This document shows, piece by piece, positions 1-64,000 of a stretch of 64,000 bases of DNA. The position numbers and the translations under genes are program-made. The stretch is from Planctomycetota bacterium. Its GTDB lineage: Bacteria; Planctomycetota; Planctomycetia; Gemmatales; Gemmataceae. Position 1 is the stretch's first letter. Each line of letters begins with the position of its first letter. The stretch covers positions 1 through 64,000 of the forward strand of contig VGZI01000007.1 in the NCBI GenBank assembly GCA_016872605.1, in the 5' to 3' direction. The notes under the pieces were generated by a model that saw only the letters and a list, made by a program, of their open reading frames with translations, did not search any database and was not told the DNA's origin.

Positions 1-221
1 TTGGTGGAGGCGAGACACCGGAGGCGGGAAAGGAACCTGGGCCTGGAGCAAGGAACGTTAGCCTTTGAAGTGGGGGAGAAGGTTGCTTCCGATTGAGGCC
101 GTTTTGTGCCAGATCGGGTGAAACAATGCAAATCTGGATCAATCCTCCTGGTCGCCAATTCATCGGCGCTCATCCTGCCAGCGATTGTCAACGGCGTTGC
201 ACGTTTGCTTCTCTGAACGAG
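1..221. other. Left edge, no supported gene
   Basis: No gene can be supported here. On the plus strand the first frame is open from the window edge to a TGA at 94-96 (31 codons, Arg/Glu-rich), which could be the C-terminal tail of a gene that starts outside the window, but nothing in it is recognisable. The rest, up to the end of the minus-strand hydrolase at 222, shows no clear promoter or hairpin. Confidence 0.3.
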
Positions 222-1076
222 TCAATTCGCGGAGTGCTTAGATAGAAATTCGTCAAGGGCCGTGAACATGGCGTCGGGCAAGGGCATGTTGTGATCGTGG
301 CCGGGCATTTCGTAGAAGCACTTGGGTTCATTGGCGGCCGCGAACAGGCGCTTGCCATGCTCGAAGGGGATGAGCGCGTCGGCCGTGCCGTGAGCGATGA
401 AGACAGGCCGGCGAATGGAGCCGATCTTTTGAATGCTCTCGAAGCGGTTGCTCATTAGCCAGCTTTTTGGTGCGGGCAGCCACCAGTACAAATCGGACGC
501 GACATCGGGCAGGGACGAGAAGGTCTTGATGAGGACGAGAGCACGATGGTCCTTTCGGCTCGCCAGGTCCGTGACGACGCCGCCGCCGAGCGAGCCGCCG
601 TAGAGGATGATTTTCGTCGGTGGGAATTTTTTCTTGCTGAGAAGCCAGTCGTACCCCGCGTCTGCTGCGGAATAGCAGCCTTGCTCGGTCGGTGCGCCTT
701 CGGATTTGCCATAGCCCGGATAATCGACGATGAGGACGGAAGCGTTGAGCTTTTGGCGGAGCTTGACGATTGAGTTGCCGCGGTGGCTCAGGTTTCCTGC
801 GTTGCCGTGACAATAGAGAATCGCGGGATCGGAGTCCTTGGCGGGACACCACCAAGCGTGGATTCTGGCGCCATCGGCGGCGGCAAGCTCAACGTCCTCG
901 ATGTCGGGGCTCGGCGGCGGCTGCCAGTGCTGCGCTGCTTTCGTCGGTTGGAAGACCAGCCAGTTTTCAAAAAACAGCAGCATCGCCACGATACCTACAT
1001 ATACAAGCACGATGTACAGCGCCGAACGCACCCACGTCCAAAACGACGCGTCGGCCTCTGACGGCGGATTCATCAT
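222..1076 (-). CDS. Membrane-anchored alpha/beta hydrolase (BEM46/YfhR-like)
   Basis: A 284-residue serine hydrolase of the alpha/beta fold; substrate unknown. One hydrophobic helix at about residues 17-37 would anchor it, followed by the hydrolase domain. The nucleophile elbow GGSLGG places the serine at about residue 162; Asp233 (HGTADALIP) and His260 (PGHDHN) complete a plausible catalytic triad, and the oxyanion region CHGNAGN is at about 89-95. This is the order seen in BEM46/YfhR-type hydrolases. Two adjacent ATGs (1076 and 1073) are possible; AAAGGGG upstream fits the second slightly better. It begins 12 bases after the lnt stop, so the two are probably co-transcribed, which hints at an envelope or lipid role without proving one. 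Confidence 0.85.
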   Translation of the reverse strand: MMNPPSEADASFWTWVRSALYIVLVYVGIVAMLLFFENWLVFQPTKAAQHWQPPPSPDIEDVELAAADGARIHAWWCPAKDSDPAILYCHGNAGNLSHRGNSIVKLRQKLNASVLIVDYPGYGKSEGAPTEQGCYSAADAGYDWLLSKKKFPPTKIILYGGSLGGGVVTDLASRKDHRALVLIKTFSSLPDVASDLYWWLPAPKSWLMSNRFESIQKIGSIRRPVFIAHGTADALIPFEHGKRLFAAANEPKCFYEMPGHDHNMPLPDAMFTALDEFLSKHSAN

Positions 1077-1088
1077 GCGCCCCTTTGT

Positions 1089-3113
1089 TCAGCCGCTCGT
1101 TTGAGGCGAGAGCGTCGAAATGCCGAGCCGCCAGCGCACCAGCGTCCAGACGGTGAGCCCCACCAGGATGAGGCAGCAACCGATGGCCAGCCAGTCGCCG
1201 AACACGACGTAGAAACTCCCGCGCGAATCGATCGGCACGTTTGCCTTGAGAATGCCATGGGTCTTTTTATAGTTGTGCCATTCGGGGACCGGCAATTCCG
1301 GACGCTGGAACGGCTCGTCGACGATCACCCAGACGGGAGGCTCCGGCGGCTTGTTGCCTGCGTCTATCGGCTTGAGCACTCGGCCGTTCGAATCGATCAC
1401 GGCCGAAACGCCCATGTTGACGGCGCGCACCATCGCTCGCCGGCATTCAATCGCCCGGAAGCGGCTGACGGCCAAATGCTCTTCGTGCTCCACGGACCCG
1501 TCGAACCAGCCATCGTTGGACATGTTGACAAGAAAATCGACCGGCGGACCTTCCTCGCTCGGTTCGAGGTAACGGCGAGCCAGGAACGGATCGGTGTCTT
1601 CGTAACAGATCAAGACGCCGAAGCGATGCTTGCCGAGCTCGAAGCGCGTCAGCTTTTCGCCAGCGTGAATGCCGAAATCGCCTTCATAGGGTGTGAGCCA
1701 AATCAAGAACGGAAACCAATCGCCGAACGGAAGGAACTCGCCGAACGGCACGCGATGCACCTTGTCGAACTTGCTCTCGACGCGTGCCTTGACCTCGCCG
1801 TTGGGGTGAACAACCGGCTTGAGGAGAACTGCGGAGTTGTACTTGCGATGCTTCCCCGCCGCGTCAAGGAAGTGAGCGTTCACGCCCAGAAGGTGGGGAA
1901 TTCGCGTGTAACGACCGGACAGGTCGCTGAGCGCGTGCTGCACCTCGATGGTCGCGTCGCGCCAATGCTCCGGAACTTTTTCGATCGGCAGGTCCTTGGA
2001 CACATCGACGAATGCTTTCGGATAGCTGGTCTCCGGCCAGATCAAAAGGTCCGGCTTCGGAGCGTGATTGAATGCGCCGCGGACACATAACGACGTGAAA
2101 TGCTCCGTGACCCGTTTCGTGTCGCGATCGGCGTTACTCTCGCGCAAACGCTGATCGAGGTTGCTTTGCAACAGGCAGACCAGCGGTCCCTGGCGAAACT
2201 TGTTTTCGCCGAGCCGATGAATGCCGTACGCATACGTCGCTATGAGCACGACGATGAGCGCCACGCCTTCGACAATGAGGTTGCGGCGGAAATACATGTC
2301 GGCAAGGGTCGCGCGATTGAGTGTCTCCACGCTGCAAAACGTCTCGGCGGGGTCGAGTTCCTTTTGCTCGAACAAACGTCGCACGTCGACCGACTGGTAA
2401 GCGCAATCGAACAGGAATGCGTTGACCGCCACCACCACAAAACTGACGGCAAAGACGCCGCCCAAGTCGGCGATCTGAATCATCGGCAGAAGATCGTGCT
2501 GCGTGTGAGCAAGCAGGTACCACGGAAAGCCGGTCAGCGCCCAGCAACGCGTGTATTCAAGCGCGACCCAGGCGACCGGCGCCGACACGATCAACGGCAG
2601 GCGCCAAGAATCGAGCCAGCGGATGCACCAGAGCGCTAGGGCGAAGTAGAGCGCACAGTAGACGCTGAGCGTCAGCCAGGCCGCGACCATCGCCCGATCC
2701 GCGACGCGCATCCAGGATAATGCCGGGACGAAGAAGAGCAGACCGCACAGCATCGCACAAGAATACGGGAAGCACGGTCGGTTGAGCAATGAAGAGATGA
2801 GGGAGCCCAGCCAGCCGAGGCCGCGAATGTGTCGCCATGACCGTGTCAGCCGGTCGGCCGCCGCGGTAAGTCCTTGCGATTCGTTTCGCACCAGAACCAG
2901 GAACGGAGCAAGCGCGAACCAGCCGAAATACGTGCCCAGGGACAACGGTTGAAAGCACGCCCACAACAAAAGGGGCGACGATGCCGCGACGGCGACGCAC
3001 ATCCAGGCCCCCTTCTGCGGCGCGTCGGGTTGCGCCGGCTCAGCCGCGGGCGTCGTCATCGGCTGGGATTGCGATGTGGTTGCCTTTTCCATGCAGGGAG
3101 TTCCAATTGCCAT
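1089..3113 (-). CDS. lnt: Apolipoprotein N-acyltransferase
   Basis: Transfers an acyl chain from phospholipid to the N-terminal cysteine of apolipoproteins, the last step of lipoprotein maturation, in the cytoplasmic membrane. The 674-residue protein has an N-terminal block of hydrophobic helices and then a nitrilase-like periplasmic domain. The catalytic set is visible: Glu in IWPETSYP, Lys in DKVHRVPFGEFLPFG and Cys in ICYEDTDP, followed by NMSNDGWF and a final C-terminal helix. It is longer than typical Lnt (about 500-550 residues) because of an extended N-terminus and a long stretch between the helices and the nitrilase domain. The start at 3113 is supported by GGAGG seven bases upstream. 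The hydrolase gene follows after 12 bases. Confidence 0.93.
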   Translation of the reverse strand: MAIGTPCMEKATTSQSQPMTTPAAEPAQPDAPQKGAWMCVAVAASSPLLLWACFQPLSLGTYFGWFALAPFLVLVRNESQGLTAAADRLTRSWRHIRGLGWLGSLISSLLNRPCFPYSCAMLCGLLFFVPALSWMRVADRAMVAAWLTLSVYCALYFALALWCIRWLDSWRLPLIVSAPVAWVALEYTRCWALTGFPWYLLAHTQHDLLPMIQIADLGGVFAVSFVVVAVNAFLFDCAYQSVDVRRLFEQKELDPAETFCSVETLNRATLADMYFRRNLIVEGVALIVVLIATYAYGIHRLGENKFRQGPLVCLLQSNLDQRLRESNADRDTKRVTEHFTSLCVRGAFNHAPKPDLLIWPETSYPKAFVDVSKDLPIEKVPEHWRDATIEVQHALSDLSGRYTRIPHLLGVNAHFLDAAGKHRKYNSAVLLKPVVHPNGEVKARVESKFDKVHRVPFGEFLPFGDWFPFLIWLTPYEGDFGIHAGEKLTRFELGKHRFGVLICYEDTDPFLARRYLEPSEEGPPVDFLVNMSNDGWFDGSVEHEEHLAVSRFRAIECRRAMVRAVNMGVSAVIDSNGRVLKPIDAGNKPPEPPVWVIVDEPFQRPELPVPEWHNYKKTHGILKANVPIDSRGSFYVVFGDWLAIGCCLILVGLTVWTLVRWRLGISTLSPQTSG

Positions 3114-3217
3114 CGGTTACCTCCGTGTAACAAAACGTCCGCCGATTCCTCGATTAGTGCTCGCGTGGCGCCATGCAATCGCCTTGGCGCACTGCGGGCG
3201 CTAGACGAAAAGGGGTT

Positions 3218-4459
3218 CTACTCGTCCTCCACGCGCAGCACCATCATGGTGTCGCCCGCGCGGTGGTTGTGATCGCCTTCGGGCAGCAGGACAAACGCAT
3301 TCGCCGACAACACGCCGCGCAAATCCGGCGAGCCGAACCACACCGTCGGCTTCACCGTGAAGCCGGTATCTGTCAGCGTCAAACGAGCCGGATGATACGT
3401 CGGCCGATCCGTGCGATACGCATGGTCCTTCGTCAATCGCGCTCGTATCCAGCACGGCCCCGGTTCAAGCGTCATCAACTTGCGGATTCCCGGCCGCACA
3501 AACAACTCAAAGCCGACCATCGATCCCACCGGATTGCCCGCTAAACCGAATACCGTTGTTTCCCTCGCCCCACCAGGGGAGAGGCGTTGGGCATGAGCGG
3601 GGGGGGCCACTCCGAACAGAATGGGCTTCCCCGGCTTCATCTCCACCTTGTGAAAAAGCGCCTTGACGCCGAGTTCCGACAGGACGCCGGGCACAAGGTC
3701 GAGTTTTCCCGCCGACACGCCGCCCGACAGGATCAGCATGTCGGCTTGCAATCCCTCCGCGATTAGCGCACGCAAATGGTTCACATCGTCGCGGGCGATA
3801 CCCAGAAATCGCGGAATCGCGCCAGCACGGGCAACTTGTGCCGCCAGCATCGGGCCATTGCTGTTGCGGATCTGCGCCGCCGACGGCATGACCGATGCAT
3901 CGACAATTTCATCACCTGTCGACACGATGGCGACACTCGGCCGTGGTTGCAATTGAACGCGCGTTCGCCCGACCGCCGCAAGCAGGCCAAGCTCTTGGGG
4001 GCGCAACCTCGCTCCCACATGAAGGACGACTTCTCCGGTGCGCATCTCCTTGCCGCGATGGAGAATGTTCAGCCCCGCCCGAACACGTGGTTCGTTGGTA
4101 CGAACACGCGTGCCGACGACCTCACAGCGTTCGATCATGACCACGGCGTCGATGCCACGCGGAACCGGTGCTCCGGTCATGATGCGCGAGGCCTGGCCGG
4201 CCTTCACCTCCACAGTCGGCGTTTTGCCCGCGGGGATCTCCTCGACGATCGTCAATTCTGCCTTGCCATCGACGAGATCAGCGGCTCGTAGCGCGAAGCC
4301 GTCCATCATCGCCTTGTCGAACGGCGGCAGGTCCAGATCGCTGGCAACATCCTCGGCCAGAACCAAGCCCAGCGATTCGTATGAAATCGCCGCCTCGATC
4401 GGCGCGAGCGGCTGCACATTCTCCAGCACGATCTTGAGGGCGTCCGCAACGCCGAGCAT
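3218..4459 (-). CDS. moeA: Molybdopterin molybdenumtransferase MoeA
   Basis: Inserts molybdate into adenylylated molybdopterin, the last step of molybdenum cofactor synthesis, in the cytoplasm. The 413-residue product matches MoeA throughout: LPPFDKAMMDGFA near residue 50, the molybdopterin-binding-like domain with STGDEI and the SGGVSAGK motif, then PGKPILFG and GLAGNPVGSMV. A start at 4459 is preferred to the in-frame ATG at 4498 because GAGGA lies eight bases upstream and MoeA homology begins there. Residues of about 286-300 (PPAHAQRLSPGGARE) replace the short link usually found between KPGKP-FG and the GLAGNP motif; they are encoded by a GC-rich palindrome (3561-3602) that recurs in other genes of this window. 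Confidence 0.93.
   Translation of the reverse strand: MLGVADALKIVLENVQPLAPIEAAISYESLGLVLAEDVASDLDLPPFDKAMMDGFALRAADLVDGKAELTIVEEIPAGKTPTVEVKAGQASRIMTGAPVPRGIDAVVMIERCEVVGTRVRTNEPRVRAGLNILHRGKEMRTGEVVLHVGARLRPQELGLLAAVGRTRVQLQPRPSVAIVSTGDEIVDASVMPSAAQIRNSNGPMLAAQVARAGAIPRFLGIARDDVNHLRALIAEGLQADMLILSGGVSAGKLDLVPGVLSELGVKALFHKVEMKPGKPILFGVAPPAHAQRLSPGGARETTVFGLAGNPVGSMVGFELFVRPGIRKLMTLEPGPCWIRARLTKDHAYRTDRPTYHPARLTLTDTGFTVKPTVWFGSPDLRGVLSANAFVLLPEGDHNHRAGDTMMVLRVEDE
3561..3602. repeat. In-gene GC-rich palindrome, family D (copy 1, in moeA)
   Basis: The segment pairs CCCTCGCCCC with GGGGAGAGG-type sequence and belongs to the CCTCCCCTCTCCC / GGGAGAGGGG family. It is read in frame on the minus strand and adds the peptide HAQRLSPGG to a MoeA loop that is normally short. 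Confidence 0.6.
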
Positions 4460-4640
4460 GGGGTATCCTCGCCTATCGTACCGGGATGATTCTATCACGT
4501 TGGCCCGGAATGTGCCTAGACGGACTTACCTGACGAACATGACGCGATGCATCTTTTTTTGTTGAGCCGCCAGCAACTTCTCGCGTACAATTCCTTCGTT
4601 TTCGCGTCACGATGGCAGGTACTGGTTCAAGCGAGGCGCC

Positions 4641-5603
4641 ATGAGATTTCGCATCACGGAAATGTCTTTCGGGGAAATCCTGAGCCGGGCGATTCAGATC
4701 TTCTTTGCGCGATTGCCGGCTTTGTTTTTCATTCAGATGATAGTCCTGTCGCCCACGTTGGTGATGCAACTGATGATGCCGGAGGTCGCAATCTCCCGGT
4801 TCGGCCATACCTTCGCCGCGCTGCCCATGATCGTCCTTGGTCCGATTGGAACGGCGGCGACGCTGCGCATCGTCATGCAAGAGTATCTCGATCAGCCGAT
4901 CGGGATTGGCGAGGCGTTTTTGTTCGGCCTGGGCCGATTCCTGCCGCTGCTTGGGACGTCCATCCTGATGGGATTGGGAATCATGCTGGGCTTGTTTCTG
5001 TGTTGTATTCCGGGAATCTACCTTCTCATTTGCTGGGCTTTCATGAGCCAAGTCGTCGTGATGGAGAATCTGTCCGGCATGGGGGCTTTGGGACGCAGCA
5101 GGGACCTGGTGTTCGGGTTCTTCTGGCACGTTTTCGGCGTCTTGTTCGTGGTGGGACTCGCGATCGGCGTGGCGAACGCGGCGATCAACATCGCGTTGCC
5201 GCTGTTCTTCCCATTTGCGATCTGGGTGCCGGGGCCGAATCGTTTTTTTCCACAGGTTCAGCTGATGAACTACCAGAACTTCGTCATCGTGCAGCTTGTT
5301 TCGACGCCGGTTAGCGTGCTCGGCCAAACATTCATCGCGGTGGTGACGTCGGTGCTGTATTTTGACCTACGCAATCGCAAGGAGCAGTTCAACATCGAGC
5401 AGATTGCCGCGTGGTCCGACCAGTTCCGAACGTGGCGTGACGAACCCGATGTCGCCTTGCCGCCGTCGGCCGAGGGGGGCAAGGCGCCCGAAACCGGAGT
5501 GAAGGCATCGGACCACACGGGGACGTCGCCGGAGACGGGAGTCACCGAACGCAAACCGGAGGATCCGAGCCCGCCGGGCCAGAACGTCAATCCAACTCCT
5601 TGA
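4641..5603 (+). CDS. Polytopic membrane protein, unknown function
   Basis: A 320-residue integral membrane protein with about five or six hydrophobic helices (roughly residues 23-43, 55-78, 100-140, 150-185 and 215-240) followed by a hydrophilic, proline-rich tail of about 80 residues that is probably disordered. The overall look (helices with YFDLRNRKEQFNIEQ after the last one) resembles the YciC/GDPD-type membrane-domain proteins common in bacteria, but no enzymatic motif is seen. GAGG precedes the ATG at 4641. Its stop codon overlaps the 3' end of the convergent DUF1080 gene by 17 bases. Confidence 0.75.
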   Translation: MRFRITEMSFGEILSRAIQIFFARLPALFFIQMIVLSPTLVMQLMMPEVAISRFGHTFAALPMIVLGPIGTAATLRIVMQEYLDQPIGIGEAFLFGLGRFLPLLGTSILMGLGIMLGLFLCCIPGIYLLICWAFMSQVVVMENLSGMGALGRSRDLVFGFFWHVFGVLFVVGLAIGVANAAINIALPLFFPFAIWVPGPNRFFPQVQLMNYQNFVIVQLVSTPVSVLGQTFIAVVTSVLYFDLRNRKEQFNIEQIAAWSDQFRTWRDEPDVALPPSAEGGKAPETGVKASDHTGTSPETGVTERKPEDPSPPGQNVNPTP

Positions 5604-6378
5604 CGCGAATGTTGCGATAGCGCACCGATTTGCCGAAGAAGCGATCGGGCGCCCCACCATGCACCTGCAAGGCGATATGGCCTTCCTCGGGCAGGAGGAT
5701 TTTGTTTTTCATGTCGAGGTAGCGTTTCTGGGTGTCGGTCCATTCGACGAACTTCTTGCCCTTGATCCAGGTGGTGACAGTCGGCGGATTGCCGGTGATG
5801 CGGGCCTTGAGTTCATTCCATTCGCCGTGCTTCCAGAATGCGGGCCAATCGTCCGGCGAGAGGGGCAGGGGCGTGGCGGCCTTGTCCTTGCCTTTGACGT
5901 CAGCGGTGATCTTGTCCGGGGTTTTCAGGAAGCTGAAGTTGCGAAAATGGAAGCCGCCGAGTCCTTCGCCGTAGATGCCCATGAGGTTGCCGCCTTCGTA
6001 ATAATCGACCATGCACTGATAGGCATTGCCTTTGTCGGTCGAGCGAAGGAAGAGGCCTGAATCGAGCCCGAAGTCATTTTTCATCTCGAGTACGACTTCG
6101 AAGTTCTTGTATCTTTTCGTCGTAATGATGATCCCGCCGTTGCCCGGTTCGTCTTGCGTGCCGGTGATGTAGCCGTCCTTGACTTCCCATTTGCCTCCGG
6201 ACTTGTTTTTGCTCTTGCTGGAGTGGCCACTTTTCGCGGAAATGATCCAGCCATCGAGCGATTTGCCGTCGAAGAGGCTAACGTAGCCGTCGCTGGGTTT
6301 CTTGTCTTCGGCGAAACAATCCGGCGGGAAGAGCAGGAATGGTAATGCGATGAAGGGAATCCACGAGAACTGCTGCAT
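5587..6378 (-). CDS. Secreted DUF1080 (3-keto-disaccharide hydrolase-like) protein
   Basis: A 263-residue exported protein of the DUF1080 family, which has a concanavalin-like beta-sandwich and is related to 3-keto-glycoside hydrolases and carbohydrate-binding proteins. The signal peptide is MQQFSWIPFIALPFLLFPPDCFA. The mature part starts with the family hallmark GYVSLFDGKSLDGW and continues through GGIIITTKRYKNFEVVLE and DSGLFLRSTDKG to the terminal IALQVHGG...VRYRNIRVKEL. The start at 6378 is chosen because GGAGA lies nine bases upstream and a signal peptide follows; longer in-frame versions have no such features. A role in polysaccharide turnover is likely from the family, not shown here. 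Confidence 0.9.
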   Translation of the reverse strand: MQQFSWIPFIALPFLLFPPDCFAEDKKPSDGYVSLFDGKSLDGWIISAKSGHSSKSKNKSGGKWEVKDGYITGTQDEPGNGGIIITTKRYKNFEVVLEMKNDFGLDSGLFLRSTDKGNAYQCMVDYYEGGNLMGIYGEGLGGFHFRNFSFLKTPDKITADVKGKDKAATPLPLSPDDWPAFWKHGEWNELKARITGNPPTVTTWIKGKKFVEWTDTQKRYLDMKNKILLPEEGHIALQVHGGAPDRFFGKSVRYRNIRVKELD

Positions 6379-6468
6379 AGGGAAATCTCCGAAGGTGCCA
6401 GGTTGATGTCGAATGCCATTGTACTCCGGCGAGTCGTGCCGCGTGAGCGGCCGGTTGCGGATAGCGTT

Positions 6469-6498
6469 AACCGGCTCCTTACGGAGCTCGGCTCGCCT
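6469..6498. repeat. Family C hairpin (copy 1)
   Basis: AACCGGCTCCTTACGGAGC followed by TCGGCTCGCC, with GGCTCC pairing with GGAGCT around TTAC. A closely similar sequence occurs at 53588-53616. It sits directly upstream of the cysteine desulfurase start and runs into a TACAAT at 6498-6503. Confidence 0.6.
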
Positions 6499-6509
6499 AC
6501 AATACTGCA

Positions 6510-7658
6510 ATGCAGCCGATCTACCTCGATTACAACGCAACCACGCCGATCGATCCGGCCGTGCTTGAGGCGATGACGCCGTATTTGCAAACCGACTTCG
6601 GCAATCCGTCCAGCACGCATGTCTATGGCAAGACCGCGCATGATGCTGTCGAAAGAGCACGGGCTCAGGTCGCGAGCCTGATCGGCGCCCAGCCGGACGA
6701 AATCGTCTTCACGGGCGGCGGGACCGAGGCGTCCAACCACGCGATCAAGGGCGCCGTCTACGCCAGCATGTCCGGGTTCTTTGCTCGCTGGTTCACTTCG
6801 CCGCACGTCATCATCAGCGACATCGAGCATCCGGCGACGCTTCAGCCCTGTGCGTTCCTCAAGCGGCTCGGCTGCAAAATCACCTCGCTTGGCGTCGATC
6901 GCTATGGCAGCGTCGACCCGTTTGCCGTCGAGAACAACATCGGCGGCAGCACGTCGTTGGTCAGCATCATGCACGCCAATAACGAAGTCGGCACAATCCA
7001 GCCCATCCGCGATATCGCCCAGTTCGCCAAGGCGCGTGGCGTCCTCGTCCATACGGACGCCGCCCAGTCGCTCGGCAAAATTCCCGTCAACGTCAACGAC
7101 TTGGACGTCGACCTGTTATCGATCGCGGGGCACAAGCTCTATGCGCCGAAAGGCATAGGGGCGCTTTACATTCGCAGGGGCGCCAAGATCGAATCGCTCA
7201 TGCACGGCGCCGGACACGAGGCCGGGCGGCGCGCGGGAACCGAGAATGTGCCGTACATTGTCGGCCTAGGCAAGGCGTGCGAGGTCATTCAGCAGAATCC
7301 GTCACTGGCGCAACGAATGAAGGGACTGCGCGATCGCCTGTACGATCGGCTGCATCAAGCACTGGGCGATCGCATCGTCTTGAACGGCCATCCCGATTTG
7401 CGCCTTCCGAACACGCTCAACATCAACATCCTCGGTCAAATCGGGGCCGATTTCTTGAAGAAGGTGCCGGAGATCGCGGCGTCGACGGGGTCGGCCTGTC
7501 ACGAGGGATCGATCACGCAATCGCCGGTGCTGTGCGCGATGGGCGTGCCGCCGGAGATTGGACAAGGAGCGGTGCGTCTGAGCGTCGGGCGATTTACGAC
7601 GGAGGAGGAGATCGACCGGGCGGCGGAGATCATGGTGCGGGCAGCCATCAGAGCGTGA
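6510..7658 (+). CDS. Cysteine desulfurase (IscS/NifS class)
   Basis: A pyridoxal-phosphate enzyme that takes sulfur from cysteine for Fe-S cluster and thio-cofactor synthesis. The 382-residue protein carries the family start YLDYNATTPIDP, GGTEASNHAIKG, the PLP Asp183 in HTDAAQSLGK, the Schiff-base lysine K209 in SIAGHKLYAPKG, and the persulfide-forming cysteine C330 in STGSACHEGS. No iscU or iscR lies next to it, so it could be an IscS-like housekeeping enzyme or a stand-alone NifS-type enzyme; no symbol is assigned. No Shine-Dalgarno sequence precedes the ATG; instead TACAAT lies six bases upstream, so a leaderless mRNA is possible. Confidence 0.93.
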   Translation: MQPIYLDYNATTPIDPAVLEAMTPYLQTDFGNPSSTHVYGKTAHDAVERARAQVASLIGAQPDEIVFTGGGTEASNHAIKGAVYASMSGFFARWFTSPHVIISDIEHPATLQPCAFLKRLGCKITSLGVDRYGSVDPFAVENNIGGSTSLVSIMHANNEVGTIQPIRDIAQFAKARGVLVHTDAAQSLGKIPVNVNDLDVDLLSIAGHKLYAPKGIGALYIRRGAKIESLMHGAGHEAGRRAGTENVPYIVGLGKACEVIQQNPSLAQRMKGLRDRLYDRLHQALGDRIVLNGHPDLRLPNTLNINILGQIGADFLKKVPEIAASTGSACHEGSITQSPVLCAMGVPPEIGQGAVRLSVGRFTTEEEIDRAAEIMVRAAIRA

Positions 7659-7693
7659 AGCGTAAGCGAAGCGAGATCGTCGCTTACGCTTCA
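7656..7693. repeat. Family B hairpin (copy 1), overlaps a stop codon
   Basis: Perfect 13-base arms TGAAGCGTAAGCG / CGCTTACGCTTCA. The first three bases are the cysteine desulfurase stop codon. It lies between two convergent genes and may serve as a two-way transcription end, although no T-run follows. Related copies are at 45739-45788 and 61111-61165. Confidence 0.7.
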
Positions 7694-7702
7694 GGCTGCG
7701 AG

Positions 7703-9415
7703 TCAAAACTCCATCGCCCTAAGACTTTGGATGCCGGCGCGCAGCGGCAGCCATATCGCGGCGACGCCGATGCCGATGCCCACCGTCATGCCGGCCCAGA
7801 CGTACAGCGGGATCTCTTCAAGGGGCACGGCGTGGTCCGGCGTTTGGCCGTGCAAATACTGCATCGGCCCGGCAATCGCCGCGATCACCACGGCCATCAA
7901 CAGCAGACAGGCCATCAGATTCACCGTAGCGCCAAAACCGACGGCGATCTTCGACGGATCGTTCTCACGGAACTCCGGCATGATCGCCCCGAGCCCGACC
8001 GCCATCCCGCTGAAGGCCAACGCTAAGATCACAATCGTGATCAGGTGCACGACCACGATGATCCATGCCATGCCCAGCATCAGATTGCTGAACAGAATCA
8101 ATAGGCCTCCCGCGGCAAGGCATCCCATCGCAGAGAAGACGAATTTGCCGATCAGCACGCGCGAACGATCAAGGGGCAGAAGGCCCAAGATCCAGAACTT
8201 GTTGCCTTCGAGGCTTAACATCGGGAAGATGAATCGCCCGGTGTAGGCGCACATCAGAAACGAGGTGGCGACCAGGGTGAGCATGCTTATGCCGATCTTG
8301 AACGGACGGCCGATGTCTTGCTCGTAGAATCGCCGCATCATGAAGAAATAGGCGCAGCCGATGCCGATGAAAATAATCACCTGTGCCCACTGAGCCGGGT
8401 CGCGGCGAAAGGCGCGGAAATCTTTGACGATCAGCATGCGCGTTTGCTCGTCGAGCATGAACAACGGGAGCTGAATGAGGTTATCGAGCCAGTGCCCGCC
8501 GTAGCGCTGGCGGATCGAATCGCCCGACGCCAGGCGATTGAAGCCGCGGCGATAGAGCATGGTCGATAACCAGACCGTGACGAGGTAAAGGAAAAGCCCG
8601 TGGCTCCAGATCAGGGCGAGGTTGTAGGCCATGATGTCCGGTTCGCCGCGGGCCGCGTATTTGATGCCGCGCGACATCCAGTGAAAGGGAACGAGGCTGC
8701 CGCCCAAGAAGCTGAGCTCGTTGAGCAAGTTGTCGAACCAGGTGCGTGTGCCGACGCCGAATTCGCGTGCCTCGCGGAACCACAGGATCGACCATATGCA
8801 CGCGCCGAGAATCGCCACGATAATCGTGCCGACCAAAAGTTGCACGCGATGGCGTGGCAGCAGGTTCACGATGAACAGGCAAAGCATCGAACCGATCGAG
8901 CCGGGAATGAGCAGGAAGCCGAGGAAAAATGCCGGCAGAATGGCGTAATAGTACCACGGAGCGCCGCTGCCGACCTCCAGCCCGTAAGCAAGCAGCACGG
9001 GACTGCCGATGAGGACAAAAGCCCAGCTACTAAAGGCGACGGCACCTTGGTACTTGTACGCGAAAATCTCATCATCCGGGATCGGCATCGTCAACAGGAA
9101 TTGACTTTCCGGCGCCGAGAACAAGCTGCTATAGAGGATGATTCCCGTGGAGAACGTCAAAAGCAGCGTCAACATGAAGAAAAAGATGTCGAACAGATAC
9201 TCCATGAAGGAGCCATCCAGCGGGAGTTGCCAGGTCGGCTGAGTTTTCATCTCATGGAAGCCAAACCAGCTAATCATGAAGATCACAACCCAGATGGCGA
9301 CGCAGCAGGCGCCGATGATGACGAGCTGCCACCACGATTGCGAAAAGAGCGTCGCCATCGTATTGCGCAAGATCTGCCAGCGCAGGTGTTGGAAGGTCAT
9401 TGCGTGGGAGGACAT
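7703..9415 (-). CDS. ABC exporter membrane subunit (ABC-2-like)
   Basis: A 570-residue membrane protein with about twelve hydrophobic helices in two blocks (roughly 30-50, 75-100, 125-215, 275-300, then 345-545), separated by a hydrophilic stretch with LDEQTRMLIVKDFRAFRRDP, a feature of ABC-2-type exporter permeases. It follows the ATP-binding gene (9486-10259) on the same strand, 70 bases downstream of it, and the two should form one transporter. The substrate cannot be told from sequence. The gap between them holds a palindromic repeat at 9436-9481. Confidence 0.85.
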   Translation of the reverse strand: MSSHAMTFQHLRWQILRNTMATLFSQSWWQLVIIGACCVAIWVVIFMISWFGFHEMKTQPTWQLPLDGSFMEYLFDIFFFMLTLLLTFSTGIILYSSLFSAPESQFLLTMPIPDDEIFAYKYQGAVAFSSWAFVLIGSPVLLAYGLEVGSGAPWYYYAILPAFFLGFLLIPGSIGSMLCLFIVNLLPRHRVQLLVGTIIVAILGACIWSILWFREAREFGVGTRTWFDNLLNELSFLGGSLVPFHWMSRGIKYAARGEPDIMAYNLALIWSHGLFLYLVTVWLSTMLYRRGFNRLASGDSIRQRYGGHWLDNLIQLPLFMLDEQTRMLIVKDFRAFRRDPAQWAQVIIFIGIGCAYFFMMRRFYEQDIGRPFKIGISMLTLVATSFLMCAYTGRFIFPMLSLEGNKFWILGLLPLDRSRVLIGKFVFSAMGCLAAGGLLILFSNLMLGMAWIIVVVHLITIVILALAFSGMAVGLGAIMPEFRENDPSKIAVGFGATVNLMACLLLMAVVIAAIAGPMQYLHGQTPDHAVPLEEIPLYVWAGMTVGIGIGVAAIWLPLRAGIQSLRAMEF

Positions 9416-9435
9416 GGTGTTGCCTCATCGCCCTT

Positions 9436-9481
9436 TGCGGCTTCGCGTTCGGACGGCGCCATCCGAGCGCGAAGCCGCAAG
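9436..9481. repeat. Intergenic palindrome, family A (copy 1)
   Basis: Arms of 19 bases, TTGCGGCTTCGCGTTCGGA with one mismatch, around CGGCGCCA. It lies between the ABC ATPase stop and the permease start. The outer arm GCGGCTTCGCG is shared with the copy at 20631-20684. Confidence 0.85.
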
Positions 9482-9485
9482 CGGC

Positions 9486-10259
9486 TCACGTCGTAATCGC
9501 GGTTTCAATCGCCTTGTCGCCGGTCGGCGCGGGCGTGGCGTCTTCTTCGGTCATCTTGAGGAACACGTCTTCGAGCGAGCCGTGCAGGTCGGCGCGCTGG
9601 CGCAACTCGTCGAGCGTGCCGCAGCCGATGAGCTTGCCGTTGTTGATGACGCCGATGCGATCGGAAAGCTGCTCCGCGATGTCGAGCGAGTGCGTTGACA
9701 GAAACACTGTGGCCCCGCGGCGCGTCTCGTTGCGCAATACATCCTTAAGCAAGCGAATGCTGCGCGGATCCAGGCCGACCGTCGGCTCGTCCACGATCAG
9801 CACCAACGGCTCATGCACCAGCGCCGAAGCGAACACCGTGCGCTGCCGCATGCCATGCGAATAGTTTTGGGTCAGATCGTCAACGAACGATTCCAGGCTG
9901 AACAGCTCGATCATCTCCGTGATCTTCTTTGTTGCCTTGTCCGGCGGCATCTGATACATGTCCGCGACGAACTGCAGCAGTTCGCGACCCGTCAGTTTCT
10001 CGTAGAGAAATGGCGTGTCGGGAACATAGCTGATTTGCTGCCTGGCCTCTTCCCCGCGTTCGACAAGATCGAAGCCGGCGATACGGATCGTGCCTTCGGT
10101 GGGAAAGAGCAAACCGCACATCATTTTGATCGTGGTCGTCTTGCCGGCGCCGTTGGGACCGAGGAACGCGAACAACTCGCCGGGCTGAATGGTCAGGTTC
10201 AGATCGCTGACCGCAGGCTTGTTGCCGTAGCTCTTACTGACATGTATGAGTTCGATCAT
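9486..10259 (-). CDS. ABC transporter ATP-binding protein
   Basis: A 257-residue ATPase subunit. Walker A GPNGAGKTT is at about residues 34-42, the Q-loop lies near YVPDTPFLYEKLTG, the signature is the slightly unusual YSHGMRQR (HGMRQ rather than SGGQ), Walker B is LVLIVDEP and the switch histidine is in LSTHSLD. This pattern matches the ABC-2/CcmA-type exporter ATPases. The C-terminal tail after the nucleotide-binding domain is about 40 residues. It is the first gene of a two-gene unit with the permease at 7703-9415. Confidence 0.93.
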   Translation of the reverse strand: MIELIHVSKSYGNKPAVSDLNLTIQPGELFAFLGPNGAGKTTTIKMMCGLLFPTEGTIRIAGFDLVERGEEARQQISYVPDTPFLYEKLTGRELLQFVADMYQMPPDKATKKITEMIELFSLESFVDDLTQNYSHGMRQRTVFASALVHEPLVLIVDEPTVGLDPRSIRLLKDVLRNETRRGATVFLSTHSLDIAEQLSDRIGVINNGKLIGCGTLDELRQRADLHGSLEDVFLKMTEEDATPAPTGDKAIETAITT

Positions 10260-10344
10260 GAGCGTGGCCTATGCCTAGAGTTGAAGTATCCGAACCTCAG
10301 GGATCATCTCAGGGGTTCGGAGTACCTCACCCCTGGGCTTCGGA

Positions 10345-11187
10345 TCACTGTCCCGGCGTTCTTTGTATAGTGAAGTTCATTCCCAATTCGGATTGTTCCT
10401 GCTGCAACACCAAACCATCGGCCTTGCGGACCCAGGTTCGACCGATGAGGTCCTTCTTACCCAGCTCGCGGTACTCGATCTTGAAGCATTGTACCTCGCG
10501 CTGGTCCCACTCGAGCGTGTCAACGGAAACGGCAGCGGTGAGCGTCGAGCCGCTGAGTTGCTTGGCAAACGCCGCCGGTAGTTGCTTTTTGAGCCCTTGC
10601 AACGGGTCTGGCCTGGGAACTTTCCACGTTTGTCCGTCGCGCAACCCGCGCAGCCGATTGAACAGGTGCATCGGATTGACGATGTTGCCGGTCTGATCGA
10701 AACGTATCTCGCCAAAATCAGGCAGTTTTTCTTCGACATCGTTCAGGAAGAAGGTGGGACGGTAGACGCCGTTGGCGACCGCGCCTTTCATCTCCAAACG
10801 AATCTCATCTTTGCTCAGGAGCGGCGCCAAGATCGTGTGTTTCGTGGCGAGTGATTGCAACTTGCCAGCGTCGCTGATGTTGTACTTCACTTCAATCGAG
10901 CGAATCTCGATGCCCAGATAGCTAAACTGGCGAAAGCGATAGGCCGTGCGGAATGTGAAGCTGCGATCGGCATTGGAGATGACCTGGGAAGTTGCTCCGC
11001 CCGTTCGTTTGCCGTTATGCAGGATCGTCCAAGAAATCTGCGGCGAGCCGATCTCGTCGGTCAGGTCGGGCGTGTAGGTGGGCGAAGCGTCCGCAATCAT
11101 CGTCGGAACGACTTCACGGTAAACGAGCCAGCCGGTCATCGTCAGCCAAAACAGGATGATGGCGGCGGTCACGATTCGGGATGGCAT
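10345..11187 (-). CDS. Membrane-anchored protein, unknown function
   Basis: A 280-residue protein with one N-terminal hydrophobic helix (about residues 8-23) and a long exported part that looks beta-rich. No family was recognised with confidence. The alternating segments such as KYNISDAGKL and WDQREVQCFKIEYRE resemble the beta-sheet pattern of DUF3108-like envelope proteins, but that is only an impression. It lies upstream of the ABC transporter pair on the same strand, 85 bases from the ATPase start, so it may belong to the same unit. The divergent gap upstream holds a family A palindrome. Confidence 0.65.
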   Translation of the reverse strand: MPSRIVTAAIILFWLTMTGWLVYREVVPTMIADASPTYTPDLTDEIGSPQISWTILHNGKRTGGATSQVISNADRSFTFRTAYRFRQFSYLGIEIRSIEVKYNISDAGKLQSLATKHTILAPLLSKDEIRLEMKGAVANGVYRPTFFLNDVEEKLPDFGEIRFDQTGNIVNPMHLFNRLRGLRDGQTWKVPRPDPLQGLKKQLPAAFAKQLSGSTLTAAVSVDTLEWDQREVQCFKIEYRELGKKDLIGRTWVRKADGLVLQQEQSELGMNFTIQRTPGQ

Positions 11188-11206
11188 GGCGTCACCTCCG
11201 GCGCGT

Positions 11207-11254
11207 GTTTACGTTTAGCGTTCGCACGGCGCTCGGCAATCGCTAAACGTAAAC
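11207..11254. repeat. Intergenic palindrome, family A (copy 2)
   Basis: Perfect 14-base arms GTTTACGTTTAGCG / CGCTAAACGTAAAC around a 20-base loop. It lies in the divergent gap between the minus-strand unknown (starts 11187) and the plus-strand esterase (starts 11350), and so is one of the few copies not between co-directional genes. Confidence 0.85.
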
Positions 11255-11349
11255 GGCAAATGCCTTGCGAACCGTCGCAACGCACGGTATTTTCAGTAGA
11301 TCATTGTTGCAAGCCGCATCGACATGTTCAAGCATAAAGGATCAGAACG

Positions 11350-13386
11350 ATGCAAAAGACACTACCCTTCCTCGTCGTCGCCGGTTTCATGTTCGCGGTC
11401 GCCGGTCCGCAATTCGCGGCCGCGCAGAAGCCCAAGGAGAAGGGGAAGTTCGATCCGCCCAAGATTTTCGAACCGAGCCAAGAAGTGCTCGATCAAATCC
11501 TGGCCAAGACCGCCCAGCTGGAAGCCAAGATCGAATCGCTGCGAAAAGACAAGAAAACGCACGACCTGTTGCCGGATGTCGAAATCTACCTGCGCGGCGC
11601 TCGCAACATCGTTCGCTTCAAGGAGTACTACAACAAGGACTCCGCGAAATGGACGCTCGATTGCCTTGACGAGGGAATGTTCCGCGCGGAACATTTAGCC
11701 AAGTTGCAAGCACCCTGGACCCACTTGCAGACGCGCAACGTCCTGAGGGCGTATCGCTCGCAAATCGACGGCACCGCGCAGCCGTACGGCGTCACCTATC
11801 CGCTCAGCTTCGACCGCGGCGCCGATCGGGCGAAGAAGTGCCGCGTCGATATCGTGTTGCATGGCCGCAATGCGAGTTTGACCGAGGTGGCGTTTCTCAA
11901 CGCGCACAACGGTAAGAAGAAACCGCCGGCCGATCAGGACTGGATTCAGATCGATATCTTTGGCCGAGGCAACAACGCCTATCGCTGGGCCGGCGAAGCC
12001 GACGTCTTCGAAGCGATGGAAGCGTTCTTCAAAGGCGAGGCGAAGTACGCCGGCGGGCATCAACCTGATCGAAATCGCATTGTCCTGCGCGGCTTCTCGA
12101 TGGGCGGGGCTGGGACCTGGCATCTCGGCCTGCATCACCCCGACAAATGGTGCGTCATGGGCCCCGGCGCCGGCTTCACCACCACCCACGACTACGCCTG
12201 GAAAGGTAAAAAAGACCTGCCCGATTACCAGGAAAAGTGCCTGCGCATCTACGACGCCATCGACTACGTCGAAAACGCCCGCATGATCCCAATCGTCGCC
12301 TACTCCGGAGCCGATGATCCGCAAAAACTCGCCGCTGACAATATCGAGAAGCGCCTGAAGGAGTTGAAGATCGACGCAATGACCCATCTCATCGCGCCGG
12401 GCTTGAAGCACACCTTCCCGGCCGATTGGGTCAAGAAGGCCAACGCGCTTTGGTCCGGCCATGCAAACAAGGGCCGGGCCGAAGCTCCGGCCAAGGTGTC
12501 TTTTGTCACTTACTCGCTTCTCTACTCGTCGGTTGCGGGCGTCGAAATTCAGCGTCTGGACCGGCACTATGAAAAAGCCGTCGTCAACTCGGAAAAAACG
12601 GCGAACGGATTTCGCATCCAGACCGAAAACGTCCGCAGGCTCCTGCTCACCTGGCCTGCGGTGAAAGAAAAGCAATTTGTCGTCAACATCAACGGCCAAG
12701 AACTCAAGACGGTCGCACTCGAACTTCTTCACGGAGGCGAGAAACTGGATGTCAAAGAGCAGGCAATCTGCCTTGAGCGGGAGGGGAAGGAGTGGAAAGC
12801 CACGCAAATGCTGGATGAGCGTGACGAATTGACGGACCGCCTCGTCAAGGTTCACGGGTTGCAAGGCCCGATCGATGATGCTTTCGTCGACTCATTCGTC
12901 TGCGTCCTCGGCAGCGGCGACACCTGGCATCCGGCCACGCAGAAATTCGTCGATGCCAAGGTCACGGCGTTCAGACACGACTGGGCCAAGTACTTTCGCG
13001 GCGAGCTTCCCACCATCGGCGACTACGCGGTAACGCCGAACGAGATCATGGACAAGAACCTGATCCTCTTCGGCGATCCGCAGTCGAACCTGACGTTGGC
13101 CCAGATCTTGCCAAGGCTGCCGCTCAAGTGGACGAAGGACGAAATCGAGTTTGGCGGCAAGAAATACAAGGGGTCGGAGCATGTGCCGGTGCTGATCTTC
13201 CCGAACCCGCTCAATCCCAACAAGTACGTGGTGCTGAACACCGGGCACACCTGGCCGTCGGCGGATTATGCGAAAACGAACGCGCTGCTGTACCCGCGTC
13301 TGGGCGATTACGCGATCCTGCGCATGTCCGACGGAAGCGTCGCGACGGCGGGGTTGTTCGGTGAATTCTGGCGTGTGGAGAAATAA
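11350..13386 (+). CDS. Secreted alpha/beta hydrolase (prolyl oligopeptidase-type esterase)
   Basis: A 678-residue exported hydrolase. The signal peptide MQKTLPFLVVAGFMFAVAG ends near AAAQ. The central domain is a serine hydrolase: the nucleophile motif GFSMGGAGTWH follows NRIVLR, an Asp lies in AYSGADDPQK and a His in APGLKHTFP, the order expected for the S9/esterase fold. A long C-terminal part contains YAVTPNEIMDKNLILFGDP and FPNPLNPNKYVVLNTGHTW, segments seen in planctomycete multi-domain esterases. Substrate unknown. A perfect 20-base palindrome (11676-11695) lies inside the coding region. It is the first of several co-directional genes separated by family A palindromes. Confidence 0.85.
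   Translation: MQKTLPFLVVAGFMFAVAGPQFAAAQKPKEKGKFDPPKIFEPSQEVLDQILAKTAQLEAKIESLRKDKKTHDLLPDVEIYLRGARNIVRFKEYYNKDSAKWTLDCLDEGMFRAEHLAKLQAPWTHLQTRNVLRAYRSQIDGTAQPYGVTYPLSFDRGADRAKKCRVDIVLHGRNASLTEVAFLNAHNGKKKPPADQDWIQIDIFGRGNNAYRWAGEADVFEAMEAFFKGEAKYAGGHQPDRNRIVLRGFSMGGAGTWHLGLHHPDKWCVMGPGAGFTTTHDYAWKGKKDLPDYQEKCLRIYDAIDYVENARMIPIVAYSGADDPQKLAADNIEKRLKELKIDAMTHLIAPGLKHTFPADWVKKANALWSGHANKGRAEAPAKVSFVTYSLLYSSVAGVEIQRLDRHYEKAVVNSEKTANGFRIQTENVRRLLLTWPAVKEKQFVVNINGQELKTVALELLHGGEKLDVKEQAICLEREGKEWKATQMLDERDELTDRLVKVHGLQGPIDDAFVDSFVCVLGSGDTWHPATQKFVDAKVTAFRHDWAKYFRGELPTIGDYAVTPNEIMDKNLILFGDPQSNLTLAQILPRLPLKWTKDEIEFGGKKYKGSEHVPVLIFPNPLNPNKYVVLNTGHTWPSADYAKTNALLYPRLGDYAILRMSDGSVATAGLFGEFWRVEK
11676..11695. 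repeat. AATGTTCCGC palindrome inside the esterase gene
   Basis: A perfect 20-base palindrome, AATGTTCCGC joined to GCGGAACATT, read in frame as MFRAEH within the esterase. A 22-base relative with the core TGCGCG and arms CCATGTTC / GAACATGG lies at 22203-22224 in a non-coding region. Confidence 0.6.
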
Positions 13387-13389
13387 CCC

Positions 13390-13467
13390 GTTTACGTTTA
13401 GCGCTCGCAGGTCGCCGTCCGCGGCATGGCGCCGCCGCAAGGGACCCCGCGAGCGCTAAACGTAAAC
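13390..13467. repeat. Intergenic palindrome, family A (copy 3)
   Basis: Perfect 19-base arms GTTTACGTTTAGCGCTCGC and its complement enclose a 40-base centre that itself contains GGCGCC. It fills nearly all of the space between the esterase stop and the start of the SMP-30 gene. Confidence 0.9.
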
Positions 13468-13481
13468 CAGCGGAGGACATT

Positions 13482-14408
13482 ATGCGATACGTCGCGTTCC
13501 TTTTTCTGGTCCCGATGGTCGCACATGCCGGCGAGACCATCGTCCCGAAGAACGCCAAGCTCCAAAAACTCTGGAGCGAAGGCGAGTTCACCGAAGGCCC
13601 CGCGTATGGCCCCGATCACTGCGTCTATTTCTCCGACATCGGCAATCGCATCATGAAGTTCGATCCGGCCACGGGCAAGACGACCGAGTTCCGCAAGCCG
13701 TCGGGACGGGCCAACGGCAACAAGTTCGATCCAAAGGGCCGGCTCGTCACTTGCGAAGGCGCCAACTCCGGCGGCAATCGCCGCATCACTCGCACCGAGA
13801 AGGATGGCGCGATCACGGTCCTCGCCGACAACTGGAAAGGCAAGAAGTTCAATAGCCCCAACGATCTGGTCATCGACTCCAAAAACCGCGTCTACTTCAC
13901 TGATCCGCGTTACGTCGGCAATGAGCCGCGCGAAATCGATTCCGAAAGCGTCTACCGCATCGATCCCGACAAGACCGTCACGCAGCTCATCTTCCATGTC
14001 GCCAAGCCGAACGGCATCATGCTCGCGCCCGACATGAAGACGCTTTACCTCGCCGACAGCCCGCCGGCGCCTAAAGGCAATCGCTATCTGCTCGCCTACG
14101 CGCTCGACGACGACGGCAAGGTCGGCAAGAAAAAGATCCTACACGACTTCGGCGACGATCGCGGCATCGACGGCATGTGCATCGACATCAAGGGCAACAT
14201 CTACGCCACGGCCGGAAAGGGCAAAACCGGCGGCGTGTACATCTTCAACGCTGACGGCAAGAAGATCGACTTCATCGCAACGCCCGAGACGCCGACCAAC
14301 TGCTGCTTCGGCGGCGACGATCGTCGCATGCTCTACGTCACCGCCGGCAAGTCACTCTATCGCATCCATCTGACGATCGATGGTTTCGCAGTGTATTGGC
14401 CGAAATAA
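13482..14408 (+). CDS. Secreted SMP-30/gluconolactonase family protein
   Basis: A 308-residue exported six-bladed beta-propeller of the SMP-30/gluconolactonase/LRE family, which includes metal-dependent lactonases. The signal peptide is MRYVAFLFLVPMVAHA. Family features follow in order: EGEFTEGPAYGPDHCVYFSDI (metal-binding Glu in the EGP segment), RANGNKFDPKGRL, the NSPNDLVIDSKNRVYFTDP blade with the conserved Asn/Asp, KPNGIMLAPDMKTLYLAD, and DRGIDGMCIDIKGNIYA. It probably hydrolyses a sugar lactone, though the natural substrate is unknown. GGAGG lies close upstream of the ATG. Confidence 0.9.
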   Translation: MRYVAFLFLVPMVAHAGETIVPKNAKLQKLWSEGEFTEGPAYGPDHCVYFSDIGNRIMKFDPATGKTTEFRKPSGRANGNKFDPKGRLVTCEGANSGGNRRITRTEKDGAITVLADNWKGKKFNSPNDLVIDSKNRVYFTDPRYVGNEPREIDSESVYRIDPDKTVTQLIFHVAKPNGIMLAPDMKTLYLADSPPAPKGNRYLLAYALDDDGKVGKKKILHDFGDDRGIDGMCIDIKGNIYATAGKGKTGGVYIFNADGKKIDFIATPETPTNCCFGGDDRRMLYVTAGKSLYRIHLTIDGFAVYWPK

Positions 14409-14419
14409 TGGATTGTTCA

Positions 14420-14457
14420 CGTTTAGCGTTCGCATGGCGCCATGCGAACGCTAAACG
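14420..14457. repeat. Intergenic palindrome, family A (copy 4)
   Basis: A perfect 38-base palindrome with no loop: CGTTTAGCGTTCGCATGGC followed by its exact complement. It lies 11 bases after the SMP-30 stop and ends 17 bases before the next start codon, just ahead of its Shine-Dalgarno AGGAGGA. Confidence 0.92.
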
Positions 14458-14474
14458 CAAGCCAGGAGGACACC

Positions 14475-15380
14475 ATGCCAGACAATGACTCGTCACTTGC
14501 CGTCTTCATCGACTTCGAGAACCTCGCTCTTGGGTTCCAGAACCGGCGCGATCGCTTCGATATCGGTCGCGTGCTGGCCAGGCTGGTTGAAAAGGGAAAA
14601 ATCGTCGTCAAGAAGGCGTACGCCGACTGGAGCCGATTTTCGCCGTATACGCAAGCGCTTCACGAGGCGGCGATCGAGTTGATCGAGATACCCAAGCGCA
14701 TGCAGACGGGAAAGAACTCCGCCGACATCCGGCTCGTCGTCGACGCCATCGACATGGCTTATTCCAAAGAGCACATCGACACGTTCGTGATCGTTTCCGG
14801 CGATTCCGATTTTTCACCGCTCGTGTCAAAGCTCAAGGAGAACGGCAAACACGTCATCGGCCTTGGCATGCAGGATTCGACGTCGGAACTGCTGCGCGAC
14901 AATTGCGACGAGTTCATTTACTACGAAGACCTCGGCAAGGCGCCAACGATGGCGCCGTCGTTGCCCGCGAGTTTGCCCGAGACGAAGAAGAAGGCCTTTA
15001 GCTTGCTGATGGAGTCATGCTTGGCGCTACGGCGCGAGAACAAGGAGAAGCTCGGCGCGTCGATGGTCAAAGACACGATGAAGCGCAAGAAGCCATCGTT
15101 TAACGAGACGTATCATGGCTATCGCAGCTTCAGCGAGTTGTTGCTGGATGCGCAAAAGGAAGGACTGTTGGAACTGGTGATCGACGAGCGCAGCCGAACG
15201 TACGTGGTGACGCGGTTTGGAGCGGAGATGCAGCAGAACGGCCCAGTGATTCCGGTGCTGCGCAAGCGTCGGCGTCGCCGGCCGAGATCGCGATCCGTAG
15301 GTGAACGCTTGCGCGAGGCGCAAGCCGAGACTGCTTCCGAACAGGCGTCCGCACCGGCGCCGGAGACGGGCGAGACCTGA
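14475..15380 (+). CDS. NYN-domain nuclease-like protein with OST-HTH/LOTUS domain
   Basis: A 301-residue protein with two RNA-related domains. Residues of about 8-150 form a PIN-like NYN domain (LabA/DUF88 type): VFIDFENLALG carries the first acidic residues, SADIRLVVDAIDMAY the middle ones and IVSGDSDFSPLVSKL the last, which together make a metal-dependent RNase site in this fold. Residues of about 175-250 (FSLLMESCLALRR to RTYVVTRFG) fit the winged-helix OST-HTH/LOTUS domain that binds RNA. The tail is very basic (RKRRRRRPRSRS). The start at 14475 has an excellent AGGAGGA. A role in RNA decay or defence against foreign RNA is inferred only from the domains. Confidence 0.87.
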   Translation: MPDNDSSLAVFIDFENLALGFQNRRDRFDIGRVLARLVEKGKIVVKKAYADWSRFSPYTQALHEAAIELIEIPKRMQTGKNSADIRLVVDAIDMAYSKEHIDTFVIVSGDSDFSPLVSKLKENGKHVIGLGMQDSTSELLRDNCDEFIYYEDLGKAPTMAPSLPASLPETKKKAFSLLMESCLALRRENKEKLGASMVKDTMKRKKPSFNETYHGYRSFSELLLDAQKEGLLELVIDERSRTYVVTRFGAEMQQNGPVIPVLRKRRRRRPRSRSVGERLREAQAETASEQASAPAPETGET

Positions 15381-15425
15381 CCTCGTCGCTTGCGGCGTAG
15401 CTAATGGAAATCGTGGAGCCCATTC

Positions 15426-16745
15426 TTGTCGGCGGTTGACAATTTTCTGCGGCAGGTTCTGCGGAGCGGTTTGCTCGATCGGGAGCAAATGCAGAAGACG
15501 CTGCGCTCGCTGCCGAAGGAACGCCGGGACGACGTCATTGCGATCTCCGATCACCTGGTGGCGCACCGGCAGTTGACGCGATTCCAGGCGTATAAACTGC
15601 ATCAAGGCATCAGTTTAGGGTTGATGCTCGGGTCTTTTCGCATCTTGACGCCGCTGGGCCGTGGCGGCATGGGGAGCGTTTATTTGGCGTTCGACACGCG
15701 CAATAACCAACACGTCGCGCTCAAGATCCTTCCGCCTCGCGCTGCAAAGCGTGAAGAACGCCTGGTCGCTCGTTTCCAGCGCGAAATGGAATTATCACAG
15801 AAAGTGCAGCATCCACACCTGGCTCGAACGCTGGAAACCGGCGTTATCAAAAACGTCCACTATATTGCCATGGAGTTCATTCCCGGCAAGACACTGTTTC
15901 GCATGGTGTCGTCGCAGGGCACGTTGCTCGTGGCGCGGGCGGCCCATCTGTTCGCCGAGGTTGCGTCGGCACTGGAGCAAGCGCATCGGCAAGGCGTCAT
16001 CCATCGCGACCTAAAGCCGTCCAACATCATGGTGACTCCGTACGATCACGCCAAGGTATTGGACCTTGGGCTGGCGTACACCGAAGGCGAAGAGGTCGAC
16101 GACATCGAGGTGGTCGGTGGGCGCGGCTACATCGTCGGCTCGATCGATTACATGGCCCCGGAGCAAACACGCGATCCGACCGACATCGACGGCCGTGCCG
16201 ACCTCTATGCGCTCGGTTGTTGTCTGTACTTCACGCTGACCGGCCGGCCGCCATTTCCCACAGGGACTAACCAAGAAAAAGTGAAGGCGCATCGCCACGA
16301 GACGCCAACGCCGATCCGAAGCATCAATCCGGAAGTGCCCGAGACGTTCGCGGCGATCGTCAACAAACTGCTGGCCAAGGCGCCGGGCGATCGCTTCGCG
16401 TCAGCGGCGGAGCTTGGCGCCGTCTTGGCGAGTTGGCGGAGCGGCAACGAGAGGCCGCTCGACCAACCGGGCGATCCGGAGTTTACTGAGTGTGTCAACG
16501 CCTTTGTGGATGGCTGGACTGCTCCGGAGCCGTCGGCCAAGGAAGCAACCGCAGACGCCGTGCTGTTTCACGTCGAGGCGGAAGAAAAACCCGTGCAAGA
16601 GGAGGTGCTGTCGCGAACCATTTTCGACGAAGTCGACCGCATCGAACCGCACGTTTGGCTCATCGCCCTGGGCACGCTCGCCATCGGTGCAGTCTTCTTC
16701 TGCGCATTCGGGGCGTGCGTGGTGGTGTGGCTGTCATCGCGGTGA
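15426..16745 (+). CDS. Membrane-anchored Ser/Thr protein kinase
   Basis: A 439-residue Hanks-type kinase. An N-terminal helical region of about 65 residues (LLDREQMQK...AHRQLTRFQAYKLHQG) is typical of Gemmata-type kinases. The catalytic domain has the glycine loop GRGGMGSVY (78-86), Lys100 in VALKIL, HRDLKPSN with Asp195, DLG at 213-215 in place of DFG, and APEQ. One transmembrane helix lies at the extreme C-terminus (about 412-436) with almost nothing beyond it, so there is no external sensor domain. The start is TTG at 15426: an in-frame TAA lies just upstream, GGAG is seven bases before it and the nearest ATG would cut into the N-terminal region. Confidence 0.92.
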   Translation: MSAVDNFLRQVLRSGLLDREQMQKTLRSLPKERRDDVIAISDHLVAHRQLTRFQAYKLHQGISLGLMLGSFRILTPLGRGGMGSVYLAFDTRNNQHVALKILPPRAAKREERLVARFQREMELSQKVQHPHLARTLETGVIKNVHYIAMEFIPGKTLFRMVSSQGTLLVARAAHLFAEVASALEQAHRQGVIHRDLKPSNIMVTPYDHAKVLDLGLAYTEGEEVDDIEVVGGRGYIVGSIDYMAPEQTRDPTDIDGRADLYALGCCLYFTLTGRPPFPTGTNQEKVKAHRHETPTPIRSINPEVPETFAAIVNKLLAKAPGDRFASAAELGAVLASWRSGNERPLDQPGDPEFTECVNAFVDGWTAPEPSAKEATADAVLFHVEAEEKPVQEEVLSRTIFDEVDRIEPHVWLIALGTLAIGAVFFCAFGACVVVWLSSR

Positions 16746-16815
16746 CGAGCGTTCAGCGGCGTCATTGCCTACAATGACGAGAAGGCCCACAGGACGCACG
16801 AAGGAGACCCGCACG

Positions 16816-19143
16816 ATGCCGCAGAAGTTTGAGGAGATGCTGGCGAGCCTGACCGAGGCCCAGCGCGAGGCAGTGCTTCACACGGAGGGGCCGCTGTTGG
16901 TGCTCGCCGGGCCGGGCAGCGGCAAGACGCGCGTCATCACCTGCCGCATTGCCAACCTCATCCATCAAGGTGTTCGGCCTTATCAGATCCTGGCGATCAC
17001 ATTCACGAACAAGGCGGCCGCCGAGATGAAGCAGCGCGTTGCCGCCATGCTTCCGGGCCATAGCGTTTGGATCAGCACGTTTCATAGCCTTGGCGTGCGG
17101 CTCCTGCGACAATACGCCGATCGGCTGGGCCTCGACCGCAACTTCACGATCTATGATCAGAACGACCGCGTTCGGCTGGTAAAATTGGCCCTCGACTCGG
17201 CAGCAATCGACAGCACGCGCTTTACGCCCGATACGATCCAAGGCGCGATAAGCAAGGCCAAAAACCAACTGCTCTTGCCGCCCGCCTACGCGGAGAAGGC
17301 GAACGATTACTTCACGCAGGTTGTCGCTCAGGTCTATCCGGTCTACGAAAAGAAGATGCGCGACGCCAATGCGGTCGACTTCGACGACCTGCTCCTTTGG
17401 CCCGCGTTGGCGCTCAAGAACAACGAAGAGATTCGCGCCGAACTTGATTCGCGCTTTCGTTATGTCTTGGTCGACGAGTACCAGGATACGAATCGGGCTC
17501 AGTACGCGATCGCTCGTGGCTTGACGATCGACTATCCGAATCTCTGCGTCGTTGGCGATCCGGATCAGTCGGTTTACCGGTGGCGCGGGGCCGACATTCG
17601 CAACATTCTCGATTTCGAACGCGACTTTCCGAATGCTCGGGTCATCGCTTTGGAAGAGAACTTTCGCAGCACCAAGGCGATTCTTCGCGTTGCTGATCAC
17701 CTCATCGTGCACAACAAGAAGCGGAAGCCGAAAACGCTGTACACGGCCAAGGACGAAGGCCAACCGGTCGGCGTGCTGTTGTTCGAGACCGGCATGGAGG
17801 AAGCCGACCTGATCGCGCAGCGCATTCGCCTGGCGGTGGAAGGAGAATCGCTCCCCTCGCCCCTCCGGGGGAGAGTGGCCGGGGATGAGGAGGCCGAGCC
17901 AACCACGAAACGCCGTTACCGCGATTTCGCCATCTTGCTGCGCATCAATGCCCTGTCGCGCAACCTGGAAGCGGCATTCGTGCGGCAACGCATCCCATTC
18001 CAGATCGTCCGCGGTGTCGCCTTCTTCGAACGCAAGGAAAACCGCGATATCCTGGCGTACTTGCGCCTGTTGCTCAATCCGAAGGACGACCTGTCGTTCC
18101 TGCGTGCCGTCAACGAGCCGGCGCGAGGCATCGGCAAAACATCGCTGGAGCACTTGCAAAAATACGCTGAGCCGCGCGAGATGAGCCTTCTCGAAGCCGC
18201 GGGACAGGTCGACAAGATTCCGGCCATACGCGGCAAGGCCGTCAACGGACTTCGGGCGTTCGCTCACATGATGAGTGAGTTACGAAGCGTTCTCGAAGCG
18301 ACGCCCGATGAAGTGATGCGGCAAGTAATCGATCGCTCCGGGTATCGCCGCATGCTCAAGGAGTCGACCGATTCGGAGGATCAAGAACGCCTGGCGAATA
18401 TCGAGGAACTCATTACCGCGGCGCATCAGTTTCATGCCGAGGACGAGAGTCGCACCATCGCGGATTTCCTGGAGAATATCACGCTCGCCAGCGATGTGGA
18501 TGGCTGGGACGAGAAGCAAGATTGCGTCGCCGTCATGACTTTGCACGCTGCCAAGGGCTTGGAGTTCCCAGTCGTCTATATGATGGCGATGGAGCAGGGG
18601 ATCTTGCCGCACGAGCGTAGCCTGACGCGCGACGAGGAACTCGAAGAAGAACGGCGGCTGGCGTTCGTCGGCATCACGCGCGCTCAGGAAGAGCTATATC
18701 TTAGCTATGCCCGCATGCGCGAGTTTCGCGGCCAAACGCTCTACGCGGTGCCGAGCATGTTCCTGGAGGAATTGCCGAGCGACGGAATGGAAGCGATCGA
18801 CCTGTCGGCAAGCAGCGGTCGCACCTCCGCGGCGGCAGACGCCTGGCGGGGCCATACCACGGGAGCCAGCCAAGGATGGTACGACACAGGATTCGCCACG
18901 AGTCGGGAGCGTGTGGAGAGCCGCGAGCCTTCGGCGAACCGGGAGCGTGAGCGACTGGAGGAGTCCGCATCATCCGGCGACTACGAAGTCGGTGTGCTGG
19001 TTCATCACGAAGTTCACGGTGTGGGACGCATCACCGAGGTCAGCGGGCACGGTGCGCTTCGCAAGCTGAAGATCCGTTTTGCCAGCGGCGAGCGGAAATT
19101 CATCGCGGCGAAAGCCAGACTTGCCATCGTTCAAATGCCGTAG
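16816..19143 (+). CDS. pcrA: ATP-dependent 3'-5' DNA helicase, PcrA/UvrD family
   Basis: A 775-residue superfamily 1A helicase for DNA repair and replication restart. Motifs in order: Q-motif region LTEAQREAV, Walker A GPGSGKT, ITFTNKAAAEMKQR, Walker B VDEYQDTN, motif III GDPDQSVYRWRGAD, ENFRST, and the C-terminal motif TLHAAKGLEFPVVY with VGITRAQEELYLSYA. The C-terminus ends in a Tudor-like segment (VHHEVHGVGRITEVSG), as in PcrA, where it binds RNA polymerase. Start 16816 follows AAGGAG. Two stretches look inserted: residues of about 344-365 from a family D palindrome and about 690-720 (RERVESREPSANRERERLEE) from a family G repeat in the flexible linker. Confidence 0.94.
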   Translation: MPQKFEEMLASLTEAQREAVLHTEGPLLVLAGPGSGKTRVITCRIANLIHQGVRPYQILAITFTNKAAAEMKQRVAAMLPGHSVWISTFHSLGVRLLRQYADRLGLDRNFTIYDQNDRVRLVKLALDSAAIDSTRFTPDTIQGAISKAKNQLLLPPAYAEKANDYFTQVVAQVYPVYEKKMRDANAVDFDDLLLWPALALKNNEEIRAELDSRFRYVLVDEYQDTNRAQYAIARGLTIDYPNLCVVGDPDQSVYRWRGADIRNILDFERDFPNARVIALEENFRSTKAILRVADHLIVHNKKRKPKTLYTAKDEGQPVGVLLFETGMEEADLIAQRIRLAVEGESLPSPLRGRVAGDEEAEPTTKRRYRDFAILLRINALSRNLEAAFVRQRIPFQIVRGVAFFERKENRDILAYLRLLLNPKDDLSFLRAVNEPARGIGKTSLEHLQKYAEPREMSLLEAAGQVDKIPAIRGKAVNGLRAFAHMMSELRSVLEATPDEVMRQVIDRSGYRRMLKESTDSEDQERLANIEELITAAHQFHAEDESRTIADFLENITLASDVDGWDEKQDCVAVMTLHAAKGLEFPVVYMMAMEQGILPHERSLTRDEELEEERRLAFVGITRAQEELYLSYARMREFRGQTLYAVPSMFLEELPSDGMEAIDLSASSGRTSAAADAWRGHTTGASQGWYDTGFATSRERVESREPSANRERERLEESASSGDYEVGVLVHHEVHGVGRITEVSGHGALRKLKIRFASGERKFIAAKARLAIVQMP
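17850..17890. repeat. In-gene GC-rich palindrome, family D (copy 2, in pcrA)
   Basis: CTCCCCTCGCCCCTCC pairs with GGGGGAGAGTGG, followed by CCGGGGATGAGG. Read in frame, it adds SLPSPLRGRVAGDEE between the helicase segments RIRLAVEG and RYRDFAILLR, which are normally close together. Confidence 0.8.
18939..18960. repeat. Family G repeat in pcrA
   Basis: CCGGGAGCGTGAGCGACTGG closely matches CCGGGAGCGTTAGCGACCGG in the DUF1501 gene at 32334-32356. It is read as REREREL-type sequence in the linker before the Tudor-like domain of PcrA. Confidence 0.5.
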
Positions 19144-19197
19144 TATTTGCGGCTCAGGCGGTTGAGCCGAATCCGTTTCCTATTTTTGGAGCCAATC

Positions 19198-19710
19198 ATG
19201 CGATGCCTTGCCGTCGTCTTGGCGAGCCTGGCGTTGGCGAACATCAGTTCTGCCCAGGGCGTGCCGAAGCTGCCGCCGCCACCGTCGCTGCCTCCGTCGC
19301 TCAAGATTGTTGCTGAAGTTGACAGAGACAGGGGCAACTTCGTGTTTGTCGAAACGGTCACGCGGTTCGTCGAGGTGACAAAAGAAGTTGAAGTGATGCA
19401 AAACGGCATGGTGTTCAAAAGGACTGTAACCGAAAGTGTTCCTGTCATGGAGATGCGCATGGTTGCTCACGCCATCAAGGACAACCGATTCATGACGGCC
19501 GGCGGCAAGAAGATCGCGCCGGACGACGTGCTGAATCGCCTCAAGAAGGGCGCAGTCGTTGCGGTCAGCGGCAACAATGTCCCTCCCGCGGCCGCATTCC
19601 TGCAAGCGCTCAATGCCGAGACGATCGTGATTATCCCGACGCGAGTGCAGGGCGATTTCATCCCGCCTCCACCGCCGCCGCCTCCGCCGCCGAAAAAGGC
19701 CGACTCGTAA
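19198..19710 (+). CDS. Small secreted protein with polyproline tail
   Basis: A 170-residue exported protein of unknown function. The signal peptide MRCLAVVLASLALANISSAQG is followed by a proline-rich stretch (PKLPPPPSLPPSLK), a central domain with VTRFVEVTKEVEVMQNGM and KIAPDDVLNRLKKGAVVAVSGN, and a C-terminal run of ten prolines before KKADS. The central part is predicted mainly beta/alpha and resembles no family I know. The start at 19198 fits TTGGAG upstream and the signal peptide. It lies 54 bases after pcrA, so read-through from pcrA is possible. Confidence 0.75.
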   Translation: MRCLAVVLASLALANISSAQGVPKLPPPPSLPPSLKIVAEVDRDRGNFVFVETVTRFVEVTKEVEVMQNGMVFKRTVTESVPVMEMRMVAHAIKDNRFMTAGGKKIAPDDVLNRLKKGAVVAVSGNNVPPAAAFLQALNAETIVIIPTRVQGDFIPPPPPPPPPPKKADS

Positions 19711-19721
19711 TTGCCCGCCCC

Positions 19722-19757
19722 GTTTAGCGTTCGCGCGGCGCCGCGCGAACGCCAAAC
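19722..19757. repeat. Intergenic palindrome, family A (copy 5)
   Basis: GTTTAGCGTTCGCGCGGC joined directly to its complement with one mismatch, centred on GGCGCC. It lies between the small secreted protein (stop at 19710) and the isomerase/epimerase gene (start at 19785). Confidence 0.88.
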
Positions 19758-19784
19758 AGGTCCCAAGATACTCTGGACGATATC

Positions 19785-20627
19785 ATGTTCATCCTCAGTG
19801 CTTTCGCCGACGAAATCGATCCCGATCCGAAGAAGCAGGTCGATGTGCTCAAAGCGTGCGGCGTTCGCCATATCGAGTTTCGCTCGATTCTGGGCACGAA
19901 TGTGCTGGCGCTCACCGATCTGCAAATCCGCGAGTTTCAGTCGCTCCTGACCAAGGAGGGCTTCTGGCTAAGCGCCATCGGGTCGCCGATCGGCAAGATC
20001 AAGATCGACGATCCGTTCGAGCCGCACCTGGAGAGATTCAAACGCGCCATCTACTTGTGCGGTGTCTTCGGCGTCAAGAACATCCGTATCTTCAGCTACT
20101 ATCCGCCCGACAACTTCGACGGCGACTGGTCGAAATGGCGCACTGAAGTGATGAAACGCATGACGCAAAAATGTGAGCTGGCGGCCAGAGCGGGCGTTCG
20201 GCTTGTTCACGAAAACGAGCATCGCATCTACGGCGACTCGCCTGAGCGCGTCACCGACTTGATGACGACTCTGCGAGCGAAATTCCCCGCGACTGTCATC
20301 GGCGCCGTGCACGACCCGGCCAACTTCGTCTTCTGCGGCTATGATCCCTGGCAAGGCTGGCTGGCGTCGAAACCGTTCCTCGTGCACTTCCACATCAAAG
20401 ACTGGATTGCGAAAGCAGAGCACGGATCTCTCGCCGGCGAAGGGCAGGGCCGCATTCCCGAGGTGATCGCCGACGCCGTCACGATGGGCTACGACGGTTT
20501 CGCAACGCTCGAGCCGCATCTCTTGGGCGGCGGTCCGACGGGCGGCGTCACGGGCCCGGAGTTGTTCCCGAAGGCAGTGGCGGCGTTCAAGAAAATACTC
20601 GATGGCGCCGGCGCGAAATATCGATAA
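19785..20627 (+). CDS. Sugar phosphate isomerase/epimerase family protein
   Basis: A 280-residue TIM-barrel protein of the xylose isomerase-like/AP endonuclease 2 family. It begins MFILSAFADEIDPDPKKQVD, continues with VRHIEFRS, GSPIGKIKIDDPFEPHLERF, NIRIFSYYPP, the metal-binding Glu in LVHENEHRIYGDSPER, VIGAVHDPANFVFCG, HFHIKDW and ends ATLEPHLLGGG. The spaced Glu, Asp, His and Glu residues are those that bind the divalent metal in this fold. The sugar substrate is unknown; in planctomycetes such proteins commonly act in the breakdown of unusual sugars or inositol-like compounds. It precedes the CehA-like gene, with a family A palindrome between them. Confidence 0.9.
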   Translation: MFILSAFADEIDPDPKKQVDVLKACGVRHIEFRSILGTNVLALTDLQIREFQSLLTKEGFWLSAIGSPIGKIKIDDPFEPHLERFKRAIYLCGVFGVKNIRIFSYYPPDNFDGDWSKWRTEVMKRMTQKCELAARAGVRLVHENEHRIYGDSPERVTDLMTTLRAKFPATVIGAVHDPANFVFCGYDPWQGWLASKPFLVHFHIKDWIAKAEHGSLAGEGQGRIPEVIADAVTMGYDGFATLEPHLLGGGPTGGVTGPELFPKAVAAFKKILDGAGAKYR

Positions 20628-20630
20628 ACA

Positions 20631-20684
20631 CCGCATGCGGCTTCGCGTTCGCATGGCGCCATGCGAACGCGAAGCCGCATGCGG
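20631..20684. repeat. Intergenic palindrome, family A (copy 6)
   Basis: A perfect 54-base palindrome without a loop: its first half begins CCGCATGCGGCTTCGCG and ends at GGC, and the second half is the exact complement. It begins three bases after the epimerase stop and ends 13 bases before the next start codon, leaving little room for a ribosome binding site. Confidence 0.93.
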
Positions 20685-20697
20685 AAATCTCAAGAAT

Positions 20698-22143
20698 ATG
20701 CAACAAGTCCATCTTCGCATCAACGACGCCGCCACGGGGCAAGCGACGCCCGTGCGCTTGCGCATCACCGACGCCAGCGGGACCTACTACGCCCCGCATG
20801 GCCGCCTCACGGAATTCGCGACCGGCGTCAACCAGGATGTGGGCGGCAATGTGCTGATCGGCGCCAAGAAATGGTGCTACATCGACGGCACGTGTGAAAT
20901 CCTCCTGCCGCCGGGCGAACTGCACGTAGAGATCAGCAAAGGCCCCGAGTACAAGCCGATCGACGAAGCCGTCACGCTCATCCCCGGCAAGATGTCGCTG
21001 CGGTTTACCATCGAACGCTGGTGCGACATGCGCAAGCTCGGCTGGTACTCCGGCGACACGCGCGTCCACTACATGACGCCGGACGCGGCGCTGCTTGAGG
21101 GGCAAGCGGAGGATTTGGCTGTTGTCAACCTGCTGGCAAAGGAGACATTTCTCCACGACCGTGCCGAGCACAAAGCGGTTCCGAACCTGCTGTCGTTCAG
21201 TGGGCAAGCGTTCGCGCGAGAAACGAGCAATTGCGGCGTTGCGGTCAACACGCTCAATGAGAGTCCGCAACTCGGCAGCCTTGGGTTGCTGCACTGTCAT
21301 CGCGTCGTGTATCCGCTGACTTTTGACGATGCGAACTGGACGCTCGCGGATTGGTGCGGCCAGTGCCATCGTAAGAAAGGGCTGGTCGTATGGACGGCGC
21401 CGAACTTCCGTTGGGTTGGCCATGGTGTCGGCGAAACGCTGGCGAACGCCGTGCTCGGCGACATCGACGCTTTTGAGCTGACATCTTTCGAGGACTCAAA
21501 GCTCGACTCGCTTGTCGACTACTACGCTCTCCTTGACGTAGGTGTGTTTCTGCCGCTTGTTGGGGCGAGTGCGAAGGAGAGCAATGAAACGCTGCTCGGC
21601 GGCATGAGGACGTACGCTTTCGTTCAATCGGACCAGGCGCCGACGTACTCGGCGTGGATCGAATCGATTCGATCCGGGAAGACGTTCGTGACGAACGGGC
21701 CGCTGCTGCAATGGACGCTTGACGGTAAGCCTGCAATCGGGCCACTCCGGCCAGCTAGTGGCCAGGCCTTACGCGTACATGCAGAGGCGACGAGTTTGGC
21801 TTCGTACGACAAGATTCAGATCATGTGGAATGGTGAACCGATAGCGTCGTCAGCTTCACATTCGGTTGACTGCGAGTTCGCGCCGCAAGAAAGCGGCTGG
21901 ATTGCCGCGCGATGCCTAGGCGGTGAACGGGCGGGCTGGACTACGTCGGGGGATGTGTTCGCGCATACGTCTGCGTTGGAAGTGCGATTGGACGACAGAC
22001 CCTTCCTGGGACGTGAATCAGCGGTTCGTCGTCTTCGCGCGGACATCGACAAACTGAGCGAATGGGCGAACCGCGAGTCCCTGGCACGCCTAATTTCGGT
22101 GCTGGAAGAAGCGCGGACAGTGCTTGCGAAAAAGTTGTCATGA
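20698..22143 (+). CDS. CehA/McbA-like protein (PHP-related)
   Basis: A 481-residue protein that resembles the CehA/McbA group of PHP-type metallohydrolases. The N-terminal 120 residues form a beta-rich domain (RLRITDASGTYYAPHGRL); the PHP-like part begins at KLGWYSGDTRVHYM and continues to FELTSFE and SGKTFVTNGPLLQWTLDG, a segment that recurs in this family. Several of the histidines that bind metal in active PHP enzymes are not obvious, so activity is uncertain. A CGQCH motif (after LADW) looks like a heme-c site, but there is no signal peptide. The start at 20698 lacks a clear Shine-Dalgarno sequence. Confidence 0.75.
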   Translation: MQQVHLRINDAATGQATPVRLRITDASGTYYAPHGRLTEFATGVNQDVGGNVLIGAKKWCYIDGTCEILLPPGELHVEISKGPEYKPIDEAVTLIPGKMSLRFTIERWCDMRKLGWYSGDTRVHYMTPDAALLEGQAEDLAVVNLLAKETFLHDRAEHKAVPNLLSFSGQAFARETSNCGVAVNTLNESPQLGSLGLLHCHRVVYPLTFDDANWTLADWCGQCHRKKGLVVWTAPNFRWVGHGVGETLANAVLGDIDAFELTSFEDSKLDSLVDYYALLDVGVFLPLVGASAKESNETLLGGMRTYAFVQSDQAPTYSAWIESIRSGKTFVTNGPLLQWTLDGKPAIGPLRPASGQALRVHAEATSLASYDKIQIMWNGEPIASSASHSVDCEFAPQESGWIAARCLGGERAGWTTSGDVFAHTSALEVRLDDRPFLGRESAVRRLRADIDKLSEWANRESLARLISVLEEARTVLAKKLS

Positions 22144-22202
22144 TGCAACGACGCCCGTGCGAGGTGTCAAGGTCCGTTGTTTTCCGACGCGTTTTTTTCG
22201 AC

Positions 22203-22224
22203 CCATGTTCTGCGCGGAACATGG
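22203..22224. repeat. Palindrome related to the 11676 copy
   Basis: CCATGTTC and GAACATGG around TGCGCG; it resembles the palindrome inside the esterase gene. It lies 60-80 bases downstream of the CehA-like gene and 50 bases before the candidate leader peptide of the citramalate synthase gene. Confidence 0.6.
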
Positions 22225-22272
22225 CCCGACGGGCGATTGGACGCTGGTCGAGTTTTCTGCTAACATTCCATC

Positions 22273-22359
22273 ATGACCAGAGTGATTCAATCCCTGATCC
22301 CGATCGCCATTGACGCCGCGCAGGGAGTGCGTGTCGATGTTCGATGGTTCCGGGGCTGA
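22273..22359 (+). CDS. Candidate leader peptide of an attenuator upstream of citramalate synthase
   Basis: A 28-codon frame, MTRVIQSLIPIAIDAAQG then VRVDVRWFRG and TGA. Isoleucine (four codons), valine (four) and leucine (one) make up about a third of it, which is what a leader peptide of a branched-chain amino acid attenuator looks like. It is followed by a Rho-independent terminator (22391-22418) and then by a gene for isoleucine-pathway synthesis. Possible pairing of GGCGTTATCG with CGATGTTGACGGCC, which includes the terminator's upstream base pairs, could act as an antiterminator. No clear Shine-Dalgarno sequence precedes the ATG. Confidence 0.6.
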   Translation: MTRVIQSLIPIAIDAAQGVRVDVRWFRG

Positions 22360-22390
22360 GGTGGCGTTATCGTTGCCAGCGATGTTGACG

Positions 22391-22418
22391 GCCCTGGATT
22401 GATGTCCAGGGCTTTTTT
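22391..22418 (+). terminator. Rho-independent terminator (candidate attenuator)
   Basis: An eight-base stem, GCCCTGGA / TCCAGGGC, with loop TTGATG is followed by six Ts. It lies between the candidate leader peptide and the citramalate synthase start at 22447, so it must be bypassed for that gene to be expressed from an upstream promoter. Confidence 0.8.
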
Positions 22419-22446
22419 GTTTGATCCCAGGGCTTCGTGGTGAATC

Positions 22447-24051
22447 ATGACACGCATCCAAATCTATGACACGACGCTGCGCGACGGCAGCCAGGGGGAA
22501 GGGATCAACTTCTCGCTCCAGGACAAGCTGCTCATTACGAAAAAGCTCGACGAAATAGGCGTCGATTACATCGAAGGCGGCTACCCGCTCTCGAATCCAA
22601 AGGACTTCGAGTACTTTCAGGAAATCCGCAAGCTCAAGCTCAAGCACGCCAAGGTCGCCGCGTTTGGCATGACGCGCCGTAAAAACTGCGACCCCGGAGC
22701 CGATGTCTGCCTCAAGGCGCTGGTCGATTCGCGTGCGGCCGTCATCACCATCGTCGGCAAGACATGGGACATGCACGTGACCGAGGTGCTCGGCGCGACG
22801 CTCGACGAGAACCTGCGCATGATCAACGACTCGGTGCGCTACTGCAAATCGCAGGCGCACGTCGACGAGGTGCTCTACGACGCGGAGCATTTCTTTGACG
22901 GCTTCAAGGCGAACCCCGAATACGCGCTCAAGACATTGAAGGCAGCCCTTGACGGCGGCGCCAAGATGGTGATCCTGTGCGACACCAATGGCGGCACGCT
23001 GCCGGGCGATGTCGCCGAACGGGTCGCCACGATTCGCCAAGGACTCCCCGGCGTGGCGCTCGGCATCCACTGCCACAACGACTGTGACGTGGCGACTTCC
23101 AACTCGCTTGTCGCCGTCGCTCAGGGCGCGACGCAGGTGCAAGGCACGATCAACGGAATCGGCGAACGCTGTGGCAACGCCGACCTCGTCGCCATCATCG
23201 CCAACCTCACGGTCAAGCTCGGCTACGACGTGCTCCAGCCGGGAAGTCTTCAGCATCTGACGGAGCTGTCGCGCTATGTGTACGAAATCGCCAACATGAA
23301 CTTTCGCAACAACCAACCATTCGTCGGCACGTCCGCTTTCGCTCACAAAGGCGGCATGCACGCTCACGGCGTCGCGCGCGTGTCTGCCAGCTACGAGCAC
23401 ATTGACCCTGTCCTTGTCGGCAATGAGCGTCGCATCTTGATCAGCGAACTGTCCGGGCAAGCGAATATCCTTACGAAGACCGCGAAATATGCAATTGCAA
23501 ACAACAAGGAGCTAAGCGTCAAGCTACGCGACATGGTGCAGGACCTTGAAAACCAGGGCTACGAATTCGAAGCGGCAGAGGCGTCATTCGATCTGCTGGT
23601 CAAGAAAGCGCTCGGCGTCTATCGGCCCAAGTTCGAACGGATTGCGTATCGCGTTGGCGTAGAGACGGTTTCCTCCCCTCTCCCGGCCGGGGGAGAGGGG
23701 CCGGGGGTGAGGGGGCTGTCAACCGAGGCGACCGTGAAAATCCGCATCGGCGATGTCATAGAGCACACGGTGGCGGAAGGTGATGGTCCCGTCAACGCTC
23801 TCGACGCTGCCCTTCGAAAGGCCTTGCAGGACGCGTATCCGAACCTGGCCCAGATGCAACTTGTCGATTACAAGGTGCGCGTCGTCAACAGCCGGGCAGG
23901 CACGGCCGCGCGGGTGCGCGTCGTCATCGAATCGCGCGATCACACGGATGTCTGGGGCACGGTCGGCGTCAGCGAGAATATCATCGAAGCAAGCTGGCTA
24001 GCGTTGGCGGACAGCTTTGAGTACAAATTATTCAAGGACGAGGAGCAATGA
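22447..24051 (+). CDS. cimA: Citramalate synthase (LeuA/CimA family)
   Basis: Condenses pyruvate and acetyl-CoA to (R)-citramalate at the start of the threonine-independent isoleucine pathway, judged from its class within the LeuA-like family. The 534-residue protein begins IQIYDTTLRDGSQGEGINFS, with the catalytic Arg/Asp pair, VDYIEGGYPLSNPKD, ILCDTNGGTLPG, the metal-binding HCHNDCDVATSNSL and NGIGERCGNADLV. The C-terminal part holds the LeuA-type regulatory domain (about 430-525). Residues of about 408-424 (SSPLPAGGEGPGVRG) come from a family D palindrome lying at the start of that domain. A very similar 2-isopropylmalate synthase activity cannot be excluded, but the citramalate-type signature EGINFSLQDKL favours CimA. 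Confidence 0.87.
   Translation: MTRIQIYDTTLRDGSQGEGINFSLQDKLLITKKLDEIGVDYIEGGYPLSNPKDFEYFQEIRKLKLKHAKVAAFGMTRRKNCDPGADVCLKALVDSRAAVITIVGKTWDMHVTEVLGATLDENLRMINDSVRYCKSQAHVDEVLYDAEHFFDGFKANPEYALKTLKAALDGGAKMVILCDTNGGTLPGDVAERVATIRQGLPGVALGIHCHNDCDVATSNSLVAVAQGATQVQGTINGIGERCGNADLVAIIANLTVKLGYDVLQPGSLQHLTELSRYVYEIANMNFRNNQPFVGTSAFAHKGGMHAHGVARVSASYEHIDPVLVGNERRILISELSGQANILTKTAKYAIANNKELSVKLRDMVQDLENQGYEFEAAEASFDLLVKKALGVYRPKFERIAYRVGVETVSSPLPAGGEGPGVRGLSTEATVKIRIGDVIEHTVAEGDGPVNALDAALRKALQDAYPNLAQMQLVDYKVRVVNSRAGTAARVRVVIESRDHTDVWGTVGVSENIIEASWLALADSFEYKLFKDEEQ
23671..23714. repeat. In-gene GC-rich palindrome, family D (copy 3, in cimA)
   Basis: The clearest copy: CCTCCCCTCTCCC, then GGCCGGGGGAGAGGGG, then CCGGGGGTGAGGGGG. 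In frame it encodes SSPLPAGGEGPGVRG, between the catalytic and regulatory domains of the synthase. Confidence 0.9.
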
Positions 24052-24052
24052 C

Positions 24053-24102
24053 TGTTTACGTTTGGCGCTCACATGGCGCCGCACGAGCGCTACACGTAAA
24101 CA
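24053..24102. repeat. Intergenic palindrome, family A (copy 7)
   Basis: TGTTTACGTTTGGCGCTC and GAGCGCTACACGTAAACA flank ACATGGCGCCGCAC, with a few mismatches in the arms. It begins one base after the cimA stop and ends 13 bases before the next start codon. Confidence 0.85.
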
Positions 24103-24115
24103 AGAGGCTTTTGAC

Positions 24116-24286
24116 ATGTCCGACGCCGACTCCGATTCGACCGATCGCGCCATGTTCTGGGTCAACCTCGTTGGCTTCGGCCTGGCGTTCGCACTGCTCG
24201 GCGCCTTTTTCGTTCTGTATGGACCTGGTTTTTTGGGGTTGATCATCGTGATGTTCGGCGGAGGGCCGAACTTGCCGGACCGTTGA
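24116..24286 (+). CDS. Small membrane protein 1
   Basis: A 56-residue protein with an acidic N-terminus (MSDADSDSTDRAM) and a hydrophobic stretch FWVNLVGFGLAFALLGAFF followed by a second hydrophobic segment. AGAGG lies nine bases before the ATG. It shares the pattern -FWVNL-...-LYG- with the next small frame (24301-24447), so the two look like a tandem duplication. Function unknown; small membrane proteins of this size often act as regulators or subunits, but nothing here points to a partner. Confidence 0.6.
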   Translation: MSDADSDSTDRAMFWVNLVGFGLAFALLGAFFVLYGPGFLGLIIVMFGGGPNLPDR

Positions 24287-24300
24287 GGATGGGCGAAGCG

Positions 24301-24447
24301 ATGCACGAACGTCAAACGGATCTTGGCGACAGTGCATATTGGGTAAATCTCATTGCGATCAGCGTCCTGGTTGCAGGTCTATTTGTTTGTCTATATGGTG
24401 GCGAGATCGTTTTGCTCGTGGCATCATTTTCGGGCATAGCCGGTTAA
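24301..24447 (+). CDS. Small membrane protein 2 (paralogue of the preceding)
   Basis: A 48-residue frame: MHERQTDLGDSAYWVNLIAI then SVLVAGLFVCLYGGEIVLLVAS and on to the stop. The match YWVNL...LYG to the preceding gene (FWVNL...LYG) and the same acidic/hydrophobic layout suggest a duplicated pair. An in-frame ATG at 24289 is an alternative start; GAGG at 24285-24288 is better placed for 24301. The stop is 17 bases before the valS start. Confidence 0.55.
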   Translation: MHERQTDLGDSAYWVNLIAISVLVAGLFVCLYGGEIVLLVASFSGIAG

Positions 24448-24464
24448 GGAGATTGGAAGGAACA

Positions 24465-27400
24465 ATGGAACTTGCCAAGGCCTACAACCCGCAGGAAGCA
24501 CAAGCGAAGTGGCTCGCGTTCTGGGACGAGCGAGGCTACTTTCACTCCAGGCCCGATTCGCGCAAACCGTTCACCATCGTCATTCCGCCGCCGAATGTGA
24601 CCGGCGCTCTGCACATGGGGCACGCCCTCAACAACACGTTGCAAGACGTGCTCATCCGCTGGCGCCGCATGCAGGGCTACAACGCTTTGTGGATGCCCGG
24701 CACCGATCACGCCGGCATCGCGACCCAGGCCGTGGTCGAGCGGCTCATCATGCAGACGGAGAAAAAGACTCGCCACGAGATTGGCCGCGAGGATCTGGTG
24801 AGGCGCATCTGGGCCTGGAAGGACAAGTACGAAGCCCGCATTCTCGGCCAGCTCAAACAACTCGGCTGTTCGTGCGACTGGGCCCGCACGCGCTTCACGC
24901 TCGATCCCATCTGCGCGAGGGCTGTGCGCGAAACGTTCTTCAATATGTTCAAGGCGGGCTTGATTTTTCGCGGCAAGCGACTCGTGAATTGGGACACGTC
25001 GTTGCAAACGAGCGTGGCCGACGATGAGACGTACACCGAGGACACCAAGGGGGGATTTTGGACGTTCAAATATCCAGTGAGGGACGAGGGACAAGGGACG
25101 AGGGGCGAGGAAAATGCGGCACTCGCCCCTCACCACTCGCCCCTTTACATCTCATTCTCGACCACCCGCCCCGAGACCATGCTCGGCGATACCGCCGTCT
25201 GCGTCCATCCGTCCGATGAGCGCTACAAGCACCTCATCGGCAAGCATGTGCACATCCCGCTCGTGAACCGCGATATCCCGATCATCGCCGACGCGCTGCT
25301 CGCCGATCCGACGCTCGGCACCGGTTGCGTGAAAGTGACGCCGGCCCACGATCCGAACGATTATGCCTGCTACACGCGCAATCCGCACATCGGCATGATC
25401 AACATCCTCAACCCCGACGGCACCATCAACGAGAACGGCGGCAAGTACACGGGCCTAGATCGCTACAAGGCCCGCGAAGCCATTGTTACTGACATGGAGG
25501 CGCTCGGCCTGTTCGAGGGCAAAGAGGAGCGCGTGATCCCGCTGAAGTACAGCGATCGCTCGAAGACGCCGATCGAGCCGTACCTGAGCGACCAGTGGTT
25601 CGTGAAGATGGGGGATTCCTCCCCTCTCCCCCCGGGAGAGGGGAGAAAAGGCCTGGCCCGCATGGCGATGGAAGCCGTCGAGAACGGGCACGTGCAGTTC
25701 TTCCCGGAGCGTTACAAGAATTCGTACCTCGATTGGCTCGCGGAAAAGCGCGACTGGTGCATCAGCCGCCAACTCTGGTGGGGCCATCGCATTCCGGTGT
25801 GGACCAAGCGATTTGAGGATTACAGCGAGATGGTGAGTACCCGCTTGGCTGGCAACCAAGCGATTTTTCCATCCTATTATGAATCCGGCGCACTTTTTCC
25901 TGCGTTCGAAAATAGGGACCACGCGCAGATATCCGAAGACATTGCAGATCATGTTTGGATGCAGGCCGAGAAACCAGCAGATTCAATGGCGTGGACCGTT
26001 CGTCTATGCGTCTCGCCCGGCCACGAGGAACTCGAGCGGCAACTAGAAGCCGTGGGATTTACGCAAGACCCCGACGTGCTCGACACCTGGTTCAGCTCGA
26101 TGCTCTGGCCGCACTCGACGCTCGGCTGGCCGGAGAAGACGCCGGAGCTGGAGTATTACTATCCGACCAGCGTGCTCGTGACCTCGCGCGACATCATCAC
26201 GCTGTGGGTGGCTCGCATGGTGATCGCGGGGTTGTACAACCTGCATCACGTGCCGTTCCATCAGGTGTACATCACCGTCAAGCTGATGGACGGCTTCGGC
26301 GAGACGATGTCGAAATCGAAGGGGAACGGCGTCGATCCGCTCGACATTATCGACCGATACGGGGCCGACGCGCTGCGGTTCCTCATCATGCAGATTTCGA
26401 CGGAGACGCAGGACGCGCGCATGCCGGTGGCGAATGTGTGCCCGCATTGCGATGCACTGGTGCCGGTGAAGCAAGAGCACATGTACATGCGGACCAAGAA
26501 GCTGGCGTGCCCGAATTGCAAGCAGCCGTTCCGCCCCGGCGGCCCGTGGCCCTCGGACGATCCGGACCTGAAGACGGCCAAGCAGGCGTCGGAGCGCTTC
26601 GAGATTGGCCGCAACTTCGCGAACAAAATCTGGAACGCGGCCCGCTTCATCCTGATGAACCTCGACGGCTACACGCCGCAGGCAATTCGGCGCGAGGAGC
26701 TGCCGCTGGAGGACCGCTGGATCCTGAGCCGGCTCGCGTCGGCGACGAAGGACGTGACGGAACAGCTCGAAGGATTCCGCTTCAGCGATGCAGTGCGGAC
26801 ACTGTACGACTTCATCTGGTCGGAGTTCTGCGACTGGTATTTGGAGATGGCGAAGGGACGCCTTCGGAGGGATGAAGGCGGAAGGATGAAGGATGGAACA
26901 CTCGCCGCTTTCATCGACGTGAAATCCGTCAAACTGACCGACGTGACGATTCCACCAGCCGTGCTCGAATTGGTGCCGGAGGGGATGGCACGCGAAAACG
27001 TGATCATTCCGCTGTCGCTGGATGGTCGGTCGCTGCAAATCGCTGTGAGCGATCCGACCGATTTCGACACGCTCACAAAGTTGCAGTTCATCCTGGAGAA
27101 GGACATCCAGCCGGTGCTAGCGCCTCGGGAGCAGATCATCGCTGCCATCAACCGGCACTATGGGCAGTCCGACACTGATAGAAATACCGTGCAGCGCGTC
27201 CTCGTCGGTGTGCTCGACGCCATCGTGCGGCTCATTCAACCGATCATGCCTTTCGTTGCGGAGTCGATCTGGAGCGCCCTCAACGACGTGGCATTCGAGC
27301 GAGGATTGCCTGGGCCGGAACCCGCGACGGAGAGTGTGGTGATCGCGCCGTGGCCGGAGTTCCCGGCGGATTGGCGCGATGGGGCGATCGAGGGAAACAT

Positions 27401-27860
27401 CGCGCACATGCAGGAGCTGGTGCGCTCGGTGCGCGAGGTGCGCAATCGTTACAACATCGAGCCGCGAACGCCGCTCGACACGTTCGTGAAGTGCGGCCCG
27501 GCGATCGCGAGTAACTTCGCCACGCTGGCGCCGTTCATCAAGCTGCTGGCCGGCGTGGGCGAGCTTCAGTGTGGACCTGACGTGAAGAAACCGCCGCAGC
27601 CGGCGAGCCACGTGACGCCGGAGTTCGAGGTGTACGTATCGCTTGCTGGGCTGATCGACCCGGCCGCCGAGACGAAGCGGCTCGACAAGCAGCTTGCCGA
27701 CAAGAAGAAGCAACTCGCCGGCGCCGAGGCAAAGTTGAAGAACGAGAGCTTCGTCAAGAACGCGCCACCGGAAGTCGTCGAGCAACAGCGGGCGTTGGTC
27801 GCCGATTTGCAGAAGCAGATCGCGACGATCGAGCAGAACATCAGGGATTTACAGCAGTGA
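24465..27860 (+). CDS. valS: Valine-tRNA ligase with several inserted segments
   Basis: Charges tRNA-Val with valine and edits threonyl-tRNA. The 1131-residue protein is about 200 residues longer than usual. Class I motifs: PPPNVTGALHMGHA (HIGH-type), TTRPETMLGDTAVCVHP (editing domain), DVLDTWFSSMLWPHSTLGW, and KMSKS-type ETMSKSKGNGVDPL. The C-terminal coiled coil (KRLDKQLADKKKQLAGAEAKL) is present. Extra parts: residues 205-227 (repeat family E), 385-396 (family D), a zinc ribbon with C659, C662, C682 and C685, 799-811 (family F), and 817-901, a GspE/MshEN-type domain lying between CDWYLEMAKG and NTVQRVLVGVLD, which normally adjoin. Start 24465 has AAGGAG about ten bases upstream; an upstream in-frame extension overlaps the small membrane gene. 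Confidence 0.95.
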   Translation: MELAKAYNPQEAQAKWLAFWDERGYFHSRPDSRKPFTIVIPPPNVTGALHMGHALNNTLQDVLIRWRRMQGYNALWMPGTDHAGIATQAVVERLIMQTEKKTRHEIGREDLVRRIWAWKDKYEARILGQLKQLGCSCDWARTRFTLDPICARAVRETFFNMFKAGLIFRGKRLVNWDTSLQTSVADDETYTEDTKGGFWTFKYPVRDEGQGTRGEENAALAPHHSPLYISFSTTRPETMLGDTAVCVHPSDERYKHLIGKHVHIPLVNRDIPIIADALLADPTLGTGCVKVTPAHDPNDYACYTRNPHIGMINILNPDGTINENGGKYTGLDRYKAREAIVTDMEALGLFEGKEERVIPLKYSDRSKTPIEPYLSDQWFVKMGDSSPLPPGEGRKGLARMAMEAVENGHVQFFPERYKNSYLDWLAEKRDWCISRQLWWGHRIPVWTKRFEDYSEMVSTRLAGNQAIFPSYYESGALFPAFENRDHAQISEDIADHVWMQAEKPADSMAWTVRLCVSPGHEELERQLEAVGFTQDPDVLDTWFSSMLWPHSTLGWPEKTPELEYYYPTSVLVTSRDIITLWVARMVIAGLYNLHHVPFHQVYITVKLMDGFGETMSKSKGNGVDPLDIIDRYGADALRFLIMQISTETQDARMPVANVCPHCDALVPVKQEHMYMRTKKLACPNCKQPFRPGGPWPSDDPDLKTAKQASERFEIGRNFANKIWNAARFILMNLDGYTPQAIRREELPLEDRWILSRLASATKDVTEQLEGFRFSDAVRTLYDFIWSEFCDWYLEMAKGRLRRDEGGRMKDGTLAAFIDVKSVKLTDVTIPPAVLELVPEGMARENVIIPLSLDGRSLQIAVSDPTDFDTLTKLQFILEKDIQPVLAPREQIIAAINRHYGQSDTDRNTVQRVLVGVLDAIVRLIQPIMPFVAESIWSALNDVAFERGLPGPEPATESVVIAPWPEFPADWRDGAIEGNIAHMQELVRSVREVRNRYNIEPRTPLDTFVKCGPAIASNFATLAPFIKLLAGVGELQCGPDVKKPPQPASHVTPEFEVYVSLAGLIDPAAETKRLDKQLADKKKQLAGAEAKLKNESFVKNAPPEVVEQQRALVADLQKQIATIEQNIRDLQQ
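25077..25145. repeat. In-gene repeat, family E (copy 1, in valS)
   Basis: GTGAGGGACGAGGGACAAGG, with ACTCGCCCCTCACCACTCGCCCC as a partial complement downstream. In frame it encodes RDEGQGTRGEENAALAPHHS, inserted between TFKYPV and LYISFSTTRPETM of the editing domain. Related non-coding sequence is at 55884-55920. Confidence 0.7.
25617..25650. repeat. In-gene GC-rich palindrome, family D (copy 4, in valS)
   Basis: TCCTCCCCTCTCCCCCCGGG followed by AGAGGGGAGAAAAGG. In frame it encodes SSPLPPGEGRKG between SDQWFVKMGD and LARMAMEAVENG, segments that normally adjoin in valine-tRNA ligases. Confidence 0.88.
26861..26896. repeat. In-gene repeat, family F (in valS)
   Basis: A repeat of GGATGAAGGCGGAAGGATGAA with GGATGG following, encoding RLRRDEGGRMKDG. 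It sits exactly at the junction between the anticodon-binding helix (CDWYLEMAKG) and the inserted GspE/MshEN-like domain. No second copy was found in this window, so the term repeat refers to its internal GGATGAAGG repetition. Confidence 0.45.
26909..27163 (+). other. GspE/MshEN-type (T2SSE_N) domain inside valS
   Basis: Residues 817-901 read as a complete C-terminal half of the type II secretion ATPase N-terminal domain: KLTDVTIPPAVLELVP, then ARENVIIPL with SLDGRSLQIAVSDPTDFDTL, TKLQFILEKDIQPVLAPREQ and IIAAINRHYG. The hallmark order is Leu-Pro...Ala-Arg...Pro-Leu...Ala-x-x-Asp-Pro-x-Asp...Leu-x-Phe...Ala...Ile...Tyr-Gly. The RLGxxL motif that binds c-di-GMP in MshEN domains is absent, so ligand binding is uncertain. 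It is in the valS frame with no stop. Confidence 0.85.
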
Positions 27861-27861
27861 T

Positions 27862-27940
27862 TGTTTACGTTTTGCGTTCGCGCGGGGTTGGCGCTTGCAT
27901 ACCGCAATCGAACGCGCTTTGCGAGCGCTAAACGTAAACA
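27862..27940. repeat. Intergenic palindrome, family A (copy 8)
   Basis: TGTTTACGTTTTGCGTTCGC and GCGAGCGCTAAACGTAAACA form the arms around a degraded centre of about 40 bases without the central GGCGCC. It starts two bases after the valS stop and ends 14 bases before the next start. Confidence 0.8.
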
Positions 27941-27953
27941 GCCGGGTTCAAAA

Positions 27954-28313
27954 ATGACCTCCGTCGCCGCCATGGATCGCATCAACCTCATTCTCGCCCA
28001 TGCGTGGATGGTCCGGCAATTCCTGAAGCATGCCGACGAAGTGCAGAACGATGAGGAGATGCTCGACGTTCATCGGGCGATCTTCGATTACTCGCGTGCC
28101 TTGGAGCCGAGCTTGCAGCGGCGCGATGCCGCGGAGTACGTTCGCAGAGCGAACAACAAGCTACATCGACTGAAAAAAGCAGCGGAGTTCTTTCATCAGA
28201 ACTTCCTGCGCGTTTCCGACCACACCAACTTTCAGATGGCGGCGATATCGTTGACGTTCGTCGTTCGGCAGATCGAAGAAGTGTTGGCCGCCGTTTCTGA
28301 GCCGGAAGCGTAA
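27954..28313 (+). CDS. Conserved planctomycete protein, unknown function
   Basis: A 119-residue, probably all-helical soluble protein: MDRINLILAHAWMVRQFLKH opens it, followed by DEEMLDVHRAIFDYSRALEP, RRDAAEYVRRANNKLHRLKK and TNFQMAAISLTFVVRQIEEV. It resembles a small family I associate with planctomycetes that has no known function. ATG at 27954 is preferred to ATG at 27972 because the family usually has a few residues before MDRINL. It lies 93 bases downstream of valS, with a palindrome in between, and ends within a family B-like sequence (28299-28320). Confidence 0.7.
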   Translation: MTSVAAMDRINLILAHAWMVRQFLKHADEVQNDEEMLDVHRAIFDYSRALEPSLQRRDAAEYVRRANNKLHRLKKAAEFFHQNFLRVSDHTNFQMAAISLTFVVRQIEEVLAAVSEPEA

Positions 28314-28337
28314 GCGAGGGATTCGATACGCCGGCGC

Positions 28338-29411
28338 TCAGCCGGCCTGTTCAAAAGGGAGCTTCGGCAGCGCCTTGATGACGGATTTGTCGCGGCCGGT
28401 GTGCTTGGCTTCAGCGAGAGCGGCGGCGGCCAAGTGTTTCATCGTTTCGTAGTCGGTGACAATATCGGGCCCCGCCACAGCGAAGCCGACACTGACGCGG
28501 ACCGGAACAGTCTCGTCCTTGTAATGAAACATGTTGTTTGCGACCGATGTGCGGATGCGCTCGGCGAGAACCAAAGCGCCTTCCATGTCGGTCTCCGGGG
28601 CGATGACCATGAACTCTTCGCCACCGATGCGTCCGACAAAATCGACCGTGCGCACAGAGCCGTTCAGGCAGCGGCCGAGGTCGATAAGCACCTTGTCGCC
28701 GCCGGGCAGTAAGTAGCGATCGTTGATGTTCTTGAAGTGATCGACGTCGATCATGCCGATCGCGAGAGGACCCGGATAGCGTTCGCGGCGGCGCAGCTCG
28801 CGCTCCGCCAGGCGATCCATGGCTCGGCGGTTCGGCAGATTGGTGAGCGGATCGGTCAGGGCCAGCTTTTCGAGCATCTTGTTTTTGTGCTCGAGCTCGT
28901 GATAGGCTTCTTCCAACGACTTCGTGCGTTCGGCAACGCGCTTTTCGAGTTCCAGGTTCATGTCGCGCAGCTTTTCGTTCAGATGACGAAGCTCGTCCAA
29001 CAGCTGCTCGTGGCTGCGCTCGAGGACAAACGTCTTGGCGGCGGTGCGAAGAACGTCGAGTAGATTGTCGGTTTGCCAGGGCTTCAACAGAAACCGAAAC
29101 ACCTGCCCTTTGTTGATCGCGCTGATCGTCTCTTCAAGTTCAGCGAAGCCGGTCATCATCAGGCGAATCGTCTTCGGGGAATGGGCTTTCACCCATTCGA
29201 GCAATTCGACGCCCGTTATTCCGGGCATTTTCTGGTCCGTGAGAATAAGATCGATTTCGCGTTTTTCGAGATGCTTTTGCGCGGCGGCTGCGCAGTCCGC
29301 CGTGAGCACGTCGAACTCGTTGGAAAGGAGAATCGTCAGGGTATCGAGGATGGCGGGTTCATCATCCACGATAAGGAGCGAACATTTGTACCGGCTCACC
29401 TTGGGTCTCAC
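28338..29411 (-). CDS. Response regulator with GGDEF (diguanylate cyclase) domain
   Basis: Makes cyclic di-GMP from GTP when its receiver is activated. The 357-residue protein has a receiver at residues 10-120, with the acid pair DD16-17, phospho-acceptor Asp59 in LILTDQKMPG, Thr87 and Lys110. A coiled-coil linker follows at about 133-182 (ELRHLNEKLRDMNLELEKRV). The GGDEF domain covers 185-350 with active site GGEEF at 263-267 and a product-inhibition I-site RTVD at 254-257, exactly five residues before GGEEF. This is the WspR-like layout. No partner histidine kinase lies next to it. It is 176 bases downstream of rsmH on the same strand. Confidence 0.94.
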   Translation of the reverse strand: MRPKVSRYKCSLLIVDDEPAILDTLTILLSNEFDVLTADCAAAAQKHLEKREIDLILTDQKMPGITGVELLEWVKAHSPKTIRLMMTGFAELEETISAINKGQVFRFLLKPWQTDNLLDVLRTAAKTFVLERSHEQLLDELRHLNEKLRDMNLELEKRVAERTKSLEEAYHELEHKNKMLEKLALTDPLTNLPNRRAMDRLAERELRRRERYPGPLAIGMIDVDHFKNINDRYLLPGGDKVLIDLGRCLNGSVRTVDFVGRIGGEEFMVIAPETDMEGALVLAERIRTSVANNMFHYKDETVPVRVSVGFAVAGPDIVTDYETMKHLAAAALAEAKHTGRDKSVIKALPKLPFEQAG

Positions 29412-29587
29412 GGCGTAAGGTTACTCGTATGCACTAACCCTTATTCTACAATAGCTCACGAAAACAGGTTGTGCATCGGCGCCAGGTGAAATTGGCGAAA
29501 GGCTTTTCTGGAAAGGCTTTGTGGCAATCAGACGGAGCAACGCCGCGAAGCCGCCGAGCGGGCGCGACAAAGCGTGGCTGGCCCAAG

Positions 29588-30529
29588 TTAAGGAATGCGA
29601 GCCCAGCGCAATTTCGCCGATCGGGAGCGCGGATTGGTCGTACGTTCCTGAAGCGTCGGTCGCATCGGGTGCTCAGCCACGGCTGCGTACACGCCCGTTT
29701 CGAACCCTTGTCGAAATGCCGCCTTCACGCGTCGATCTTCGCCGCTGTGGAAGCTGATGATCGCTGCTCGACCGCCCGGAAGTAGAGTGGCGGGCAGAAT
29801 TCGGAGCAGGTGTTCCAGGTTGCCCAGTTCGCGGTTGACGAGGATGCGCAACGTTTGAAACAGACGGGCCGCCGGATGGGTTTCCCACTTACCCTTCGTC
29901 GGCTGCAATCGCCAGGTTTTCTTTTTGGTCGCCGCGAGGATGATTTGTGCCAGGGCCGTCGTTGTCGTGATTGGCTGCGATTTCCTTGCCGCAACGATTG
30001 CCGACGCAATGGTATCGGCATCGGGTTCATCTCCCAGGTCGACGAGATGCTCAATCAGCTCCGCCTTGGAAATCGTCGCAAGAAGCTGAGCGGCCGTTTG
30101 GCCTCGCGAACGGTCCATGCGCATGTCAAGCGCGCCATCGCGCGAGTAGGAGAAGCCGCGGTCGGGATCATCGACTTGCATGCTCGACATGCCGAGGTCG
30201 GCAAGGATTGCATCGACCCGTGTGAGGCCATGCGTCGCCAACACCTGTTGCAAGCCGGCGAAGTTCGAGTGATGCAGATGAAAGGGATGGCCAATTGGTT
30301 CGAGGCGCTCGCGTGCTTTAGGCAGATTCTCGGCGTCCATGTCGAGGCCGATGAGAATCCCGGACGGTCCGATGCGTGACAGGATCTCGGCTCCGTGGCC
30401 AGCCCAGCCGACGGTGCAATCGACGACGATCATGCCGGGCCGCGGATCGAGCGTTTCGAGCACTTCGTTCAGCAGCACGGGCCGATGTTCGCCGTGCGGC
30501 GTACTGCGTCGTTTCTTGAAGCGTCGCAT
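29588..30529 (-). CDS. rsmH: 16S rRNA m4C1402 methyltransferase RsmH
   Basis: Methylates N4 of cytosine 1402 in 16S rRNA using S-adenosylmethionine. The 313-residue protein starts with HRPVLLNEVLETLDPRPGM and DCTVGWAGHGAEILSRIGPSG (SAM site), then GLDMDAENL, ILADLGMSSMQVDDPDRGFSYSRDGALDMRMD, ARRIVAARKSQPI-type sequence, FQTLRILVNRELGNLEHLL and IISFHSGEDRRVKAAFR, all RsmH signatures. It is usually the first gene of the division and cell-wall cluster, but here its neighbours are a DUF29 gene seven bases upstream and a response regulator downstream; no mraZ, ftsL or murein genes are present, in line with the reduced dcw cluster of planctomycetes. Confidence 0.94.
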   Translation of the reverse strand: MRRFKKRRSTPHGEHRPVLLNEVLETLDPRPGMIVVDCTVGWAGHGAEILSRIGPSGILIGLDMDAENLPKARERLEPIGHPFHLHHSNFAGLQQVLATHGLTRVDAILADLGMSSMQVDDPDRGFSYSRDGALDMRMDRSRGQTAAQLLATISKAELIEHLVDLGDEPDADTIASAIVAARKSQPITTTTALAQIILAATKKKTWRLQPTKGKWETHPAARLFQTLRILVNRELGNLEHLLRILPATLLPGGRAAIISFHSGEDRRVKAAFRQGFETGVYAAVAEHPMRPTLQERTTNPRSRSAKLRWARIP

Positions 30530-30535
30530 GATCGA

Positions 30536-30976
30536 TTAATCGTCGGCCAGCAGTTCTTCGATATGCCAGGGACACTCTTTCGGGAATCTGCCGAGCTTCA
30601 ATCCGGTTTCCTTTGCAGCCCGTTTCCGCGCGGTCGCATAGGCTGCTGCCAGTATTTGAAGCGCGTGATTCATCGGGGTCGCGCTCTCCAACAAGACGCG
30701 CAATTCGAACCGTTGTTGGTCGATGGTTGCAGCCCACGAACCGGTCTGCATATCGGGCTGATGTTCCCATTTCAGGAGGTGCCACATCAGCACGGTTAAC
30801 CGGCTCAGGACTTCGCGTCGCTCGCTTCTGGCCGTATCGGCTAGGTATTGGGCAAGATGTACTAGGTCTAGGTCCGCGTATTGTTTACGCGCGCAGAGTT
30901 GCGCCATTATTTCGAGCCAGGCGGTTTCATCTTGCTCGTACAGCTCTGCCAGCGCTTCTGATTGAACAGTTGCCAT
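30536..30976 (-). CDS. DUF29 family protein
   Basis: A 146-residue protein of the DUF29 family, function unknown. It carries the typical start YEQDETAWLEIMAQLCARKQYADLDLVHLAQYL-type pattern, the segment SRLTVLMWHLLKWEHQPD and a C-terminal FPKECPWHIEELLADD. These proteins are small, helical and often found near toxin-antitoxin or mobile-element genes, but no such neighbour is clear here. It ends seven bases before the rsmH start and is probably transcribed with it. Confidence 0.88.
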   Translation of the reverse strand: MATVQSEALAELYEQDETAWLEIMAQLCARKQYADLDLVHLAQYLADTARSERREVLSRLTVLMWHLLKWEHQPDMQTGSWAATIDQQRFELRVLLESATPMNHALQILAAAYATARKRAAKETGLKLGRFPKECPWHIEELLADD

Positions 30977-31018
30977 GCCTAAATAATACCTTGGACAAGA
31001 TGAGAATGGGCAAATTCA

Positions 31019-32455
<1,437 letters not shown>

Positions 32456-32470
32456 CGGTTCCCTCAGTTC

Positions 32471-32550
32471 TTCGCTTAGCGCTCGCAGGATCTAGGCAAA
32501 TGCTGATGCGATTTTTGCAACGGCTTAGCGTGGCGCGAGTGCTAAACGAA
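32471..32550. repeat. Intergenic palindrome, family A (copy 9, degraded)
   Basis: TTCGCTTAGCGCTCGC and GGCGCGAGTGCTAAACGAA form imperfect arms around an AT-richer centre. It fills the gap between the PSCyt1 gene stop (32553) and the DUF1501 start (32455). Confidence 0.65.
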
Positions 32551-32552
32551 GT

Positions 32553-34865
32553 TCAGTCCACAAACACAAACTCGTTGCCGATCATTAACGACTGCGCCAC
32601 CAGTTCCAACGGCGAAAGCCCGTTAAAGGGCCGGGGCAGGGCGGCCGACCGCTCGATGAACTGCGTCGCGAGCCGCAATTCGTCCGCGTCCGGGTGGCGA
32701 GCGTAGACGGTTCGATACATCGCTCTCAAGGTAGATTGCACGTCGCCCTTGGCATGTGCCCGCTTGGCCACGGCCCGAGCCTGCTCCAAGACGAACGGAT
32801 GATTGAGCAGATAGAGGGCCTGCTGTGGTACGGTCGTCTGATACCGTTGCGGATTCGACGCGTCGGGGTTCGCGAAGTCGAACGTCCGAAACACACCAGG
32901 TAAATTCTGCCGGTCGACCTGGCCATAGAGAGTGCGGCGCTTGCTAAATGGCGCCTTGGTGATATCGACCGCGGGTCCGCCGATCGTCGTGTCGAGCTTG
33001 TCGCCGACGAACAGGAGTGAATCGCGCAAGGCTTCGAAGTCGAGCCGTCGGCGCGGAGCACGAGCGAGCAAGCGATTCTCCGGATCAAGCTCGCGAGCCT
33101 TGGTATGCTCGGCACTCGAAAGCTGATAGGTCCTAGACATGACGATCAGTTTGTGCAGTTTCTTGATCGACCAGCCGTCTTGCATGAAGCGCCAGGCCAG
33201 GTAATCGAGTAGCTCCGAGTGGCTCGGCGGGTCGCTGCGCAAGCCGAAGTCGCTGGGCGTGGTCACTAGGCCAGCGCCGAAATGGTGGAGCCAAACGCGA
33301 TTGACGAAGACGCGTGCGGTGAGCGGGTTGCTTTTGTCGGCGATGGCGCGCGCTAGGTCGAACCGACCGCTCCCCTCGGTCAGCGGTCTCGGCTTGCCCT
33401 CGGAGAGAATCGACGGAAACTGCCGCGGCGCGATTGAACCGGGACTGCCCGGATTGCCGCGCAACAGGACGCGAGCGTCGCCAGGATTGGGACGATCGAC
33501 GAGCACCATGCCGCGCGGGGGAGCCCCGGGATGCGAGGCGTTTAGCGCATCGATCTTCTTCTCAATCGCCATAAGCTCTTCGCGATGCTTGCGGTTCTTG
33601 TCGTCGAGTTCCTTCTTGTATTTGACACGATAATTAACGATAGCTTTCTCGAATTCCGTGAGTTTCTTGCGATACGCCGAGTATTCCGGCGTCGCAGCGG
33701 GTTCGCCTAAGGCGGGCAGGTCCTTCGGCTCGATCGAACTACTGAACACGCCGTACAAGCCGTAATAATCCTTCATCGACACGGGATCGTATTTGTGATC
33801 GTGGCAGCGGGCGCAGGTCACGGTCAGGCCCAAAAGGCCGCGCGACACGACGTCGATGCGATCGTCGATAATATCGTGTGTGTTGTTGAGAAAGCGGCGG
33901 CCCAGCGTCAGATAGCCCATCGCGGCTTGCGCCGATGCCGGCGCCTGGTTTTTGGCGACCAGCCGATCGGCGGCCAGCTGCTGCATAATGAATTGATCAT
34001 ACGGTAAATCTTCGTTCAGAGCTTTTACCACATAATCGCGATAGGCATAGGCGTAGGCGTAACGGCGTTCCTCGAGGAAGACATAGCCCTTCGTATCGGC
34101 ATAGCGGGCGACATCGAGCCAGTGTCTTGCCCAGCGCTCGCCATACCGCGGACTGGCCAGCAGCCCATCCACGACCTTCCCGAAAATCTCTCCCCGGTTA
34201 GCGCCCGCAGCATTCCACGCGGCGACAAACTTCTCCGTCTCTTCATACGTTGGCGGCAGTCCGATCAGATCGACAGAGATCCGACGCAACAAGGTCGCCG
34301 GCTCAGCGGGTGGATTGGGCGACAACCCCTTCGCCTCGAGTTTCGCCAACACAAACCGATCCACATCATTGATCGGCCATTCGACTTGCTTCACGCTCGG
34401 TATCGCCGGCCTCCGCACCGGCTGAAACGCCCAGTGCTTGCGGGGGTCGTCGCCGGACGCCGTGGTCTTCTCGTCGGGCCAGGCGGCGCCGAGCTTTACC
34501 CACGCCACGATGTCGTCAATCGCGCGATCGGAGAGTTTCATCTTGGGCGGCGGGGGCATCTTCGTGTCGCCTTGATGACGAATGGCCTTCACGAGCAGGC
34601 TCTTCTCCGGATGGCCTGGCACGATCAAAGGCTCGTCGCTTTTCTTGAAGACAAATTCCTTGCGATCGAGGCGCACGCCCCCTTTTGCCTTCGCGCCGGC
34701 ATGGCACGAGAAGCAGTTGTCGGCGAGAATCGGGCGCACTTTCGTCTCGAAGAACTGCAGGCGCGGATCATCCTTGGGAGTCGCATGTTGCGCTTGCGCG
34801 AAGGACACGGGAAGCAACGAACTGACCAAACAGATGAGCGTGATTCGCACCATGTCGTTTCGCAT
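32553..34865 (-). CDS. PSCyt1/DUF1549/DUF1553 protein
   Basis: A 770-residue exported protein with a planctomycete cytochrome-c-like domain (PSCyt1), then DUF1549 (PSCyt2) and DUF1553 domains. After the signal peptide comes FFETKVRPILADNCFSCHAG with the heme-type motif C51-x-x-C54-H55, GGVRLDRKE, VPGHPEKSLLVKAI and PPPPKMKLSDRAIDDIVAWV. DUF1549 shows PINDVDRFVLAKLEAKG and ERWARHWLDVARYADTKGY; TCARCHDHKYDPVS is a second CxxCH. DUF1553 contains NPLTARVFVNRVWLHHFGAGL and TVPQQALYLLNHPFV. The family likely takes part in polysaccharide breakdown. Start could be 34865 or the ATG at 34853; both precede the signal peptide. Confidence 0.92.
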   Translation of the reverse strand: MRNDMVRITLICLVSSLLPVSFAQAQHATPKDDPRLQFFETKVRPILADNCFSCHAGAKAKGGVRLDRKEFVFKKSDEPLIVPGHPEKSLLVKAIRHQGDTKMPPPPKMKLSDRAIDDIVAWVKLGAAWPDEKTTASGDDPRKHWAFQPVRRPAIPSVKQVEWPINDVDRFVLAKLEAKGLSPNPPAEPATLLRRISVDLIGLPPTYEETEKFVAAWNAAGANRGEIFGKVVDGLLASPRYGERWARHWLDVARYADTKGYVFLEERRYAYAYAYRDYVVKALNEDLPYDQFIMQQLAADRLVAKNQAPASAQAAMGYLTLGRRFLNNTHDIIDDRIDVVSRGLLGLTVTCARCHDHKYDPVSMKDYYGLYGVFSSSIEPKDLPALGEPAATPEYSAYRKKLTEFEKAIVNYRVKYKKELDDKNRKHREELMAIEKKIDALNASHPGAPPRGMVLVDRPNPGDARVLLRGNPGSPGSIAPRQFPSILSEGKPRPLTEGSGRFDLARAIADKSNPLTARVFVNRVWLHHFGAGLVTTPSDFGLRSDPPSHSELLDYLAWRFMQDGWSIKKLHKLIVMSRTYQLSSAEHTKARELDPENRLLARAPRRRLDFEALRDSLLFVGDKLDTTIGGPAVDITKAPFSKRRTLYGQVDRQNLPGVFRTFDFANPDASNPQRYQTTVPQQALYLLNHPFVLEQARAVAKRAHAKGDVQSTLRAMYRTVYARHPDADELRLATQFIERSAALPRPFNGLSPLELVAQSLMIGNEFVFVD

Positions 34866-34971
34866 TTCGGGTAGGATTCGTAGCGACGTTATCTTATCCT
34901 ACCCGGGGCGATTTTGCAGCACGAGACGGTGCAAATGTCTGCAGAACCTTGGGCACGACAAGGATCAAAGC

Positions 34972-35883
34972 TCATTCCTTGCCGGGAACGACTTGCTTCT
35001 GGGCCAGCAGCTCCTCGATCTGGGCGATTTTCCAGCCGACGAACAGGACATTCGGCAGATGGATTTCCTGCGCATTGGAGCCGCCGGTGCGAACGATGAT
35101 ATCGCCGGAGCCAAGTCCCAGGATCCAGTGGCGGAAGAGATCGCTCGGCTGTTTCTGCACCGACATGCCTTCGGTGCCATAGACGGTTTCCGCTTCACCG
35201 ATTTCCTTGCGAACGCGCATCTGGCCTGGCGTGAAGCTTATGTACATCTGCCGATCAAAAAGAAAGAACACAAACACCCACAACGTGAACAACACGAGGA
35301 ATATCGCAAGATAGCCGGCCGCGTTGATGCGAATATCGAGAAAGCTCAGCCACGTCAAAATAATGGCCCACCATTCGAGCACGGCGAAGATGATCGACAG
35401 CGATAAGAGAATCACAATCACAATCACCGACCAGAGGCCCCGTAACGGAATATTCGTGATGCCGATGACCAGCAACAGGATGGCGACGAACAACACGCCC
35501 AAATTCTTGTTCGTGGTCATGTGCAAGCGTGGATCCTCGTAGTTTTGCATCTGCGCTTTGTCTTCTTTCTCGTCCTTGAAATAGGGCAGGACCAGAACGC
35601 GCCGCTTGGCTTTTTCTTTGTCGTTGGGGTGTATGCCGACCTTCTCCGCCGCCTCCTTGTCCTTGTGGGTGGGATCGATCCAGATTAGTTTCTCCAACGT
35701 GTGCGTGCCTTCCGGCACGATGGCTAGGCGATGACCGCTGAACCACGAGATGAGAAACATGATCAGCGCCGTCAGCCAGACGGGCCACCAGTAAAAGAGG
35801 CTGCAATGGCTGATCACGCGAATCTCACGCTTTTCGGGTTCTTTGGCGGCCGACGGTTCGGTCGGCGAAGGAGATGTCGACAT
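34972..35883 (-). CDS. Polytopic membrane protein with C-terminal PH-like region, unknown
   Basis: A 303-residue membrane protein. An acidic N-terminus (SPTEPSAAKEPEKREIR) precedes one hydrophobic helix (about 37-57); a soluble stretch with WIDPTHKDKEAAEKVG is next, then four hydrophobic segments between about 125 and 215. The C-terminal about 85 residues (QMYISFTPGQMRVRKEIGE to VLFVGWKIAQIEELLAQ) look like a small beta-barrel resembling bacterial PH-type domains. No family was recognised with certainty. The start at 35883 rather than 35934 is chosen because GAGGGG lies upstream; the gene is divergent from the PSCyt1 gene at 36099. Confidence 0.7.
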   Translation of the reverse strand: MSTSPSPTEPSAAKEPEKREIRVISHCSLFYWWPVWLTALIMFLISWFSGHRLAIVPEGTHTLEKLIWIDPTHKDKEAAEKVGIHPNDKEKAKRRVLVLPYFKDEKEDKAQMQNYEDPRLHMTTNKNLGVLFVAILLLVIGITNIPLRGLWSVIVIVILLSLSIIFAVLEWWAIILTWLSFLDIRINAAGYLAIFLVLFTLWVFVFFLFDRQMYISFTPGQMRVRKEIGEAETVYGTEGMSVQKQPSDLFRHWILGLGSGDIIVRTGGSNAQEIHLPNVLFVGWKIAQIEELLAQKQVVPGKE

Positions 35884-36098
35884 GGTGGATGCTACCCCTC
35901 GAAGGTTGGCGGTCCGGGCTAACGATTGGAACACGCGCCGGTCATAGGCTTATTCGCGGGACCGAGCACGATCTTTACGAAAAAACCCTTTGCGGAAATT
36001 GTATGAATGCCACGAACTTCGGAGCACGCAAAACACGCATTCCACTTTCGCTGCTTCGTTCAACGCGATATAACAGTAGAGACCAACCAAACTCGCAC
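35884..36098. other. Divergent intergenic region
   Basis: About 215 bases between two divergently transcribed genes must hold promoters for both. It is less GC-rich than the surroundings and contains no hairpin or recognised repeat. No confident promoter sequence could be picked out by eye. Confidence 0.4.
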
Positions 36099-39038
36099 AT
36101 GCCGGATTTCAACATGACTTTTCGTCTTTATTGCTACGGTCCCAAGGGGCTGGTTTGCCTGCTCTTCTTGTTTCTGATTGCCGTCCCATCCGCGTCGAGC
36201 CAGGACGGAGTGGACTTCTTTGAGCGTAAGATTCGACCGGTGCTCATCCAGCATTGCTACGAGTGCCATTCGGGCGAAGCGAAAAAGACCAAGGGCGGCT
36301 TGGCGGTCAACACGCGCCAAGGGCTGCTTGCGGGAGGCGAAACGGGACCGGCAATCGTTCCGGGGCATCCTGAAAAAAGCTTGCTGATCAAAGCAATTCG
36401 CCACGATGATCCCGATCTGAAGATGCCGCGCAAGGAGAAGCTCCCCAGTGAGGTCATCGCCGACTTCGTGAAATGGATCAAGATGGGCGCGCCCGACCCA
36501 CGCGATAAAGTGGTGAGCCCGCCTCGCAAGCAGGGGGAGTGGAACCTCGACGAAGGCCGCAAGTTCTGGGCCTTTCAGCCGCCGCGCTTGGTCGCGCCGC
36601 CGACCGTGAAGGACACGACCTGGGCGTACAACGAGGTCGATCGATTCATCCTGGCCAAGCTCGAAGCGAGGGGCCTGAGGCCGAATCGCGACGCCGACCC
36701 CGGCGTTTTGCTGCGGCGATTGCATTATGCGATCATCGGACTGCCGCCGACGGTGCAAGAACTGAACGCGTTTACCAAGGCGTGGGATGCATCTGGTGCG
36801 AAACGAAGAGTTATCCTGGCGGAGACGGTTGATCGGCTGCTGGCGTCGCCGCACTTCGGCGAGCGCTGGGGCCGGCATTGGCTCGATGTCGCACGCTTTG
36901 CTGAATCCTCGGGCGGCGGGCGAACCCTCATCTTTCGCGACGCCTGGCGCTACCGCGACTACGTCATCAACGCTTACAACAGCGACAAGGCGTTCGATCA
37001 GTTCATCCTCGAACAACTCGCCGGCGATTTGTTGAATGCAAATACACCGGAGGAACGCTATTGGCAGCTGGTGGCCACGGCGTTCCTCCTCCTCGGCCCC
37101 ACTAACTTCGAACGCCAGGACAAGCCGCTGCTGGAAATGGACGTGATCGACGAAATGATCGACACGATGGGCAAGGGTTTCCTCGGCATGACGATCGGTT
37201 GCGCACGTTGCCACGATCACAAGTTCGACCCGATTCCGACGAAGGATTATTACGCGCTCGCCGGCATCTTCAAGAGCACGAAATTCATTGTGCATTCCAA
37301 CGTATCAAAGTGGATGGAACGGCCGCTGCCGACCAGCGACATGAATCTCGACTTGACAATCCGCAAGCACGAAACGGCGGTTGCGGCCTTGAAGAAGCAG
37401 ATCGCCACTATCAAGGCGAAGAACCCGCAAGCCGGCGTCGTTACCGAACCGCTCAAGGGAACGCCGCTCGATCCGAAGACCCTGGCCGGCATCGTTATCG
37501 ACGACTCGCAAGCGCGCAAAGTCGGCGCCTGGAAACACTCCGTTTTCACCGGCCGCTACATTGGCGAAGGCTATCTCTACGACGATCGCGCGATGAAAAG
37601 CGAAAAGACGCTGACGTTTCAACCGGAGTTCACCGAGGATGGCACGTATGATGTTCGGCTCGCATACATCCCGCACACGAATCGTGCCGACAAGGTGGCA
37701 GTGCGCGTCTTCCATCGCAACGGCGACGATACGGTGTACGTCAATCAGCGTTTGATGCCGCCGATCGATAGCCGATTTGTGTCGTTGGGGCGTTATCGCT
37801 TCACCAAGGGAAGTCAGTGGTTCGTGATGTTGTCCACGGACGGCGCGAACGGCCACGTGGTCGCGGACGCCGTGCAGTTTCTGCCCGAAGCCCTTGCCGA
37901 CAAGGAGCTCTTGAAGCCCAAGGGTGAGCGCAGCGAACCTTTGGGATCGAGGCTGCAGGACCTTGAAGCGCAACTCAAGGCCATCGAGAAGAAAGCCCCC
38001 GAGCGCCCGATCGCCATGGCCGTCGCCGACGCAGACAAGATCATCGACATGCACGTCTGCATCCGCGGCATCGTGCACAACAAAGGCGAAATCGTGCCGC
38101 GCGGGTTCTTGCAAGTGGCGACCAGAGCGAGCCTCCCGCGTCAGCGGGGGGAGGGACTTCCAAAAAACCAGAGTGGCCGCCGCGAACTCGCGCAGTGGAT
38201 TGCCAGCACGGATAACCCGCTGACCGCTCGGGTGTACGTCAATCGCGTCTGGCATCACTTGTTCGGCGCCGGCCTGGTCCGAACGGTCGACAACTTCGGC
38301 GCCACCGGCGAGCTACCGACGCATCCAGAATTGCTCGACTACCTCGCGATTCGATTCTCCTCCCCTCTCCTGTCGGGGGAGGGGTCGGGGGTGAGGGTGC
38401 AAGGGCTCGCCTGGTCAACGAAAAAACTGATCCGTGAGATCGTTTTGTCGCACGCCTTCCAGATGGCGAGCGACCCGAACGCCGACGGACTCAAAGCCGA
38501 CGCGGAGAACCGCCTGCTCTGGCGCATGAACCGTCAGCGACTTGAAGCCGAAGCCCTGCGCGACACCATCCTCATGGTCAGCGGCCAACTCGATCGCGCG
38601 CTCATGGGCAATACGATCAAGAAAGGCACGATTGCCGAACGCGAATACGTCTTTGACGACGTTCGCCGTAGCGTTTATACTCCGATCTTTCGGAATCGGT
38701 TGCATGAATTGTTCGAGGTGTTCGACTTTCCCGATCCGAATATGGTCTACGGCAAGCGCAACGTCAGCACGGTGCCGACACAGGCCCTGTACATGATGAA
38801 TAGCCCGTTCATCATGATGCAAGCACGCCATGCCGCGACGTTGACGCTCAAGGACGACGGCAAGGATTCCGAGCGCATCGACCTAGCGTATCGCAAGACA
38901 GTGGGCCGACCGCCGACGCCGCGCGAACGGGAACTAGCGTTGGCGTACGTTGCAACGCCGATGACGCAACGACTGGCCGCGTGGGAACGGTTCTATCAGA
39001 CCTTGTTTGCCTGCGTCGATTTTCGGTATGTGAATTAG
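36099..39038 (+). CDS. PSCyt1/DUF1549/DUF1553 protein with inserted golvesin-like domain
   Basis: A 979-residue exported protein. The signal peptide ends near AVPSASSQ. The PSCyt1 domain has FFERKIRPVLIQHCYECHSG with C53-x-x-C56-H57, then VPGHPEKSLLIKAIRH. DUF1549 shows YNEVDRFILAKLEARG, ERWGRHWLDVARFAESSG and GCARCHDHKFDPIPTKDYY. Residues of about 470-596 form an extra beta-sandwich (FTGRYIGEGYLY, GTYDVRLAYIPH, SLGRYRFTKGSQWFVMLST, VVADAVQFLPE) that fits the golvesin C-terminal-like domain. DUF1553 follows with NPLTARVYVNRVWHHLFGAGL. Two family D palindromes lie in frame (residues of about 678-687 and 753-770). ATG at 36114 is an alternative start; neither has a clear Shine-Dalgarno sequence. 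Confidence 0.9.
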   Translation: MPDFNMTFRLYCYGPKGLVCLLFLFLIAVPSASSQDGVDFFERKIRPVLIQHCYECHSGEAKKTKGGLAVNTRQGLLAGGETGPAIVPGHPEKSLLIKAIRHDDPDLKMPRKEKLPSEVIADFVKWIKMGAPDPRDKVVSPPRKQGEWNLDEGRKFWAFQPPRLVAPPTVKDTTWAYNEVDRFILAKLEARGLRPNRDADPGVLLRRLHYAIIGLPPTVQELNAFTKAWDASGAKRRVILAETVDRLLASPHFGERWGRHWLDVARFAESSGGGRTLIFRDAWRYRDYVINAYNSDKAFDQFILEQLAGDLLNANTPEERYWQLVATAFLLLGPTNFERQDKPLLEMDVIDEMIDTMGKGFLGMTIGCARCHDHKFDPIPTKDYYALAGIFKSTKFIVHSNVSKWMERPLPTSDMNLDLTIRKHETAVAALKKQIATIKAKNPQAGVVTEPLKGTPLDPKTLAGIVIDDSQARKVGAWKHSVFTGRYIGEGYLYDDRAMKSEKTLTFQPEFTEDGTYDVRLAYIPHTNRADKVAVRVFHRNGDDTVYVNQRLMPPIDSRFVSLGRYRFTKGSQWFVMLSTDGANGHVVADAVQFLPEALADKELLKPKGERSEPLGSRLQDLEAQLKAIEKKAPERPIAMAVADADKIIDMHVCIRGIVHNKGEIVPRGFLQVATRASLPRQRGEGLPKNQSGRRELAQWIASTDNPLTARVYVNRVWHHLFGAGLVRTVDNFGATGELPTHPELLDYLAIRFSSPLLSGEGSGVRVQGLAWSTKKLIREIVLSHAFQMASDPNADGLKADAENRLLWRMNRQRLEAEALRDTILMVSGQLDRALMGNTIKKGTIAEREYVFDDVRRSVYTPIFRNRLHELFEVFDFPDPNMVYGKRNVSTVPTQALYMMNSPFIMMQARHAATLTLKDDGKDSERIDLAYRKTVGRPPTPRERELALAYVATPMTQRLAAWERFYQTLFACVDFRYVN
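38131..38157. repeat. In-gene GC-rich palindrome, family D-like (copy 5)
   Basis: GCCTCCCGCGTCAGCGGGGG then GAGGGAC; a short relative of family D encoding SLPRQRGEG ahead of the conserved SGRRELAQWIAS of DUF1553. Confidence 0.5.
38357..38399. repeat. In-gene GC-rich palindrome, family D (copy 6)
   Basis: TCCTCCCCTCTCCTGTCGGG then GGAGGGGTCGGGGGTGAGGG. In frame it encodes SSPLLSGEGSGVRV between LLDYLAIRF and WSTKKLIREIVLS, which normally adjoin in DUF1553 proteins. It is the closest relative of the citramalate synthase copy. Confidence 0.9.
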
Positions 39039-39286
39039 GATTTCTTAGAGGACTTCTTGGCCGGGATGTCTTCGAGTCCCACGACATGGGACATTGTGAT
39101 ACGAATGGTCTTGTTGTAGATATCCGGATGATCGGGATGTGCGAAGCCGATCTGGATGTCGCTCCACCCGATCCAGAAGCGGTCAGGGTGATAGATGTCG
39201 TAGCTCAGGCCTTCGCTGGCGATAATCCGCAGCGGGCGGAATGGCTCTTGATTCAGACGAGCCTTGATGACTTCGGCGCTGAACAT
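39035..39286 (-). CDS. Small conserved planctomycete protein, unknown
   Basis: An 83-residue protein starting MFSAEVIKARLNQEPFRPLR, continuing IIASEGLSYDIYHPDRFWIG and ending with a Lys/Ser-rich tail. The pattern fits a small planctomycete family with a predicted beta-barrel of unknown function. GGAGGTGG precedes the ATG. Its stop codon overlaps the stop of the convergent PSCyt1 gene by four bases. Confidence 0.7.
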   Translation of the reverse strand: MFSAEVIKARLNQEPFRPLRIIASEGLSYDIYHPDRFWIGWSDIQIGFAHPDHPDIYNKTIRITMSHVVGLEDIPAKKSSKKS

Positions 39287-39309
39287 GGTCCACCTCCGAA
39301 TGTGAGTTT

Positions 39310-39888
39310 ATGTTAGCACTGCAAATGCAAACGATCAAGCCACTTGCATGCGCGTTCCTCGTGCTGTTGTTTGCGATCCCGAGCTACGGCCAGGAGCCCC
39401 TGAAGCCCGGACCGCAAGCCGGCGAGCAAGCGTACTATTTTCATCCGCTGTTTGTCCATGGGAAGCATGCCGGCAAAAAAGTCAGCATCACGCAATATCT
39501 GCACTACGACTATGGCCGCCCTTACGCGCTCGTCTTCATTCGCAGCACTGATGATGCGACGCTCAAGTTGATCAGAAAACTGGATGAAGCGGCCGAGGAT
39601 CGGAAAAGAATCAGCATCGGTCTGGTTATGCTGTCGGACGATGCAAAGATTGTGGCTCACCTTGAAAAATTGGTGGCGAAGGAAAAATTCAAGGCCACGA
39701 CCGTTGCCGTCTATGACAATCTCCAAGGGCCCAAGACGAATGCCCTGGCGAAAGAGGCGGAAGCCACCGTGGTGTTTGTGCAGCGGACTCAGGTATTCGC
39801 GAACTTCGCCTTTCAGAAGACGGCAATAACGGACGCGGCAATCCAAACGGTGATCGACAAGGTCAAGACCATCAAAGCAAAACAATGA
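39310..39888 (+). CDS. Exported thioredoxin-fold-like protein
   Basis: A 192-residue exported protein. The signal peptide covers about residues 1-27 (IKPLACAFLVLLFAIPSYG). The remainder alternates strands and helices like a thioredoxin fold: YALVFIRSTDDATLKLIRKL, ISIGLVMLSDDAKIVAHLEK, TTVAVYDNLQGPKTNALA, EATVVFVQRTQVFANFAF. The Cys-x-x-Cys pair of active redox proteins is missing, so a redox role is doubtful; it may be a peroxiredoxin-derived binding protein. ATG at 39310 or 39325 could be used. It is divergent from the small gene at 39035-39286, with only 23 bases between the two starts. Confidence 0.65.
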   Translation: MLALQMQTIKPLACAFLVLLFAIPSYGQEPLKPGPQAGEQAYYFHPLFVHGKHAGKKVSITQYLHYDYGRPYALVFIRSTDDATLKLIRKLDEAAEDRKRISIGLVMLSDDAKIVAHLEKLVAKEKFKATTVAVYDNLQGPKTNALAKEAEATVVFVQRTQVFANFAFQKTAITDAAIQTVIDKVKTIKAKQ

Positions 39889-39990
39889 CAGGGACGCTTT
39901 CGGCCGTCAAAGGTCGTGGATTTTCGGTATGTGCATGAGTACGGAGCGATAAGATGATCTTGGGTGGGCCGAAGTGACTGGAGGTAGCGC

Positions 39991-40608
39991 ATGAGCATCG
40001 CCGAGATCCCAACATCGGGACTGGAGTTTTTTCCGGTCAGCGTGCAGCTTGCGCCAGCCGTGCCCATGACGCAAGATCAGTTCTTCCACTTCTGCCAGCT
40101 CAACCCCGACAAACGGTTCGAACGAACGGCCGATGGAGAGTTGATCATCATGGCGCCATCGAGCGGAGACGCTGGTTTTCAGGACACCGAAGTCGTCACC
40201 CAGCTTAACGTGTGGGCAAAGGCCGCCGGCAAGGGCAAAGTCATGGGGCCGAGCGGCGGATTCATTCTGCCCAATGGAGCGAACCGAGCGCCGGACGCAG
40301 CCTGGCTCTCACCGGACCAACTGGCGACATTGACGCCCGAACAACGCAAGAAGTTTCTGCCGCTCTGTCCGTATTTCCTAATCGAGGTGAAATCGCCGAG
40401 CGACTCATTGAAGAAACTGCAAGAGAAGATGGAGGAGTACCTCGCCAATGGTTGTCAACTTGGCTGGCTTATCGTGCCTGAGACGAGGCAGGTTCACGTT
40501 TATCGCACCGGGCAATCGCCTGTCGTTCTCGATTCACCGCGGACGGTCAGCGGCGAACCGGAAATGCCAGGATTCGTGCTCGATTTGGAGCCGGTCTGGA
40601 ACCCATGA
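39991..40608 (+). CDS. Uma2 family (DUF820) endonuclease-like protein
   Basis: A 205-residue protein of the Uma2/DUF820 family, which has the PD-(D/E)XK nuclease fold. The core is RTADGELIIMAPSSGDAG, ILPNGANRAPDAAWLSPDQ (metal-binding Asp) and CPYFLIEVKSPSDSLKKLQEK, where Glu and Lys of IEVK complete the site, then EEYLANGCQLGWLIVPE. The target of these nucleases is unknown although they are numerous in cyanobacteria and planctomycetes. Its stop is 18 bases before the start of the DUF1501 gene. Confidence 0.9.
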   Translation: MSIAEIPTSGLEFFPVSVQLAPAVPMTQDQFFHFCQLNPDKRFERTADGELIIMAPSSGDAGFQDTEVVTQLNVWAKAAGKGKVMGPSGGFILPNGANRAPDAAWLSPDQLATLTPEQRKKFLPLCPYFLIEVKSPSDSLKKLQEKMEEYLANGCQLGWLIVPETRQVHVYRTGQSPVVLDSPRTVSGEPEMPGFVLDLEPVWNP

Positions 40609-40626
40609 AAAGGTAAGCAAACTACC

Positions 40627-42021
40627 ATGACTACTCGACGTGCCGCCCTACAGTCGCTCGCATGCGGTTTCGGCTATCTCGCGCTGGCCGATCTGCTGGG
40701 AGCATCCACGCGGGCCCAGACGGGGCTCGGCTCGCCACATCACGCTCCCAAGGCCAAGCGGGTCATCTTCATCTTCATGCAGGGCGGGCCGAGCCAGGTC
40801 GATACGTTCGACTACAAGGCGAGGCTGGCACGCGACGACGGGCGCATGATGTCGTTTCAGGACGCCCGCACGTTCGCGCGCGATCGCACGGTGATCGAAC
40901 ATCGCGTCATGAAGAATCTTTGGCGTTTTCGCCAGTACGGCCAGTCCGGCAAGTGGGTGTCCGATCTCTTTCCGCGTATCGCCGAGCACGTCGACGACAT
41001 CTGTTTCTTGCAAGGCATGCACACTGAAGGCATCGCTCATGGGCCCGCGACGCTGTTCATGCACACCGGGTCGATCAACCTCGTTCGGCCCTCGGTCGGC
41101 GCCTGGACGCTGTACGGGCTTGGCACGGAGAATCAGAACCTGCCCGGCTTCATCACGATCTGCCCGTCGATGGGGAACGGCGGGCCGCGCAATTGGTCGA
41201 ACGCGTTTCTGCCTAGCCATTTCCAAGGGACACCGATCGGCAGAGCGGGCATCCCGGCCAGCGAGGCGCGGATTCGCAACCTGACGAACCCGAATCGATC
41301 GCCGGAGGAACAACGGGGCCAACTCGGCTTGCTGCGGGCCCTAAACGGGGAACAATCCCGCCCCGGGGATACCGAAGTCGACGCCGTCATCCAGAGCTAC
41401 GATCTTGCCTTTCGCATGCAAATGAATGCGCCGGAGATTCTCGACCTGTCGCGAGAAACAACCGAGACGCATCGGCTCTATGGCATCGGGCAGGCGGGTA
41501 TCGACAACTTCGGCCGCCAGTGCTTGATGGCACGGCGCTTGACCGAGGCCGGCGTCCGCTACGTGCAGATCAACTATGGCGACAATACCGACAACCCCGC
41601 CTGGGATCAGCATTCCAATCTGCCGATGCACGCCACGCACGCACGCAACACCGATCAGCCGGTCGCCGCGCTACTCACCGACCTGAAGCGACGCGGACTT
41701 CTGGAAGACACGCTGGTCTGGTGGGGCGGCGAGTTCGGCCGCACCCCGTACGCGGAGCGCAACGGCACCGGCCGCGACCACAATCCCGGCGGCTTCACGC
41801 AGTTCCTGTGCGGCGCCGGTGTCAAGCCTGGCATCGTCCACGGCGCGACGGACGACTACGGTTTCCACGCCGTCAGCGGCGCCGTGCACATGCACGACCT
41901 CCACGCCACGATCCTGCATCTCTTGGGCATCGACCACACACGCTTGACGTATCGATACGACGGCCGCAACTTCCGCCTCACCGACGTCGCGGGGCATGTT
42001 GTTGCCGAAATTCTGGGCTGA
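40627..42021 (+). CDS. DUF1501 protein (alkaline phosphatase-like superfamily), Tat-type signal
   Basis: The second DUF1501 protein of the window, 464 residues. The N-terminal TTRRAALQSLACGFGYLALA is a twin-arginine signal. Family features: VIFIFMQGGPSQVDTFDYKA, QYGQSGKWVSDLFPRIAEHV, LQGMHTEGIAHGPA, QINYGDNTDNPAWDQHSN, WWGGEFGRTPYAE, GRDHNPGGFTQFLCGAGVKPG and TILHLLGIDHTRLTYRYDGR. It differs from the first copy mainly in the middle. A DUF1501 protein normally works with a PSCyt1/DUF1553 protein; the likely partner is the gene at 36099-39038, three small genes upstream on the same side. Molecular function unknown. Confidence 0.92.
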   Translation: MTTRRAALQSLACGFGYLALADLLGASTRAQTGLGSPHHAPKAKRVIFIFMQGGPSQVDTFDYKARLARDDGRMMSFQDARTFARDRTVIEHRVMKNLWRFRQYGQSGKWVSDLFPRIAEHVDDICFLQGMHTEGIAHGPATLFMHTGSINLVRPSVGAWTLYGLGTENQNLPGFITICPSMGNGGPRNWSNAFLPSHFQGTPIGRAGIPASEARIRNLTNPNRSPEEQRGQLGLLRALNGEQSRPGDTEVDAVIQSYDLAFRMQMNAPEILDLSRETTETHRLYGIGQAGIDNFGRQCLMARRLTEAGVRYVQINYGDNTDNPAWDQHSNLPMHATHARNTDQPVAALLTDLKRRGLLEDTLVWWGGEFGRTPYAERNGTGRDHNPGGFTQFLCGAGVKPGIVHGATDDYGFHAVSGAVHMHDLHATILHLLGIDHTRLTYRYDGRNFRLTDVAGHVVAEILG

Positions 42022-42056
42022 CGAGCCAGCTGCTTGCTATCGCACCGCAAATGAAA

Positions 42057-42083
42057 AAGGCCGATCCAAAGTGGATCGGCCTT
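42057..42083 (-). terminator. Rho-independent terminator of the ribosomal protein operon
   Basis: An 11-base stem AAGGCCGATCC / GGATCGGCCTT with the loop AAAGT. On the minus strand it is followed by further Ts and lies just after the rplQ stop (42102), so it ends the alpha operon. On the plus strand the stem also faces the DUF1501 gene but no T-run follows. Confidence 0.88.
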
Positions 42084-42101
42084 GTCGTGTGAGCTGTATC
42101 G

Positions 42102-42674
42102 TTAGCTCGGATTCGCTGGCGGGTTATTAGCATCGCCGGCCGGGGGCGATTCCGATGCAGGAGCCGAACCGTCCGTCGGCGTTTGCCCTTCCACTTGCGG
42201 CGCAACCGTGGGGGCCGGCGCCGGTGCGGTGTAGGCCGGCTTGGCGCGGCTGCGGATTTCGCCGGCTTTCAGAAGCTCAAGGAATGCAGTCGCCCCGGCA
42301 TCGCCAAGGCGGACCTCATGTCGCTTGATGATGCGCGTATAGCCGCCGGGCCGATCGGCGAAGCGCGGAGCGATTTCGCTGAACAGTTTTTGCAGAACCG
42401 TGCGCGTGTCGGCAGCTCCCTCGTCATCGGCGTGGGGCTTGACCTGCGCTTTCGCTGCTGGGCCGAGCCGAGCTGCCACAAGACGGCGTGCGTGCAGCGT
42501 GCCTTTCCGCGCCAGTGTGATGAGTTTCTCGACAAACGGCCGCACCGCTTTTGCCTTTGGCAGCGTTGTGATAATGCGCTCGTGGCGAATCAGCGCCATC
42601 GCCAAGTTGCGATAAAGGGCAAGCCGATGCGTGGCATTGCGGCTCAGTTTCTTTCCTGCGTTTCGATGTCGCAT
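42102..42674 (-). CDS. rplQ: 50S ribosomal protein L17 with C-terminal extension
   Basis: Large-subunit ribosomal protein at the exit-tunnel region. The core starts MRHRNAGKKLSRNATHRLAL and includes RHERIITTLPKAKAVRPFVEKLITLAR and GGYTRIIKRHEVRLGDAGATAFLELL, ending near residue 140. Beyond it is a low-complexity tail of about 50 residues rich in Pro, Ala and Thr (APAPAPTVAPQVEGQTPTDG), absent from typical L17 proteins but common in planctomycetes. It is the last gene of the alpha operon, 76 bases after rpoA. Confidence 0.96.
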   Translation of the reverse strand: MRHRNAGKKLSRNATHRLALYRNLAMALIRHERIITTLPKAKAVRPFVEKLITLARKGTLHARRLVAARLGPAAKAQVKPHADDEGAADTRTVLQKLFSEIAPRFADRPGGYTRIIKRHEVRLGDAGATAFLELLKAGEIRSRAKPAYTAPAPAPTVAPQVEGQTPTDGSAPASESPPAGDANNPPANPS

Positions 42675-42750
42675 GACAGATCTCGCTTCTCTGACCGCTC
42701 GCGGCTTGGCGCCCGTGTCGTGGATGCCAAGCTGAGAGCAATAAACTCAT

Positions 42751-43746
42751 CTATCGTCGCGTCGGGATTTTCATGCCCAACGTCAAGCCACGCTCGGACA
42801 GTTTCTGCTTGACTTCGCGGAGGGTTGTCTCGCCGAAGTTGCGGACCTCGAGCAGTTCTTCGTCGTTGCGAATTACCAAGTCGCGAACGGTGGTAATACC
42901 CTCGGACTCCAGGCAGTTGGTGGCTCGCACCGACAGTTCCAACTCGGCCAGGCTCATGTTGAGCTTACGTTCCAACTCGTGATCGACCATGTCTCCCGTA
43001 GAGGACGCTTCGGCACGTTCGTCGAGAGCCATCTCCGGTCCGGGCTCGGCGTATTGGATGAATGGATTGAGGTGCTTGCGCAGAATCTTCGCCCCTTCGA
43101 CCAGGGCGAGGTGCGGCGTCAGCGTTCCGTTCGTCCAGATTTCCATCACGAGCCGATCATAGTTCGTTTTCTGACCGACGCGGGTCTCTTCGATTTCGTA
43201 CTTGACTCGAACGACCGGCGAGAAGCTCGAATCGACCGGGATAACGCCGATTTCACGTTCGCGGCCGGCGTTTTCTTCCGCTGTGCGATAGCCGCGGCCG
43301 TTTTCGACGGTCATCTCGACGAGGAACTGCACGTCGTCGGTCAGAGTGGCGATGACGTGCTCGGGGTTGATGATCTGCACCGATTCGTCGGCGATGACAT
43401 CGGAACCGCGTACCACGCCGTGGCTGCGTTTTTCGATCTTGATGGTTTTGGTCTGATCGGTGAGGTTCTTCACCACCAGGCTCTTGATGTTGAGGATAAT
43501 ATCAGTCACATCCTCGGCGATGCCGGGGATGGTGGTGATTTCATGCTGAACACCCTGGATTTTGACACGGGTAATGGCGCTGCCTTCCAGGCTGGACAGG
43601 AGCACGCGGCGCAGACTATTGCCGATCGTCACGCCGAACCCGCGTTCGAAGGGTTCCGCGTAGAACTTGCCGTAGGTGTCGGTCAACGTCTCTCGTTCGT
43701 GAGTCAGGCGATTGGGCAGTTCCAAACCGCGCCACTTGATACGCAT
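42751..43746 (-). CDS. rpoA: RNA polymerase alpha subunit
   Basis: Assembles the RNA polymerase core and contacts activators and UP elements. The 331-residue protein starts [14 protein letters not shown] and has the N-terminal dimerisation domain ([31 protein letters not shown], then IEGVQHE-type sequence) up to about residue 235 and the C-terminal domain at about 255-322 ([44 protein letters not shown]). The full length and both domains match standard bacterial alpha. It lies between rpsD and rplQ, the canonical place. Confidence 0.97.
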
Positions 43747-43855
43747 TAGGAGTCCTCCGATGGTCCAAGGGGAAAAGAGCCGGCGCCGTCCATTGGGGCC
43801 TGCAGTTTCGTCGAGCGTTCGCGCGGCCCAAGGCGAGCTCTCGACGAGGTGAATG

Positions 43856-44497
43856 TCAACGCGAGCAGAATTCGATGATGAGCTGTTCGTTCAATTCCTT
43901 TTCCTGATTCAAGCGAGGATCGACGTCGCCGCGGCTGGGGAGGCGAGTGACGCGGCCTTCCGGCGGCTCCGATCCAGTGATCTCCAAGAAATCGGGCACG
44001 GGAACGGTGTAGGCGGTCTGGTTCAATTTGACCTGGGCGATGCTTTTCGCCTTGCCCTTGACGGCCACTCGATCGCCCACCTTCAGAATGATGCTCGGAA
44101 TCGTGCAGTTTTTGCCGTTCACTTGCACGTGCCCATGCGCTACCAGCTGACGAGCGGCGGCACGCGACGGAGCAAACCCGAGGCGATGCACGATGTTGTC
44201 CAGCCGGCGTTCGAGCAAGCTCAGCAGGGCTTCGCCCGTGTTTTCGGTCGAGCGCGATGCGAGCTGGAAGTAGCGGCGGAACTGGCGTTCGAGCAGGCCG
44301 TAGAAGCGTTTCAGTTTCTGCTTTTCGCGCAAGCGCTCGCCGTACTCCGTTTGCTTCCCGCGGCGCATGTGCATGCCGGGCGGCGTCTCGCGACGCTTGA
44401 TAGCGCATTTGGGGCTTTCGCAGCGAGCCCCTTTGAGGTACAGCTTGACGCCCTCGCGGCGGCACAGCTTGCAAACAGAATCGGTGTATCGAGCCAT
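43856..44497 (-). CDS. rpsD: 30S ribosomal protein S4
   Basis: Primary 16S rRNA-binding protein that also represses the alpha operon in other bacteria. The 213-residue product starts [20 protein letters not shown] with the zinc-binding form of S4 (CKLC...CESPKC), continues [21 protein letters not shown] and has the S4 RNA-binding domain with [32 protein letters not shown]. Start 44497 is preferred to the in-frame TTG-type extension at 44557 because S4 family homology begins at MARYT. Confidence 0.96.
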
Positions 44498-44523
44498 GAG
44501 TCGGGTCTGATCCTTTTCGAAAC

Positions 44524-44547
44524 TTGCCGCTTGCGGCGTAGCAAGCG
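44524..44547. repeat. Family H element, copy 2
   Basis: ACTTGCCGCTTGCGGCGTAG followed by CAAGC; the inner CCGCTTGCGG is nearly self-complementary. It lies between rpsK and rpsD. Related sequence is at 15386-15402 and 45491-45513, both just outside genes. Confidence 0.45.
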
Positions 44548-44560
44548 ATAAACTCAATAG

Positions 44561-44941
44561 TTACACTCGTCGCTTCTTCGGCGGCCGGCAGCCGTTATGG
44601 GGCAGGGGGGTTACGTCCTCAATGACCTTGATCGACAGACCCGCCGCCTGAAGCGCCGTGATCGCGGACTCGCGTCCGGAACCAGGGCCTTTGACGCGGA
44701 CTTCGACTTCCTTCAGGCCAAACTTCGTCGCCCGGTCTGCTGCAACTTCGGCGGCGCGCTGAGCGGCGAACGGCGTGCTCTTTCGGCTTCCCTTGAAACC
44801 GACCGTGCCGGCGGAGGCATAGCAAAGCGTATCGCCGTTGGTGTCCGTGATTGTCACAATCGTGTTGTTAAACGTCGATTTGATGTGCGCAATGCCTCGG
44901 CTCACATTGCGCCGCGTTTTTTTCTTTTTGCTCTTTGCCAC
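44561..44941 (-). CDS. rpsK: 30S ribosomal protein S11
   Basis: A 126-residue small-subunit protein at the platform near the mRNA exit. It starts [20 protein letters not shown], with [57 protein letters not shown] and [18 protein letters not shown], matching S11 end to end. It lies between rpsM and rpsD as in other bacteria. Confidence 0.97.
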
Positions 44942-44982
44942 GTCGGTGGGTCCTCAACGCATCTCTGACGTAAAACGACATT

Positions 44983-45006
44983 GCCCGACCCCGCATGAGG
45001 TCGGGC
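44983..45006. promoter_or_regulatory. Hairpin between rpsM and rpsK
   Basis: An eight-base stem GCCCGACC / GGTCGGGC with loop CCGCATGA and no T-run. It lies in the unusually long (146-base) gap between rpsM and rpsK. It may be an RNA element for S4 or another ribosomal protein, or an mRNA-processing site; the sequence alone does not decide. Confidence 0.5.
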
Positions 45007-45087
45007 CAAGGATGATCGTAGCGGTATCTGTTATAGTGTATCGGCGGGCAGACAAACGGCAAGGTTGTCGAGTGTAGCGCCGTTTTG

Positions 45088-45471
45088 TTATTTCTGGTCC
45101 TTCACGCCCTTCTTGCCGGCAACGGTCTTGCGGGGGCCTTTGCGGGTGCGAGCGTTGGTGCGGGTTCGCTGGCCTCGTACCGGAAGGTTGCGGCGATGGC
45201 GAAAACCGCGATAGCAGCCGATTTCACGCAGACGCGCGATGTTTTGCTGCTCTTGACGCCGCAGCTGCCCTTCGACCACGTATTCGCGGTCGAGGATGTT
45301 GGCGATGCGGGCCACTTCTTCTTCGGTTAGGTCTTTTGCCTTGCGCTGCGGATTGACCTTCGCCTTGTCACATACCTCCAGCGCAGTGGTCGGACCGATG
45401 CCCCGGATGTAGCGGAGCGAGATATGCGTCGGCTTCTCATTGGGAAGGTCGACGCCCAGGATACGCGGCAT
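45088..45471 (-). CDS. rpsM: 30S ribosomal protein S13
   Basis: A 127-residue protein of the small-subunit head that contacts tRNA in the P site. It starts [20 protein letters not shown] and contains [71 protein letters not shown] and a basic end, all typical of S13. It follows rpmJ by 47 bases. Confidence 0.97.
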
Positions 45472-45490
45472 GAACGGAACTCCTTGTGCT

Positions 45491-45513
45491 TGACCGCTTG
45501 CGGCGGAGCAACC
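45491..45513. repeat. Family H element, copy 3
   Basis: TGACCGCTTGCGGCGGAGCA lies in the 47-base gap between rpmJ and rpsM and resembles the sequence between rpsK and rpsD. Confidence 0.4.
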
Positions 45514-45518
45514 TAAGC

Positions 45519-45632
45519 CTACCCTTGACGCTGCTTGTGACGCGGATTCGTGCAGATGACGTACACACGCCCCTGCCGCTTCACCAGCTTGCAGTTCTCG
45601 CAGATGCGTTTCACGCTCGAACGGACTTTCAT
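45519..45632 (-). CDS. rpmJ: 50S ribosomal protein L36
   Basis: A 37-residue zinc-ribbon ribosomal protein: [20 protein letters not shown], then [17 protein letters not shown]. The cysteines C11, C14 and C27 with His32 are the zinc ligands of the standard form. GAGGTTTACC precedes the ATG. It heads the alpha operon, as in many bacteria; no infA or secY lies upstream in this window, where a PrsW-like gene occurs instead. Confidence 0.95.
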
Positions 45633-45738
45633 GGTAAACCTCTCGGGGCGAAAATCACCACGGACAGAGAATTCAGCATTGTAACGATTGGCATCGACCA
45701 GGCAAGGTTCATCTACGCGTTTTTTCGCAGGACGCTTC

Positions 45739-45788
45739 AGCGCCTGAACCGTAAGCGAAGGATTTCATAACGCTAACGCTTCAGGCTC
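45739..45788. repeat. Family B hairpin (copy 2)
   Basis: AGCGCCTGAACCGTAAGCGA and CGCTAACGCTTCAGGCTCT form imperfect arms of about 19 bases. It lies between the PrsW-like gene and rpmJ and may mark the end of the former. Confidence 0.65.
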
Positions 45789-45793
45789 TGACG

Positions 45794-46522
45794 TCAGGCA
45801 CGGTACCCTTTCGCGACGAGCAACAAATGATACTGCCAGGCGGTCAGGCTGGCGCTGGTGATGATCGCGAACCAGCTGACGTACGGTATTGCCGAGGCAT
45901 TCCAAAGTGCGTGGAGCCCAATCGCCCAGGCACAGGCGATCACGAAGGAGCGTGCCCGAAATGCTCGGCCCAAGTCGCGGCCGTTCTGCCAATACGCAGC
46001 GGTGATGATGCCGGTCCACATGCCGTGCCCGAACGGCGAGGCCAGGCCGCGCTCAAGCATGATAATCAACAACATCGAAAAGCCGGCGCCTTCGACGCCA
46101 GAACCGACAAAGCCCATGATCGCAGGACCGAAGCCGTAGCCCGCCGTTTCTGCGACGGCGAAACCGAGGCCGCTGACGGTGCCGAGGATGAGTCCGTCCA
46201 TCGGACGATCATACCGCGGGTGTCTCCATCGCCAGAAAGTTGCAAAGAACTTGGCGGGTTCCTCATAGAAACCGGCAAAAATGGGGAATAACAAGACATT
46301 GCCACCAATCCAGTTTGCCGCCGTGAAGTTAATCATGGCCGCGATGATGCCGATCGATCCGCCAGCGAGGAACGTGATGGCCAGGGTATGAAACGAGATG
46401 CCGGTTTCGTCGTAGCGTTCGACGAGCCAGCAGATCATCGTCGCGGGAACGACAGCGCTCATGGCCAGGAGCGTCACGGGCGCGAGGTTTGGATTCTTCG
46501 TCGTCGCCAACATGATGAACAA
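45794..46522 (-). CDS. PrsW-like intramembrane protease
   Basis: A 242-residue polytopic protein of the PrsW family, which cleaves anti-sigma factors within the membrane. The family motifs are present: FYEEPAKFFATFWRW (EExxK), DGLILGTVSGLGFAVAETAGYG (second acidic motif), GHGMWTGIITAAYW and HALWNASAIPY (conserved histidines). The frame has no good start: only TTG at 46522 or ATG at 46513, neither with a Shine-Dalgarno sequence, and both would cut into the first hydrophobic helix. Upstream the same frame reads RVGLILFAVAATLF back to a single TGA, beyond which the FHA domain frame continues. It may therefore be the C-terminal half of an FHA-PrsW protein. Confidence 0.75.
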   Translation of the reverse strand: MFIMLATTKNPNLAPVTLLAMSAVVPATMICWLVERYDETGISFHTLAITFLAGGSIGIIAAMINFTAANWIGGNVLLFPIFAGFYEEPAKFFATFWRWRHPRYDRPMDGLILGTVSGLGFAVAETAGYGFGPAIMGFVGSGVEGAGFSMLLIIMLERGLASPFGHGMWTGIITAAYWQNGRDLGRAFRARSFVIACAWAIGLHALWNASAIPYVSWFAIITSASLTAWQYHLLLVAKGYRA

Positions 46523-46558
46523 CGTCGCCGCGACGGCAAAGAGAATCAGTCCGACGCG

Positions 46559-46954
46559 TCAGGTCAATGCCAAAGTTGTGAACGTATACAGCAGCGACCC
46601 CGGCTGCACAAGCGGCGTCTTCGGCACGAAGTTCGGATTGCTGAACTCAAACTTGAACGTTCCGACCGTGACGTGATCCCCCGGAACGACCTGCGCGGTT
46701 GTCACGTGGACACCGTTGACCAGCACGCCGTGGCCGCTGCAATCGGTGATTTTGACGTGGTCCTTTTCGATTTCGATGACGATGTGTTCCGGCGCAATGC
46801 TCGGATCGGGAATCACGATGCTTGATGGCGGCTGGCTTCCCAGAACGTAGCGCGACAACGGCAGATCGAACTCCCGGCCGAGCGATGTGCCCGACAGGAC
46901 GCGCAACTTCCATCCCTGAGGTACGGGATTGACGGGGACGCTCCATGTGGCCAT
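46559..46954 (-). CDS. FHA-domain protein
   Basis: A 131-residue product with a forkhead-associated domain, which binds phosphothreonine peptides and so would respond to Ser/Thr kinases such as those in this window. FHA features: GREFDLPLSRYVLGSQPPSS (position of the Gly/Arg/Ser loop, with the Arg shifted), SIAPEHIVIEIEKDHVKIT with the SxxH-like EH, and NGVHVTTAQVVPGDHVTVG. The RS-type phosphopeptide contact is partly altered, so binding is likely but not certain. The frame stops at a TGA (46559-46561) directly before the PrsW-like frame. Confidence 0.78.
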   Translation of the reverse strand: MATWSVPVNPVPQGWKLRVLSGTSLGREFDLPLSRYVLGSQPPSSIVIPDPSIAPEHIVIEIEKDHVKITDCSGHGVLVNGVHVTTAQVVPGDHVTVGTFKFEFSNPNFVPKTPLVQPGSLLYTFTTLALT

Positions 46955-47008
46955 ACGGCGCTCACGTATCGATGACAATTCGGCAGTTTCCCCGACGCTG
47001 CGAGTGGC

Positions 47009-47797
47009 TCACGGCTTGACCATGGGCAACGGCTGGCGCTTGGGGAAGATCATGCGCCACAACATCATTAGCGGATCGTAATACTCATCGACAACGCGTT
47101 CTTTGAGTGGGATAATCGCATTGTCGGTGATGGTGATATGCTCGGGACAGACCTTCGTGCAGCACTTGGTGATGTTGCAGTAGCCGACGCCGTCGCGATC
47201 TTTTAAGTCTTCGAGGCGATCGGCGGTATCGAGCGGGTGCATCTCCAGCGCCGCGACATGCACGAGGAAGCGCGGCCCGATAAACTCCGCGTGCTTGTGG
47301 TGATCGCGCAAGACATGGCAGACATCCTGGCACAAAAAGCACTCGATGCACTTGCGAAATTCCTGCACGCGATCCACGTCGGCTTGTTCCATGCGCCAGG
47401 TTCCGTCGGCAGCGTCCGGCTCGCGCGGCTGGAACGGCTTGATGCGTTTCTTGACTTCATAATTCCATGAAACGTCCGTCACCAGGTCCTTGATCGATGG
47501 AAACGCCTGGATCGGTTCGATGGTGATCGGCTGATCGGTCGGCAGGTGGGCGATCTGCGTCATGCACATGAGCCGCGGGTTGCCGTTGATCTCAGCGGAA
47601 CAGGAGCCGCACTTGCCAGCTTTGCAGTTCCAGCGAACGGCGAGGTCCATCGCTTGCGTGGCTTGAACCTGATGAACGGCATCGAGGACGACCATGCCAT
47701 GACTGACGGGCGTTTGATAGTCGACGAACGACCCGCCGTTGGCGTCGCCTCGCCAGATGCGCAGGGTGACCATTTGGGTGGTGGCAGTTTCGGCCAT
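47009..47797 (-). CDS. sdhB: Succinate dehydrogenase iron-sulfur subunit
   Basis: A 262-residue Fe-S subunit of succinate dehydrogenase (complex II), carrying electrons from the flavoprotein to the membrane subunit. The [2Fe-2S] cysteines are C58, C63, C66 and C78 in WNCKAGKCGSCSAEINGNPRLMC-type order; the two further clusters use CIECFLCQDVC and CNITKCCTKVCPEH. The start at 47797 follows GGGAG by eight bases and is preferred to the upstream ATG at 47806. It is the last gene of sdhC-sdhA-sdhB, with a family A palindrome before it. Confidence 0.94.
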   Translation of the reverse strand: MAETATTQMVTLRIWRGDANGGSFVDYQTPVSHGMVVLDAVHQVQATQAMDLAVRWNCKAGKCGSCSAEINGNPRLMCMTQIAHLPTDQPITIEPIQAFPSIKDLVTDVSWNYEVKKRIKPFQPREPDAADGTWRMEQADVDRVQEFRKCIECFLCQDVCHVLRDHHKHAEFIGPRFLVHVAALEMHPLDTADRLEDLKDRDGVGYCNITKCCTKVCPEHITITDNAIIPLKERVVDEYYDPLMMLWRMIFPKRQPLPMVKP

Positions 47798-47814
47798 GAT
47801 CGGCATCTCCCATC

Positions 47815-47856
47815 TTCGTTTTGTGCTCGCGCGGCGCCGCGCGGGCGCTAAACGAA
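47815..47856. repeat. Intergenic palindrome, family A (copy 10, sdhA-sdhB)
   Basis: TTCGTTTTGTGCTCGCGCGG C joined directly to GCCGCGCGGGCGCTAAACGA A, centred on GGCGCC with a few mismatches. It fills the gap between the sdhA stop (47864) and the sdhB start (47797). Confidence 0.85.
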
Positions 47857-47863
47857 TCTCGTG

Positions 47864-49678
47864 CTACTTCATCTCCTCGATGATCTGCTTCAACTCCGCT
47901 GGCATTTCAGGAATCGGCACCTGCTCGACTTGCATCTCGCCATCGGGTCCCTTGCGCGTGACCAGGTTGACCTTGCCGAACGCGGCGTCTTTGTCCTGAA
48001 AGTCTTCGCGGAAATGGCCGCCGCGGCTTTCCTTGCGAACCAAGGCGCAGCGGGTGATGGCTTCGGACACGGTGAGTAGGTTGTGCAGATCGAGCGCGGT
48101 GTGCCAACCGGGGTTGTACTCGCGATTGCCGACGATCTTGGCTTTCTTGGCGCGTTCCTTGAGCTTGCCCAGTCCTTCGAGAGCACGCTGCATCTCGTCT
48201 TCCTTGCGCACGATGCCGACGAGATCCTGCATCATATCCTGCAGGTCTTGCTGGATAATGTAGGGACCTTCGTCACCGCCTTGACGATCGAATGGTTCCA
48301 GGGTCCACTTGGCGGCGGCATCGACGTCTTCCTGCCGCAACGTCGTCGGCTTGGCGTCCTTGGCGTACTTGCCCGCGTACTCGCCGGCGCGCTTGCCGAA
48401 CACCAAAAGGTCCGACAGTGAATTGCCGCCGAGCCGATTGGCGCCGTTGATGCCGACGGCACATTCACCGCACGCGAACAGGCCTGGAATCCGTGACATC
48501 TGCGAGTCGGCATCGACCTTGACGCCGCCCATGACATAATGCGTCGTCGGGCCGACTTCCATCGGCTCGGTCGTGATGTCGATGTCGCCGAGTTCCTTGA
48601 ACTGGTGATACATGCTCGGCAGCTTCTTCTTGATATGCTCCGGCGCGTTGGGGATCTTCTCCTTGATCCACTGAATGTCGAGATAGACGCCGCCGTGCGG
48701 ACTGCCACGGCCCGCGCGCACCTCGCGCAAGATGCAGCGAGCGACGTGATCGCGCGTCAGAAGCTCCGGCGGGCGGTTGGCGTTCTTGTCCCCTTGGCAA
48801 TAGCGCCAGCCTTCCTCGGCGTCCTTGGCGGTCTGGCTCTTGTAGTTGTCCGGGATGTCGTTGAACATGAAGCGTTCGCCCTTGTTATTGAGGAGAACGC
48901 CCCCCTCGCCGCGAACGCCTTCAGTGACCAGAATGCCACGCACCGAGAGCGGCCAAATCATGCCGGTCGGGTGAAACTGAATGAACTCCATGTCCTGCAG
49001 TTCGGCGCCGGCGTCGTAGGCGAGCGTGTGGCCGTCGCCGGTGTATTCCCAACTATTGGAGGTGATCTTGTACGCTTTGCCGATGCCTCCGGTCGCCAGG
49101 ACGATCGCCTTGGCTTTGAAAAGCAAGAATCGGCCGCGTTCGCGGGTGTAGGCGAGAGCGCCGGCGATGCGGTCGCCGTCTTTGAGCAGGCGGACGACGG
49201 TCGTTTCCATGTAGACGGTGATGCCCTTGTGAACGCCATGATCTTGCAGCGTACGGATCATTTCGAGGCCGGTGCGATCGCCGACGTGAGCGAGCCGCGG
49301 GTAGCGATGTCCGCCGAAGTTGCGTTGCAAGATTCGGCCATCGGCAGTGCGATCGAAGACGGCGCCCCAGGCTTCAAGTTCACGAACGCGGGCCGGCGCT
49401 TCCTGGGCATGGAGTTGGGCCATGCGCCAGTTGTTGACGTATTGTCCGCCGCGCATGGTGTCGGCGAAATGCACTTTCCAGTTGTCGCGTTCATCGACGT
49501 TGGCAAGAGCGGCGGCGATGCCCCCCTCTGCCATGACGGTGTGAGCTTTGCCAAGGAGCGACTTGCAAACGAGGCCGACGGAGACGCCCGCAGCCGACGC
49601 TTCGATGGCGGCGCGAAGGCCTGCGCCGCCGGCGCCGATGACGAGAACGTCGTGTTCGTGAGTTTGGATGTCTGCCAT
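47864..49678 (-). CDS. sdhA: Succinate dehydrogenase flavoprotein subunit
   Basis: A 604-residue flavoprotein that oxidises succinate to fumarate using covalently bound FAD. The FAD-binding site is VLVIGAGGAGLRAAIEASAAG; the His of HTVMAEGGIAAAL is the usual flavin link. RVRELEAWGAVFDRT, QFHPTGMIWPLSVRGILVTEG, GERFM, TTHYVMGGVKVD and LFACGECAVGINGANRLGGNSL are typical of the family. The C-terminal part with NREYNPGWHTALDLHNLL and RKESRGGHFREDF is also standard. It lies between sdhC and sdhB with palindromic repeats on both sides. Confidence 0.96.
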   Translation of the reverse strand: MADIQTHEHDVLVIGAGGAGLRAAIEASAAGVSVGLVCKSLLGKAHTVMAEGGIAAALANVDERDNWKVHFADTMRGGQYVNNWRMAQLHAQEAPARVRELEAWGAVFDRTADGRILQRNFGGHRYPRLAHVGDRTGLEMIRTLQDHGVHKGITVYMETTVVRLLKDGDRIAGALAYTRERGRFLLFKAKAIVLATGGIGKAYKITSNSWEYTGDGHTLAYDAGAELQDMEFIQFHPTGMIWPLSVRGILVTEGVRGEGGVLLNNKGERFMFNDIPDNYKSQTAKDAEEGWRYCQGDKNANRPPELLTRDHVARCILREVRAGRGSPHGGVYLDIQWIKEKIPNAPEHIKKKLPSMYHQFKELGDIDITTEPMEVGPTTHYVMGGVKVDADSQMSRIPGLFACGECAVGINGANRLGGNSLSDLLVFGKRAGEYAGKYAKDAKPTTLRQEDVDAAAKWTLEPFDRQGGDEGPYIIQQDLQDMMQDLVGIVRKEDEMQRALEGLGKLKERAKKAKIVGNREYNPGWHTALDLHNLLTVSEAITRCALVRKESRGGHFREDFQDKDAAFGKVNLVTRKGPDGEMQVEQVPIPEMPAELKQIIEEMK

Positions 49679-49690
49679 ACGTCAAGAATT

Positions 49691-49761
49691 CCGGTTTAGC
49701 CGCTCGCCTTGGGCGAGCGCGAACGACGCACACGCCAAAGGCGAGCGGCTAAACTGAACGG
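49691..49761. repeat. Intergenic palindrome, family A (copy 11, sdhC-sdhA)
   Basis: GTTTAGCCGCTCGCCTT and AAAGGCGAGCGGCTAAAC are the arms, with a second internal repeat of GGCGAGCG around the centre. The arms differ from other copies (GCCGCTCGCC in place of GCGTTCGC), making this a divergent variant. It fills the gap between the sdhC stop (49763) and the sdhA start (49678). Confidence 0.8.
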
Positions 49762-49762
49762 T

Positions 49763-50581
49763 TCAAAACACAAAATGAAAGTCAGTCCAGATGCCCATGG
49801 AGCAGAGCCGCACGTAGATGTCGCTGAAGCCGACCCAGAACAGGCTGCACCACGCCCAGACCATGTGGTACTCGTTAAGACAACTGACGCAGTCGTAGAC
49901 GCTTTTTTGCGTGGGCGATTTGCCTAGCTCATCGCAGCCGCCGCCCACCAAGTGCCGCAGCGAATGACAGCCGAGCGTATAGCCGCCGAGAAGGATCACG
50001 TTGAGGGTGAGGACGAAGCTGCCGACGCCGATGCCGAATCGCTTGTTGCCCGCGGCATTGGTGAAGATAAACGCCTGAATGGCATCCCATGCAAGAAATG
50101 CGATGAAGATCAGTGCAATGTAAAGAAAGTAGCGGTGAATATTCTGGATGAGCAACGGCCAGGTATTCTCGCCGAGATAGCTCCCGCGCGGCTCGCCGAC
50201 GGCGCAGTTCGGCGGGTCGGCCCAGAACGCTTTGTAATACGCTCCGCGGTAGTAGTAGCACGTCATGCGGAATCCGACAGGGCCGCCGAGAATCAGTAGC
50301 GCCGGCGAGAACACCAGCCAGCCCGGCCACCAATCCGGCTTGCCGCGGATCCAGGCGTGCGGCGAGTTGCCGATGATTTCGGGCGAGTAGAACGGCGAAA
50401 GGTAATTCTGTCCCTGTTTGTCGAGATAATAGTGATTGCCTTGAAATGCAGCCCAGGTAGCGTACACCACGAACGAAGCGAAAACTACGAAGACGACCAG
50501 CGGTTCCAGCCACCAAAGATCCGTGCGACTCGTTTCGCCGGCGCCGCGCACCACCGGCAGGCTCACTTTTCCCTCAGCCAT
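49763..50581 (-). CDS. sdhC: Succinate dehydrogenase membrane subunit (cytochrome b type)
   Basis: A 272-residue membrane anchor that reduces quinone for the complex. Hydrophobic helices are at about 27-47, 88-110, 143-165, 180-205 and 235-260. Conserved-looking polar residues include CYYYRGAYYKAFWADPP, QNIHRYFLYIALIF and GCHSLRHLVGGG, whose histidines could bind two hemes as in the large single-subunit type of complex II. GGGAG lies six bases before the ATG at 50581. It is unusually long for sdhC, which fits a single large membrane subunit in place of sdhC plus sdhD, since no sdhD is present. Confidence 0.87.
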   Translation of the reverse strand: MAEGKVSLPVVRGAGETSRTDLWWLEPLVVFVVFASFVVYATWAAFQGNHYYLDKQGQNYLSPFYSPEIIGNSPHAWIRGKPDWWPGWLVFSPALLILGGPVGFRMTCYYYRGAYYKAFWADPPNCAVGEPRGSYLGENTWPLLIQNIHRYFLYIALIFIAFLAWDAIQAFIFTNAAGNKRFGIGVGSFVLTLNVILLGGYTLGCHSLRHLVGGGCDELGKSPTQKSVYDCVSCLNEYHMVWAWCSLFWVGFSDIYVRLCSMGIWTDFHFVF

Positions 50582-50728
50582 GCCCGCTCCCTTGTCTGAA
50601 ACTGAATGATACTGAGAGCATAGGCGCGTAGTTTCGATTTTCAAGAGTTCGGCGCTCTCGGACCGAAGACCTCACGCTCCGCGTGAGGTCTTCGATGCTA
50701 CGCTGCAAACGGCAATACAATACGCTGC
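50582..50728. promoter_or_regulatory. Divergent region with a strong hairpin at 50665-50693
   Basis: The gap between the sdh genes (minus) and a VOC gene (plus) contains GAAGACCTCACGC and its exact complement around TCC, a 29-base hairpin without a T-run. It must also hold promoters for both directions. The hairpin may be an operator or a boundary of transcription. Confidence 0.55.
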
Positions 50729-51127
50729 ATGAAAAAAGCCTTCGATCACATCGGCATCATCACGACTGTGCCGCAACCGGGCGAATCGTGGGTTCCCGAC
50801 AGCGAAGTATGGGTGACCAATCCGCGGCTGCATCCGAATCGCATCGAGTACGTGCGCCCCAAGGTGATGCCGACGATTCCACCCGAGAAGGTCGCGCTGT
50901 GGAAGCTGTGGCACTGGCCGCATGTGGCGTATCGTGTTGAGAATCTGAATGAAGCGATTGCCGGCGAAGAAGTCGTCCTCGGTCCGTTTCACCCGGCGCC
51001 GTTCGTCGAGGTCGCCTTCGTCCATAAGAACGGCGTCATCCTGGAGTACACGCAATATCGCGACCTCGACCACTGGTTTGGGCAACCGAATCCCCCGGGC
51101 TTCGAACATGTCGCAATGACCGAGTAA
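50729..51127 (+). CDS. Glyoxalase/VOC-family-like protein
   Basis: A 132-residue protein starting MKKAFDHIGIITTVPQPGES. The opening FDHIGI and later HVAYRVENLNEAIAGEE, VEVAFVHKNGVILEYTQY with its final Glu match the VOC fold (glyoxalase/bleomycin resistance/dioxygenase). Two ligand-type residues, His7 and the final-strand Glu, are in place, so a metal-bound lyase or dioxygenase-like activity is possible; no specific one can be named. It has no co-directional neighbour. Confidence 0.8.
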   Translation: MKKAFDHIGIITTVPQPGESWVPDSEVWVTNPRLHPNRIEYVRPKVMPTIPPEKVALWKLWHWPHVAYRVENLNEAIAGEEVVLGPFHPAPFVEVAFVHKNGVILEYTQYRDLDHWFGQPNPPGFEHVAMTE

Positions 51128-51183
51128 GAGCCGCGCACGTAGTAAGCGGCCGCTGGAGCGCCGCTTACTACGTGCGTGGCTCT
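51127..51183. terminator. Two-way hairpin between convergent genes
   Basis: Arms of 24 bases (AGAGCCGCGCACGTAGTAAG, then CGGC, with one mismatch on the other side) around a nine-base loop. It starts at the final base of the VOC stop codon and ends eight bases before the stop of the convergent VWA gene. The T-runs are weak, so termination may also need Rho. Confidence 0.7.
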
Positions 51184-51190
51184 TTGATGG

Positions 51191-53533
51191 CTACACCAAT
51201 CCCCACCAGCGGCGCAAGCCCCATTCCAATGCCAGCAAAATGACGAAAAGAACAAAGCTCACCAGGACCAACGACCCCCACAGACCCGCGAACTGATCGG
51301 CGACATGCGGCGACGCCGGGACGCGCGTCCAGTCGGGCCAGTGCGTCGTCTTTTCGCGCGATTCGCGATTGACCTGGCCGGCGAGCGAATCGAGATACTC
51401 CGTGACCTTGTCCAGGTCGCGGAATTCGCCGCCCGATTCGGCCGCGATGATCCTAAGAGCGTCATGTTCGGTGCGCGGGAAGCGCGATTCGATGTCGTCG
51501 AAAGCGACCAAGAAGCGGGCCTTGCCGGTGACTTCGATTTCCTTGCCAGTCGAATCCTTGCCCGTGGCGCGAACGCTGAGCAGGTGCGGCCCAGGTTCCT
51601 TGGCGTCCTTGAACGTGCCGGTGCGGTGCGGCTTCAGCGAATCTGGCTTGTACTTGTGATTTGGGCCTACGACCTCCGGCTCAAACATCGCGCCGGTTAG
51701 CTCGGCGCCGTCTTTGCCGCGCAAGCTCAGTGTGAATGTCAGCATTTCGCCGGCGTTGGCGTTGATGCGGCGCTTATCCAGGTGAATCGCGAGCTGATTG
51801 GTCTGATCGTCGTGCTGCGCCAGCCAAAAGACAAGCTGTTTCCAGAAATGCGTGTAGGCGGCGATGGCTTCCGCCGAATTGTACCAACTTCGTGAGGTCG
51901 AATCGCCGGCAAAGACGACCACCGGCCCCGCGTCGGCGCTTGGGATGGTGGCCGCCATGAGCAGATTCTTGCCGTCACGCTCTTCGAGTAAACGTGTGGC
52001 GTTGCCGAGGAGCGTGCCGAGCGGCGACCAGCCGCGGAGCGGTGCGAACGTTTCTTGCCAAATGGCGTCGTTCTTTTTGACATCGCGGTCGAGCTTGAGA
52101 AACGAAAAGCTGCCGGCGCCCTTGGCGGGAACGGCCAGCGTCGGCGCCTTGGTGTACGTGGCCTTCGAATCGAGCCTCACCGGCAACAGACCGGCGATTG
52201 CAGGATGTATATGCCAACCGCCGGTTGCAAAAGTCTCGCTGCCGCCGAGCATCAACAAGCCGCTGCGTTTCTTGGCGTCGCCCGATTTTCCCTGGACGAG
52301 TTCGCGAATCTTCTCGAACACTTTGTCGTCGCCGAGCGAGAATCGCTTTGCCGATACATCGCCGATGACGATGACGTGGTAGTGTCGGCGATCGAACTCG
52401 TAGAACTTGATGGCATCCCCTTTTGCGTCGGACGGCGGTTCGAAGGTGAAGACATCGAACTGCTTCTCGCGCATTAGCGTGCGAATCGCGTACGTCGGCT
52501 CATAGACGCGTGGCCGATCGACCCACAGAATGTTTGTCTTGTCCTCGATAACCTGGATGTACGTGCTGATTTCGTTGTTCTCGACGTTCGCTTCTTCGGC
52601 ATGCGGCGGAATTCTTAGCGTGAGCTTGTATTCGCCTGGCTCCTCGGGCGCGGAGCATGGGACGAAAATCGCCTGGTCCTTCTCTTGTGCCATGCGCATG
52701 AGCGGGATCGCGCCGATCTTTTTCGATGTCTTCCCCGCGACATCTTCCAGAAGCACCTCGACCGCCACGTCTTGGCCTTTGAAACCGGGCGCTTGCGCGA
52801 TTGCTTTTACGGTGAATTTCGCGTTCACGTACAAGGGACCAGCGGCGGCGTCGAAGCGCGTCAGGCCGATGTCCTTGCGGTACTTCTTGTTCTCCGGGTC
52901 GCCCAGGCCGAACGTCTGGATCGGCGCCGTGCCGCGCCAGGCACGGGCTTCTTCGGGAGCGGAAAAGCGTGTGCCGTTGTCGGCGCCGTCGCTGAAGAGC
53001 AAAACGCCCCGCAGGTTTTTCTCGAAACCATGCCGGCTTCGCAGTTGCTTGAGCCAGGCGCCGATGTCGGTGCGCTTGCCCGTCGGCGTTGGGTCATGCC
53101 TATCGGGCAGCAAATCCTCCGCCGCCAGGTAGCGAACGACTTCGATGCGCTGCTGCGTGCGAAGACGATCAAGACGCCTTTGCACGTCCGGCGCGTCCCA
53201 GGCCGAGATGAGTTGTTCCCATCGTGTCGGCACGGAATCGCTGTCTTTTGCCTTCATGCTCTCGGAGATGTCGAAGACGACGAGCAGCTTGGTCGTCTCG
53301 ACGCCTTCTAGTTCCGTGAATGCGAAGGACGGCCGCAAAAGCATCATGAACGCGACGGCGAGCGCGGCCAGGCGAAGAAACAGAACGACGGCAACCTGCC
53401 GACCGGTCACATTCTGGACGCCAAGGTAGGTCCAGATGGTCAGCAGTACGAGCAATGCGGCCGCAGTACCGAGCAACGGTAGGCCGAGCGTCGGCAGCGC
53501 GAATGGGCCTGCCGGGTCGAACGCCAGATTCAT
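51191..53533 (-). CDS. Membrane protein with VWA-type domain and Ig-like/GATase-like parts
   Basis: A 780-residue membrane protein. Two hydrophobic helices open it (LGLPLLGTAAALLVLLTIW and VVLFLRLAALAVAFMMLL), then a von Willebrand A-type domain with the metal site LLVVFDISESMKAKD, a middle part with Ig-like strands (FTVKAIAQAPGFKGQDVAVE), a region resembling class I glutamine amidotransferase folds (GLLMLGGSETFATGGWH), and a final helix near the C-terminus (LWGSLVLVSFVLFVILLAL). It lies 64 bases downstream of the BatA-like gene and pairs with it. The start at 53533 is preferred because the region upstream is repeat-like and hydrophilic. Confidence 0.8.
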   Translation of the reverse strand: MNLAFDPAGPFALPTLGLPLLGTAAALLVLLTIWTYLGVQNVTGRQVAVVLFLRLAALAVAFMMLLRPSFAFTELEGVETTKLLVVFDISESMKAKDSDSVPTRWEQLISAWDAPDVQRRLDRLRTQQRIEVVRYLAAEDLLPDRHDPTPTGKRTDIGAWLKQLRSRHGFEKNLRGVLLFSDGADNGTRFSAPEEARAWRGTAPIQTFGLGDPENKKYRKDIGLTRFDAAAGPLYVNAKFTVKAIAQAPGFKGQDVAVEVLLEDVAGKTSKKIGAIPLMRMAQEKDQAIFVPCSAPEEPGEYKLTLRIPPHAEEANVENNEISTYIQVIEDKTNILWVDRPRVYEPTYAIRTLMREKQFDVFTFEPPSDAKGDAIKFYEFDRRHYHVIVIGDVSAKRFSLGDDKVFEKIRELVQGKSGDAKKRSGLLMLGGSETFATGGWHIHPAIAGLLPVRLDSKATYTKAPTLAVPAKGAGSFSFLKLDRDVKKNDAIWQETFAPLRGWSPLGTLLGNATRLLEERDGKNLLMAATIPSADAGPVVVFAGDSTSRSWYNSAEAIAAYTHFWKQLVFWLAQHDDQTNQLAIHLDKRRINANAGEMLTFTLSLRGKDGAELTGAMFEPEVVGPNHKYKPDSLKPHRTGTFKDAKEPGPHLLSVRATGKDSTGKEIEVTGKARFLVAFDDIESRFPRTEHDALRIIAAESGGEFRDLDKVTEYLDSLAGQVNRESREKTTHWPDWTRVPASPHVADQFAGLWGSLVLVSFVLFVILLALEWGLRRWWGLV

Positions 53534-53587
53534 GTCCGCGAACTGGTTCACCGTGTCGTCCCTCACCCGGCGGCGAATATCATCCTC

Positions 53588-53616
53588 AACCGGCTGCTTA
53601 CGCGGCTCGGCTCGCC
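53588..53616. repeat. Family C hairpin (copy 2)
   Basis: AACCGGCTGCTTACGCGGCT followed by CGGCTCGCC, with the same layout as at 6469-6498. It overlaps the last codons of the BatA-like gene and the gap before the next gene. Confidence 0.6.
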
Positions 53617-55784
53617 GATCCTTCCTCTTCGTCATGCTGGTAGAACTTATTCGCCAGCAGATTCTCAAACGCTAGCAGGAAAAGCAGGCCAATCATCAAC
53701 CAGGGGAACAACTCCATAGGTTCGTCCCACTGCAGCGATTCACGCAGTGGCGTCTTGCGATCAAGCGGAACGTGCGAGCCCGCGCCGAGAGCCTTCTCGA
53801 TCTTTGACGCCTTGACAAGAGAGAGATCGCTTTCCTCGGCGGGCACATTGATGCTGAACTGATGCAGCGTCTTGCGTTCCTGCGTCGCCGCATTGACCCC
53901 GGCAATGGCGTACGTGCCAGCTTTGCCCACGTTCTTGCCGACCCATCGATTCGCGGCGTCGAAGGCGATGTCGCGATCCAGACCATCGAGTGAAAGCACA
54001 TGTTTTGGAAAGCTGAACGCGGCATCCTTGCGCACATGCGGCAGTTCGGCGCCGAACTGATAATTGAGCCGTTGCTCCGCGCGTGCGGCACACAAATACT
54101 TGGCGCATAACTGCGGCAACGCGAAGCCAAAGGCGTTGGTCCGCTCGTTGTAGTTGTGCCATCGGCCCGAGTCGTCGCCGAGCGGCGTCGTCACAAGGAC
54201 GACTTTTCGAGGCGCCTTCCCGACGACAACCGCGGATCGACCGGGCTCACCGTCATCGTAGCGGACCACGTGCGCGCCCGAGTCGTTCGGCTCCACCTCC
54301 CAGTACTTGTACGCTGTCGGATGACGCAGAAAATCCCAGTCTTCCACAAGCCAGTCCATGAGCGGGGCGACAAAGGAATGGCGTGTGTCCATACGGTTGA
54401 GTTCCCATCGTGCGCCGTCTTTGGCGGGCGCGTCGATGCGCTTGACAATTCGGCCCGGCATCACCTTTTGCGCGGCGGCACTGGCATATGGCGCAGGCGG
54501 GTCGTCGAGCGCCGGCGGGATGATCGCCACGCCGCCGCCGTTCTGCATGTAATCGTCCAGCGCTTCCCAAAGCGCCTCGCTCGGCGCGTGAACGCCTACC
54601 AGGAACACCGCTTCGTAACGCGACAAGGTCGGCTTGTCGCGCACGTCTTTGTGATCCACCGCATATAGGAGCGCTCGCAGCCGATCGGCGAACGGTTTCG
54701 TTCGGCTCGGGTCGTCTGCCAACACGAGCACTGGCGGCATGGTGTGAAGGTGAATCGTGGCAAAGCGCACGTTGTTGAATGCCAGCGAGTCGTCGGATGT
54801 TCCGAGACGAATCTCAACCGAATGAAACCCGGGGTCGAGTTTGGCCGACTCGAGGTCAAGAGCGAGTGTTCGCTGCTTGTCCGCCTCCAGGTCGAACGCC
54901 TGACGAATCGCCTCTTTGCCGTCGACCAGGACAACGAGCAGGTTTTGCACGTCCTTGTCCTTGCCTTTGCCGGTCGCTTTGACGGTGACGCGCAACGGAA
55001 TCCGCTCGCCGGCCGTGAACGAATCCCGGCCCGAAGCGAAGTCGGTGGCGGAAATGGCCAGATCGACGGGATCGTCAACGCCGACGTCGAAGTACCAACG
55101 TTTGACGGGAACGGTCGAGTTCGTCTTGGCCGGCGTGCGTCCACCCCACGATCCGACCGTGCGATCACTGAAAACGCATAGGAAGCGCGGCAACTGCGCA
55201 GCTTCGGGATCGCCGCGGGGACCATCCCATTCGGCAAAACGCCGCAGCCCTTCGTCGATCGCCTTGGTCACCGGCTCGGGACGCACTTGAATTGTCAGCG
55301 ACTGAATGCGTTGCCGGGCTTTCTCAAGCGATTTGAGCCACTCCGCGCTGGAGAAACTATCGGGATCGCAGGCGTCGAGAATGAGCGTCCGTCCATCCTC
55401 GGGGAGTTGGTCGAGCAGTTCGAACGCTCGCTTTTTCGCCAGATCGAGCCGGGATGCGCCGCCGACCTTGTAGTCCATGCTTGGGCTGGTGTCGAACACG
55501 AGCACAATCGCCGCGGGTTTTTCGCGGCTCAATCCGAGCGTCTCCTGAAAAATGCGAAGCCGTGCCAGCGCGACACATACGAGCACGACCAGACCGATCC
55601 GTAACAGCAGCAAAAGCAAGTGGCGAAGCTGCAGACTTCGCGTATTGGACCGTTCCTTCTGCATCAGAAATCGAAACGCGGGAAACGTGAGAGGGGTCGG
55701 CTGCCGGCTGATCAAGAAATGCAACAGCACCGGCAACGCGGCGAGAACAAGACCGCCCAACAGAATTGGATAGACAAAGATCAT
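53598..55784 (-). CDS. BatA-like/VWA membrane protein
   Basis: A 728-residue membrane protein. It opens with the BatA N-terminal double-helix region (VYPILLGGLVLAALPVLLHF, then SLQLRHLLLLLLRIGLVVLV), followed by a VWA domain with the metal-binding site VLVFDTSPSMDYK. The rest is extracytoplasmic with Ig-like strands (RVTVKATGKGKDKDVQNLLV) and ends in a helix (FPWLMIGLLFLLAFENLLA) and a charged tail. Such genes usually accompany a MoxR ATPase and a DUF58 protein, which are absent here. The start at 55784 is preferred because everything upstream reads as a repeat-type sequence. It is co-transcribed with the next VWA gene. Confidence 0.83.
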   Translation of the reverse strand: MIFVYPILLGGLVLAALPVLLHFLISRQPTPLTFPAFRFLMQKERSNTRSLQLRHLLLLLLRIGLVVLVCVALARLRIFQETLGLSREKPAAIVLVFDTSPSMDYKVGGASRLDLAKKRAFELLDQLPEDGRTLILDACDPDSFSSAEWLKSLEKARQRIQSLTIQVRPEPVTKAIDEGLRRFAEWDGPRGDPEAAQLPRFLCVFSDRTVGSWGGRTPAKTNSTVPVKRWYFDVGVDDPVDLAISATDFASGRDSFTAGERIPLRVTVKATGKGKDKDVQNLLVVLVDGKEAIRQAFDLEADKQRTLALDLESAKLDPGFHSVEIRLGTSDDSLAFNNVRFATIHLHTMPPVLVLADDPSRTKPFADRLRALLYAVDHKDVRDKPTLSRYEAVFLVGVHAPSEALWEALDDYMQNGGGVAIIPPALDDPPAPYASAAAQKVMPGRIVKRIDAPAKDGARWELNRMDTRHSFVAPLMDWLVEDWDFLRHPTAYKYWEVEPNDSGAHVVRYDDGEPGRSAVVVGKAPRKVVLVTTPLGDDSGRWHNYNERTNAFGFALPQLCAKYLCAARAEQRLNYQFGAELPHVRKDAAFSFPKHVLSLDGLDRDIAFDAANRWVGKNVGKAGTYAIAGVNAATQERKTLHQFSINVPAEESDLSLVKASKIEKALGAGSHVPLDRKTPLRESLQWDEPMELFPWLMIGLLFLLAFENLLANKFYQHDEEEGSASRAA

Positions 55785-56126
55785 GCGCGGACGGCCCGTG
55801 GAAAAAAGGGAAAATGCCAGACGAGGAGAAAGGCAGAGGCGAAAGAAAGGAAGCCATCGGTCGACCTGGCTCGTTGTTGCTTCCTCTCTCGCCACTCTCC
55901 ACTCGTCACTCGCCACTACTTGACCCCTGCACTTCTCTCCTTTTCGCCCTTTCTCTCGTCAACTACGATTATACCCAAAGTCGCGCTGGCACGACGAGTG
56001 CAATCGATTCAGGGCCCACGAACGGACGATTATCACGGCCACTCCGCGTCGCTTGATATGGTCATTGCGACCTGTAACGTTGGCCTCCGCCGCAGCGACT
56101 ATTCATTTGGTTGGCAGGGACGAACA
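55785..56126. other. Non-coding stretch with repeat fragments
   Basis: No gene can be supported. The stretch holds a run of CACTCTCCACTCGTCACTCG type (55884-55920), related to the in-gene repeat of valS at 25077-25145, and polypyrimidine tracts. An in-frame extension of the BatA-like gene through this run gives the peptide DEWRVAREE, which looks repeat-derived. The promoter of the VWA genes should lie here. Confidence 0.5.
55884..55920. repeat. Family E repeat (copy 2)
   Basis: CTCTCGCCACTCTCCACTCG then TCACTCGCCACTAC, built from short repeats of CACTCxCC. It shares this make-up with the in-gene copy of valS. Confidence 0.5.
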
Positions 56127-56425
56127 ATGGTTGACTGGGGGGGGCAATCTTGGCTCGGCACGGCCCGATGGTTTGGCAGACTTGCTATCGGCTGCTAAAC
56201 CACCGGGAGGATGCATTCGATTGCTACCAGGAGACGTTCTTCGCTGCCTTTCGTGTTGCGCAGGCGCAGCCGATAGATGATTGGTCGTCATTCCTGGCGT
56301 GCCTGGCGACGCGACGCGCAATGGACCAACTCCGGAAGCGTTACCGTTCGCGACGTCAGTCTTTGTCCATTGACACGATCGCGGAACTGAGCGGTGAAGT
56401 GGACGGCCCAATTCACGTGTGCTGA
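56127..56425 (+). pseudogene. ECF sigma factor remnant, frameshifted in a G8 run and truncated
   Basis: Adding one G to the run of eight at 56137-56144 joins MVDWGG to AILARHGPMVWQTCYRLL, which continues DAFDCYQETFFAAFRVAQAQ, DDWSSFLACLATRRAMDQLR and KRYRSRR. This is the start and region 2 of the planctomycete ECF family whose members begin MTDWExIxxxHGP. As it stands the frame from ATG (56127) leaves the correct frame at the G-run; a TTG at 56150 would give the region 2 part alone. The frame ends at a TGA (56423-56425) before any region 4, so it is probably a broken gene, though the G-run could also vary in length. Confidence 0.72.
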
Positions 56426-56576
56426 CGCCCATCCGAGTTGAGGTGGATAACGGTTGCCCGGTTCGAGATGCCGGATGGGACAGATCGACCCAGGGCGGCT
56501 GCTGGTTGATGCAATCAGGTTCTTCTCCTTCGCCGCCCAGATTCAAGCGCAGGCCGACCATCAACCCCTCCGCTGT
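56426..56576. other. Non-coding tail after the sigma remnant
   Basis: About 150 bases between the sigma remnant and the end of the minus-strand gene. No region 4 of a sigma factor could be found in any frame, and no clear hairpin is present. Confidence 0.4.
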
Positions 56577-59576
56577 TTAGTTCCGCGTTTGCACCCAGAT
56601 CGGCGAGCCCCAGGCGATTTCGCCGTCGGCTTGCAGTACGCGGATGTAGAAATAGTGCGCCGGCGCAAGCATCTTGGCGGTCCATTGGCCTTTGAACTCG
56701 CTGCCTTTCGGTTGAATCGTTTCGATCACCTTGCTATCGCGCAGGATATCGATCTTGGCGATCTTGCCCGTACCGACGACGTGGATGTCGAACGTCGGCG
56801 GACGATCGACGATCAGGTCGTCGCCCATGATTTTGTCGCCCGAGCGGAAGTCGACGAGGATGTTGTCCGTCGCGCCGTAGCAATGACGCTGCTTGACGGC
56901 CTTGAGCAAGCTCTGCCGATCGCGCCCCTCGGCGAGGATGATGAAGTACGAGATGTGCGTCGACCAGTGATCGCTCGACGCCTGGAAGCCGAACTTGACG
57001 TCCTTTTGTAGGGCGAGGTTGACGAAGCCCTTGGGATACCAGCCGGCGACGTTGGCGGGGTCTTTGCCGGACTTCGGATCGTAGCCGGCGCGCGGGGCGT
57101 CTTCCATCTCGTAGGACATGCGGTCACCCTGATAGATTTCGACGATCGGTTCGACGACTGGATCGTTGTCGCGCCAGTCGGTGCCCATGCCGGTGGCGCT
57201 GGTGTGGCTGGCGCAGATGCCGTTGTGCTCGCGGAGATAGCGGTAGAGCATCTTGGCGTCGTCGGGGTGGACGTTGCCGGGCCAGGCGCCTTTCTTTTTC
57301 TTGTTCTCCTCATCAGGCGGCGGATCGCCCTTGGGCGGCGCCAATCTCGGCAACGTCATCACGCCGCGCTGGGCGAACATGACGTTGCGATGGCCATGCG
57401 GATACGGGACGGAGCGTTCGTAGGTGAACATGGTCGTGAAGGCTTTTGTGTGATAGGCGTCGGTGAACTTCTGTGTGAGCCACCAGGAGTACTCGCGGCC
57501 CGCGCCGTTGTCGTGATCGCCGTTGCCGATCCAGTCGAACTGGGCGGCGTCGATGGCGTAGCGGAACATGTCCTCCAACGATCCGTCGGGAGCGCCGTCC
57601 CAGGAGATTTCGGTGTGGCGATGGTACTCGCCGCGCAGATACTGAAGCGTCTTGCCGCCGACCTTGAGGCGATGTTGGCGCATTCGTTTGACGGCGGCGT
57701 TCTCGGCGACGACCTTGGGCGTCAGCGGGTTCTCGCCCGCTTTGTGCTCGACCAGGTTCAACGCCGTCGCTTTGGGCGGCAGATCGATCACGCTCATGTA
57801 GATCTGATTGTCGACGTCGTTCGGCGTCGTGTAACGGCCATCGGTGTTGTGGATGATCGTCAGGCCGCCGCCCGAATGAGGCAGCAGCACGGGGCGATGA
57901 TCGAGCAAGCCATCGGAGTGATGCACCTCGATCTCGTTGCTCCAGGCTTGGCCATCGAGTCGACGAGCGTAGGTGATCCAATAGGCGCCCGGGTGCGAAC
58001 TGTACCGTGAGCCGAAGTTGCGTCGATAGGTGAGCCAGACGTTGCCGCTGCCGTCGATGCCGATTTGCGGGTAGGCGAAGCGGCTGCCGCGTTCGAAGAG
58101 GTTGGTCTTGAGCGCGTCGCCGGCCATCGGCGGCTGCACGACGGTTGACGTCGGCAACTCGGCGGTCGGCTTCTTGAGTTTGCCGTCCGTGTCGAGGCAG
58201 ACGACTCGCACCGAGCGCGAACTGTAGAGCGGATTGCCTTTACCGGGGACGAGCGAACCGTAGTCCTGTCCCCAGTGTTCGGGGCCTTCTTCGTAGGCGA
58301 TCCAAAGCCGGCCTTGCGGGTCGTAAACGACCGATGGCCGAGCTTCGAATTTCGTGGAAGTCGCGACGCGAATCTGGTTCGTCGCCTTGCGAGCGCGGTC
58401 AAAAATAATGCCTTCGACATCATAGTTCCCGCTGCGATAGCGATCGAAGGCAACCGTAACCTGGCCGGTCGGCGAGGCGGCGATCGTCGGATGCCAGCAG
58501 TTGCCTTCGACACCTAGAACGACTTCCGTTTCTTGGATTTGAAGGTCGCGACTGCAGAAGTGAACATCGATGCCGGACTGACCCTCGATCCAGTTCTGGC
58601 AGGCGACCCAGAGATTGCCCTGAGCATCTGTCGTCATCGCCGGCGCCAGCTCACGGTCGGCGATCTTGTTGAGACGCCTCTCCGCAGAGAGCTTGCCATC
58701 GCTGCCGATCTTGCGCGCGTGCAATGGGAAACTTGAGTCGCGATGCGCACTGTAAACGACCCACACGTCGCCGTCAGCGCTGGCGGCGATGGCGCAGCGG
58801 GCGATGTCTTGCTTGGCGTCGGTGATGGCGATCGGCTCGCTCCATTTGCCGTCCTTGTAGGACTTGACAAACACCTGATCGCCAAATTCTGGCTTGTAAT
58901 AATCCTTGAAATCCTTGGGTTGTTCCTTGAGCTGGGGCGCCTCGATGCGGCGGGACTCGTCGCGGTGCCTGTACGCGACGTAGGCGACCCAGAGCGTGCC
59001 GTCGGGGCCGTGACACGCGGCGGGCATGTCCTCTTCGAGCTTGGTGCCGGCGATCGGCGTCGCGGTCGAAACCAAACGCGCCACGGCGTCGCCATTGAAG
59101 AGACGTTGCGGCTTGCCGGCGAGCACGTCGTTGAGCGCCACCCCCGCCTTGGCGCCGTCGTGAAGAACCGACAACGTCGTCTTGTCGTCGAAATCTTCCA
59201 GGTGCAGCACGACGCCGACGGTGGCAACCGGTTCGAGTTTGCTGATGGCAGGTTGACCCTTCGGCGCGCGAACCGGCGCACGTGTTTTCGCTTGCCAGTT
59301 CGTCACTTCCCCCTTGGTTTCGACCTTGTCGTCGCCGCGAAAGCGATAGCCCTCGCGATGCACGACCCTGGCGCCGGTGACAGTAGCCTGCCCCGACCAA
59401 TCGCGGCCCGCCGGATCCTTGAGCCCAAACTCGAGCAGCACGGCGATACGCTTCTTGCCGGGCGAAGCTTTTTTCGCCCAGTCAAGCAGCGGAAACGACG
59501 GCGGCGGCTGCATGGCGAAAACGATCACGACGCAGATCAAAGCGACGGCGGCAACCAGCGAGAGAACGCGTTTCAT
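56577..59576 (-). CDS. Large beta-propeller plus PHP-like protein
   Basis: A 999-residue membrane-anchored or exported protein. A single hydrophobic helix opens it (VLSLVAAVALICVVIVFAM). Residues of about 180-620 form repeated propeller-like units (PDGTLWVAYVAYRHRDESRR, SADGDVWVVYSAHRDS, DAQGNLWVACQNWIEGQSGI, DPQGRLWIAYEEGPEHWGQD, DGSGNVWLTYRRN). A PHP-like domain follows from about 660 (YLRGEYHRHTEISWDG, FDWIGNGDHDNGAGREYSW, then KDPANVAGWYPKGFV), resembling the CehA/McbA and DUF3604 families, with histidines and aspartates in plausible metal positions. The start at 59576 follows GGAG by seven bases. Function unknown; a secreted phosphoesterase is a guess. Confidence 0.8.
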   Translation of the reverse strand: MKRVLSLVAAVALICVVIVFAMQPPPSFPLLDWAKKASPGKKRIAVLLEFGLKDPAGRDWSGQATVTGARVVHREGYRFRGDDKVETKGEVTNWQAKTRAPVRAPKGQPAISKLEPVATVGVVLHLEDFDDKTTLSVLHDGAKAGVALNDVLAGKPQRLFNGDAVARLVSTATPIAGTKLEEDMPAACHGPDGTLWVAYVAYRHRDESRRIEAPQLKEQPKDFKDYYKPEFGDQVFVKSYKDGKWSEPIAITDAKQDIARCAIAASADGDVWVVYSAHRDSSFPLHARKIGSDGKLSAERRLNKIADRELAPAMTTDAQGNLWVACQNWIEGQSGIDVHFCSRDLQIQETEVVLGVEGNCWHPTIAASPTGQVTVAFDRYRSGNYDVEGIIFDRARKATNQIRVATSTKFEARPSVVYDPQGRLWIAYEEGPEHWGQDYGSLVPGKGNPLYSSRSVRVVCLDTDGKLKKPTAELPTSTVVQPPMAGDALKTNLFERGSRFAYPQIGIDGSGNVWLTYRRNFGSRYSSHPGAYWITYARRLDGQAWSNEIEVHHSDGLLDHRPVLLPHSGGGLTIIHNTDGRYTTPNDVDNQIYMSVIDLPPKATALNLVEHKAGENPLTPKVVAENAAVKRMRQHRLKVGGKTLQYLRGEYHRHTEISWDGAPDGSLEDMFRYAIDAAQFDWIGNGDHDNGAGREYSWWLTQKFTDAYHTKAFTTMFTYERSVPYPHGHRNVMFAQRGVMTLPRLAPPKGDPPPDEENKKKKGAWPGNVHPDDAKMLYRYLREHNGICASHTSATGMGTDWRDNDPVVEPIVEIYQGDRMSYEMEDAPRAGYDPKSGKDPANVAGWYPKGFVNLALQKDVKFGFQASSDHWSTHISYFIILAEGRDRQSLLKAVKQRHCYGATDNILVDFRSGDKIMGDDLIVDRPPTFDIHVVGTGKIAKIDILRDSKVIETIQPKGSEFKGQWTAKMLAPAHYFYIRVLQADGEIAWGSPIWVQTRN

Positions 59577-59744
59577 GGCCGACTCCACGAATGATGATCG
59601 GAATTGGGATGGATTCTCTCCGACGCAATCAGAGAATGCAAGATAATTCTCCAGAAAAGTAGCGTAGGGTCACGCTTTGCCGTAACTCGCTTGCGTCTGT
59701 ATATCAACCGCGAACGAATCCCTATGCAAGCACTGGAGTTCGCC

Positions 59745-60692
59745 ATGAATACGCACATTATTGCCGTCGCCATCCTCGTGCTGATTTCGCCGCACATCTC
59801 GCAGGCTCAGAGCGTCAAGGACTTGCCGGCCACGCGAGTCAAGGACGTGATCTATGGCCGCAAGTTCGGCCTGGCGCTCACCATGGACGTGTTCACGGCG
59901 AAGAAGGATGCCAATGGGTCGGCGATCGTGTTGATGGTCAGCGGCGGGTGGATTTCCGATCCGGCGGCGATTGACGGGCCGATCTTTGGCCAGTTCCTCG
60001 CCGAGCCGATCAAGCGTGGCTATACGGTCTTTGCGGTCGTTCACGCCAGTCAACCGAAGTTCACCATTCCCGACGCAGTTACCGATGTGACGCGGGCCGT
60101 CCGCTTCATTCGGCACAACGCCAAAACGTTCAAGATCGATCCGGACCGCATCGGCGTCACCGGCGCCTCCGCCGGCGGGCATCTCTCGCTCATGCTCGGC
60201 ACCACCGGCGCCGCGGGCAACTCCAAAGCTCCTGACCCCGTCGAACGTGCATCGAGCCGGGTGCAAGCCGTCGCTTGCATTTTCCCGCCCACCGATTTTC
60301 TCAACTATGGGGGCAAGGGCAAATACGCATTCGCCCCCGATGGTCTGCTTGAGCGATTTCGGTTAGTAATCGACGTGCGCGACTTCGATCCGAAGACCAA
60401 GCAATTCGAACGCGTCAGCGACGAAAAGCGGATGGAGATTGCCCGCAAGATGTCGCCGATCACGCATGTCAGCGAAAAGTCGGCGCCGACGCTTATCATT
60501 CACGGCGACGCGGATGCACTGGTGCCGATAAGCCAGGCCGAAGCACTCATGGCTCGATTCAAGGAGGAGAAGGCCGTGGCGGAACTGGTCGTTCGCAAAG
60601 GGCGGGGCCACGACTTCAGCAAAGCGGACAAGGACTTTCCCATTATCATCGACTGGTTCGACCGGCATCTCGTCAAGAAATCCGGTAGCTGA
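59745..60692 (+). CDS. Exported alpha/beta hydrolase (esterase/BD-FAE-like)
   Basis: A 315-residue exported hydrolase. The signal peptide is MNTHIIAVAILVLISPHISQ followed by AQS. The catalytic serine lies in GVTGASAGGHLSLMLG, with the Asp in HGDADALVPISQAE and the His in GRGHDFSKADKD, giving a complete triad in the usual order. Upstream strands carry GSAIVLMVSGGWISDP and the oxyanion glycines. It resembles bifunctional esterases that act on acylated sugars (BD-FAE type), which fits the polysaccharide-related genes nearby. GGAG lies six bases before the ATG. Confidence 0.88.
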   Translation: MNTHIIAVAILVLISPHISQAQSVKDLPATRVKDVIYGRKFGLALTMDVFTAKKDANGSAIVLMVSGGWISDPAAIDGPIFGQFLAEPIKRGYTVFAVVHASQPKFTIPDAVTDVTRAVRFIRHNAKTFKIDPDRIGVTGASAGGHLSLMLGTTGAAGNSKAPDPVERASSRVQAVACIFPPTDFLNYGGKGKYAFAPDGLLERFRLVIDVRDFDPKTKQFERVSDEKRMEIARKMSPITHVSEKSAPTLIIHGDADALVPISQAEALMARFKEEKAVAELVVRKGRGHDFSKADKDFPIIIDWFDRHLVKKSGS

Positions 60693-60698
60693 GCAGAA

Positions 60699-61085
60699 TC
60701 ATAGCAATGGGTTGGCACGCTTCACGAGTTGAATCGTCACCTGCCACGGATCGCGCACGAAGGTCATGACGTCGCCGGCCTCGGTGGTCACGATGTCCCC
60801 CGCCGGCTTGCAACCTGCCGCCAATAGGCGAGTGCGTTCGGCGGCCACGTCGTTGGCCATGAAGGCGATGTGCAGCGACAAGGGATCGAGCGCCCCGTAG
60901 TTGGGCATGGCGGCCTTGGCATGGCAGTACAACTCCAACACAACACGCCCAGCCTGATCGGCGATGAAGTGCGTGAACGGCGCTTGCTCTTGCTTGCGCA
61001 GGACGCGCAGGCCGAGATGTTCGACATACCACGCCGCCATGCGAACCGGATCGGGGACGTTGAGGGCGACGTGCTCGATGTTCAT
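60699..61085 (-). CDS. VOC family protein
   Basis: A 128-residue glyoxalase/dioxygenase-fold protein: it starts MNIEHVALNVPDPVRMAAWY (conserved His5 and Asp12), continues THFIADQAGRVVLELYCH with a central Glu, LHIAFMANDVAAERTRLLAA and ends VMTFVRDPWQVTIQLVKR. Its metal-type residues are in the positions used by active family members. Substrate unknown. Its stop codon lies six bases past the end of the convergent esterase. Confidence 0.88.
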   Translation of the reverse strand: MNIEHVALNVPDPVRMAAWYVEHLGLRVLRKQEQAPFTHFIADQAGRVVLELYCHAKAAMPNYGALDPLSLHIAFMANDVAAERTRLLAAGCKPAGDIVTTEAGDVMTFVRDPWQVTIQLVKRANPLL

Positions 61086-61110
61086 GCGGCTTGTTCCGAT
61101 CAGTCCCGTC

Positions 61111-61165
61111 AGAGCCTGAGGCGTTCGCGAAGAGAAGCTCTTCCTTCGCTAACGCTTCAGGCTCT
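61111..61165. repeat. Family B hairpin (copy 3)
   Basis: AGAGCCTGAGGCGTTCGCGA and TCGCTAACGCTTCAGGCTCT are the arms, around AGAGAAGCTCTTCCT. It lies in the divergent gap between the VOC gene and the POT transporter gene, so its promoters must be on either side of it. Confidence 0.8.
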
Positions 61166-61269
61166 GATATTTCACCACAAAATCGACAGCCAACGGTTGT
61201 GTTTTATGAAAAATCCCTGTACCCTAACCTCACTTCGCAGCGACAAAGCGTACTGAGGAGATCTTGTTC

Positions 61270-63315
61270 ATGAGCGCGCCAACCGCATCCCAGGCAACCT
61301 CTCCCGTGCCCGACGTCCCACCTCCTGAGAAACCATCGCTCATCAGCACGCTAATCAACCATCCCATCGGCTTCTGGTTCATTTTCTGGGGCGAGTTGGC
61401 CGAACGCTGCTCGTTTTACGGCATGATGGCGATCTTGCCGCGATTCATCGCGGACGACAACGGCCTCTACCTGGGTGACGCCAACTCCAACACGTGGGTG
61501 TCGATGTTCAAGGCGGGGGCGTACGTTCTGCCGCTCGTCGGCGGCTTTCTTGCGGATCAGTATCTGGGCAAGTATCGGCTCATCGTGATGTTCTCGATCC
61601 CGTACATCCTCGGCCATGTATTGATGAGCTATGAGACCGTCTTTTGGACCATGGTGGCCCTCTCGCTTTTGGCCATGGGCAGCGGCATCATCAAGCCGAA
61701 CATCTCGACGCTCATGGGAATGACCTACGATCAAATGCGTCCCGGCGATGAAGCGCTCCGCTCGATGGCGTTCGGCATGTTTTATATGGCGATCAACGTC
61801 GGGGCGGCATTGTCCTACTTCTTCCTACCGCTCATCCGCGACGATTACGGCTACTCGATTGCGTTCATGTGTCCTGCGGTTTTGATGGCGGTGTCGTTCT
61901 TGATCTTCGCGGCGGGAAAGCCGTTTTATGCGGTTGAAACGATCGTATACAAGGAGTCGACTCCGGAGGAAACCGCTCTGAAGTGGTTGACATTGCGCCG
62001 GGTCGCGGGCATCTTCCTGGTCATCACATTCTTCTGGGCGATCTTCGACCAAAGCCACACGATCTGGATTTTCTTCGCTCGCGATTTCACCGACTTGCGA
62101 ATTTTCGGCTGGGAGATTTCCGTCGAGCAGATCGGAACTCTGAATCCGGTGTTGATTGTGATATTTGTGCCGCTGATGCCGGTGCTGTGGAACTTCGTCG
62201 AGAGCAAAGGCTATACGGTGAGGCCCACCGACAAAATCATCATCGGCTTCGTGCTTACGATGTTGAGCATGCTGATCATGGCAATCGCGGGGTATCAGTG
62301 CGATGCCTACGAAGACAAAGTCGTTGTGAAGTCGGAGAGGTCGATCACCAACATTGTCGTCGATGATCCGAGCAAGGTGACGGTGGGAGTCGTATCGAGC
62401 TCCGGCGAGGGCGCCGGCAAGAAGGAATATGTCCGTCGCCGCGACAAGGCGAAGCCCGCAGCCGAATTGGGCGCCAGCAAACAGGTGACGATCACGGTCG
62501 TCTCCGAGACGAAGAAGGAAGCGCCGGTACGCGTGGTCACGCCGCGCTATGAGAAGGACGTTCGTCCCATTCTCAACGGCAGCTGTGTGCAATGTCACGG
62601 CAAGACGGCCACGGCAGGGCTTGATCTCAGAACGCTCGAAGGAATCATGAAGCCGGGCAAATCCGGTCCTGCCGTCGTCGCCAATGATCCCAAGAAGAGC
62701 TTGATCTTTAAGGATCACAAGAGCCTGATTCCGCCCGATACCAGCGAAGACGCCGAGTTCAAGATGATCGAGCAGTGGACGGGCCCCGGACTCAGCAGGA
62801 AGCAGCTGGCGGCCATCGGCGATTGGCTCGAAGTCGGATTGACTACCGACCAAACGGCGACGATCACCCACTGGATTGAGAAAGGCGCCACTTCAACTGC
62901 TGCGCGCAGCGTGTCGCTCTGGTGGGAAGTGCTGGCGTTCATCACACTCACGCTGGCAGAAGTGTTGATCTCCATCACGGGCCTGGAGTTGGCATTCGTC
63001 GTGGCGCCGCAATCGATGAAGAGTTTCGTCACGGCATGCTGGCTCATGACCGTCGCGATCGCCAATTTCTTCATCAACGCGCCGGTTGGCCGACTCTACA
63101 GCACGATGTCCCCCGGAAACTACCATTTGATGCTCACGGGGCTCATGGTGGTAGTGATCGTCGCGTTTTACTTCGTTGCTCAGCAATTCAATCAGATGGC
63201 AGCGGAGCAGGAAGCAGCTGAGAAGGCTGCGGGGCAAAAGGCCGAGACGCCAGCCGCCGGGGCCGAAGCGACTGAGAATGGCTCGAATGGCAAGCCACCG
63301 GCCGGCTCTGCATAA
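61270..63315 (+). CDS. POT-family transporter with an inserted cytochrome-c-like domain
   Basis: A 681-residue member of the proton-coupled oligopeptide transporter (POT/PTR2) family. GELAERCSFYGMMAILPRF holds the ExxER motif and AFGMFYMAINVGAALSYFF the second signature. The last part, WWEVLAFITLTLAEVLISITGLELA and APQSMKSFVTACWL, is typical of helices 10-11. Between helix 9 (ends near residue 345, IIMAIAGYQ-type) and WWEVL (about 550) lie about 200 residues: a linker and a PSCyt1-type domain with RYEKDVRPILNGSCVQCHG, heme motif C439-x-x-C442-H443, and LIFKDHKSLIPPD. The tail is rich in Ala/Glu. GAGGAG precedes the ATG at 61270. Confidence 0.9.
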   Translation: MSAPTASQATSPVPDVPPPEKPSLISTLINHPIGFWFIFWGELAERCSFYGMMAILPRFIADDNGLYLGDANSNTWVSMFKAGAYVLPLVGGFLADQYLGKYRLIVMFSIPYILGHVLMSYETVFWTMVALSLLAMGSGIIKPNISTLMGMTYDQMRPGDEALRSMAFGMFYMAINVGAALSYFFLPLIRDDYGYSIAFMCPAVLMAVSFLIFAAGKPFYAVETIVYKESTPEETALKWLTLRRVAGIFLVITFFWAIFDQSHTIWIFFARDFTDLRIFGWEISVEQIGTLNPVLIVIFVPLMPVLWNFVESKGYTVRPTDKIIIGFVLTMLSMLIMAIAGYQCDAYEDKVVVKSERSITNIVVDDPSKVTVGVVSSSGEGAGKKEYVRRRDKAKPAAELGASKQVTITVVSETKKEAPVRVVTPRYEKDVRPILNGSCVQCHGKTATAGLDLRTLEGIMKPGKSGPAVVANDPKKSLIFKDHKSLIPPDTSEDAEFKMIEQWTGPGLSRKQLAAIGDWLEVGLTTDQTATITHWIEKGATSTAARSVSLWWEVLAFITLTLAEVLISITGLELAFVVAPQSMKSFVTACWLMTVAIANFFINAPVGRLYSTMSPGNYHLMLTGLMVVVIVAFYFVAQQFNQMAAEQEAAEKAAGQKAETPAAGAEATENGSNGKPPAGSA

Positions 63316-63545
63316 GAATCGAATGGGTTTTCAAGCAGAAGCACTCGCCATGGAGTTGGCGCCGATCTCACGTCGGCCACCGGCTTCATGGCTGACGAGG
63401 TCTGTTAGTGAAAACTTGATCATGCAGTGCGAATGGGATTTCTTCTCATTTTTTCAGAATTCTTCATTTTTTCATTGCAATTTTGCCGGCAGTATGCTCT
63501 CATGTACAATGTTTACTTCTTCTTCATTGTTTTTTGAGGTGTTTC
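63316..63545. other. Intergenic region upstream of the DUF1559 gene
   Basis: An AT-rich stretch unlike the rest of the window, with several T-runs and TTCATT repeats (63440-63480). It holds the candidate promoter at 63483-63510. No gene is present. Confidence 0.6.
63483..63510 (+). promoter_or_regulatory. Candidate sigma-70-type promoter for the DUF1559 gene
   Basis: TTGCCG and TACAAT with a 16-base spacer. It lies in AT-rich sequence 36-63 bases before the ATG, with GAGGTG as a ribosome binding site nearer the start. This is a match by eye to a consensus that planctomycetes do not always follow. Confidence 0.35.
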
Positions 63546-64000
63546 ATGCGTAGTTCCAAATTGCGCCGAGCATTTACGCTCATTGAGTTGTTGGTGGTGA
63601 TTGCCATCATCGCTATCCTTATCGGCTTGTTGTTGCCTGCGGTGCAGAAAGTACGTGCGGCCTCGGCACGAATGCAATGTGTCAACAACATGAAGCAGCA
63701 GGGGATCGGCCTGCACAACTACCATGATACTTTCAAGACACTTCCGAAAGGCTACTCGCGTTACACGAGCGGCTTCCCTTTTGAAGGAGCATGGACGTGG
63801 ATGGGATACATCCTGCCGTACATCGAGCAAGAGCCGCTATGGAAGCAGGCCAAGACATTTTCCGCCAGCGGTGGTTCGAACTGGTATGCCTGGTACAATC
63901 CGGCATGCCCCGTGCTTATGCCCATTTACACGTGTCCGGGCGATGGCCGTGGTCAACAGGTTTTTCCCGGCGCCAGCTCTCGAATCAAGGACCAGGCGCT
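63546..64000 (+). CDS. DUF1559 protein with prepilin-type N-terminus (runs off the window)
   Basis: The first 151 residues of a DUF1559 protein: [20 protein letters not shown] then [30 protein letters not shown] with the cleavage point before Phe is a type IV prepilin/pseudopilin signal, cut by a prepilin peptidase. The following [20 protein letters not shown] and [12 protein letters not shown] and CPGDGRG are typical of the DUF1559 family, of which planctomycetes have many copies. It stays open at the right edge, so its end is outside the window. GAGGTG lies about five bases before the ATG. Confidence 0.94.

Follow-up and report, generated by a model that had tools for sequence, protein, structure and literature searches.

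A POT-family transporter of a planctomycete with a PSCyt1-type cytochrome c domain inserted between TM9 and TM10

What is a heme attachment motif doing inside the frame of a peptide transporter, and is the arrangement real? The question is raised by a gene at 61270-63315, on the forward strand of the stretch of DNA analysed here (the window: 64,000 nucleotides of contig VGZI01000007.1, from a lake planctomycete of the Gemmataceae). An ATG at 61270 opens the frame, which runs uninterrupted through transporter and insert for 681 aa, as the original prediction from the letters of the sequence had claimed; the alternative start, an upstream TTG at 61264, has no effect on the analysis. Pfam searches match this continuous frame both to the transporter family PTR2 (1.6e-56; 192.3 bits against a curated cut-off of 27) and, within the insert, to PSCyt1. 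The PTR2 match comes in three stretches on both sides of the insert, and the helices flanking it are thus those of a POT, a claim that alignment with SLC15A2 also bears out.

The transporter core has the features of its family. TM1-TM9 (residues 33-343; 61366-62298, forward strand) are modelled by AlphaFold2 as helices with pLDDT mostly above 90 and, in the alignment with SLC15A2, hold E42xxE45R46 and K142; TM10-TM12 (residues 551-659; 62920-63246, same strand), modelled as helices 551-578, 581-612 and 615-659, hold E564. The POT signature ExxER in TM1, the Lys in TM4 and the Glu in TM10 are hence all present, and E42, E45, R46, K142 and E564 are invariant in an alignment of 48 sequences. In POTs these elements have roles in coupling. 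By sequence, the closest solved structures are mammalian PepT2 and PepT1, followed by PepTSo; a Foldseek search with the AlphaFold2 model likewise returned POT structures as top matches, with PepTSo best (2.3e-16), and PepT2 and DtpA also among them. We therefore predict a proton-coupled oligopeptide transporter of ordinary 12-helix build, located in the inner membrane, with symport activity. No other POT gene was found in the assembly, whose completeness is about 93%.

The position of the insert follows from the same model, built for the full protein with 48 sequences. It gives a confident core of 12 helices in the MFS fold, in which TM9 spans residues 319-343 and TM10 residues 551-578, and in which the HA-HB pair between TM6 and TM7 is absent; the insert itself is poorly modelled, with pLDDT below 50 for residues 353-501. 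The alignment with SLC15A2 is interrupted between residues 343 and 544 of our protein and between 400 and 602 of SLC15A2, whose residues 286-400 and 602-693 align with the flanks. Because there are 12 helices and no HA-HB pair, the TM9-TM10 loop would lie outside the cytoplasm, given a cytoplasmic N-terminus, which we take from the pattern of the POT family; on that footing the CxxCH motif is predicted to face the extracytoplasmic side, where heme c gets attached. We regard the architecture and the membrane side of the insert as well supported, and the outer-side loop had been foreseen correctly. What had been missed is that this is a known site for accessory domains. In the C-terminal bundle the TM9-TM10 loop connects one three-helix repeat to the other (PMC4597091), and it is where human PepT1 and PepT2 carry their extracellular domain, which is dispensable for transport and possibly a platform for proteases (PMC4597091, PMC8565842). 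The insertion point of the heme domain coincides with the position of that domain.

The interval 62300-62920, to which the heme domain had been assigned, is sound as the TM9-TM10 interval (residues 344-551) and too wide for the cytochrome, which takes up only about residues 425-546; the part at 62300-62540 is a linker. This extracytoplasmic linker (residues 344-424; 62299-62541, forward strand) has no family match in a Pfam search and evolves fast: it is shared with two relatives, a congeneric genome (G066) and the closest sister (G061), at only 28-36% identity. The cytochrome c domain, of PSCyt1 type, follows at residues 425-546 (62542-62907, forward strand), with the PSCyt1 match on residues 439-481 (1.3e-8; 35.7 bits against a cut-off of 22); the family and motif originally named for the insert were thus right. 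The PSCyt1 matches cover profile positions 1-44 of 59. The heme c attachment motif is CVQCH (C439, C442 and H443 in residues 439-443; 62584-62598, forward strand), and G066 has CARCH at the equivalent place. M499 (62764-62766, same strand) is a candidate distal heme ligand. It aligns with a Met conserved in 16 of the 16 further PSCyt1 domains compared from this genome, an alternative alignment putting LIPP there instead, and the G066 domain has no Met at this position. From sequence and alignment, the C-terminal helix of the domain appears to occur twice, as similar copies at residues 508-523 and 524-542 (62791-62895, forward strand), and once in G066.

Profile searches with the cytochrome domain match FoxE, CcoP and hydrazine synthase alpha. 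AlphaFold2 models the isolated domain (residues 421-546) as helical with moderate confidence (pLDDT 72), and a fold search with this moderate-confidence model found no significant match. Two frames of the genome belong to the cytochrome c assembly family PF01578 and many others carry PSCyt1, which makes attachment of heme c plausible; motif, family and location together suggest that the assembly machinery would attach a covalent heme to C439 and C442 on the periplasmic side. Like PSCyt1 (PF07635) domains of planctomycetes and Verrucomicrobia in general, the insert has CxxCH and much of the family signature. Its setting is different. Of the genome's other PSCyt1 frames, the 27 examined have 0-1 predicted TM helices and mostly a second CxxCH, and none of these 27 is a further membrane transporter, polytopic or otherwise. 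PSCyt genes usually encode PSD domains too (PMC5615132).

The source genome is a draft in 372 contigs, which invites the suspicion of a chimeric assembly or misjoined frames. An artefact of this kind is extremely improbable, and a chimera in the assembly is ruled out by the second genome and its synteny: G066 has the same architecture, with TM1-9 81-83.5% identical to those of the window protein, a PSCyt1 match in the insert (2.2e-7; 31.8 bits against the cut-off of 22) at the same place, an intact frame, and conserved neighbours, namely a VOC-fold gene upstream and a DUF1559-type gene downstream (names read from translations). G066 apparently corresponds to locus L069, contig CAMAUE010000029, of a MAG labelled Singulisphaera sp. 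GP187 isolate MaH-04nov19-250, which encodes the same protein. The original prediction had tied its case to the recurrence of CxxCH in relatives, and to this extent it does recur. We surveyed POTs in family, order, class and phylum samples and by a GTDB scan, the class and phylum being sampled and mostly long frames being read among the weaker class matches; this gave 160 distinct POT-like frames, 144 of them with both halves. CxxCH occurs in two of the 160, the window protein and G066, and was found in no further one of these frames. A heme insert as a universal feature of planctomycete POTs is accordingly ruled out.

The nearest relatives outline the history of the insert. G061 is 82% identical over TM1-9 and has the same linker, and it reads through FVTPENKVTLWW with no cytochrome; G062 and G063 have neither linker nor cytochrome. 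The transporter-core tree, (G062,G063),(G066,(window,G061)) with starred support, pairs the window protein with G061, and so implies either one gain followed by loss in G061 or two gains. In the tree of cytochrome domains the two POT domains group weakly (80/26) on long branches; HK and SGPA residues common to both favour one gain, and on this comparison of sequences a single origin is likely. Between the window protein and G066, TM1-9 show 83.5% identity and a pN/pS of 0.18, against 27.8% and 0.66 for the linker and 45.2% and 0.47 for the cytochrome domain, the last being a rough ratio, since synonymous change is saturated. The window protein keeps 21 of 37 PSCyt1 signature columns and G066 keeps 23 of 37, and the two agree in 14 of 50 columns outside the signature. 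The cytochrome fold is therefore under some constraint, far less than the transporter. The arrangement is real, rare, young and fast-evolving, and as the domain was lost or never gained in G061, it is dispensable there.

The loop that received it has received others. Among 141 POTs in which it could be measured, the TM9-TM10 loop is shorter than 30 aa beyond the helices in 98 and at least 80 aa in 39, with a maximum of 250; relatives of the window protein are over-represented among them, and 39 of 141 is no phylum-wide rate. Since so many have loops of at least 80 aa, the site evidently tolerates domains, and it is an insertion hot spot in planctomycete POTs, filled mostly by unnamed domains that do not bind heme, a fact that had likewise escaped the first reading. 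A conserved non-heme loop domain of 130-175 aa is found in POTs of the Gemmataceae (L142:3958-4443, L075:4138-4608, L080:2280-2768 and 13 further loci; alignment A6). These inserts resemble ours in transporter family, in loop and in a similar terminal WVxPxERVTVWW segment, and differ in their beta-rich look from sequence and lack of CxxCH. Pfam gives no consistent match for this domain, and the PDB no significant one; homology to the mammalian extracellular domain, a candidate considered for it, is unsupported. In POTs of the Pirellulales/Thermoguttaceae type (L081, L095, L098) this loop holds inserts of about 240-250 aa that are rich in Ala and probably helical. A second POT group (L178, L181, L184; frames of 758-859 aa, 14-TM-like) has a TM9-TM10 insert of about 165-170 aa, so that the hot spot spans more than one POT subfamily.

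We suggest, tentatively, that the protein is an inner-membrane POT that gained a mono-heme PSCyt1 accessory module in its TM9-TM10 loop, unneeded for transport and serving mainly in docking or tethering. An ordinary peptide/H+ symporter would recently have acquired a mono-heme c domain in an extracytoplasmic loop; the domain would stand outside the transport cycle, and it may, with less certainty, offer a docking surface to putative partners such as a periplasmic cytochrome or PSCyt/PSD proteins. The fusion itself is supported in two species by PTR2 and PSCyt1 matches that exceed the cut-offs, and the role of its heme domain is our inference; a docking or tethering module would suit the insertion site, the looseness of the linker and the fact that G061 does without the domain. 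Counting against it are that same absence from G061 and the poor model of the insert, whose fold search gave nothing significant. The analogue is the extracellular domain of PepT1 and PepT2, at the same site and proposed to hold trypsin. Human PepT1/PepT2 (SLC15A1/SLC15A2) are, like the window protein, POTs with 12 TM helices, no HA-HB pair and a soluble accessory domain, about 200 aa long, in the TM9-TM10 loop. Their domain, however, is built of two Ig-like lobes, which in vitro bind trypsin, whereas ours joins a linker to a helical cytochrome of c type. No relation in sequence was found between the two inserts, and ours, with its cytochrome family match and helical model of residues 421-546, is not Ig-like. 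PepTSo, PepTSt and DtpA share the core fold, ExxER, the TM4 Lys and the TM10 Glu; they have the HA-HB pair and no soluble TM9-TM10 domain (PMC8565842), the reverse of the window protein.

A passenger under weak constraint would explain the rapid evolution and the loss of the Met nearly as well as a docking module does. On such an account a PSCyt1 gene fragment landed in a permissive loop in the ancestor of a few species and is decaying there with no selected role, as the many unrelated inserts at this site, the raised ratios (0.47 for the domain and 0.66 for the linker against 0.18 for TM1-9), the absence of the cytochrome from G061 and that of the distal Met from G066 might all indicate. Yet CxxCH is retained in both members at 45% domain identity, signature columns are kept more often than others, both frames are intact, and pN/pS stays below 1, albeit with saturated synonymous sites. 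We hold this account to be possible, if on the whole unlikely.

The original prediction had offered, as one of several possibilities, coupling of transport to redox state, and this idea has lost ground: the domain is absent from G061 and confined to two of 160 frames, its evolution is far more rapid than that of the transporter, and in G066 the distal Met is missing. That last absence could also mean an open heme site, and the loop joins the two C-terminal three-helix repeats (PMC4597091) and enters TM10, with its conserved E564; a heme that reads periplasmic redox state, O2 or NO might then alter peptide uptake through the hinge of the C-terminal bundle, and a precedent exists in Cache sensor domains to which a c-type heme has been added (PMC12889525). 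Against this, the linker from TM9 to the heme does not look like a rigid coupling element, being long and of low conservation (28% identity); the sister G061 manages with no heme domain; and M499 argues for ordinary six-coordination in the window protein. Redox or gas sensing, or control of transport, is possible and nothing specific points there; we rate sensing as rather unlikely, and a heme-regulated secondary transporter in the full sense, in which peptide uptake is gated by a covalent periplasmic-loop heme that senses redox state, oxygen or NO, as a little more doubtful still. Improbable, too, is a shuttle of electrons between periplasmic partners with the transporter as mere membrane anchor: M499 is retained and there is weak profile similarity to the electron-transfer domains of FoxE and CcoP, but the heme is single, G066 has no Met ligand, and no redox enzyme was found near the gene among the frames read.

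Bacterial POTs here fill one loop repeatedly with different domains, a cytochrome among them, and close relatives form a natural series, from an empty loop through linker only and linker plus heme domain to other domains, in which one can test what a loop domain does to a peptide transporter. The protein may also be an instance of a secondary transporter that carries a covalent redox cofactor. The component families are known; the combination of POT and heme domain, flagged from the outset as unfamiliar, is apparently undescribed as far as our literature search shows, no report of a heme-bearing peptide transporter having been found in the open-licence papers searched.

A 24-nt inverted repeat precedes the gene on its upstream side (61109-61167; 92% complementary, 11-nt spacer). 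It has relatives at 7650 and 45739-45789, with 5 arm matches in the window against 0.01 expected, and is likely a dispersed REP-like palindrome.
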